33,269 bases of DNA from the NCBI GenBank assembly GCA_030535915.1, contig JAUNQZ010000005.1, positions 1 to 33,269 of the forward strand. The letters are read 5' to 3'. This document shows positions 1 to 33,269 of the stretch, in pieces. Both the position numbers and the translations under genes were made by a program. The stretch comes from a bacterium. Its GTDB lineage: Bacteria > Verrucomicrobiota > Kiritimatiellia > RFP12 > DVOR01. Position 1 is the first letter of the stretch; each line of letters opens with the position of its first letter. A model generated the notes under the pieces. It saw only the letters and a list, made by a program, of their open reading frames with translations, was not told the origin of the DNA and ran no database searches.

Positions 1-359
1 TCAAGTGTACGGAGGCGCTCCATAATGAGATGACCAATATAAGAAGATTCAACTTCAGAGCCTTTGGTTTGCTCAAGCGTCATTAAGACATCATCAATGA
101 GACGGTCAATTTCAACGCTAGGGATATTGCGTTTTTGACACGCTGAGAGAATGCCTCGCTCAATTTTAGAACGATCAAAAGGTTCCACACCACCAGATCG
201 TTTTTGCACACGAGGAAGCACATGCTCGATGCGTTCATAGGTAGTGAAGCGATAACCGCAAAGAAGACACTCTCGGCGACGACGAATAGCTTCTCCATCG
301 GGAGCAGTACGACTATCTACAACACGATCATTATCTTTACGACACCTTGGGCAACGCAT
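1..359 (-). CDS. nrdR: NrdR transcriptional repressor (3' end cut by window edge)
   Basis: The reverse strand translates from an ATG at 359 as MRCPRCRKDNDRVVDSR and stays open to base 1, giving about 119 of the roughly 150 residues usual for NrdR. The N-terminal zinc ribbon is visible as CPRC near the start and CLLC about 30 residues later. It is followed by an ATP-cone region (VQKRSGGVEPFDRSKIERGI). In the family, NrdR senses ATP/dATP through the ATP cone and represses ribonucleotide reductase genes at NrdR boxes. It lies 9 nt downstream of the response-regulator gene with an AAGG-type SD, so the two are probably co-transcribed. The C-terminus lies outside the window. Identification is confident. 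Confidence 0.95.
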   Translation of the reverse strand, partial: MRCPRCRKDNDRVVDSRTAPDGEAIRRRRECLLCGYRFTTYERIEHVLPRVQKRSGGVEPFDRSKIERGILSACQKRNIPSVEIDRLIDDVLMTLEQTKGSEVESSYIGHLIMERLRTL

Positions 360-368
360 ATCACGACC

Positions 369-1136
369 TTATTTTAAAATGTTTTTTAGTGCAGCTTGTG
401 CAATGTCTTGACCTTCCATGCCATTCACTTTCGTGACATTACGAGGATCAATAAACAGCCAACGCTCGGGTGATTTTTCGGCATTATAGACAATGACTGG
501 AAGTGCTTTACTCGAGGGTAACTTGCGAAGAATTTCAAGCACTGCATCGGCGGATAGAAGTTCTGCATCCATCGGTAAAATAAGACCTGCGGGATGAAGT
601 GCAATCGTTGTCTCAATCGCTTCTGGTCCTGTACGCACGGCTTCAACAGAAAATCCGACTTTACCTAGTGCTTCTCGATACGCATTGGCACGGATATGAT
701 TCGGCTCTGCAAGAACAAGCACACGACGAGGATTTTGACCTAAAAGAAAAGGTTCATCATGTGGCAAATCGCTCTCGACAAAAAGAATGCGTTGGACTTC
801 TGCTAAAAGTTCATCAGGTGCTGCTGGTTTTGTGATAAAACCAGCGATATGCTTTGTCGCAAAGTATTCTGCCATTTCACCCCGTGCAGTTAAGACAAGA
901 ACTGGAGCGATAAGATGACCTGAGGCATTAGAGATATGTTCAATAAAACCTGTACCCCCCATCCCTGGCATTCCCATATCAAGGATAATAAGGTCTGGCT
1001 TAATTTCAGCAAGACACCCTAAAGCTTCTTCGCCTGAATGTACTTGTGTAACCTCATAACCTTCTGCAACAAGGAAATCGCCTAACATCATACAAATGTT
1101 AGGATCATCATCAACGAGGAGAATTTTCTTTGCCAT
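369..1136 (-). CDS. Response regulator with two receiver domains, second one degenerate
   Basis: This is a 255-aa protein without a DNA-binding output domain. Residues 1-120 form a canonical CheY-like receiver: acidic pocket D9-D11, phospho-acceptor D53 in LIILDMGMPG, T83 and K103-P104. Residues 136-225 repeat the receiver pattern (RRVLVLAEPNHIRANAYREALGKV) but lack the acidic pocket, the phospho-acceptor Asp (LILPMDAEL instead) and the conserved Lys, so this half looks like a pseudo-receiver. No histidine kinase is adjacent. It may act as a phospho-relay or protein-interaction module. It precedes nrdR by 9 nt and follows the M18 peptidase gene after a likely terminator. The partner kinase cannot be read from the sequence. 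Confidence 0.85.
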   Translation of the reverse strand: MAKKILLVDDDPNICMMLGDFLVAEGYEVTQVHSGEEALGCLAEIKPDLIILDMGMPGMGGTGFIEHISNASGHLIAPVLVLTARGEMAEYFATKHIAGFITKPAAPDELLAEVQRILFVESDLPHDEPFLLGQNPRRVLVLAEPNHIRANAYREALGKVGFSVEAVRTGPEAIETTIALHPAGLILPMDAELLSADAVLEILRKLPSSKALPVIVYNAEKSPERWLFIDPRNVTKVNGMEGQDIAQAALKNILK

Positions 1137-1147
1137 AGCTTAAAGCA

Positions 1148-1175
1148 ATGATGTGCGGGAAGACCCGCACATCAT
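1148..1175 (-). terminator. Hairpin downstream of the M18 aminopeptidase
   Basis: A perfect 12-bp inverted repeat (1148-1159 with 1164-1175) encloses a 4-nt loop, 13 nt past the aminopeptidase stop codon. On the transcribed strand the stem is GC-rich at the loop end, but only a short T-run follows (TTT within TGCTTTAAGCT). It may therefore be an imperfect terminator or a processing/attenuation hairpin that lets some transcription continue into the response regulator and nrdR. Confidence 0.55.
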
Positions 1176-1188
1176 ATGAATCTTTTTA

Positions 1189-2595
1189 TTAGTCTGCGAG
1201 GAAGGCCTTATACGCACGATACGTCATATAGCAGTCATACTTCGAAGCCGCCTCCCAAGGCGCATGCATGTTAAAGAGCGGTACGCCAAAGTCAACCACA
1301 TCCATACCATAACGCGCCATATAAAGCGCAATAGTCCCACCGCCACCCTTTTCGCACCGGCCCAATTCACCAGCCTGCCAAGTAAGACCATCGGCAGCAA
1401 AAATACGACGCAAATCAGCAATAAATTCTGCACGCGCATCCGAAGCGCCACCCTTGCCACGAGCACCCGTGTACTTAATCATACAACCACCCGCATGCAT
1501 CATCGCCATGTTATTCGGAGAATCTGCAGTGGGGAAGTGGGGGTCACTCGCTGCACAAACGTCCGCCGAGAGCATACGGCTTGCTTCTAATGCACGACGA
1601 ACCGCGACTTCCGGAGAAGGCGTATTCTGACGAGCGATGAGTTCGGCCACCGAGTTTTCAAAGAAGGTTGAATCCATACCTGTTGCACCGACCGAGCCGA
1701 TTTCTTCCTTATCGCAAAGGAGAACCATACCTGTACGACGCGGAATCGCCGGCAAATCCATCAAAGCCTTGAGACCTGCATAAGCACAGACACGATCGTC
1801 ATGACCATAGCCAACAATCATTGCACGATCCAAACCCAATTCACGAGGCATTCCCGCCGGAACGAGTTCAAGTTCTGCAGAAAGGAAGTCTTCTTCTGTT
1901 ACGCCATATTCTTTTTCGAGAAGACGAAGGATATTCAACTTGACCTTTTCCTTAACATCTTCATCATCTTCATCTTCTGCCACAGGGATAGAACCAACAA
2001 CGATATCCATGTCTTCTGGGTCAAAAGCTTCACCGAGCTTCTTTCCCGACTGTTCTGCACCGAAGTGTGGCAAAATATCTGTGATTTGGAAGACGGGATC
2101 TTCGGGTTTATCACCAATGGCGATTTCAACCTTTGTTCCATCCGGCTTAACAATAACTCCGTAAAGTGCGAGAGGGTGGGTGAGCCAATGGAACTTCTTG
2201 ATACCGCCATAATAGTGTGTATCAAAATAAGCGATGCCACCTTTTTCACAAATTGGTACAGGTTTGATATCAATACGAGGCGCATCGGTATGACCACCAA
2301 TCACATTGATACCCTTTGCGACAGGTTCTTCACCAATGACAACCGCCATCAAGGTTTTACCATGATAGCCACGATATACTTTATCACCAGGCTTCAAGGT
2401 GTCTTTGGTGGAGAGTTCTACAAAGCCGAGAGCTTCAATGCGACGAACGGCTTCATCATAGGCACGGCGTTCTGTTTTAGCAATACCCAAATAAGATAAA
2501 TAATCCGCATTATAAGCTGCGCAAGCCTTGGCTTCATCAGCCGTCATCTTGCGGTAACCATTTTCGCGTTTAACGAGACCTTTGATTTTGTCCAT
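1189..2595 (-). CDS. apeB: M18-family aspartyl aminopeptidase
   Basis: This 468-aa protein is the usual length for M18 metallo-aminopeptidases, which remove N-terminal Asp/Glu residues from cytosolic peptides. Family motifs are present in order: GGHTDAPR near residue 100 (metal His), GYGHDDR near 265 (bridging Asp), DKEEIGS near 297 (catalytic Glu and metal Glu), SADVCAASDP near 345, and FNMHAPWE near 440 (final metal His). The acidic stretch around residue 205 (EDEDDEDVKEK) is typical of the bacterial branch. It sits 33 nt behind the iron alcohol dehydrogenase gene and is probably co-transcribed with it. The SD is weak (GAAAG). No signal peptide is seen. Confidence 0.93.
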   Translation of the reverse strand: MDKIKGLVKRENGYRKMTADEAKACAAYNADYLSYLGIAKTERRAYDEAVRRIEALGFVELSTKDTLKPGDKVYRGYHGKTLMAVVIGEEPVAKGINVIGGHTDAPRIDIKPVPICEKGGIAYFDTHYYGGIKKFHWLTHPLALYGVIVKPDGTKVEIAIGDKPEDPVFQITDILPHFGAEQSGKKLGEAFDPEDMDIVVGSIPVAEDEDDEDVKEKVKLNILRLLEKEYGVTEEDFLSAELELVPAGMPRELGLDRAMIVGYGHDDRVCAYAGLKALMDLPAIPRRTGMVLLCDKEEIGSVGATGMDSTFFENSVAELIARQNTPSPEVAVRRALEASRMLSADVCAASDPHFPTADSPNNMAMMHAGGCMIKYTGARGKGGASDARAEFIADLRRIFAADGLTWQAGELGRCEKGGGGTIALYMARYGMDVVDFGVPLFNMHAPWEAASKYDCYMTYRAYKAFLAD

Positions 2596-2628
2596 TGTTG
2601 TATCACTTTCGTTTACTTGTTCTTAAAA

Positions 2629-3738
2629 TTAAAAACCGGTGCGATAAATATCCATCACATTTTCTGTAGAGGGCATGGTGCGATAACGCTGTACCATTTC
2701 TAAACGCAAAGGATCATGCGAGAAACGCAAAAGTTCTTCCTCTGTCGGAGCTTCACGCGAACAGTGAAGCGTTTCTAACAAGAGGTCAATTAAGGCCTGC
2801 AATTCATCAGGACCTTGCAAGTTGGCGGCATTAAAGAGGCGTTCGGTTAACTGTTCGCAAGATTCGGACATATAATCCATATAGCCTGCAAGCAGAATAC
2901 CATTTGCTCGACCATGCGGTATACCTTTATGGCAGGTTAATGGATATCCCATTGCGTGTACAAGTCCCGTACCTGCTTGAGCAATCACAATACCTGCCAA
3001 AAGAGAAGCATATTGTAACTGTGAGAGATTGACAAATGCACCATGCGCTAATCGAATGAGCTCAGGAATTAAAATTTCAAGCGCTTCTTCACTAATGGCT
3101 AAAGAAAGGCGATTTGCTCGTGGTGAATAGGCGCCTTCAATTGCATGCGATAATGCATCCAACGCAGTATCACAAAGGACATGCTTTGGCATCGATTCCA
3201 AATAGCGTGCGTCTAAAAGTGCAACCGATGGGAAAAAACGAGGGCTTGAAATATTCACCTTTGTCATCAAACGATGATGGGTGATAATGGAGTAGGGGGT
3301 GACTTCACTTCCCGTGCCACACGTCGTTGGGATTGCAACAATCGGTAAAACAGCATCACGCGGCGTTGGTTTGCGATCAAAGAAATCTTCTTGTGCGACC
3401 ATTGAAGCTGTCGCCCATGCTATACTCTTTGCAGCATCCATTGGAGAACCGCCACCGATGGCAATAACAAAATCAGATTGATTGGCTAGTGCAACCGCAA
3501 CACCACCATAGACTTGCGTGACATCGGGATTTTCGGAAATTCCGTCATAAATCACATAGGGAATATGATTGGCCTCTAAAACGGCACAAACATCCTCTAA
3601 CGCACCGGATAATTTTGCGCTTTGTCGACCCGTGACAATTAATGCACGATGTCCTAATAACCACGCACGATACTGCCTGCGAACGCTACCACGCCCAGCA
3701 AAAATTTCAGTCTTTAAGGAAAAGTGAAAATTATTCAT
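2629..3738 (-). CDS. Iron-containing alcohol dehydrogenase family protein
   Basis: This 369-aa protein is a group III (Fe-ADH/BDH type) dehydrogenase, cytosolic and NAD(P)-dependent. The dinucleotide-binding motif GGGSPMDAAK spans 95-104, and the typical PTTCGTGSEVT follows at 138-147. Metal-ligand positions fit the family exactly: D194 and H198 in DALSHAIEG, then H261 and H275. The substrate cannot be decided; butanol, ethanol, 1,3-propanediol and lactaldehyde dehydrogenases all look like this. It is the first gene of a minus-strand unit, with SD AGAGGAG 5 nt before the ATG and a strong promoter just upstream (3758-3786). A fermentative role (NADH re-oxidation) is inferred. Confidence 0.9.
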   Translation of the reverse strand: MNNFHFSLKTEIFAGRGSVRRQYRAWLLGHRALIVTGRQSAKLSGALEDVCAVLEANHIPYVIYDGISENPDVTQVYGGVAVALANQSDFVIAIGGGSPMDAAKSIAWATASMVAQEDFFDRKPTPRDAVLPIVAIPTTCGTGSEVTPYSIITHHRLMTKVNISSPRFFPSVALLDARYLESMPKHVLCDTALDALSHAIEGAYSPRANRLSLAISEEALEILIPELIRLAHGAFVNLSQLQYASLLAGIVIAQAGTGLVHAMGYPLTCHKGIPHGRANGILLAGYMDYMSESCEQLTERLFNAANLQGPDELQALIDLLLETLHCSREAPTEEELLRFSHDPLRLEMVQRYRTMPSTENVMDIYRTGF

Positions 3739-3757
3739 AGTGCTCCTCTAGTTGCAC

Positions 3758-3786
3758 ATTATACCAAATCTAGTAGCCACTTGTAA
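3758..3786 (-). promoter_or_regulatory. Promoter of the iron alcohol dehydrogenase gene
   Basis: On the minus strand a -35-like TTACAA (3781-3786) and a perfect -10 TATAAT (3758-3763) are separated by 17 nt. The -10 is preceded by TGG, making it an extended -10 (TGnTATAAT). The predicted leader is roughly 12 nt and holds the SD AGAGGAG. Confidence 0.75.
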
Positions 3787-3808
3787 TCTAAAAAATAATT
3801 TTTTTCTA

Positions 3809-3832
3809 ACTTTATTACTCTGACTTTATTAC
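3809..3832. repeat. Direct repeat upstream of the alcohol dehydrogenase promoter
   Basis: The 10-mer ACTTTATTAC occurs at 3809-3818 and again at 3823-3832, a 14-bp period. It lies about 60-75 bp upstream of the predicted transcription start, where class I activators often bind. Function is unknown; it could simply be AT-rich sequence. Confidence 0.4.
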
Positions 3833-3895
3833 AAAGAAAAAAGAACCTAAGAAAGACTTCGGTAAAAGTTTAAATTCTACATTATTTTAAGTCCG

Positions 3896-4002
3896 TTTTC
3901 AAAGTCGCCCATTTTGAAGCTCAAAGTCGCCCACTTTGCTCGTCAAAATGGGCGACTTTGAAAGACAAAACAATAGGCCTTGATTTCAAAGGCTTTTAGG
4001 GG
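3896..4002 (-). repeat. Copy A of the 107-bp dispersed palindromic element
   Basis: This stretch is the reverse complement of 17021-17127 with about 7 mismatches and no indels by eye (about 93% identity). It contains three 17-19 bp units of one motif: TCAAAGTCGCCCATTTTGA at 3899-3917, a near copy CAAAGTCGCCCACTTTG at 3922-3938, and the inverted unit at 3943-3961. The remainder is a head with the small hairpin GCCTT...AAGGC. It lies in a gene-free spacer between the alcohol dehydrogenase start and the end of the radical SAM operon, where it may also stop or stabilise transcripts. No T-tract follows, so it is not a classical terminator. Confidence 0.9.
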
Positions 4003-4010
4003 ATGTCGAA

Positions 4011-4080
4011 AAAGTCGTTAAAAAGTGCTTTTTATGGTTTGTTTTTTTAAGTGAAAAAGATACTTTTTAATGACGACTTT
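4011..4080. repeat. Imperfect inverted repeat beside element A
   Basis: The left arm AAAGTCGTTAAAAAGT (4011-4026) pairs with the right arm ACTTTTTAATGACGACTTT (4062-4080), with a 3-nt insertion in the right arm. The arms share the AAAGTCG start with the units of the neighbouring 107-bp element. It lies 37 nt downstream of the radical SAM stop codon and could form a transcript-end hairpin. Confidence 0.6.
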
Positions 4081-4116
4081 AAACCTTTGATGGGAATTAT
4101 TTGTTAGATGCTTGAT

Positions 4117-5148
4117 TTAAAAATGACAAGAGGGGTCGTGGGTGAGGGGGTCGCCAGTGAGAGCATAGGCACGTGCTCGGCAACCACGACAGGAGAGGCG
4201 AAAGGTACAAGTCCCACAACTTCCCCCCGTAGGACCGGCATGAAGCGATTGAAACAGTTCGGAAGCTTTAAAGGCGGCGGGAAAATCAAGCTGGAAGTCA
4301 CGTACATTACCTGCGGATTTGTCAAAAAATCCACAGGGTTGAAGTTCGCCAAGGTGGGAGAGGAAGCAAAATCCAGCGCCTGCCATGCAGCCATTAAAGC
4401 GACTCTTGGGGGCGTGTGCGCGTTCTTTTATCTTGCGAACAATATTGGGGGCACAGGTGACGTGTACAGGAAGGGAACCCTCGGCATCAAGGTCGAGAAT
4501 TTCATCAAGGGCTTTCTCGGTTTCAACATCATCCATCGCAAGATTAGCAATAGCGGCGCCTCGTCCAACGGGAACAAGGAAAAAGTAGTCAATGCGTGTG
4601 GCTTTTTGTTCAATGGCAAAGTCACGCATCGCGCGAAGGGTGGCGCGCGTCTCTTTCGTAACAGTGTGATTAATCTGAAACCCGATGCCCACATCGCGTG
4701 CTGCAGCCATCGCCTCTAGTGCAAATTGAAAAGCTCCCTTAATCCCTCGAAAAGCATCGTGAATTTCTGCCGTAGGTCCATCAATGCTAATAGAAAGAGC
4801 TTGAATGCCTGCGTCTTTAAGGCGCTGGAGGCGTTCCCTAGAGGCGAATTTACCACAGGGGGCAAGTGCACAAGGGAAACCTTTTTGTGCGGCATAAGCA
4901 ACAATGGTTTCAAGATCCTCGCGGTACATCGGCTCTCCACCGGTAAAGATAATAAGCGGATGCGCATGGATCGCATGTAACGAATCAATCACGCGAAACG
5001 CTTCTGCTGTAGAGAGTTCGTTTTCATAGGGGAGATTGCGTGAGGCTCCACGACAATGAGTACATGCCATTGGACAACGGCGGGTAATTTCCCAAGCAAG
5101 CACGCGAAGGGGAAGAGGAGTTGGAGTGTGAGCGTGTGGATGCATCAT
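4117..5148 (-). CDS. Radical SAM/SPASM protein, AhbD/NirJ-like
   Basis: This is a 343-aa protein. The radical SAM cluster motif CPMACTHC places cysteines at 25, 29 and 32, and GGEP follows near residue 70. The start LRVLAWEITRRC, the segment SISIDGPTAEIHDAFRG and FQINHTVTKE closely resemble the AhbD/NirJ class, which acts in the alternative siroheme-to-heme or heme d1 pathways. The C-terminal half is Cys-rich (C-x2-C, C-x2-C and a final C near 340), consistent with a SPASM auxiliary-cluster domain. No other heme-pathway gene is in the window, so substrate assignment is tentative; peptide-modifying SPASM enzymes are an alternative. It is the last gene of the topA operon. No clear SD precedes the ATG. 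Confidence 0.75.
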   Translation of the reverse strand: MMHPHAHTPTPLPLRVLAWEITRRCPMACTHCRGASRNLPYENELSTAEAFRVIDSLHAIHAHPLIIFTGGEPMYREDLETIVAYAAQKGFPCALAPCGKFASRERLQRLKDAGIQALSISIDGPTAEIHDAFRGIKGAFQFALEAMAAARDVGIGFQINHTVTKETRATLRAMRDFAIEQKATRIDYFFLVPVGRGAAIANLAMDDVETEKALDEILDLDAEGSLPVHVTCAPNIVRKIKERAHAPKSRFNGCMAGAGFCFLSHLGELQPCGFFDKSAGNVRDFQLDFPAAFKASELFQSLHAGPTGGSCGTCTFRLSCRGCRARAYALTGDPLTHDPSCHF

Positions 5149-5191
5149 TTTTTAATTACAAGTTGTGAATGAGGATTAAGACTTTGAGCCG

Positions 5192-5881
5192 CTATGCTTG
5201 TGGCGAAGCATTATGGATGAGTCGCTCAAGGTGATGGATGGCATTGGAAAGGGATTGATAATTCTCAAGGCAGGCGTCTGCGCCTGCGGCGAGGAGGGTG
5301 GGGGCATCGATCCAACCCGTTGCAACGGCAAGTGCGGGTACACCGATGGCGTGAGCCGCTTGAATGTCTTTGGGGGTATCGCCAATAAGGCATTTAACTT
5401 CACAACCGAGCATTTGTGCACGATGGTAGGCGATCTTTGCGATTTCATCGCGATCGTAATGATCGGCACTCGTGGCGCCAAAGGAGAAGTAAGTGGCTAA
5501 GTTCGCATGTAAAAGCTTTGCCCAAGCGGTGGTGCGAATGTTTCCCGTGACAATACCTAAGGTATAGCCTTGGTCAACGAGTGCTTCAAGAAAATCTTTT
5601 ACCCCGGGATAGACATAAGGTGGAGTTTCTGCAAGGGCATCATCAAGCGCTTTGGTTAAAGCAATATAAAAGGCTTCTTCGTGGGAGGGCGTTGAGGGGA
5701 TCTCATGTGCGGCTGCCATGGTGCGAATCACGGCGGTATCGGTGGCCCCAACAAACGAAACATTTTCAAAATCTGCTTCTACCCCGTAAGCTTGTTGAAA
5801 GGCTTTGGCAAAGGCGGGTCGACCAATGCCTTTTGCATAGAGGAGCGTTCCATCAATATCAAAGAGAAGGGCGGGTTTCAT
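5192..5881 (-). CDS. HAD-family hydrolase, phosphoglycolate phosphatase-like
   Basis: This 229-aa cytosolic phosphatase has the HAD nucleophile motif DIDGT with D8 and D10 in MKPALLFDIDGTLLY. The helical cap covers roughly residues 20-90. Motif II is IVTGN, a lysine is present in the motif III region (DEIAKIAYHRA), and motif IV is IGDTPKDIQAA. The overall pattern is that of Gph/PGP enzymes or related sugar-phosphate and nucleotide phosphatases; the substrate is not readable. A GTG at 5902 would lengthen it by 7 residues, but the tandem ATGs at 5884/5881 fit the family start better. Its start overlaps the hydrolase gene upstream by 23 nt, indicating translational coupling. Confidence 0.85.
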   Translation of the reverse strand: MKPALLFDIDGTLLYAKGIGRPAFAKAFQQAYGVEADFENVSFVGATDTAVIRTMAAAHEIPSTPSHEEAFYIALTKALDDALAETPPYVYPGVKDFLEALVDQGYTLGIVTGNIRTTAWAKLLHANLATYFSFGATSADHYDRDEIAKIAYHRAQMLGCEVKCLIGDTPKDIQAAHAIGVPALAVATGWIDAPTLLAAGADACLENYQSLSNAIHHLERLIHNASPQA

Positions 5882-6788
5882 CATTCTTAATTCGAAAAAC
5901 ACGATTGAGATTTTTTAACCAATCGGAGGTATTGGTTAATTGATGTTCAGAGGAGGGATGTGCAGCCCAAAGGATGGTTTCATCTTTAAATCGCTTTAAA
6001 ATCGCTGAATTGGAAACCACGCGTTCGCGATGGGATAAAACAAAAAGAAGCTGAGCTTTTTGCTTTGCTGCAACAGCGAGATATTGGGTTTGCAACAGGG
6101 TTGCAAAGGTTTGAATGGGCAGTGTGCAATTGACAAAGTAACAAGCCGTGGGTTGACCTTTCGCGCGTCGATGTGAAGGAAAAAAGGTAAAGGTCCTCGG
6201 TCCAAAAAGAACGAGCCGATGAAGAAAATAAAGTATGGTTGTTAACGGACGCGTTAGATAAGGCGCAAGGAATGGCGCCCACAGAACAACACGCTTAAGT
6301 GGAAATTTTTTTTGTGCCAATGCAAGCGCAAGCGCTCCTCCCATGGAGTGCCCCCAGAGCTCTACATGAGGATAGGTTTTACAAAGGTGGGATAATAAAT
6401 CCTCTAACATTGGCATCCATACACTTGGACACTCATGGTTAATCTGTGGTACGAGCACATAATAACCTTTCTGTGCGAGCACATCGGCTTGGCGTTGCCA
6501 TGCAAGCGGTAAATCAACGAAACCATGGACAAGAAGAACTGCTTTTGTTGCAGTTTTATCACCTCGTGTAAAACCATTTTCGTTTGTAACACGCAGTTTA
6601 TCTTTGCGTTGCATCCATGCAATCGCGAGAAGGAAACCTCCTTGTAAAATCCCCCAAATACTAAATATCCAACCCGCAAGGTGAGGTTTAACAAGGAAAA
6701 GAAAGGTCATCAACCCAAAGAAGGGGATGACCCATAAGATCGTTGCAAGACGCGAGGTGGAGAGATAAAAGGGAATTGGCGAGGACAT
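5859..6788 (-). CDS. Membrane-anchored alpha/beta hydrolase
   Basis: This is a 309-aa protein. Two hydrophobic segments at about residues 12-33 and 38-58 anchor the N-terminus in the membrane. The hydrolase domain follows: oxyanion-hole region LLVHGFVDLP near 85-94, nucleophile elbow GHSMGG near 145-150, and a C-terminal His (in SSEHQLT) as the likely catalytic base. This resembles carboxylesterases and monoacylglycerol lipases of the Est30 type. The substrate is unknown; a lipid or ester at the membrane face is inferred. It lies 8 nt behind yggS, with SD AAGG 6 nt before the ATG, and overlaps the phosphatase gene downstream. Confidence 0.82.
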   Translation of the reverse strand: MSSPIPFYLSTSRLATILWVIPFFGLMTFLFLVKPHLAGWIFSIWGILQGGFLLAIAWMQRKDKLRVTNENGFTRGDKTATKAVLLVHGFVDLPLAWQRQADVLAQKGYYVLVPQINHECPSVWMPMLEDLLSHLCKTYPHVELWGHSMGGALALALAQKKFPLKRVVLWAPFLAPYLTRPLTTILYFLHRLVLFGPRTFTFFPSHRRAKGQPTACYFVNCTLPIQTFATLLQTQYLAVAAKQKAQLLFVLSHRERVVSNSAILKRFKDETILWAAHPSSEHQLTNTSDWLKNLNRVFRIKNDETRPSL

Positions 6789-6796
6789 ACGCTACC

Positions 6797-7531
6797 TTAT
6801 AAAATGCCACTTGTTGTATCGGCATCAAGGGTCGGGCGTGTGATTTTAGGTCGTGCACCAAAGAGTGCTGTACCAATGCGAACATCGGTGGCGCCTTCTT
6901 CAATGGCAACTTCAAAATCGCCTGACATTCCCATCGAGAGATGATAAAGGTCAATGCCAAAGTCTTTTTCCATTTGATCGCGTAAGTTACGCAATGCTAC
7001 GAAGTGGGGGCGCGCAGCTTCAGGATCAAGATCAAAAGGAGCCATCGTCATGAGTCCCGAAAGCGTAAGGGCTTGGGAATGATTGAGGATATGCTCTATC
7101 GTTGCCGGAAGCATTGCTGGTGTAAGACCATATTTGGAGGGCTCTCCAGAAACATTCACTTCTAGATAGATCTCAGGGCGCGTACCTGCTTGACGAGCCG
7201 CGGCTTCAAGTGCATCAAAAAGTTTAATGCTATCAACCGAATGAATCGTTTCAAAGAGTCGAACCGCATGCTTGACTTTATTACTCTGTAAATGACCAAT
7301 CAATTGCCAACGCGCAGAGGTTGGACACATTGGAATTTTCCAAGCGGCTTCTTGAACTTTATTTTCGCCAAAAAGTGTCATCCCGGCATCAATCGCATCA
7401 CGTACGGTTTCTGGTCCATGCGTTTTGGTAACGGCAACAAGTGTGACATCATCTGCACCGCGACCAGACCGTTTTGCTGCAGTTTCAATCTTTGACAAAG
7501 TTGCTTCGTAGAGCGGAATCAAATCATTCAT
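6797..7531 (-). CDS. yggS: YggS/PLPBP-family pyridoxal phosphate homeostasis protein
   Basis: This 244-aa protein is slightly longer than the family norm. PLP-binding K36 lies in LVAVTKTHGPE, followed by FGENKVQEAAWK, WQLIGHLQSNKVK, HSVDS, LEVNVSGEPSKYG, LSGLMTMAP, and the phosphate-binding end LSMGMSGDFEVAIEEGATDVRIGTALFG. Members bind PLP without a known catalytic reaction and buffer vitamin B6 and amino-acid metabolism. It is preceded by the thioesterase gene (11-nt gap) and followed by the hydrolase gene (8-nt gap) in the topA operon. There is a C-terminal extension of about 15 residues after FGARPKI. Confidence 0.93.
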   Translation of the reverse strand: MNDLIPLYEATLSKIETAAKRSGRGADDVTLVAVTKTHGPETVRDAIDAGMTLFGENKVQEAAWKIPMCPTSARWQLIGHLQSNKVKHAVRLFETIHSVDSIKLFDALEAAARQAGTRPEIYLEVNVSGEPSKYGLTPAMLPATIEHILNHSQALTLSGLMTMAPFDLDPEAARPHFVALRNLRDQMEKDFGIDLYHLSMGMSGDFEVAIEEGATDVRIGTALFGARPKITRPTLDADTTSGIL

Positions 7532-7542
7532 TACAACACTCT

Positions 7543-7947
7543 TTAGCTAAAACATTTGCGGAATGCAAGCGGCGGACGACAAGGCAAATGTGTTTTGGCA
7601 TTAATAAAAGCAAGATCCGTTGTTGCATCCATAAGTTTTTCACCTTTGGGGTTAATCAACTCATAACGAAAACGAATGCGAGAACGAACGGGTTCTTCAA
7701 CATAGACATGAATGGTGATGAGTTCATCATAAAGTGCAGGCTTATGGTAAACTAAGTGTACATCCACAATGGGAGACATCACACCACTTGCTTCAAGATC
7801 AGCATAAGAACCTGCCCCCGAGGCACGAAGGGCTTCCCCTCGTGCCTCTTCAAGGAAGAGCAAATAGTTCCCATGCCAGCATACACCCATTTGGTCGGTT
7901 TCGGCATAACGGATGCGAACGTTGTGTTCGTAATGATAAGGAAGCAT
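7543..7947 (-). CDS. YbgC/FadM-type acyl-CoA thioesterase (hotdog fold)
   Basis: This 134-aa protein is the normal size for single-domain 4HBT thioesterases. The active-site motif DQMGVCWHGNYLLFLEEAR starts at D18 and is followed by a single hotdog domain (SPIVDVHLVYHKPALYDELITI). It hydrolyses an acyl-CoA or acyl-ACP thioester in the cytosol; YbgC homologues associate with the Tol-Pal envelope machinery, but no tol genes are nearby. The start at 7947 is set by SD GGAGG 7 nt upstream. The open frame continues 65 codons further upstream, but that part overlaps topA and is a shadow. The gene is 19 nt downstream of topA. Confidence 0.88.
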   Translation of the reverse strand: MLPYHYEHNVRIRYAETDQMGVCWHGNYLLFLEEARGEALRASGAGSYADLEASGVMSPIVDVHLVYHKPALYDELITIHVYVEEPVRSRIRFRYELINPKGEKLMDATTDLAFINAKTHLPCRPPLAFRKCFS

Positions 7948-7966
7948 GATGATTCCTCCTTGAGCG

Positions 7967-10462
7967 TTACTTGGTTGTCTTTGTCTTTCGTGTCGTTTTG
8001 GTCGTTGTCGACTTTGCTTTACGTGGTGCACGGGTGGTGGATGTCTTACGAGGCGCTGCTTCAGGAATGTTGTAGGTCTGAGCAATGGTTTCGTAATTGG
8101 GGATTTCTTCGCGATAGCCACGAATGACACGCTTGAGGGCACTCATTTGACGTTCGCTTAGGAAGTGGCGTTGCTTTAATTGCGAGACGAGGCTATCAAT
8201 GAAGGATTTATCGTCGCGTGTGTCTTTACCACGTTTGAGTGGGGCGTGCCATTGGGTGAAGTTGTCGAAGAGGGCGAGAAGGGCTTTGGCTTCGGCTTCG
8301 TTTTCGGGGTGGTCGGCGAGTTGATTTTGCACGAGAAGATTCTTTAGTGTTGTCAACTGTCGGTCGGTGATGGTGCCACGGCGGTCGAATTGTTCTCGAA
8401 TGGAGGCGAGGAATTTGGTTTCCCAATCAGACAAGGGACGGGTTTCGGTGCGAATTTCAATTTGCTTGAAGAGTTCAAGGACTTCATCCTTTTCAACCAC
8501 GGGTGGAACGTTGTCAAAGAACTGTTCAATTTCGGGTCGGAGTTGTTCGCTATAGCGCAAGGTGAGATTGCTCAAGGTTTTGAGCTGGACCTTGGTGAGC
8601 GATTCTTTGTTGGCGCGGAGGGCGCACATTTCTTTGTAGAAGCCTTCGTCGTCCCAGGTGATGCGGTTGCCACTCTTACGCGGAGGATTCCATTCGGTAA
8701 TCTTCTTTAAGAGTTCCAAGAGTGCATCGGCACGCGATTGATTAGCGGTTAACCAGAGGGTTAACTTTTCGTAGAAGTCTGCAACTTCTGTTTCCCAGAA
8801 GGATTCACCCGCGGCAATTTTATCGAGGGCTTCTTCCATTTGTGCAGTAAATTCAATATTGATGAAGTCGGGCACTTCTGTTAACAAGAAATGGGTGACA
8901 TTCATTCCCATTTCGGTCGGGGTTAACACATGACCTTTACCGCTGACAACATATTCACGCGCCAATAAGGTTTTGATGGTAGAAGCATAGGTTGAGGGAC
9001 GACCGATGCCATTCTCTTCCAATGCTTTCACGAGGGAGGCTTCATTGTAACGTGCGGGCGGTTGTGTTTCCTTGGAGTCCAGCATGAGCTCTTGGCACTT
9101 TGCACGATCGCCACGATTCATCACAGGAAGCATCACGACATCGCCTTCTTCACTGTCATCGGTTTCTTTACGATTGGGTGACCAAACGTTGTAGAACCCT
9201 TTGAAGACGGGTTTTTGAGAAGAGACGGTGAAGCGGTATTGATGTTTGGTTGGCGTTGGCAATTGCTCAGGAACGAAGGTGAGGGTTGTGCGTTCGAGGC
9301 GTGCTGGCGCCATTTGGCTGGCCATGAAGCGTCGCCAAATGAGGTCGTAGAGTTTGACCATGGCGTCGTTTTCTTCATCGACGATGGCGGCGACGGTGAT
9401 GTCGGTGGGGCGAATCGGTTCGTGGGCTTCTTGTGCATTGCGAACTTTATTCCCATAAACATTTGGCGTTGCGGGAACGCATTCGGGTCCGAAGCGCTTT
9501 TGGATTTCTGCTTTGACGCTCTCACGAATGGTTTCGCTGACGGTGAAGCCGTCGGTACGCATATAGGTGATGTAACCATTTTCATAGAGGCTTTGGGCGA
9601 GGCGCATGGTGACTTCTGGGGTGAAGCCAAGGACATTTGCGGCGGCTTGTTGCAACGTCGATGTAATGAACGGCGCGGGGGGGCGTTTGGTAATGGTGCG
9701 CAGGTCGACATTGAAGAGTTCAAAGTCGCGCTGGGCGAGATCTTCGACATAGGCGCGGGCTTCGGCTTCGGTGGGGATGCCGTCAATTTCTTTGTCGTAG
9801 GCTTGGAAGCGTGGGGCAACGCCATCGATAGCGGCTAAACGCGTATCAAAGGTATGGATGCCTTTTTCAAGGCGTGCACCTAAAACCCAATAGGGCGTGG
9901 ATTGGAAGGCGTTCACGGCATCTTCACGATCGACAATTAAACGCAAGGCCACGGATTGTACGCGACCGGCACTCTTTGCGCCAGCGACGGAGGATTGTGT
10001 TAAACGCGAAATTTTAAAGCCGGAGAGGCGATCTTCGATGCGACGTGCTTGTTGGGCATCGACGAGATGTTGGTCAATCTTAGAGGGATGCTCAATAGCT
10101 GCCAAAACGGCGGTTTTGGTAATTTCGTTGTAACGCACACGGAAGAATTCGCGTTCGCCTTGGAGATCTTTGAGAACTTCATACAAGTGCCATGCGATGC
10201 TTTCGCCTTCGCGGTCAGGGTCGCTGGCGAGGAAGATTTTTTTGGCTTTGGCGGCGGCTTTGCGTAAATCAGCGACGATTTTCTTTTTGTCGGCGGGAAT
10301 TTCATACGTCGGCATGAAGTGGTTGGAGACATCGACCGATAAACGATATTTATGTAAATCACGAATATGTCCAACCGATGCCATGACCACATAGTCATCA
10401 GGTAAAAAACTCGAAATCTTTCTTGCCTTACTCGGCGATTCTACAATAACAAGTGAACGCAT
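7967..10462 (-). CDS. topA: DNA topoisomerase I with non-standard C-terminal repeats
   Basis: This is an 831-aa type IA topoisomerase, which relaxes negative supercoils. The Toprim domain carries DPDREGESIAWH at about 81-92, and catalytic Tyr300 lies in ITYMRTDG. GRPSTYAS near 487 and the gate domains follow. After about residue 580 the usual Cys4 zinc ribbons are absent. Instead there are three diverged repeats of about 57-61 residues (about 581-641, 660-716, 727-787), each ending in a pattern like LT..QL.TL, ITDRQLTTLK or LSERQMSALK. A Thr/Lys/Arg-rich tail closes the protein. Start 10462 is chosen because GGAGG lies 5 nt upstream; an upstream start at 10474 would overlap the SD. It heads a six-gene operon. 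Confidence 0.95.
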   Translation of the reverse strand: MRSLVIVESPSKARKISSFLPDDYVVMASVGHIRDLHKYRLSVDVSNHFMPTYEIPADKKKIVADLRKAAAKAKKIFLASDPDREGESIAWHLYEVLKDLQGEREFFRVRYNEITKTAVLAAIEHPSKIDQHLVDAQQARRIEDRLSGFKISRLTQSSVAGAKSAGRVQSVALRLIVDREDAVNAFQSTPYWVLGARLEKGIHTFDTRLAAIDGVAPRFQAYDKEIDGIPTEAEARAYVEDLAQRDFELFNVDLRTITKRPPAPFITSTLQQAAANVLGFTPEVTMRLAQSLYENGYITYMRTDGFTVSETIRESVKAEIQKRFGPECVPATPNVYGNKVRNAQEAHEPIRPTDITVAAIVDEENDAMVKLYDLIWRRFMASQMAPARLERTTLTFVPEQLPTPTKHQYRFTVSSQKPVFKGFYNVWSPNRKETDDSEEGDVVMLPVMNRGDRAKCQELMLDSKETQPPARYNEASLVKALEENGIGRPSTYASTIKTLLAREYVVSGKGHVLTPTEMGMNVTHFLLTEVPDFINIEFTAQMEEALDKIAAGESFWETEVADFYEKLTLWLTANQSRADALLELLKKITEWNPPRKSGNRITWDDEGFYKEMCALRANKESLTKVQLKTLSNLTLRYSEQLRPEIEQFFDNVPPVVEKDEVLELFKQIEIRTETRPLSDWETKFLASIREQFDRRGTITDRQLTTLKNLLVQNQLADHPENEAEAKALLALFDNFTQWHAPLKRGKDTRDDKSFIDSLVSQLKQRHFLSERQMSALKRVIRGYREEIPNYETIAQTYNIPEAAPRKTSTTRAPRKAKSTTTKTTRKTKTTK

Positions 10463-10566
10463 ACCGTCCTCCATTTGATTGGCTCCGTTGAGCGCGATTG
10501 ATTGAACACTTTATTGATAGCATCTTAAAGGGAGGATTGGCAACACTTTTTTTTGTCTGCTTCTGC

Positions 10567-10583
10567 CTATACTATAAGTATAG
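10567..10583. promoter_or_regulatory. Palindrome in the topA-mfd divergent spacer
   Basis: CTATACT (10567-10573), the spacer ATA and AGTATAG (10577-10583) form a perfect 7-bp inverted repeat in the 204-bp spacer between the divergent topA and mfd genes. It is operator-like, and TATACT inside it could also serve as a -10 element. No convincing -35 was found. Function is inferred only from position. Confidence 0.35.
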
Positions 10584-10649
10584 ATTTTTTTTGCGGACGT
10601 TTAAAAGCGCGAAAAGGTGAAAAAAGTTGCGCACAGGAGGGTGCGTTTT

Positions 10650-10658
10650 TGTTATGCT
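10650..10658 (+). promoter_or_regulatory. Extended -10 element of mfd
   Basis: TGTTATGCT matches the extended -10 pattern TGnTATxxT and ends 8 nt before the mfd ATG at 10667. Transcription would begin at or next to the start codon, implying a leaderless mRNA. No SD lies at a usable distance before this ATG. No good -35 is visible (TTGCGC lies 20 nt upstream). Confidence 0.5.
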
Positions 10659-10666
10659 ATTTCAAG

Positions 10667-13600
10667 ATGAAACAGTTGAGTGAGATTGCCTTTAAGCTGA
10701 CACGTCTCTTTGCAGGCCTTTTGCCGAGACGTGAGGGTCCCTTTGCAATCGGTGATATTCCGCTGCCGATGGCGGTTGTCACGGCGGACCTTTTAGGGGA
10801 AGGTCGAAGCTTGCTGATTTGTCCAACGCCTGAGCTCGCAGAACAAGCCTTTGCCGATGCGTCGCAATTGCTCCCAAAGACAGCGCTTTACTTTTTAGCC
10901 TCGGCGGATGATGAGGCGACCTTGCTCACTGGTGAACGCGCAGTGCAAGCACGTGCGATTCAAAGGGCAACGGGGCATGGCCTCATCATCACTTCGATTC
11001 ATGCGCTTTTACAACCGGTGCCCGAGGCGCAAGCGCTGGAAGCGGCGACACTGACCTTAACGCTAGAGGGCGAAACGCCGTTTGATTCGCTCGCAGAACA
11101 ACTCACAACAATGGGTTATGAACGCGTAGAGCTCGTGGTTGAGCCGCTCTCGTTTGCAATTCGCGGGGGGATTGTTGACCTTTGGCCAGCCGGTGCATCA
11201 CAGCCGATGCGTGTGGAATTTTTTGGCGATACGATTGATCGCATCAAAGCCTTTGACCCTGCAACGCAATGTTCGGTTGCAACGTTAGAAGCGGTGACGA
11301 TTCCGCCGACGCCAATGGCGAAAATCAAAACGTTCCAATTGTTGCCAACGCTTGTTGATGCGACGGTTTTGGTTTATGATACCCCCGCGATTGAGGCAAC
11401 GCTTGCACAGTTGCGGTCGCTCTCTTCGAAACAAACCAATGCGGAATGGTTGCGTGCGCACTTAGCGAAACATCCACATTTTGTTTGTTGGTCGGGCGAG
11501 CCGCTCGTTGAAGGTATCCCGTCGGTCGCACTTGCGGTTGATCCCTTAGACCACACGATTCAAATCGATGCAGATGTGCCGAAACAGCTTCACCCAGAAG
11601 CTTATTTACACCTTCGCAAACAAGCACTGACGCAGCTCGATGAGCGTTCGCGAAAAGGGGAAACCATCATTCTCTGTGCGGAATCTGCGGCGGCATGTGA
11701 ATTGCTTTCTCATGACCTGCCACCAGAGACAAAAATCCATCTTTTGCAGAGCACGTTGAGTCAAGGGTTTATCATTCGGAACCTTAAATTAACGGTTGTA
11801 ACGCAACGCGACCTTTATCCTACAAAACGTTCGCATCGCCCCTCTCAACGTCAACACAAATCGATTGCAGGTCAACGACTGGAGTATGCTTTTGATGTTG
11901 AACCCGGCGAACTTGTCGTTCATCTCGAGCATGGAATTGGTCGCTTTTTAGGGCTCGGTGAAATTGAGTTCGGCGAGACGCGTTCGGAAGTTTTTACGCT
12001 GGAATATGCCGATGGTGTAAGGTTGCATGTTCCAACCACGCATGCACATCTCCTTTCGCGTTATATCGGTCCGCATGGCAAAAAGGCAAAACTCCATAAG
12101 CTTGATAGTAAACGTTGGAGAAAAGAACGTGATGCAGCGCAACATGCGATTGAAGACCTCGCCGCAGGATTGTTGGAAACACAAGCACGTCGACGCGTAC
12201 TGAGTGGATTCGCATTTGATTTAAGCAGTCCGTGGATTAAAGAATTTGAAGCGCTTTTCCCTTGGCACGAAACGCAGGATCAGTTGCGTGCGATGGAAGA
12301 CATTAAGAACGATATGTCAACGCCGATTGCCATGGATCGTCTCCTGTGTGGTGATGCGGGATATGGCAAGACAGAACTTGCAATGCGTGCGGCATTTATT
12401 GCTGTGTGTAATCATAAACAAGTCGTTCTGCTCGCGCCAACAACAGTTTTGGCGGAACAACATTACGCGACGTTTTGTGATCGTATGGCTGCATTTCCCA
12501 TTCGGATTGAAGTGCTTTCGCGATTTCGCACCAAGCATCAACGCGCGCTCACCCGTGCAGCCGCAGCGAAGGGAAAGGTTGACATTCTCATTGGAACACA
12601 TGCGATTCTTACAGAGAATATTCCCTTTAAGGATTTAGGATTACTGATTATTGATGAAGAGCAACGCTTTGGCGTCGTTCATAAAGAACAACTCAAACAA
12701 CTTCGAGCGTTGGTCGATGTGCTGACCATGAGTGCAACGCCAATTCCTCGTACGCTTTATCTTTCGTTAACGGGAGCGCGGGATCTTTCCTTAATTCAAA
12801 CGCCGCCACAAAATCGTTTGCCGGTAGAGACGATTTTGCACAATGATACAGATGCGATTCTTATGAAAGCGATTCAAGATGAAATCGCTCGCGGTGGACA
12901 AGTTTATTATTTATACAATCGCGTGCAAACCATCGGTCGCGTCTATCAGCGCATAAAATCTTTACTTCCAGAGGCGCGTGTCTTAATTGGTCACGGACAA
13001 ATGTCTCCTAAAGAACTCGCGCATACAATGCAAGCCTTTGAACGTGGAGAAGCAGATGTCCTGCTCTGTACAACGATTGTTGAGAGTGGGATTGATATTC
13101 CACGCGCGAATACCATTTTGATTGATCGTGCGGATCGTTTTGGACTTGCAGATTTGTATCAATTACGAGGGCGTGTTGGACGATCGGGCGTGAAAGCCTT
13201 TGCGTATCTTTTGTTGCCGACAGATATTGTTCTCGATAAAGATTCGCGTCAACGTTTGCAAGCATTAAAGCGTCACAGTGGGTTAGGGGCAGGTTATGCA
13301 ATTGCATTGCGAGATCTTGAAATTCGTGGTTCGGGAAATCTACTCGGTGCAGCGCAAAGTGGACATATCGCGGCGATTGGCTTTGGGTTGTATTGCCAAC
13401 TGCTTCGTCGGACCGTTGCGCGTCTCAAAGGCGATCCAATGGTGGGATTGATTGATACTGAAATCACCCTTGAATTTCTCAATACCTCTCCAGGCGCAAT
13501 GGGCGCAAATGCGGCGGCGATTCCTTACCATTATATCGAGGATGAATCGCAACGCATGAATCTCTATCGTCGCATGGCAGAAGCAACGAATCTTGCAGAA

Positions 13601-13885
13601 TTGCGCGAGCTTCGCACAGAAATGATGGATCGTTATGGAACATTGCCTCCACCTGCAGAACGAACCTTTAAAGTTGCAATGCTTCGTGTGAATGCATCAA
13701 TGCGTGATGTGATTAAAATTCACGCAACGCCAACACATGTTTCACTTTATGCACGACTCAACCATGCAGTCATGCCACACTTCGCAAATCGGCCATTGCC
13801 AGAAGAAAAAACGGAAGATGAACTTCTCGCGTGGATTGCGCGTCTTATTGAAAAGCTTCCGCTTCGGAGTAGAATGCACGGGTAA
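10667..13885 (+). CDS. mfd: Transcription-repair coupling factor Mfd
   Basis: This 1072-aa ATP-dependent translocase removes stalled RNA polymerase and recruits UvrA. The UvrB-like N-terminal part includes GYERVELVVEPLSFAIRGGI at about 150-170. The RNA-polymerase interaction domain lies at about 410-475 (PGELVVHLEHGIGRFLGLGE). The RecG-like helicase has Walker A GDAGYGKTE near 562, DEEQ near 663, and MSATPIPRTL. The TRCF C-terminal domain (YHYIEDESQRMNLYRRMAEA) completes the protein. The frame stays open upstream to 10553, but those 38 residues are not family-like, so the ATG at 10667 is chosen. The 3' end overlaps the convergent hemW gene by 41 nt. Confidence 0.95.
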   Translation: MKQLSEIAFKLTRLFAGLLPRREGPFAIGDIPLPMAVVTADLLGEGRSLLICPTPELAEQAFADASQLLPKTALYFLASADDEATLLTGERAVQARAIQRATGHGLIITSIHALLQPVPEAQALEAATLTLTLEGETPFDSLAEQLTTMGYERVELVVEPLSFAIRGGIVDLWPAGASQPMRVEFFGDTIDRIKAFDPATQCSVATLEAVTIPPTPMAKIKTFQLLPTLVDATVLVYDTPAIEATLAQLRSLSSKQTNAEWLRAHLAKHPHFVCWSGEPLVEGIPSVALAVDPLDHTIQIDADVPKQLHPEAYLHLRKQALTQLDERSRKGETIILCAESAAACELLSHDLPPETKIHLLQSTLSQGFIIRNLKLTVVTQRDLYPTKRSHRPSQRQHKSIAGQRLEYAFDVEPGELVVHLEHGIGRFLGLGEIEFGETRSEVFTLEYADGVRLHVPTTHAHLLSRYIGPHGKKAKLHKLDSKRWRKERDAAQHAIEDLAAGLLETQARRRVLSGFAFDLSSPWIKEFEALFPWHETQDQLRAMEDIKNDMSTPIAMDRLLCGDAGYGKTELAMRAAFIAVCNHKQVVLLAPTTVLAEQHYATFCDRMAAFPIRIEVLSRFRTKHQRALTRAAAAKGKVDILIGTHAILTENIPFKDLGLLIIDEEQRFGVVHKEQLKQLRALVDVLTMSATPIPRTLYLSLTGARDLSLIQTPPQNRLPVETILHNDTDAILMKAIQDEIARGGQVYYLYNRVQTIGRVYQRIKSLLPEARVLIGHGQMSPKELAHTMQAFERGEADVLLCTTIVESGIDIPRANTILIDRADRFGLADLYQLRGRVGRSGVKAFAYLLLPTDIVLDKDSRQRLQALKRHSGLGAGYAIALRDLEIRGSGNLLGAAQSGHIAAIGFGLYCQLLRRTVARLKGDPMVGLIDTEITLEFLNTSPGAMGANAAAIPYHYIEDESQRMNLYRRMAEATNLAELRELRTEMMDRYGTLPPPAERTFKVAMLRVNASMRDVIKIHATPTHVSLYARLNHAVMPHFANRPLPEEKTEDELLAWIARLIEKLPLRSRMHG

Positions 13886-14927
13886 TGGCATCAAGCACTT
13901 CATACCCTCGCGTTGTTGGCGCACCACGCGCGGTGAGTAATCCATACTGTTCAAATGCTTTTAGTGTTTTTTTCCATGCCTCACGGTAAGGCTCGAGGAT
14001 GGGAAAACGAGACAGTAATGTTTCTAAAGGGAAACCATCGCAAAGGCGAAGATGTGTGAGCACGCGTTCAAGTGCATCTTCTAAAGATGTAAGCGTTGTG
14101 ATTTGTCCAAAGCCATCGCATCGTTGACGTCCTAAACGCGATGCCGCACCTTCGCCCAATCCAAGATAATCGCCGCCACGCCACGTGTTGAGGTTGTGTT
14201 TACAGCGATAGCCCGGTTTGGCATAATTGGAGGTTTCATAACGTTCAAAACCTGCAGCGGTAAGCATTTCCGCCGCGACAGCAAGCCCGTCACAGAGGAG
14301 GTCGGGATCAGGAGAAGGGCGACCTTCTCGATGCCACCGACTTCCTTCATCAATGGAAAGTCCATAAACCGAAAGATGGGGCAAATCTAAGGCAATGACT
14401 TCCTCTAATGTCTTTTGCCAAAGCATTTCATCAATTCCTGGTAAACCTGCGATTAAATCAATGCCGGTGTCAGGAATAAAGGAACGCGCAAGTGCAATTG
14501 CGTCTCGTGCTTGTTGTGCGGTATGACGACGGTTACATGCAAGAAGCGTTGCATCCGAGAAAGATTGAACCCCAATGCTAATACGATTTACGCCAAGTTT
14601 TGCAAGTGTTTCAAGTAAAAGCGGCGTACAGGTCGTTGGGTGAAGTTCAACACTCCATTCATAATCTTTATCAAGAATCATAAAAGGTGCTTGCGACAAT
14701 CGTTTGAAACCTTCTACGCCAAGGAGTCCTGGTGTCCCACCTCCGCAATAGACCGTTTGTAACGGTGCGAGTGAAGAAAGATAAGGTCGACTCATTTCGA
14801 TAAGTGTGTCGACATAATTTTCTGGATGGGGTGGGGGAAGCCCGGAGTGAAAGGCACAATACGCACATTTCCCAGTGCAAAAGGGAATGTGAAGATAGAG
14901 GTCCTTAATTAAAGAAGGGGAGTTCAT
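13845..14927 (-). CDS. hemW: HemW-type radical SAM protein
   Basis: This protein is about 360 aa. YLHIPFCTGKCAYCAF near the N-terminus carries the C-x3-C-x2-C cluster followed by Phe, as in HemW rather than true HemN (which has a fourth Cys). CGGGTP, a VELHPTT region, GVNRISIGVQSFSD and IDLIAGLPG follow in family order, then a C-terminal HemN_C-like domain. HemW is regarded as a heme chaperone/insertase, and old annotations as coproporphyrinogen oxidase are misleading. It overlaps scpB by 23 nt (ATG start) or 29 nt (GTG at 14933). There is no clear SD, so translation is probably coupled. Its 3' end overlaps mfd. Confidence 0.9.
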   Translation of the reverse strand: MNSPSLIKDLYLHIPFCTGKCAYCAFHSGLPPPHPENYVDTLIEMSRPYLSSLAPLQTVYCGGGTPGLLGVEGFKRLSQAPFMILDKDYEWSVELHPTTCTPLLLETLAKLGVNRISIGVQSFSDATLLACNRRHTAQQARDAIALARSFIPDTGIDLIAGLPGIDEMLWQKTLEEVIALDLPHLSVYGLSIDEGSRWHREGRPSPDPDLLCDGLAVAAEMLTAAGFERYETSNYAKPGYRCKHNLNTWRGGDYLGLGEGAASRLGRQRCDGFGQITTLTSLEDALERVLTHLRLCDGFPLETLLSRFPILEPYREAWKKTLKAFEQYGLLTARGAPTTRGYEVLDAITRAFYSEAEAFQ

Positions 14928-15525
14928 CTTCACGCGGAGTTAAATCTCCCATAGGATGAGAGAGTTCCTTAATATCTTTGAGACCAAAATGCTCTAAGAA
15001 GGAGGAGGTCGTCCCATAAAGAAACGGACGCCCAGGAAGTTCACTTCGACCAACAGTACGAATAAGATTAAGTTCTAAGAGTGCGCGTACAGTGTGATCA
15101 ACCGAAACCCCACGAACGGATTCAATCTCTGCACGCGAAATAGGTTGACGATAAGCGATAATGGCTAATGTTTCAAGTGCTGCACGCGAGAGTTTTTGGG
15201 GTGGTGGAGCTTTAAGTAATGTTCGTAACCAAGGGGCTGCGGCAGGAATCGTACGCAATGAGAACTTACCATCTTCTTCACACAAACACAACCCAAGATC
15301 AGCATGTTTCAACAGCGCTCCAATATCATCAAGATAATTGCGAATTTGATTGATAGAAATATTCGAGAACGATTTTTCAACCGATGCTTCAGGTGCATCT
15401 TCACCGACCGTTTGAAGAATTTTACGCAAAGCATCCATTGACAACGGTTCTTCTGCTCCAAATAAAAGAGCGCCAATAACCGATTGTAAACTTTTGGGCG
15501 TTGGAAGGAGATGTTCGTCATTCAT
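14905..15525 (-). CDS. scpB: Segregation and condensation protein ScpB
   Basis: This is a 206-aa winged-helix kleisin partner of Smc and ScpA in chromosome condensation. Diagnostic stretches are SVIGALLFGAEEPLS at the N-terminus, LSRAALETLAIIAYRQPISRAEIESVRGV in the centre, LLELNLIRTVGRSELPGRPFLYGTT, and LEHFGLKDIKELS. Length and domain order are normal. ScpA is not in the window. It is first in a two-gene unit with hemW and is divergent from argG. No SD precedes the ATG; an extended -10 lies only 7 nt upstream, suggesting a leaderless message. Confidence 0.93.
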   Translation of the reverse strand: MNDEHLLPTPKSLQSVIGALLFGAEEPLSMDALRKILQTVGEDAPEASVEKSFSNISINQIRNYLDDIGALLKHADLGLCLCEEDGKFSLRTIPAAAPWLRTLLKAPPPQKLSRAALETLAIIAYRQPISRAEIESVRGVSVDHTVRALLELNLIRTVGRSELPGRPFLYGTTSSFLEHFGLKDIKELSHPMGDLTPREDELPFFN

Positions 15526-15532
15526 GTCCCAT

Positions 15533-15541
15533 AGTATAACA
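15533..15541 (-). promoter_or_regulatory. Extended -10 element of scpB
   Basis: On the minus strand TGTTATACT is an excellent extended -10. Only 7 nt (ATGGGAC) separate it from the scpB ATG, so the transcript would start at or within a base or two of the start codon. The upstream -35 region is T-rich without a clear hexamer. Confidence 0.6.
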
Positions 15542-15587
15542 AATTTCTTGAAAAAAGAAAATTAAAGTATTCTTTTTTTACAAAATA

Positions 15588-15596
15588 TGATATACT
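15588..15596 (+). promoter_or_regulatory. Extended -10 element of argG
   Basis: TGATATACT (TG-n-TATACT) lies about 47 nt before the chosen argG start. It predicts a leader of about 40 nt containing the SD AAGGA (15630-15634). The spacer also carries the oppositely directed scpB promoter about 50 bp away. Confidence 0.6.
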
Positions 15597-15643
15597 CTTC
15601 GTGCTTTTTTTAATTCAAGTGATTATAATAAGGAATGCTATCC

Positions 15644-16885
15644 ATGGCAATGGTTTTAGATGATCTCAAGGGAATGGTTGCAGGCACCTGTGTTTCGGGC
15701 GGTCTTGATTCTCGTACAATTGCAAAAGTGATGATGGAAGCTGGCGTTAAGGTCATTGGTTTCACCGGTGGCATTGGTCAGCCTGACGAAAAAGATATCA
15801 ATGATGTTGCAAAGCGTATGGCGCCTTGCGGAATTGAAACCATCATCGTTGACTTGCGTAATGAAATGGCAGATGCTTGCTTGGAAGCCATCAAGTGCCA
15901 GGCAATGTATGACGGTGGTTATTGGAACTCCACCGGTATCGGTCGCGCCGTCACCATCAAAGGCCTTATTCCTGAAATGCAGAAGCGTGGCGTGCAGGTG
16001 CTCGTCCATGGTGCAACCGGTCGTGGAAATGACCAAATGCGTATTGAGCGCTACACCAATGTCTTCGCACCTGAAATGAAGGTCTATGCACCGTGGCGTG
16101 ATGCGGGTCTCTTAGAAAAGTTCCCGGGTCGTACACAAATGGTGGATTATCTTGCTCAGTTCGGCATTGTTGCTTTTGCTGGCGGTAAGAAGAAATACTC
16201 GACCGACGCAAACATGGCCGGTCTCTCGCACGAAGCCGAAGACCTCGAAAGCATGGAAACCTCCATGTCCATCGTTGAACCCACCATGGGTGTTTGGCCT
16301 TGGCAGGCTCCAGACAAGATGGAACAAGTCACCATCCGTTTCTCGAAGGGTCGCCCCGTTCAAATCAATGGCAAGGATGTCACGCCGCTCGAAGCTATGA
16401 TGCTTGCGAACGAAATCGGCGGTCGTAATGGTATCGGCATGAAGCACGCGCTTGAAAATCGTATCATCGGTACGAAGAGCCGTGGCGTCTACGAAGCTCC
16501 GGGTATGGAACTCCTCGGCACCGCCATCCGTTATGTCTACCAGGCGACGATGGATCGTCACGCAACCCTCTTCTTCATGCAGCTCTCCAAGCTCATCACC
16601 GATGAAATTTATGATGGTCGCTATTATGATCCCACCTGCCTTGCTGCACGCAATGCTGTGGACACGCTCGCACAATATGCCGATGGCACCGTCACCCTCT
16701 CCCTCTACAAGGGGAACATCATCTTTGATGCGCTCACCGGTTGCCCTCACACCATCTACAACGAAGCTGACAGCTCGATGGAAGCTTCCGATGGCGTCAA
16801 TCCTGTCAGCTCACAGGGCTTCGCTGAAATTCAGTCGGTCGAAGCTCGCATGCTTGCGCTCTCGGGTCAAATCGCTGGCAAGTAA
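15644..16885 (+). CDS. argG: Argininosuccinate synthase (E. coli-type ArgG)
   Basis: This 413-aa enzyme joins citrulline and aspartate using ATP in arginine synthesis. The PP-loop motif is SGGLDS at 18-23, where most ArgG have SGGLDT. GQPDEKD, GRGNDQMR, KYSTDANMAGLSHEAEDLE, GRNGIGM and TKSRGVYEAPGM align with the longer E. coli-type branch. The ATG at 15635 directly abuts the SD AAGGA, so the ATG at 15644, 9 nt after it, is preferred. Codons end in C more often than in neighbouring genes, consistent with high expression. No other arg gene is nearby. It stands alone with its own promoter and terminator. Confidence 0.88.
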   Translation: MAMVLDDLKGMVAGTCVSGGLDSRTIAKVMMEAGVKVIGFTGGIGQPDEKDINDVAKRMAPCGIETIIVDLRNEMADACLEAIKCQAMYDGGYWNSTGIGRAVTIKGLIPEMQKRGVQVLVHGATGRGNDQMRIERYTNVFAPEMKVYAPWRDAGLLEKFPGRTQMVDYLAQFGIVAFAGGKKKYSTDANMAGLSHEAEDLESMETSMSIVEPTMGVWPWQAPDKMEQVTIRFSKGRPVQINGKDVTPLEAMMLANEIGGRNGIGMKHALENRIIGTKSRGVYEAPGMELLGTAIRYVYQATMDRHATLFFMQLSKLITDEIYDGRYYDPTCLAARNAVDTLAQYADGTVTLSLYKGNIIFDALTGCPHTIYNEADSSMEASDGVNPVSSQGFAEIQSVEARMLALSGQIAGK

Positions 16886-16912
16886 GCATCTTTGCGTTTA
16901 TCCGCAAGTTCT

Positions 16913-16944
16913 AAAAAAGGTTCCCCAACACGGGAACCTTTTTT
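16913..16944 (+). terminator. Rho-independent terminator of argG
   Basis: A 13-bp stem (AAAAAAGGTTCCC, 16913-16925, with 16932-16944) encloses a 6-nt loop and ends in six T. It begins 28 nt after the argG stop codon and is a textbook intrinsic terminator. Confidence 0.92.
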
Positions 16945-17023
16945 ATTTCAGATTATCAACGTGTGTTTCAATCCACTTTTTGAGTTCTTCAAAGACGTAA
17001 AATAGTGATTTTTTTATTATCCC
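16943..17023 (-). pseudogene. Possible 3' remnant of a lost gene
   Basis: The minus strand reads 26 sense codons ending YVFEELKKWIETHVDNLK and a TAA. The composition looks protein-like (amphipathic helix). Upstream it meets a stop exactly where the 107-bp repeat element begins. There is no start codon. It may be the tail of a gene truncated when the element arrived, or a chance frame. The family is not recognised. Confidence 0.25.
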
Positions 17024-17127
17024 TTAAAAGCCTTTAAAATCAAGGCTTATTGTTTTGCTCTTCAAAGTCGCCCATTTTGACGAGCAAAGTGGGCGACTTT
17101 GAGCTTGAAAATGGGCGACTTTGAAAA
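17021..17127 (+). repeat. Copy B of the 107-bp dispersed palindromic element
   Basis: This is the inverted copy of 3896-4002. It starts CCCTTAAAAGCC and contains units TCAAAGTCGCCCATTTTGA (17062-17080), CAAAGTGGGCGACTTTG (17085-17101) and TGAAAATGGGCGACTTTGA (17106-17124). Unit 1 can pair with unit 2 (loop CGAG, one wobble) or with unit 3, so two alternative hairpins are possible. It lies in the convergent spacer between argG and recQ. Confidence 0.9.
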
Positions 17128-17173
17128 TCGCTTCAATAAGCTTTAAAGAAAAGGGAGAAGAAACACCGTTTTT

Positions 17174-19264
17174 TTACTCGTAATTTTCTACGATTGAAAG
17201 AATCGCTTCGCCGTACTTTGCAAGTTTAATTTCACCGATGCCATTAATGAGACGAAGACCTTCTTCGGTGGTGGGTCGACGCTTTGCAATTTCACCAATT
17301 GTTTTTGAATTGAGAATGCAATAGGCTGGGAGACTTCGGCGTTGACCTTCTTGAGCGGTCCATTTACGAAGTGCAGCGGCGAGACCTTCTTGTGGAAGAG
17401 AAGGTTTCTTTGGTGGGGGAGGTGTTTGGGGTGACTTTTTCGATGCAGTAGAGGTTGGATGAACCTCAACATGAAGACGAGGAAGTGCGATGGGTTGGGG
17501 GGAAACGCGATCGAGAACTAAATCATATCCACGCGGTGTCAGTTGCATATCAAGGATATACCCATCAATTTCAAGGGCATGGCAGTGAGCAACAATTTCG
17601 TCATGGGAAAGTTTGGTGAGAATGCCGTATGTCGAAAGTTGCTGATAATCTTTTGGTGCTTCACCTCTTAAAATTTGTGCAACAAGAGGATAGTAACCTT
17701 GCCCATGAAGACGAACAATACAAGAGAGTATCATGCGTAAATGCGTGAGGCGTTCTGCAGAGGGTTGCTTTCGAGGAGGGAAGGAATGGATGGGATAGCA
17801 ATTGTCACATTTCGTGCAGTGATGAGTCTTTGTGGTATCGCCAAAGTAACCGAGTAAAAAGCGATGACGACAATGACGCGCACTAACATAATCAAGAAAT
17901 TCGCGTAAGCGTTCGCGATCCGCACTTTCTTTTCGAGAGAGTTCTTGGCAAATGATTTGAAGTTGCGTTTTGTCAAAATCTTTGGGAATCGAAATCGCGG
18001 AGTATTGTTCTCCAACATGTCGTGTACGCGTGAGAAGTCCTTTGCGATCGAAAAGCGCAACGAGATGGCGAACGGTGGAGGGGGATTTTATTCCGGCGCG
18101 CTCTGCCCAAGCTTCAGGACTCAAGGTAACGCTTCCGTCAGTTGATTCATAACAAGCATTACGAAGTGTGGCATAGAGTTCATAAACATGTTCGGCAGGA
18201 GGATTGGCAGCTGCAATAAAGAATTCTTGGGTTTTGACATCGGCATAGGTGTAGAGGAGTTCACACCAAGCAAAGGCGCCATCACGTCCTGCACGTCCGA
18301 CCTCTTGATAATACGCTTCCATTGATCCTGGAACATCCCAGTGAACAACAAATCGAATATCCGCGCGATCAACCCCCATACCAAAAGCATTGGTCGCAAT
18401 CACAACAGGCGCCTCTCGTCGCATAAAGGCTTCTTGGGTGGCGGTTCGTTCAGCATCACCCATCGCACCATTATAAGTAAGAGCCTTAATATTATGATCG
18501 GCAAGGAGTTGCTTCACACGATCAACCATCTTACGCGTTGAACAATAAACAATACCAGTCCGGAAAAATTCAATGACTGTGAGGAGACGTTCGAGTTTTT
18601 CCATGTGCGAACGAACGCGTGTCACATTGAGCGAGAGATTCGGTCGAGCAAAGCCGGTAATAAAGGTTGCTTGAGGTGCTCGTCCGTGTTGTCCTAACGC
18701 AAGATTGGCAATAATATCCTCTTGGACGGCATCTGTTGCGGTCGCTGTGACAGCAAGGATGCGAACGGAAGCATCAAGTTGAGCAACTATTTCGCCAAGA
18801 TGTAGATAATCAGGACGAAAGTCATGTCCCCATGCACTAATACAATGCGCTTCGTCAATTGCAAGCATAGAGAGTTGCGTCTCTCGAAGTGCTTCTAAAA
18901 AGCGGGGATTACGAAAACGTTCGGGTGCGACGTAGAGCAGTTTATACGCGCCTCGACGCATGCGTTTCAAAATACTTGTGGTTTCTTCCGCAGAGAGGGA
19001 GGAGTTAATATAAGCCGCAGGAATACGACGTGCACGCAAAGCATCCACTTGGTCTTTCATCAATGCAATTAAAGGAGAAACGACAAGGGTCATTCCTTCA
19101 AACATTAATGCTGGCAATTGAAAACAGAGGCTTTTGCCTGAACCCGTTGGCATCACAACCAACGCATCTCGTCCGTCAAGAAGTGTACGAATAATCGCTT
19201 CTTGTCCAGGTCGAAATTCATTGAAGCCAAAGGTTTGGTAAAGCGTTGCGTGCAATTGATCCAT
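17174..19264 (-). CDS. recQ: ATP-dependent DNA helicase RecQ
   Basis: This is a 696-aa protein, somewhat longer than the roughly 600 aa typical of RecQ. Walker A MPTGSGKSL lies at 38-46, DEAH at 137-140, and the aromatic-rich loop AWGHDFRPDYL follows. The second RecA lobe contains GIVYCSTRK and QEVGRAGRDG. The RQC zinc site is HHCTKCDNC. A winged helix follows, then a Pro/Lys-rich linker near residues 590-620 and a C-terminal HRDC domain (LPAYCILNSKTIGEIAKRRP). It unwinds DNA in recombination repair. It starts 3 nt after the thioredoxin-like gene without an SD, so translation is likely coupled. It is last in the sulP operon. Confidence 0.95.
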   Translation of the reverse strand: MDQLHATLYQTFGFNEFRPGQEAIIRTLLDGRDALVVMPTGSGKSLCFQLPALMFEGMTLVVSPLIALMKDQVDALRARRIPAAYINSSLSAEETTSILKRMRRGAYKLLYVAPERFRNPRFLEALRETQLSMLAIDEAHCISAWGHDFRPDYLHLGEIVAQLDASVRILAVTATATDAVQEDIIANLALGQHGRAPQATFITGFARPNLSLNVTRVRSHMEKLERLLTVIEFFRTGIVYCSTRKMVDRVKQLLADHNIKALTYNGAMGDAERTATQEAFMRREAPVVIATNAFGMGVDRADIRFVVHWDVPGSMEAYYQEVGRAGRDGAFAWCELLYTYADVKTQEFFIAAANPPAEHVYELYATLRNACYESTDGSVTLSPEAWAERAGIKSPSTVRHLVALFDRKGLLTRTRHVGEQYSAISIPKDFDKTQLQIICQELSRKESADRERLREFLDYVSARHCRHRFLLGYFGDTTKTHHCTKCDNCYPIHSFPPRKQPSAERLTHLRMILSCIVRLHGQGYYPLVAQILRGEAPKDYQQLSTYGILTKLSHDEIVAHCHALEIDGYILDMQLTPRGYDLVLDRVSPQPIALPRLHVEVHPTSTASKKSPQTPPPPKKPSLPQEGLAAALRKWTAQEGQRRSLPAYCILNSKTIGEIAKRRPTTEEGLRLINGIGEIKLAKYGEAILSIVENYE

Positions 19265-19267
19265 GGA

Positions 19268-19756
19268 TTAATAACCGATTGCGTAGTCTTCTCGTGCTTT
19301 CTTTAACATCGCATTGTATTCTTCAGGTGTGCCAAGCCCAGAACGAAAGGCGAGTTGTGAACCATCAGGTCCCATAACAACCAAAAAGGGATAATAACGA
19401 CCATCATCCGTAACGGAAAAGGTCGCTTCAAAAATCATGCGCGTTTCAGCATCATCCACCGAAACATCGGCGTAGATGTAATCCTCGGGGAGCTTGACGC
19501 GTCCATCGCCAAGCATATTCCACACCTTTTGACAGTTGGTACAATTTTCACGACCATATTGAACAAGCAAAAACTTGTTTTCTTCCTTTGCCATGTCCAT
19601 GGCTTTCTTAAGGTCGTGTTCACCTTTTGGCTTTTGCACCTTGAGTTGAAGGCAACCATCGGGTGTTGGAACGGTCGATTTTGCAAAGCCTTTTTCTGCA
19701 AAAAGTGGCATTGCCATAAAAAGTGCGAGTGAAGCAAAGAGATAAATCGATTTCAT
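19268..19756 (-). CDS. Secreted thioredoxin-fold protein
   Basis: This 162-aa protein has a signal peptide (MKSIYLFASLALFMAMPLFA), so it is exported to the periplasm or cell surface. A thioredoxin-7-like domain follows, with KEENKFLLVQYGRENCTNCQKVW; the C-x2-C pair (CTNC) is the redox centre. The cis-Pro is probably in GRYYPFLVVMGPDG. The role in thiol redox or disulfide reduction is inferred. Two ATGs are available: the one at 19762 abuts the SD AAAAGG, so the one at 19756 (6-nt spacing) is preferred. The SD overlaps the sulP stop region, suggesting coupling. Confidence 0.82.
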   Translation of the reverse strand: MKSIYLFASLALFMAMPLFAEKGFAKSTVPTPDGCLQLKVQKPKGEHDLKKAMDMAKEENKFLLVQYGRENCTNCQKVWNMLGDGRVKLPEDYIYADVSVDDAETRMIFEATFSVTDDGRYYPFLVVMGPDGSQLAFRSGLGTPEEYNAMLKKAREDYAIGY

Positions 19757-19766
19757 AAACATCCTT

Positions 19767-21539
19767 TTAGGGGAGGGGGAGTTCTAAAACTTCGTGACTT
19801 CGTTTCAAAGCATCCACAATATGACCATGAACATTTTCTTGACCAATCTTATCAAGAAATCCTGAGCGAGCCATTAACATTAAAGGTTGTGCGGCCACAC
19901 CTGAAAGAATTAAAGTCACACCTTTATTCTTTGTATGTGAGTAGACTTCTTCCAATGAATGTAATGCGGTCGCATCAAGCACAAGCACATGACGCATGCG
20001 CAAGATAAGAATCTTCGGACGGCGGCGTTGTGAAAGCACCGTATCTTTAAATTTATCAGCTGCACCAAAGAAGAGTGCACCATAAATTTCAAAGATTTCA
20101 ACCCCTTTAGGAATTGCAATATCCAACTGATTTAAGTCATCTGCTCGAGGCCCTGTGGGATGAAAATCTCCCGAAAGTGCACGCGTTACATTACGCGCTT
20201 CGGTTGATTCACTCATACGACGGATGAAAAGAAAGGCCGCTAATAAAACACCCGCTTGAATCGCAACGGTAAGATCAATCAAGACCGTTAAGAGGAAACT
20301 CGTTAACATCACGAGAACATCCGAGCGCGTACTTTTAAACATCCCTTTCACGAGATGAAGTTCACTCATATTGTAAGCTACAACTGCAACAATGCCTCCT
20401 AAGGTCGCCATTGGAATCATCGCTGCATATTTCCCAAGGAAAAGCATAATAATAAGCAAAAAGAGCGCATGAAAAATACCCGCCATTGGCGTTTGACCGC
20501 CATTCTTAATATTGGTTGCTGTACGAGCAATGGCGCCTGTAGCCGGGATCCCACCTAAAAGTGGCGAAGCAATATTGGCAATGCCTTCACCAATAAGTTC
20601 AGTATTCGAGTGATGGCGTTTACCTGTCATACCATCAGCAACCACAGCCGAAAGTAACGATTCAATACCCGCTAAAAGTGCAATCGAAATCGCGGGCGAA
20701 ACTAATGCTCGAATATCCACATTGGAAAAATCAAACGAAGGTAACGCAAAAGCAACGCCTTGTGCTACATCGGGGAATTTTGAACCAATTGTTGTAACCT
20801 GATGCATGGCTTCCCAACCACAAGCTTTACCGACACAAACACCAATCGTTGTGACAAGAATAGCAATAATTGATCCAGGAACTTTTTGTGTGACCTTCTT
20901 CCAATAAACACAAATCAAAATGGTAATGAGCGAAAGAGCAAGTGTATACCAATTGATGGTTTTGATGGAGTGAATATAGACGTCAATCTTTTCAATGAAT
21001 TCACCTGGCATTTTTTCAAAGCCTAATTGAGCAAGCGCAGGTGTACAATTTAAACCTAAAAGGGTTTCAATTTGTCCCGTAAAGATAATCAGTGCAATAC
21101 CTGAAGTAAAGCCCACCGTCACGGGGTAGGGGATATATTTAATAATAGATCCAAGTCCACAAAGTCCAAGAATAATAAGGATTGCACCAGCCATAATAGT
21201 GGCAATCATTAATCCACCGGTACCAAATTGCATAACAATCCCATAGATAATCACAATAAAGGCACCCGTTGGACCACCGATTTGTACGCGACAGCCACCA
21301 CAGGCAGAAATTAAAAAGCCAGCAACAACAGCTGTAATGAGACCGGCTTGTGGTGAAAGTCCCGCCGCAATAGAAAAAGCAATAGCAAGCGGTAGCGCCA
21401 CGGCTGCAACAATGAGACCTGCAATAAGATCAGCTGTCAATGTTTTGGTCGAGTAGCCTTCTTTAAAACAGGTCAATAAAGCAGGCTTGAAGCGTTCGGA
21501 AGTTGCAATTTTAAAGCGTTTCCAATGATGTTTTAGCAT
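19767..21539 (-). CDS. SulP/SLC26-family anion permease with STAS domain
   Basis: This is a 590-aa inner-membrane transporter. After a cytosolic start (MLKHHWKRFKIATSERFKP) come multiple hydrophobic helices with SulP hallmarks, such as DLIAGLIVAAVALPLAIAFS near 40-60, GGCRVQIGGPTGAFIVI, and a GMTGKRHHSNTELIGEGIANI segment. The last ~120 residues form a STAS domain (VEIFEIYGALFFGAADKF). The substrate may be sulfate, bicarbonate, oxalate or another dicarboxylate; no carbonic anhydrase or sulfate genes are adjacent. The frame extends to 21599, but that overlaps the promoter, while GGGAGG lies 7 nt before the ATG at 21539. It heads the operon with the thioredoxin-like gene and recQ. Confidence 0.9.
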   Translation of the reverse strand: MLKHHWKRFKIATSERFKPALLTCFKEGYSTKTLTADLIAGLIVAAVALPLAIAFSIAAGLSPQAGLITAVVAGFLISACGGCRVQIGGPTGAFIVIIYGIVMQFGTGGLMIATIMAGAILIILGLCGLGSIIKYIPYPVTVGFTSGIALIIFTGQIETLLGLNCTPALAQLGFEKMPGEFIEKIDVYIHSIKTINWYTLALSLITILICVYWKKVTQKVPGSIIAILVTTIGVCVGKACGWEAMHQVTTIGSKFPDVAQGVAFALPSFDFSNVDIRALVSPAISIALLAGIESLLSAVVADGMTGKRHHSNTELIGEGIANIASPLLGGIPATGAIARTATNIKNGGQTPMAGIFHALFLLIIMLFLGKYAAMIPMATLGGIVAVVAYNMSELHLVKGMFKSTRSDVLVMLTSFLLTVLIDLTVAIQAGVLLAAFLFIRRMSESTEARNVTRALSGDFHPTGPRADDLNQLDIAIPKGVEIFEIYGALFFGAADKFKDTVLSQRRRPKILILRMRHVLVLDATALHSLEEVYSHTKNKGVTLILSGVAAQPLMLMARSGFLDKIGQENVHGHIVDALKRSHEVLELPLP

Positions 21540-21557
21540 AACGCAATCCTCCCATAG

Positions 21558-21566
21558 TGTGGATAA
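21558..21566 (-). promoter_or_regulatory. Perfect DnaA-box sequence in the sulP leader
   Basis: The minus strand reads TTATCCACA, the DnaA consensus, just downstream of the sulP -10. It is a single copy. It could make sulP sensitive to DnaA or could be chance; other similar sites occur in the AT-rich region near 25 kb. Confidence 0.3.
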
Positions 21567-21570
21567 AATG

Positions 21571-21599
21571 AGTGTATCACAAAAACTTAAAATGTGCAA
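21571..21599 (-). promoter_or_regulatory. Promoter of the sulP operon
   Basis: A -35-like TTGCAC (21594-21599) and -10 TACACT (21571-21576) are separated by 17 nt, and TGA precedes the -10 (extended type). The promoter sits between the upstream terminator and the sulP start. Confidence 0.6.
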
Positions 21600-21600
21600 G

Positions 21601-21627
21601 AAAAACGGCCCTCTACGGGCCGTTTTT
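21601..21627 (-). terminator. Terminator after the oligopeptide-binding protein gene
   Basis: An 11-bp stem (21601-21611 with 21617-21627) with GC core ACGGCCC and a 5-nt loop ends in a T-run on the minus strand. Its base touches the stop codon of the upstream gene. It separates the queF-queC unit from the sulP promoter. Confidence 0.88.
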
Positions 21628-23417
21628 TATTCCTTAATCCGAGGGTTTTTCACGCGATAGTGCTTTTCCATTCCATAAGGATAGTTGTGTGGCATATAGT
21701 TCAAAACACGGTCGCGTACCAATGTAAAATCAATCGCCGAATGCAATAAAACCCAAGGACATTCATCTAAGATAATCTCTTGAATGCGCGTCCAACACGC
21801 TGTAATTTCTTCGGGATTACGAGAAACAACAGCGCGTTCATAACAGGCATCTACTTCTGCATGGGTGAAGTTTGAATAATTTGGAGTAGGGGTATTCTTA
21901 CTAATGAAGAGTTGTAAGAAGGTTTCCAAATCGGGATAGTCTCCAACCCAACCCATTAAGAAGAGTTGTGCATTACCCGAACGAATTTTATCTTGCAACG
22001 CTTGCCATGTATTCACCGAAATCTCAAGTTTGACGCCCATTTGAGCATAAAAAGAGGCAAGTAATTCCATTGATTCAGCTGTATCTGCAGAGTCATTGCC
22101 GACTTCAACCGTAAGGCGAAGTTGTTTACCCGTTGTGGGATCAATACCTCCTGGATAACCCGCCTCGGCTAACAATGCTTTTGCTTTATCAAGGTCATAT
22201 TGATAGGCAAAGGGCGTTTGCAAGGCGCCTTCGAGATGATGAGGGACAACAGAGTTGAGTCTTTCTGCACGTCCACGGTAGTGCTTTTTCCATGCATCTG
22301 AACAAAACGCAGCATTGAGCGCTTGACGCAATTTCTTATTAGGACCTAATGTCGCATCTTTTGTATTAATGCCGAGATAATAAACTTTATTAGCAGGTGT
22401 CACAAAAAGTTTTACACCACGCGCCTTGATCTCATCCGTAAGCCCCTTTTCGGGATCCACGGCAACATCCATATTGCTACGATCGATTTGCTCTAAGAAG
22501 TCTAATTGACCATTGAGCAACATTAACCATTGTGTAAGCGCATTCTTAACAATGCAATAACGAATGGTTTCGAAAGGAACTTCGGGACCATTAAAATCAA
22601 CCTCTTTCCAACCAAACCATTCTGGATTTCGGTCAAAGACCATCTCATAGCCGCGTTGCCATGAGCGTAATTTATAAGGACCTGCCCCAATGGGATGTTT
22701 AGCAAGTTGTTTTCCATAATAGGCTTCCGCTTCAGGTGGGACAGGAGCCATATAACACATCGTTAAACACCACAAAAATTGATTGTTAGGTTTCGACAAT
22801 GTAACTTGTAATGTTTGATCATCTAAAGCAATGAGCCCTTCAACCTCATGCTGATAAAGTTCCGCTCGACGCTCTTTGAGGAGCTCCTCTTTTTTATTCT
22901 CTGTGAAGCCATGAAGTTCAGCCATAAGATCGGCAGATTTCGCTGAAAACTCAGGAATACCCTTAATATTTGCGACAATCCAATATCCAGAGCCTCCGAT
23001 AGATTTATCCGCCAAGCGCTTCCATCCATAAACAAAGTCATGTGCAGTCACACGACGACGTTTCCCTTTAAAGCAAGGATCATCTACATAATAAGCTTCA
23101 CGTAAACGAAAGGTATAAACAGTACCATCTTCATTACACGTAGGCAAAGCTTCTGCAGCGCCTGGAATAAGTTTATAGGGTCGTTCCGTGTAGCTATATT
23201 CAAGAAGCGGTTGAAAAACAAGTGACATCGCACTATTAACACTTGTATCAGAACCATGCGCAGGATCAAGCGTGTTTAATGCAAGATGTGCACGACGATA
23301 GGTTAATGCATCTGCATCTGTAGGCGTTGAAAGTTGCACAAAACAACCACGACAAAGCCAACCAATGATCACCACAAACAGAATCGTAAGAAATGGGAGT
23401 AAAAACTTCTTAATCAT
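21627..23417 (-). CDS. OppA-like peptide ABC transporter substrate-binding protein
   Basis: This 596-aa protein belongs to the SBP_bac_5 (cluster C) family, which binds oligopeptides outside the cytoplasmic membrane. A hydrophobic N-terminal segment (residues 4-22) ends near CRGC but lacks a good lipobox, so it may be a membrane anchor. Typical family stretches follow: LNTLDPAHGSDT, KLIPGAAEALPTCNEDGTVYTFRLRE, TAHDFVYGWKRLAD, and KHPIGAGPYKLRSW. No permease or ATPase genes are in the window. Its ATG lies inside queC, with an 8-nt overlap, so it is translated as part of the queF-queC unit. Confidence 0.9.
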   Translation of the reverse strand: MIKKFLLPFLTILFVVIIGWLCRGCFVQLSTPTDADALTYRRAHLALNTLDPAHGSDTSVNSAMSLVFQPLLEYSYTERPYKLIPGAAEALPTCNEDGTVYTFRLREAYYVDDPCFKGKRRRVTAHDFVYGWKRLADKSIGGSGYWIVANIKGIPEFSAKSADLMAELHGFTENKKEELLKERRAELYQHEVEGLIALDDQTLQVTLSKPNNQFLWCLTMCYMAPVPPEAEAYYGKQLAKHPIGAGPYKLRSWQRGYEMVFDRNPEWFGWKEVDFNGPEVPFETIRYCIVKNALTQWLMLLNGQLDFLEQIDRSNMDVAVDPEKGLTDEIKARGVKLFVTPANKVYYLGINTKDATLGPNKKLRQALNAAFCSDAWKKHYRGRAERLNSVVPHHLEGALQTPFAYQYDLDKAKALLAEAGYPGGIDPTTGKQLRLTVEVGNDSADTAESMELLASFYAQMGVKLEISVNTWQALQDKIRSGNAQLFLMGWVGDYPDLETFLQLFISKNTPTPNYSNFTHAEVDACYERAVVSRNPEEITACWTRIQEIILDECPWVLLHSAIDFTLVRDRVLNYMPHNYPYGMEKHYRVKNPRIKE

Positions 23418-24069
23418 GACGCGATGCTAAATATGTGTTAAGTCCATATGCACGAAGTTGACAGGCTGGGCACTTTCCACAACCATCACCAGGGATACCT
23501 TCATAACATGTCAATGTTCGCTCACGGATATACTCTAAGCAACCCAACTGATCGGCTAAAGCCCATTCTTGAGCTTTTGTTAAGTGTTGTAAGGGTGCAA
23601 AAATGTTAAAAGTACACCCCATTGCAAGGTTAAGTGTTTCATTCATTGACCGCACAAAGACTTCACGACAATCTGGATATCCACTATAATCCGCATCGCT
23701 TACACCAATCATTAAATCATAAATGCCTTTACTTTTGGCATAAATCGCTGCAGTCAAAAGGAAAAGTGCATTTCGTCCATCAACGAAAGTGTTAGGGAAG
23801 GGGGCATCCGCTTCGCGTTGGATAGGTGTTTCCGTATCCATTAATGCATTTGAAGTAATATCGCGATACCAGTCAACCGTGATAACTTTGTGAGACGCAA
23901 CCCGTTGCTCTTTGGCAATTTCAGCAGCAAGTTCAACCTCTAAAGCGTGGCGTTGACCATAATTAAAGGTCACTGTGTGTACATGCTCAGCGCCGCGTTC
24001 TTTAATAGCTTGCATTAAACATGTTGTGCTATCTTGACCACCTGAGAAAACAACAAGAATCGGATCCAT
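23410..24069 (-). CDS. queC: 7-cyano-7-deazaguanine synthase QueC
   Basis: This 219-aa enzyme converts 7-carboxy-7-deazaguanine to preQ0 with ATP and ammonia in queuosine (tRNA) synthesis. The PP-loop FSGGQDSTT lies at 8-16. TFNYGQRHALEVE at about 34-46, FVDGRNALFLLTAA and SDADYSGYPDCR follow. The zinc ligands near the end are Cys188, 197, 200 and 203 (C-x8-C-x2-C-x2-C). It is 12 nt downstream of queF, with SD AAAGGAA. Both genes serve the same pathway (QueC then QueF). QueD and QueE are not in the window. Confidence 0.96.
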   Translation of the reverse strand: MDPILVVFSGGQDSTTCLMQAIKERGAEHVHTVTFNYGQRHALEVELAAEIAKEQRVASHKVITVDWYRDITSNALMDTETPIQREADAPFPNTFVDGRNALFLLTAAIYAKSKGIYDLMIGVSDADYSGYPDCREVFVRSMNETLNLAMGCTFNIFAPLQHLTKAQEWALADQLGCLEYIRERTLTCYEGIPGDGCGKCPACQLRAYGLNTYLASRHD

Positions 24070-24081
24070 CGTAATGTTCCT

Positions 24082-24792
24082 TTAACGATTATTAACCAAT
24101 TCAGGCGATAAATCGTGCATTAAAAGGCGTTGACGAGCAAATTCTTCCCATTGCGTTGATGGACGACCATAATTAACATATGGATCAATTGAAAGACCGC
24201 CACGAGGCAAAAATTTACCCCAAACTTCAATATAACGCGGCGCCATCAACTTAATAAGATCCTTCATAATGATATTGATACAATCTTCGTGGAAAGCACC
24301 ATGATTACGGAAACCAAAGAGATAAAGCTTTAAACTCTTGCTTTCAACCATTAAACGATCTGGAATATAACTAATATAAATTGTTGCAAAGTCGGGCTGT
24401 CCTGTAATCGGGCATAACGAGGTAAACTCTGGACAATTGAACTTCACAAAGTAATCGTATTCTTGATGGCGATTTTCAAAAACTTCCAAAATCGCAGGTG
24501 TATACTTATCACTATACTGTGTTGACTTTGCTCCAAGCAATGTCAAATGACGCGTTTGAGCATCACGATCTTGTGATTTTATCGCAGAGGGAGTGTGCTT
24601 AGTTACGAGCCCATCTGAAGTGGGAGTCGTTGCCACGGGGGTAGGGGACGGAGCATTCTCCGGCTTTCGTACATGATGACGATTGCGACGAGGCTTATTG
24701 GTTCGTTCTTGAGCGTTTCCATCAACAACGGCATCATTTGATTTGTCTACCATTTTAGTGCGAGGCTTAACAACTTTGCGTACAGTATTCAT
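24082..24792 (-). CDS. queF: NADPH-dependent preQ0 reductase QueF with long N-terminal extension
   Basis: This 236-aa protein carries a YkvM-type QueF core at about residues 82-236. Catalytic Cys127 ([10 protein letters not shown]), Asp134 and the His168-Glu169 pair (FRNHGAFHE) have the same mutual spacing as in the B. subtilis enzyme (55, 62, 96, 97). About 72 extra residues precede the core. They are basic and then Pro/Thr-rich ([27 protein letters not shown]) and look disordered. QueF reduces preQ0 to preQ1. Start 24792 follows SD AAGGAA by 7 nt; a GTG two codons upstream is less likely. It is first in the queF-queC-oppA unit. Confidence 0.93.
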
Positions 24793-24821
24793 AGACACTT
24801 CCTTAAAATAAATTAGATTTA

Positions 24822-24850
24822 ATTATACCAAAATAACACCATTTCCGCAA
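24822..24850 (-). promoter_or_regulatory. Promoter of the queF operon
   Basis: A -35-like TTGCGG (24845-24850), a 17-nt spacer and a perfect -10 TATAAT (24822-24827) preceded by TGG (extended -10). The motif TTTGGTATAAT is shared with the alcohol dehydrogenase promoter. The predicted leader is about 20-25 nt. No preQ1-riboswitch-like structure fits in it. Confidence 0.75.
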
Positions 24851-24892
24851 CGAAATCTCTTGGCTATAAATCTTTAATCTCTATTTATAAAA

Positions 24893-25063
24893 TCAAAATT
24901 TAAAATGAAATGTATTTAATATTTGTTCGGTAAAAAATGGTAATAGGAAATAACTGTCATACAAACTATTATGCACAACTGCAACAAACAATATAATACA
25001 AAAGAAAACAATTGCGATGGTATTGGATATTTTAGAGGATCGACCACGAATCTTTTGAAGCGG
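24893..25063 (-). pseudogene. Possible remnant of a small membrane-protein gene
   Basis: A 56-codon open stretch without ATG encodes a basic start (LQKIRGRSSK) and a hydrophobic segment (NTIAIVFFCIILFVAVV) with a C-terminal tail. A separate upstream frame begins MTGGLLWTVGN and then stops. The pattern suggests a frame-shifted remnant but is too short to assign; it may be chance in AT-rich DNA. Confidence 0.2.
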
Positions 25064-25548
25064 TTACTATTTCAATTCCCAACAGTCCATAAAAGTCCGC
25101 CTGTCATGTAAGTCAAAATAAAATCATCATAATAGGAAATCATCCTCTTATAAAGTAATTAAGAACAAATTATACATGTGTCGCATAATGCAAGTTACGA
25201 CATAAAGTGGTCCGTACTTTTTTTAAATTGATACTTTATACGAACCATTGCCAAATTTTATAGGTTTATTTTTTTACATTTTAATAATTCAATCAAAAAG
25301 AAATGTATTTTATCTTTCAAAACAATCCTCTGAACGATGAACTTAAGTCTAAAATCAATCAATATATTATTCAAAGATACATTTTATAAAACTTATTCCA
25401 AATCAAAATAATCTTAAATCAAAATTATTGAGTCTTATACTTCGCCATCTAATCATTTAAATATTGTTAATGTTGATAATCAAACATTTATCGTGTAATA
25501 ATAAATCTTCTAAGCATTATAAAGTAAAATTTTAGGTTGCACTACAAG

Positions 25549-25736
25549 TAAGGATAACCACTTTTTACAAAATAACTCACTAAGGAATATTAAATTTAGC
25601 AATGATATAAATGATATAGTATTATTCTATGGATAACTCGTATAAGGATAATCACTTTTTACAAAATAACTAATGAAGGAATATTAAATTTAGCAATGAT
25701 ATAAATGATATAGTATTATTCTATGGATAACTCGTA
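25549..25736. repeat. Tandem duplication, two 94-bp copies
   Basis: Copies at 25549-25642 and 25643-25736 are directly adjacent and differ at about four positions (about 96% identity). Each starts TAAGGATAA and ends GGATAACTCGTA. No open frame crosses them. Confidence 0.9.
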
Positions 25737-25821
25737 TATTTGTTGAAATTATGCTTTTTATCGTCTAGGAATTGCAATTTTTTCTAACTTTTATTTTGGG
25801 GTGGGGAATGTCCCCTACTCT

Positions 25822-26751
25822 TTATTTTATTTTGCTCAAAAGTTTGGTAAGATCTTTTTGAAGCGGAGCCTGGAGCGTCATTGAGCGTTGCGTAAGTGGA
25901 TGAATAAATTGTGCAGATGCTGCATGGAGGAAGTGACGAGGGAAGCCTTCAATTTGAAGCCCGCCATATTGTTTATCTCCAACAATTGGATAACCTGCGA
26001 GGGAGAGTTGTGCACGGATTTGATGGGTGACCCCTGTGAAAATGGTGACATCAAGGAGCGAAACGGGATGGTTTTGAAGTTGTCTTTGCCAACGCGGTTC
26101 ATAAGCTGTCGCTGCGTACATGGGACGTTTAACATCATGCCATTGGCTCGCATCAACCATCCGTCCTGGGCAACGAGGATTGTGTGCGAGGTAATGTTCA
26201 AGTTTCGTTGGCGTGGTGATACGTCCAGTTACAAGTGCTGCATAATGTTTCTCAACCGTATGTGCTGCAAATTGTTCGCGTAACTGATTGTAAATGGATT
26301 GATTTTTTGCAACGAGAATCAATCCCGAGGTATCAAAGTCAATACGATGAAGAATCCCACATGTTAATGGACTATCCCCCACCCCTTCAAGGGGTGAGCA
26401 ATAGTTCAAAAGTGCATTTGCGAGGGTATCTGTTTCATCAATTTTGTTGGGTTGACAATTGATGGCGGCAGGTTTATTTATCGCCAATAACGCTTCGTCT
26501 TCATAAAGAATATGAAGGGGAATATCTGGATTGGGTTGAAGGGTTTGCTCAACGGGTTCTTTCGTGAGCATATAGGTGTACAAAAGGCTGATTTTATCGC
26601 CTTTTGTACACTTTTTACCATCACTTCGAAGGATATTTCCTTGGTCAATGAAGCGTTTAATTGTAGCACGCGAAAGGTGGGGATAATATGAAGCAATGAG
26701 GGCATCGAGTCGGATGCCCTCATTTGCTGTGGTGATTTCGATTGGAATCAT
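25822..26751 (-). CDS. RluA/RluD-family pseudouridine synthase
   Basis: This 309-aa protein has an N-terminal S4 RNA-binding domain (IRLDALIASYYPHLSRATIKRFIDQ, about 13-37) followed by the RluA catalytic domain. The motif HRIDFDTSGLILVAKN places catalytic Asp138 in place. EKHYAALVTGR and THQIRAQLSLAGYPIVGDKQYGG are family features. It isomerises uridine to pseudouridine in 23S rRNA (RluC/RluD-like) or tRNA; the exact site is not predictable. It starts 15 nt after der with a GA-rich SD (GGGAGAGG), so the two form a ribosome-maturation operon. The AT-rich desert follows its 3' end without a good terminator. Confidence 0.9.
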   Translation of the reverse strand: MIPIEITTANEGIRLDALIASYYPHLSRATIKRFIDQGNILRSDGKKCTKGDKISLLYTYMLTKEPVEQTLQPNPDIPLHILYEDEALLAINKPAAINCQPNKIDETDTLANALLNYCSPLEGVGDSPLTCGILHRIDFDTSGLILVAKNQSIYNQLREQFAAHTVEKHYAALVTGRITTPTKLEHYLAHNPRCPGRMVDASQWHDVKRPMYAATAYEPRWQRQLQNHPVSLLDVTIFTGVTHQIRAQLSLAGYPIVGDKQYGGLQIEGFPRHFLHAASAQFIHPLTQRSMTLQAPLQKDLTKLLSKIK

Positions 26752-26766
26752 CCCCTAGCCTCTCCC

Positions 26767-28305
26767 TTAACGATGCGGTCGGCGAGATTTCGGGGTGAGG
26801 TTATTTTTTCCTCGACCAAGCGATGGCTTTTCGCGACGAGAGCGTTGCGGTTTGGGTTTGGGAGAACGCCCCTTCGCAATAGGACGACGCTTTTGTCCAT
26901 CTGGGAGAAGGGTTTCGTCGGGTTCCTCTTCCTTCTTCGAACCGTCCGATTTTATACGCGAGCGGAATTGCAAAATCATTGCAGCACCTTCAAGGTCAAA
27001 GGCTTCGCGAATGTTACGAACGATGTAATCTTGGAAGGGTTTCGTTGCCAAGCGTGCATCATTGACAAAAAGACGAAGAATCATTGGGTTATTACCCGTT
27101 TGCGTTGCATAATGGAAACGCAATTGGCGACCATTTTTGCTTGGCATCTGAGTGCGTGCAAGTGCATTCGCAAGGGTTCGGTTTAAGACACCCGTTGGAA
27201 GAACACGCTTTTGATTCATCGCGACACGATCAATGGCTTCGATACTGTTACGCACATTGTAGCCCTCTTGTGCACTCATGAAGACCACAGGGACATGTCG
27301 CAAGAAGGGAAGCATTTCACGCATGTGCTCTATCGCCGCTGTTTCAGTAAAGCCCTTGGCTCGTGCAAGATCCCATTTATTAATGAGAATAATACATGCT
27401 TTAGCTTCACGTTGAATCATTGACGAAATGAATTTATCCTGCGTGGTCGGACCGATTTCTGCGTCCATCACAAGGACAGCAACATCACATTCACGCACCG
27501 CTTCTTCACTACGGAAAAGAGAGAAACGTTCCACCGAAGTATCGATTTTATGGACATGACGCATACCTGCTGTATCAACGAGCGTATATCGACGAGCCGT
27601 TGGACCAGAACCGATCGTAAATGGCACATCCACACAGTCTCGGGTCGTTCCTGCTACATTACTAACAATGACACGATCGCTACGAAGGAGACGATTAATG
27701 TAACTGCTCTTGCCAGCATTTGGTCGACCAACAATTGCAACACGAAGAGGTTTTGCAGCTTCAGCAAGTTCAGCTTCCGTTTTCGGCGGCAATGCTTTTA
27801 CAACAGGAGCCATCAGCTCATCAATGCCACGATTGTGCTGTGCAGAGACAAGGAAAGAAGGAAATGCGAGACGGTCAAAGTCCCCTGCCCCACGCTCATG
27901 TTGAGGGAGGTCGCACTTATTAATAGCGATATAGCAAGGACGCCCACTCTTGTGGACGAGACGAGCGACTTCTTCATCCGCAGGTTGAAGCCCCGCGAGA
28001 ACATCTACAACAAGAATGACTACCGCAGCGTCAGCGATGGCGACATCAACTTGATCACGGACAGCCATTTCAATGACATTCTTTTCCTGTGTACCATCAA
28101 AAAGTCGAATACCTCCGGTATCAACCAAGTGGAAGCTCTCATCATGCCAAGCCACTTCACGAACAATACGGTCACGTGTCACACCGCTCTGGTCGTGTAC
28201 AATAGCGATACGACGATTCGCAATACGATTAAAGAGTGCGGACTTACCAACATTCGGGCGACCGACAATAACGACAGTGCGTTTAGGGGTTAAATTCTTT
28301 TCCAT
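26767..28305 (-). CDS. der: Ribosome-assembly GTPase Der (EngA)
   Basis: This 512-aa protein has two tandem G domains, the family hallmark: P-loops GRPNVGKS (15-22) and GRPNAGKS (about 193-200), with DTGG/DTAG and NKCD/NKWD motifs in each. A KH-like domain follows (about 365-450, TQTGNNPMILRLFVND). It acts in 50S subunit assembly. After about residue 455 there is a basic, low-complexity tail of about 55 residues (KKEEEPDETLLPDGQKRRP, then repeated KPKPQRSRR-like stretches), longer than in most Der proteins. It is divergent from the phosphatase gene. The start has AAGGGGG 2 nt upstream of ATG, which is unusually close. Confidence 0.95.
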   Translation of the reverse strand: MEKNLTPKRTVVIVGRPNVGKSALFNRIANRRIAIVHDQSGVTRDRIVREVAWHDESFHLVDTGGIRLFDGTQEKNVIEMAVRDQVDVAIADAAVVILVVDVLAGLQPADEEVARLVHKSGRPCYIAINKCDLPQHERGAGDFDRLAFPSFLVSAQHNRGIDELMAPVVKALPPKTEAELAEAAKPLRVAIVGRPNAGKSSYINRLLRSDRVIVSNVAGTTRDCVDVPFTIGSGPTARRYTLVDTAGMRHVHKIDTSVERFSLFRSEEAVRECDVAVLVMDAEIGPTTQDKFISSMIQREAKACIILINKWDLARAKGFTETAAIEHMREMLPFLRHVPVVFMSAQEGYNVRNSIEAIDRVAMNQKRVLPTGVLNRTLANALARTQMPSKNGRQLRFHYATQTGNNPMILRLFVNDARLATKPFQDYIVRNIREAFDLEGAAMILQFRSRIKSDGSKKEEEPDETLLPDGQKRRPIAKGRSPKPKPQRSRREKPSLGRGKNNLTPKSRRPHR

Positions 28306-28314
28306 AACCCCCTT

Positions 28315-28323
28315 ATTTTAGCA
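28315..28323 (-). promoter_or_regulatory. Possible extended -10 of der
   Basis: TGCTAAAAT on the minus strand matches an extended -10 and lies 9 nt before the der ATG. If used, it would give a leaderless or nearly leaderless mRNA and leave the adjacent AAGGGGG untranscribed as an SD. The alternative is a promoter further upstream. Confidence 0.3.
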
Positions 28324-28360
28324 CATTTTATTCAAAACAAAAAGAAAAAAGCACATTTTA
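28320..28360. repeat. Paired AGCACATTTTA direct repeat in the der-phosphatase spacer
   Basis: The 11-mer AGCACATTTTA occurs at 28320-28330 and 28350-28360, exactly 30 bp apart (about three helical turns) in the divergent spacer. The spacing suits a regulator binding one DNA face. One copy overlaps the possible der -10. Confidence 0.45.
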
Positions 28361-28464
28361 ATAGGAAAAAAGGTAAGGGAAGTATCGTTTTAGGTGATTC
28401 ATTGACTTTTTTATCGAAAACTTTTAGGTTTTTACACTTTTTTAGTGTATTCATTCGTTAGATT

Positions 28465-28473
28465 TGCTATATT
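28465..28473 (+). promoter_or_regulatory. Extended -10 of the SixA-like gene
   Basis: TGCTATATT (TG-n-TATATT) ends 10 nt before the ATG at 28484. A start site 7 nt downstream would leave a leader of only a few nucleotides. No clear -35 is visible. Confidence 0.45.
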
Positions 28474-28483
28474 ATATGAAAGT

Positions 28484-28930
28484 ATGAAATTGTATCTTGT
28501 TCGACATGGTGCCTATGCACTTGACACTTTTACCGATCGCGGTCCTGCCCTTTCGTCTTATGGACGAGAGCAGGCACGAAGTGTCGGGTGTCATCTCGCA
28601 GAACAAGACGCTTCACTCACGCATGTTATCACAAGTGGTTATTTACGTGCACAAGAAACAGCAGCCTTGATTCAAGAAGCGTTAGGCTCTTCGCTTGAAC
28701 CCATCGAATTGATGGATTTTTCACCTTCAGGCGATCCCTACACAATGAAATCAATTCTAGAAGCACTTGAAGGTGAAGAAATCCTTGTGGTTGGACACAT
28801 GTCTTCCATTGCTTATTTGGCAAGAAGTCTCTGTTCGCACGCTCCAAGTGTGTTTGATACATGTACGATGGTGACGCTTGAAGGAGTGCCAAACGAGTGG
28901 TTTTTGAGAGATGTTTTTCATACCCCTTAA
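28484..28930 (+). CDS. sixA: SixA-like histidine phosphatase
   Basis: This is a 148-aa single-domain phosphatase of the histidine phosphatase superfamily. The RHG motif places catalytic His8 in MKLYLVRHGAY. The second His lies in EEILVVGHMSS. Size and arrangement fit SixA, which dephosphorylates phosphohistidine proteins such as the HPt domain of ArcB or the nitrogen PTS. A frame from GTG at 28445 exists, but the promoter lies inside that extension, and MKLYLVRHG is the natural family start. The stop codon TAA falls in the first bases of repeat element C. The target in this organism is unknown. Confidence 0.85.
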   Translation: MKLYLVRHGAYALDTFTDRGPALSSYGREQARSVGCHLAEQDASLTHVITSGYLRAQETAALIQEALGSSLEPIELMDFSPSGDPYTMKSILEALEGEEILVVGHMSSIAYLARSLCSHAPSVFDTCTMVTLEGVPNEWFLRDVFHTP

Positions 28931-29005
28931 AAAGCCTTATTTTAAGGGCTGATGAAACGCAACTTCAAAATGGGCGACTTTGATCGTTAAAATGGGCGAC
29001 TTTGA
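28924..29005 (+). repeat. Copy C, diverged member of the palindromic element family
   Basis: The head CCCTTAAAA pairs with TTTTAAGGG (28924-28932 with 28940-28948, 7-nt loop) and is followed by two direct, not inverted, 19-bp units: TCAAAATGGGCGACTTTGA (28965-28983) and TTAAAATGGGCGACTTTGA (28987-29005). The order, head hairpin then GGGCGACTTTGA units, matches copies A and B, but the middle unit and part of the head differ. It fills the spacer between the phosphatase and transporter genes. Confidence 0.85.
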
Positions 29006-29030
29006 ATTGGAACTAAAAAGAGCATAAAAA
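29002..29030 (+). promoter_or_regulatory. Possible promoter of the NSS transporter
   Basis: TTGAAT (29002-29007), a 17-nt spacer and TAAAAA (29025-29030) give a weak sigma-70-like promoter 14 nt before the transporter ATG. The -35 overlaps the end of the second repeat unit of element C. Confidence 0.3.
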
Positions 29031-29044
29031 AGAAAACGTGTAAC

Positions 29045-30439
29045 ATGAACGAAAAACGTGAAACATTAGCCTCGAGTTTAGGGTTTCTTTTAGTCTCAGC
29101 GGGTTGTGCTGTTGGGTTAGGAAATGTTTGGCGATTTCCCTATATCGTAGGTCAATATGGTGGTGCACTCTTTGTCTTGCTTTACATTTTCTTTCTCGTT
29201 ATTTTGGGTTTGCCGATGTTAACTGCGGAGTTCGCTTTAGGGCGTGCTTCAAAAACATCAATTGTGCGATCGTATAATGTTCTCTCCTCAAATGCAGGTC
29301 CCTTTAAAGCGATTTCGAAATTTCAGATTGCTGGCAACTGGGTGTTAATGATGTTTTATACCACGGTTGCAGGTTGGATGATTGCCTACCCCATTGCTAT
29401 TTTAAATGGTTGGTTTAATATGAAGGAAATTACGACCAATGCAGATTATGCAGAGAACTTTTTTAAGACCTTCACAGCTTCGCCCTCTGCACAAATTTTT
29501 TGGGTTTCGGTTGTTTGTCTTATTGGTTTTGGGGTCTGTGCGCTTGGATTAAAGAGAGGTGTTGAAAATGTTACTAAAAAGATGATGGCGTTTCTCTTTG
29601 TCATCCTCATTGGTCTTGCCATTTATGTCTTCACATTGGATGGCGCAGGTAAGGGACTACATTTCTATCTCGTTCCCAACTTTGACGTTTTAAAAGAAAA
29701 AAATATTTTTGACATTATCACAGCGGCATTAGGGCAGAGTTTCTTCACCTTATCCCTCGGCATTGGATCAATGTCCATTTTTGGTAGTTATACCTCTCGT
29801 AGTCATTCGCTCTATGGCGAATCGGCTAAAATTATTGCCATTGATACCTTTATCGCGTTGCTCTCTGGTTTAATTATCTTCCCTGCCTGTTTTGCCTATG
29901 GGAGTCAACCCGATGAAGGCCCTGGGTTAATCTTCTTTATACTCCCTAAAGTCTTTGCTCAAATGCCAGGAGGTATTTGGGTGGGTGCGATTTTCTTCAT
30001 CTTCCTTGCATTGGCAGCTCTTACCACCATCATCACAGTCTTTGAAAATATCATTGCAATGACAATGGACAATCGACAATGTTCGCGTAAAACGGCTATC
30101 AAACGCACAGCTCCACTTCTTTTTCTCCTCTCCTTGCCATGCGCATTAAGCTTTGGTCTTCTCGCGAATATCAAGTTAGGAAAGCTTGGCATCTTGGATA
30201 TGGAAGATTTCTTTGTCTCCAATGTCGCTTTACCTTTAGGTTCATTAGCAATTCTCGTCTTTTGCGTCTGTCGTAAGTATTGGGGATGGGAGAAATTCCG
30301 TCAAGAAGCCAATGAAGGGCAAGGTTTAAAATTACCCAATTTCTTGCGGCACTATATGGCTTGGGGCATTCCCGTCATTATCCTTTTTGTCTTTGTCGTA
30401 TCGCTTATCACCGCGATAAAAAATGCAATCCCCGCATAA
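29045..30439 (+). CDS. Neurotransmitter:sodium symporter (NSS/SNF) family transporter
   Basis: This 464-aa inner-membrane protein has about 11-12 hydrophobic helices. TM1 has the family signature LVSAGCAVGLGNVWRFPYIVGQYGGALFVLLY, where the unwound GxGN region binds Na+ and substrate. TM6 contains ALGQSFFTLSLGIGSMSIFGSY. Bacterial relatives import amino acids, for example tryptophan, tyrosine or leucine, with sodium. There is no small MetS-like partner. It is followed 18 nt later by the M42 peptidase gene and is probably co-transcribed with it. No strong SD precedes the ATG. Confidence 0.93.
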   Translation: MNEKRETLASSLGFLLVSAGCAVGLGNVWRFPYIVGQYGGALFVLLYIFFLVILGLPMLTAEFALGRASKTSIVRSYNVLSSNAGPFKAISKFQIAGNWVLMMFYTTVAGWMIAYPIAILNGWFNMKEITTNADYAENFFKTFTASPSAQIFWVSVVCLIGFGVCALGLKRGVENVTKKMMAFLFVILIGLAIYVFTLDGAGKGLHFYLVPNFDVLKEKNIFDIITAALGQSFFTLSLGIGSMSIFGSYTSRSHSLYGESAKIIAIDTFIALLSGLIIFPACFAYGSQPDEGPGLIFFILPKVFAQMPGGIWVGAIFFIFLALAALTTIITVFENIIAMTMDNRQCSRKTAIKRTAPLLFLLSLPCALSFGLLANIKLGKLGILDMEDFFVSNVALPLGSLAILVFCVCRKYWGWEKFRQEANEGQGLKLPNFLRHYMAWGIPVIILFVFVVSLITAIKNAIPA

Positions 30440-30457
30440 ATTAAAGGGAGATTTCTT

Positions 30458-31540
30458 ATGGCTGATAAAAAACCAATCACCTTTTTAAAAGAACTCGTTG
30501 CTTGTCAAACCCCGAGTGGTTTTGAACAAGAAGGGCAGCGTTTAATGGCTGATTATCTTCAACGCGTTGGTGTTGAAAGTGCCTTTGACATTCATGGTAA
30601 TTTACATGCCGTTCTCAATGAAGATGCTCCGACAAAGGTGATGCTAGATGCTCATTGTGACGAAATTGGCTTCCTTGTGACTTACATTGATGACCGTGGA
30701 TTCCTTTACCTCACACCGAATGGTGGGGTTACCATTCCAACCGTTTTAGGTGAACGCGTTGTTATTCAAGGGAAAAATGGTCCTGTGAATGGTGTCTTTG
30801 GCGTTCGCCCACCCCATGTAATGACTGCAGCTGAGCGTGAAAAAGTTGCTCCCAACGATCTCTCTCAAGCACCTGTTGATATCGGTGCGAAAGATAAAGC
30901 CGAAGCAGAAGCAATGATTGCACTCGGTGCACCTGTTGTTATTGATACGGGTTGGCGCGAACTCGCGGGTAGTCGTGTTTCATGCCGTGGCTTTGATAAT
31001 CGCATTGGTGCTTATGTGATTACAGAAGTTATGCGTCGTTTAGCAGATGCTCCGCTTACCCCCATTAATGTTGCACTTCATCTCGTAGGAAGTGTACAAG
31101 AAGAGCTCGGCCTCATTGGTGGTGAAAATGCAGCGCGTCTCATTCGACCGAACATTGGCATTTGTGTTGATGTTGGCTTTGCAACTGATGCCAATCCCGA
31201 AGATCGTAAAAAGCAAGGCGATGTAAAACTTGGCGGAGGTCCCATCATTAGTACAGGGCCCTTCTACAACAATGCACTTCACAAATTGCTTTTAGATGTT
31301 GCTCGTCGCGAAGAAATTCCTGTACAATTACAAGTGCGTGCACGCGCTTCGGGAAATAATGCTTATGCGATGCGTATGGCAAGCGGTGATACCGCTGTTG
31401 TTACAGTGGGAATTCCGTTGCGTTATATGCACAGTCCCGTTGAAACTTTGGATATGAATGATGTTGAAAATGCCATTCGACTCCTTGTGAATTTCATTGC
31501 TGAACTTCCCAGCGATCCCGACTTGGCGCCCCGTCTTTAA
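30458..31540 (+). CDS. M42-family metallo-aminopeptidase (glutamyl aminopeptidase/endoglucanase-like)
   Basis: This 360-aa cytosolic di-metal peptidase has ligands in order: H66 (LDAHCDEIGF), bridging D180 (GFDNRIG), the E215-E216 pair (VQEELGLIGG), D238 (CVDVGFATD) and H325 (YMHSPVE). The M42 (TET/PepA-like/FrvX) family degrades short peptides and is often mis-annotated as endoglucanase. SD AAAGGGAGA is well placed. Located between an amino-acid-type transporter and nadC, it may supply or recycle amino acids; that link is inferred. Confidence 0.92.
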   Translation: MADKKPITFLKELVACQTPSGFEQEGQRLMADYLQRVGVESAFDIHGNLHAVLNEDAPTKVMLDAHCDEIGFLVTYIDDRGFLYLTPNGGVTIPTVLGERVVIQGKNGPVNGVFGVRPPHVMTAAEREKVAPNDLSQAPVDIGAKDKAEAEAMIALGAPVVIDTGWRELAGSRVSCRGFDNRIGAYVITEVMRRLADAPLTPINVALHLVGSVQEELGLIGGENAARLIRPNIGICVDVGFATDANPEDRKKQGDVKLGGGPIISTGPFYNNALHKLLLDVARREEIPVQLQVRARASGNNAYAMRMASGDTAVVTVGIPLRYMHSPVETLDMNDVENAIRLLVNFIAELPSDPDLAPRL

Positions 31541-31579
31541 TTTAAACGTACGATTGAAATAGAAAGAAAGGAACTTCAT

Positions 31580-32470
31580 ATGAATCCCAATCCCGCCTCT
31601 TTACCCGATTTGACCAAAGACTCCCGTGCGATTTTAGCTATTAAGGCTGCACTCAAAGAAGATATCGGTTCTGGCGATGCAACGACCCTCGCACTCGTTG
31701 GACCCGATGTCCTTGCAACAGGTGAAATCCAAGCACGTGAAGAATGTTGTGTAGCAGGTCTCAATGTTGCCTTGTATATTTTGCAATTGCTTGATCCAAC
31801 ATTGACCTATGAAATCTGCATTCCCAATGGTGCAATGGCACCTGCAGGTAGTGTCCTCGCGCGTTTTACAGGACGTGCTCGTGCAATCCTTACTGCGGAA
31901 CGCACCGCACTCAACTTTATCCAGCGTATGTGTGGCACCGCAACATTGACCCACAAATTTGTAGAAGCCGTGAAGCCCTACGATTGTATGGTTCTTGACA
32001 CCCGTAAAACAACACCATGTTTGCGCGTATTTGAGAAATTTGCCGTGCGTTGTGGTGGTGGTACAAATCATCGTTTTGGTCTTTATGATCGCGTGTTGAT
32101 GAAAGACAACCATCGCTTCTTGTGGGCGGGTGGCGATCCAACCCGTTTAGATCTTGCAGTGGAAGCCGCTCGTAAAGCCTATCCATTGCTTGCTGTTGAA
32201 ATTGAAGTGGAATCACTTGAAGAGCTCAAGTCCGCCCTTCGTGCAGAACCCGAATGGATTATGCTTGATAATATGTCTTGCGAAATGATGGCTGAAGCCG
32301 TAAAGATTACACGCGCTACGACCTCAAAGACGAAACTTGAAGCCTCTGGCGGTATTAATCTCAAGACTGCAAATGCAATCGCTGCAACAGGTGTGGATGC
32401 ATTGAGCGTTGGTGGACTCACCCACTCTGCTCCGAGCATTGACTTGGCTCTTGAATGGAGTGTTATCTAA
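31580..32470 (+). CDS. nadC: Nicotinate-nucleotide pyrophosphorylase (quinolinate phosphoribosyltransferase)
   Basis: This 296-aa enzyme makes nicotinate mononucleotide from quinolinate and PRPP in de novo NAD synthesis. Family stretches include LKEDIGSGDATT, ERTALNFIQRMCGTAT, LDTRKTTPCLR, KFAVRCGGGTNHRFGLYDRVLMKDNH, EIEVESLEEL, MLDNMS, LEASGGI and GVDALSVGGLTHSAPSIDLALEW. Length is normal. SD AAAGGA precedes the ATG. The stop overlaps the coaX start (TAATG). NadA and NadB are not in the window. Confidence 0.95.
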   Translation: MNPNPASLPDLTKDSRAILAIKAALKEDIGSGDATTLALVGPDVLATGEIQAREECCVAGLNVALYILQLLDPTLTYEICIPNGAMAPAGSVLARFTGRARAILTAERTALNFIQRMCGTATLTHKFVEAVKPYDCMVLDTRKTTPCLRVFEKFAVRCGGGTNHRFGLYDRVLMKDNHRFLWAGGDPTRLDLAVEAARKAYPLLAVEIEVESLEELKSALRAEPEWIMLDNMSCEMMAEAVKITRATTSKTKLEASGGINLKTANAIAATGVDALSVGGLTHSAPSIDLALEWSVI

Positions 32471-33225
32471 TGCGACTTGTTTGCGTAGATATTGGAAATA
32501 CCTCTGCCACCCTCGGTCTTTACGAGGATGGCGAGGTCTCTCGAGTTAGCCGTGTCGATGGAGGCATTCGTCGTTGCCCTGAAGCTTGTGCCGATATGTT
32601 GCGTTTAATTGCTTCTGAATCAGTAGAAGGTGTTTCGATTGCTTCGGTTGTGCCAGAAGTCAACATCAAATGGAAACGCCTCGTAAGAGAAACATTAGGG
32701 TGTACTCCCCGTTTTGTTTCGGCTCAAAGTAATTTAGGATTCACCGTTGACTATCCTAATCCTGAACGCATCGGAGCTGACCGCCTCGCAGACGCTGCTG
32801 GAGGTTTGGCGCGTTATGGATCCCCCCTCATTATTGTTGACTTCGGTACAGCACTCAACTTTGAAGTCATCGATGAACGACCTGCGTATATTGGTGGTGT
32901 GATTACACCAGGGTTACCCTTAATGACAACCTACCTTCACGAAAAAACCGCACTCTTACCCAAAATTGAACTTGGTGGTGAGGTTCCCGCAATTGGTCGT
33001 AGTACAGAAGAAGCCATCACATTAGGTGCACATGTGGGATATCGTGGCATTGTACGAGAACTCGTTCAACATCTTCAAAAACCCTTTGGCGGAAAAGCGA
33101 AAGTTGTTGCAACAGGTGGATATGCACAATGGGTGCTAAAAGATAGTGATCTTGACATTGCCATTGACCCGACCCTTACACTCTATGGGTTAGGCGTTAT
33201 TTTTGAAAATGGAGGTGCTGATTAA
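32470..33225 (+). CDS. coaX: Type III pantothenate kinase
   Basis: This 251-aa kinase belongs to the ASKHA fold (CoaX type) and performs the first step of coenzyme A synthesis. Phosphate-1 motif DIGNTSATLGLY starts at D7. IGADRLADAAGG and VDFGTALNFEVI (usually DFGTATTFD) follow, then YIGGVITPGL and TEEAITLGAHVGYRG. The ATG at 32470 overlaps the nadC stop by one base (TAATG), and GGAGTG lies upstream. An in-frame ATG at 32455 lies inside nadC and is less likely. Its own stop also overlaps the next start (TAATG). Confidence 0.94.
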   Translation: MRLVCVDIGNTSATLGLYEDGEVSRVSRVDGGIRRCPEACADMLRLIASESVEGVSIASVVPEVNIKWKRLVRETLGCTPRFVSAQSNLGFTVDYPNPERIGADRLADAAGGLARYGSPLIIVDFGTALNFEVIDERPAYIGGVITPGLPLMTTYLHEKTALLPKIELGGEVPAIGRSTEEAITLGAHVGYRGIVRELVQHLQKPFGGKAKVVATGGYAQWVLKDSDLDIAIDPTLTLYGLGVIFENGGAD

Positions 33226-33269
33226 TGGTCAGCATAGTATTAAGTTTTTTACATATTCTTGCAGTTGTT
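33225..33269 (+). CDS. Start of a small hydrophobic protein, possibly SecG (cut by window edge)
   Basis: From the ATG at 33225 the frame reads MVSIVLSFLHILAVV and is still open at the window end. It begins inside the coaX stop (TAATG), with SD GGAGG 9 nt upstream, so it is a genuine coupled gene start. The short hydrophobic N-terminus resembles SecG, the small Sec translocase subunit, but 15 residues are not enough to decide. Confidence 0.6.
   Translation, partial: MVSIVLSFLHILAVV

Follow-up and report, generated by a model that had tools for sequence, protein, structure and literature searches.

We asked what a bacterial topoisomerase I carries behind its catalytic core when the zinc ribbons typical of many TopA proteins are missing, and how such an enzyme would hold its DNA. 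The gene in question lies in a window of 33,269 nucleotides, the whole stretch of DNA that was analysed, from a Kiritimatiellia genome. Its features are the following, where the i-E values of the three repeats come from a model that itself contains rows of the window:

7967..10474, minus strand: topA, type IA DNA topoisomerase I, 835 aa (Pfam, NCBIfam TIGR01051, Foldseek)
8759..10453, minus strand: catalytic core, aa 8-572 (PF01751, PF01131, TIGR01051)
8540..8722, minus strand: repeat 1, aa 585-645 (i-E 3e-22; helix, hairpin E599-601/E605-607 and helices in the predicted model)
8315..8485, minus strand: repeat 2, aa ~664-720, degenerate, with a recognisable core at aa 686-716 (8327-8419) (i-E 1e-8; whole-genome profile 8.5e-6)
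8096..8281, minus strand: repeat 3, aa 732-793 (i-E 1e-26; hairpin E746-748/E751-753 in the predicted model; phrog_21015 match)
7970..8062, minus strand: Thr/Lys/Arg tail, aa ~805-835, mostly predicted disordered (pLDDT <50 for aa 809-835; net charge after repeat 3, +9)

The protein belongs to the bacterial type I DNA topoisomerases (TopA). TIGR01051 scores 620.9 bits against a cut-off of 456.4 and spans aa 8-572, the active-site motif YMRTD (aa 304-308) is invariant in 29 of 29 aligned TopA rows, and Foldseek places chains of bacterial topoisomerase I at ranks 1-25 of the PDB matches to the window TopA model (E 3e-53 to 1e-47; 4e-53 for 1cy0). The Toprim motif DPDREGE lies at aa 85-91, and Toprim (aa 8-118) and the type IA core (aa 133-562) are the only Pfam families over cut-off. 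The Foldseek alignments span 570-597 columns, roughly what the core alone would fill, and this is so even where the target is full-length E. coli TopA (4rul); no Pfam or NCBIfam model passes its curated cut-off within aa 585-835; positions 7967-8722 of the minus strand correspond exactly to aa 585 to the stop. A phage family labelled 'unknown function', phrog_13226, matches the type IA core (E 3e-131, aa 6-585). As for the neighbours, topA stands head to head with mfd (10553-13885, plus strand; UvrB_inter, CarD_TRCF_RID, DEAD, Helicase_C and TRCF) and is closely followed by an ORF at 7543-7947 on the minus strand, presumably thioesterase-like, with a ribosome-binding-like AAGGAGG before its ATG at 7947.

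The original prediction described three diverged repeats of about 60 residues after the type IA core. Self-alignment of the window TopA alone agrees for pairs 1-3 and 2-3, which beat 2000 of 2000 shuffles; pair 1-2 is weak, with 1935 of 2000 shuffles beaten and 65 equally good. Profiles taken across repeats point the same way: a model of the repeat 3 columns of 23 proteins, window TopA being one of them, detects repeats 1 and 2 of window TopA at i-E 1e-14 and 5.3e-9, respectively, and a model of the repeat 1 columns finds window repeat 3 at i-E 1.9e-18. When repeats 1 and 3 were modelled jointly, exactly three matches were obtained in 34 of the 37 proteins or fragments scored; the exceptions are L067, with four stretches, and L068 and L070, with two each, both cut by a contig end. 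The consensus of the repeat is approximately L..LL..V..W.PP..RGKRTYDD..F..SL..Q....K.LS.RQ..AL.K...RY..QIP, and the predicted W/LF start, LS/IT..RQ close and Thr/Lys/Arg tail were all recovered. The number of repeats and their start and close pattern therefore stand, but repeat 2 is no full copy in the window, where it is degenerate and modelled without a hairpin; the module has diverged in window TopA, and of its repeat 2 the second half alone survives. All three copies are full length in cleaner relatives, for example L041.

Structure prediction for the C-terminus of L041 (AlphaFold, alignment of 27 rows, pLDDT 88.8, pTM 0.53) gives one confident unit per repeat, three in all, each predicted as a helix, two short strands forming a hairpin, and three helices. 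In the model of full-length window TopA (29 rows, pLDDT 83.6) the hairpin is kept in repeats 1 and 3, and repeat 2, which lacks it, has a pLDDT of 63-76. Foldseek found no PDB match to the L041-type module at E<=0.001 (best E 1.8, three-repeat model); against a viral library the best E was 0.24, and a 58-aa phage protein stood at rank 26 (TMt 0.75, prob 0.66, E 4). The best VIA-align match, Legionella LnaB (Z 5.7, 68 residues, rmsd 3.2), lies under the level at which the tool considers a match meaningful. With three predicted repeats rather than a single unit as the query, such an absence of structural matches does not amount to proof of a new fold.

Two major types of C-terminal repeat are named in parts of the bacterial TopA surveys PMC9369019 and PMC10969213. 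Topo_C_ZnRpt (PF01396), found in E. coli topoisomerase I, likewise consists of tandem small domains at the same place after the type IA core. It is, according to a passage of PMC10969213, a four-Cys, four-stranded beta ribbon, whereas the units described here are Cys-pair-free, predicted to be helical with one hairpin, and about 65 residues long. The C-terminal region of window TopA is without any CxxC pair, and PF01396 has no match in the protein or in its assembly (91% complete), in agreement with the original prediction. That the repeats stand instead of zinc ribbons holds for the window and fails for sister families, where a ribbon follows the repeats. The second type, Topo_C_Rpt (PF13368) of mycobacterial topoisomerase I, also forms Cys-free tandem repeats after the core, and is described in parts of PMC9369019 and PMC10969213 as a four-stranded sheet with a GR(F/Y)GPY signature. 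PF13368 matches neither window TopA nor any of 194 genomes, whereas 5 of 14 controls were positive, and the models contain predicted helices and at most one hairpin per repeat in place of the four-stranded sheet and one helix of Topo_C_Rpt. A lineage-specific change of TopA C-terminal parts is also known from Chlamydia trachomatis, whose phylum is related to that of the window and whose TopA carries SWIB. There it is one domain of a curated family behind kept zinc fingers, as given in part of PMC12445093, and no profile similarity to it exists here: hhalign of the repeat module against SWIB gives a Prob of 0.4%, and PF02201 (SWIB/MDM2), over cut-off in 15 of 96 genomes, always lies in frames of 94-161 residues and never in a topA-sized one. 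SWIB/MDM2 chains are not among the structural matches listed by Foldseek and VIA-align, lists that cannot exclude a SWIB fold. The small SWIB proteins themselves occur in part of the phylum, for instance in G070, G068, G075 and G130.

Other known families fared no better. No module examined singly (window, L039 and 20 more) passed a Pfam cut-off, the best score below it being that of DUF7853 (PF25251), 24.9 bits against 27. Six of 23 modules have a DUF7853 match at E<=1, with 17.5-24.9 bits in those of L016, L038, L030 and L003, all near the helix 2-3 stretch; the family may be a further distant relative of the repeat. NCBIfam gave scattered weak matches only (best E 4e-4, in 1 of 27 modules), and PDB sequences gave none at E<=0.1. 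Profile and structure searches thus assigned the region to no known topoisomerase C-terminal domain, and we rejected the zinc ribbon, Topo_C_Rpt and SWIB as identities of the module on the absent PF01396 and PF13368 matches, the lack of CxxC and the SWIB Prob. The original interpretation is in this respect partly supported, as an alternative and poorly characterised C-terminal module. No description of it was found in the literature searched, and Verrucomicrobia, Lentisphaerae, Kiritimatiellae and PVC go unmentioned in the main text of the survey PMC9369019.

How widespread is this module? With the 226-residue C-terminus of the window protein as query, 124 of the 194 genomes sampled from the phylum gave a match; with a 32-row profile (E<=0.01) it was 155 of 240. 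Copy numbers among the 155, counted as matches per genome with their location in topA taken from the matches listed, are three in 145, four in 7, two in 1 and one in 2. Where four were found, they lie in one frame of 917-941 residues in G155, G177 and G201 (placed by coordinates; one of G177's spans two stops) and as four pieces in a single frame of 1007 in G035, and in G076, G106 and G194 the fourth match is elsewhere than the other three. A pattern-limited scan provided 30 named loci, which by title belong to Kiritimatiellae/-ia (9), Verrucomicrobia (6), 'bacterium' (4), Lentisphaerae (3), PVC group (3), Syntrophomonadaceae (2, both falling inside the core tree), Spartobacteria (1), Akkermansia (1) and Victivallis (1). 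No relative of the module was obtained in a single-sequence scan of genome contigs or in viral contigs. Two places away from topA deserve mention. In G106, a single repeat copy (L134, 1438-1842; E 2e-15) occupies a 134-residue frame about 12 kb from topA, in which the match is preceded by no ATG, GTG or TTG start; it may represent a fragment or a protein of its own. In G250, a 138-residue ORF (L127, 1306-1722, minus strand) near a protein-kinase-like ORF, so judged by eye, has a weak repeat match (E 0.005).

The relatives also differ in what accompanies the repeats. A set of 29 genomes was chosen by hand, many for their lack of repeats; 7 of the 29, from other families (f42, f43, f45), have repeats, and in 18 (L085-L102) the topoisomerase shares no more than 27-32% identity with window TopA where the two match, ends in a different C-terminus and shows no repeat match. 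Two lineages of topoisomerase seem to be in use within the phylum. G062 combines the same core (46% identity) with three zinc-ribbon matches and lacks the repeat, G019 has a shortened topA frame of 727 residues, and in G001 and G004, of the window's genus (assemblies 88% and 93% complete), window TopA found no match at E<=0.001. In six genomes (G131, G137, G162, G212, G223, G234) a zinc-ribbon match comes after the repeats, within 13-34 bases of them, five of these being read as protein and G212 by coordinates only; most other PF01396 matches lie elsewhere in the genomes. Three architectures can thus be distinguished: ribbons only (L079), three repeats with one terminal ribbon (L076, L078, L080, L081, L103) and repeats only, and in G135 (L104) repeats and a basic tail occur without a ribbon. 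A tree of the core with 34 rows unites L104, the five rows that have repeats plus a ribbon, and the ribbons-only row on one branch (support 98/97); the branch leading to the window row is long (1.99). Because repeat-plus-ribbon and ribbons-only relatives exist, the comparison of sequences suggests a stepwise replacement of ribbons by repeats. The tree is unrooted and therefore does not give the direction of this series; that it ran from ribbon to repeat is what we infer.

What would the repeats do? Position counts were made on 32 aligned repeats, of which 30 were picked from 12 of the 30 named loci, repeat 2 being left out in six of those 12, and 2 are the window's. Lys or Arg occupies hairpin positions 17, 19 and 20 in 69%, 94% and 88% of the 32, and third-helix positions 44, 51 and 55 in 81%, 91% and 81%; by simple arithmetic (100 degrees per residue) the latter three fall within about 40 degrees of one helix face. 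D24, an acidic residue, is invariant, and the conserved aromatics W11, Y22, F27 and Y56 may form the core rather than stack on bases. Since the repeat region as a whole carries a net charge anywhere from -6 to +12 across 33 rows, with +1 in the window, the case for binding rests on these local basic positions, which are partly lost in window repeat 1 (V at position 44 and N at 51, read from the sequence). C-terminal ribbons and Topo_C_Rpt bind DNA according to parts of PMC9369019, and parts of PMC4678816 and PMC7192597 say the same of the C-terminal repeats of bacterial TopA; the present repeats occupy the same place and therefore most likely do likewise. Judged from sequence conservation, they probably bind nucleic acid through the hairpin and the basic helix stripe, and window TopA probably grips DNA with a tool other than zinc ribbons. 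We propose that next to the catalytic toroid the R-G-K-R of each hairpin and the stripe R44/K51/R55 would touch the phosphates of DNA that is single-stranded or melted, and that the repeats could so provide the hold that E. coli TopA owes to its zinc ribbons. In window TopA, whose repeat 2 has lost its hairpin, the Lys/Arg tail would add unspecific affinity. This basic tail (+9) resembles the lysine repeats of actinobacterial TopA, Lys-rich stretches that part of PMC7398561 says confer high processivity. Altogether, we read the TopA C-terminus as a lineage-specific substrate-binding module of three unrecognised domains of about 65 residues that took over from zinc ribbons, with a probability of roughly 0.58; a third kind of TopA C-terminal module is our best reading.

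Alternatively, the repeats might dock RNA polymerase or another protein and leave DNA binding to the basic tail. We consider this unlikely, although several points favour it: helical repeats often dock proteins, the present ones are not strongly basic overall, and mfd, head to head with topA, encodes a CarD/TRCF RID domain, which binds RNA polymerase. Part of PMC9369019 also reports that the zinc region of E. coli TopA binds RNA polymerase. However, no partner was found, the basic positions rank among the best conserved, and the mfd neighbour is not general, topA having beside it a DprA-like ORF in L019 and a tyrosine-recombinase-like ORF in L017 and L039 (by eye). It is rather improbable that the repeats are mainly structural, as a spacer packing on the toroid or by dimerising the enzyme: a copy number of mostly three would suit a fixed architecture, and the arrangement of units is uncertain in the L041 model (pTM 0.53), but the basic positions are conserved, and the modules of the window's genus share 37-44% identity with that of the window, compared with 48-61% in whole-protein matches, as one would rather expect of an appended module than of one in contact with the core. 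Very improbable, and largely refuted, is a diverged known domain, be it a Cys-less zinc ribbon (Cys-less degenerate ribbons exist in E. coli, according to part of PMC9369019), Topo_C_Rpt or the SWIB in which chlamydial TopA ends (part of PMC12445093) and which by eye shares a loose pattern of helix, basic stretch, D-D and helix, given the family searches above, a predicted fold that is mainly helical, and ribbons and repeats side by side in one protein.

A further question is where the repeats came from. PHROGs searches with 23 modules (E<=0.1) matched phrog_21015 in 23 (best 1.5e-13), phrog_27072 in 23 and phrog_4046 in 18, and with 29 full-length proteins (E<=0.001) in 25, 16 and 4, respectively; window repeat 3 matches phrog_21015 at aa 755-789 (E 5e-5). 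The shared part, where shown, is the helix 2-3 stretch, which the repeats thus have in common with phage helical-hairpin proteins: phrog_21015 (XacN1 ORF059) and phrog_4046 (Pseudomonas phage DP1 gp13, DUF6011) share the helix 2-turn-helix 3 stretch F..SL..Q...LS.RQ..A, but only about 40 residues are common, in a single copy in the proteins read and in different surroundings. In the reverse search, with E given per whole phage genome, the repeat profile found DP1 gp13 (7.2e-5) and two places in Xanthomonas phage XacN1 (7.4e-5); the phage matches cover profile positions ~22-65 of 67, so that helix 1 and the basic hairpin are not fully spanned. In DP1 gp13 and two relatives the stretch is preceded by Cys pairs and followed by the DUF6011 Cys domain, a setting that we count in favour of the substrate-binding reading; for DUF6011 no paper was found in the literature searched. 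Aligned by hhalign with three phage proteins, the A7 alignment gives Prob 60% and E 8.5e-5 over 36 columns, with weaker values for single members. DP1 gp13 and the XacN1 protein score above all 1892 shuffles scored (pooled for these two), and tabernarius and CcrBL10 are equalled by one shuffle each (945 and 983 scored). Run over whole genomes, phrog_21015 is weak: at E<=1 it matches 17 of 20 relatives, with a best value of 0.0016 and in part at places other than topA, and also 2 of 14 controls. From the shuffles and the whole genomes, the link, one of sequence, is therefore solid for the family and weak for single members. Viral contigs contained one relative of the XacN1 protein, and a DNA pattern search gave none. 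When one repeat was searched by tblastn in phages and plasmids, the matches were weak throughout (best E 2 and 0.2), and those in phiYS40 (translated), Bacteriophage sp. and Efs 1-1-1 (ORF lists) were judged to be chance. A tentative scenario is that the repeat would be a new nucleic-acid-binding fold with a helix pair common to phage proteins, acquired and triplicated in a Kiritimatiellae/Lentisphaerae-type ancestor, where it might have displaced the zinc ribbons of a topoisomerase that is an essential housekeeping enzyme and left zinc-plus-repeat intermediates still living.

The C-terminal part of TopA helps the enzyme to find and hold negatively supercoiled DNA. A third, mostly helical type of repeat, widespread in the phylum, would, if true, mean that this part can be swapped wholesale. 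The relatives would then offer a natural series of intermediates in which to test the role of the zinc ribbons, and the repeats a handle on the phage motif.
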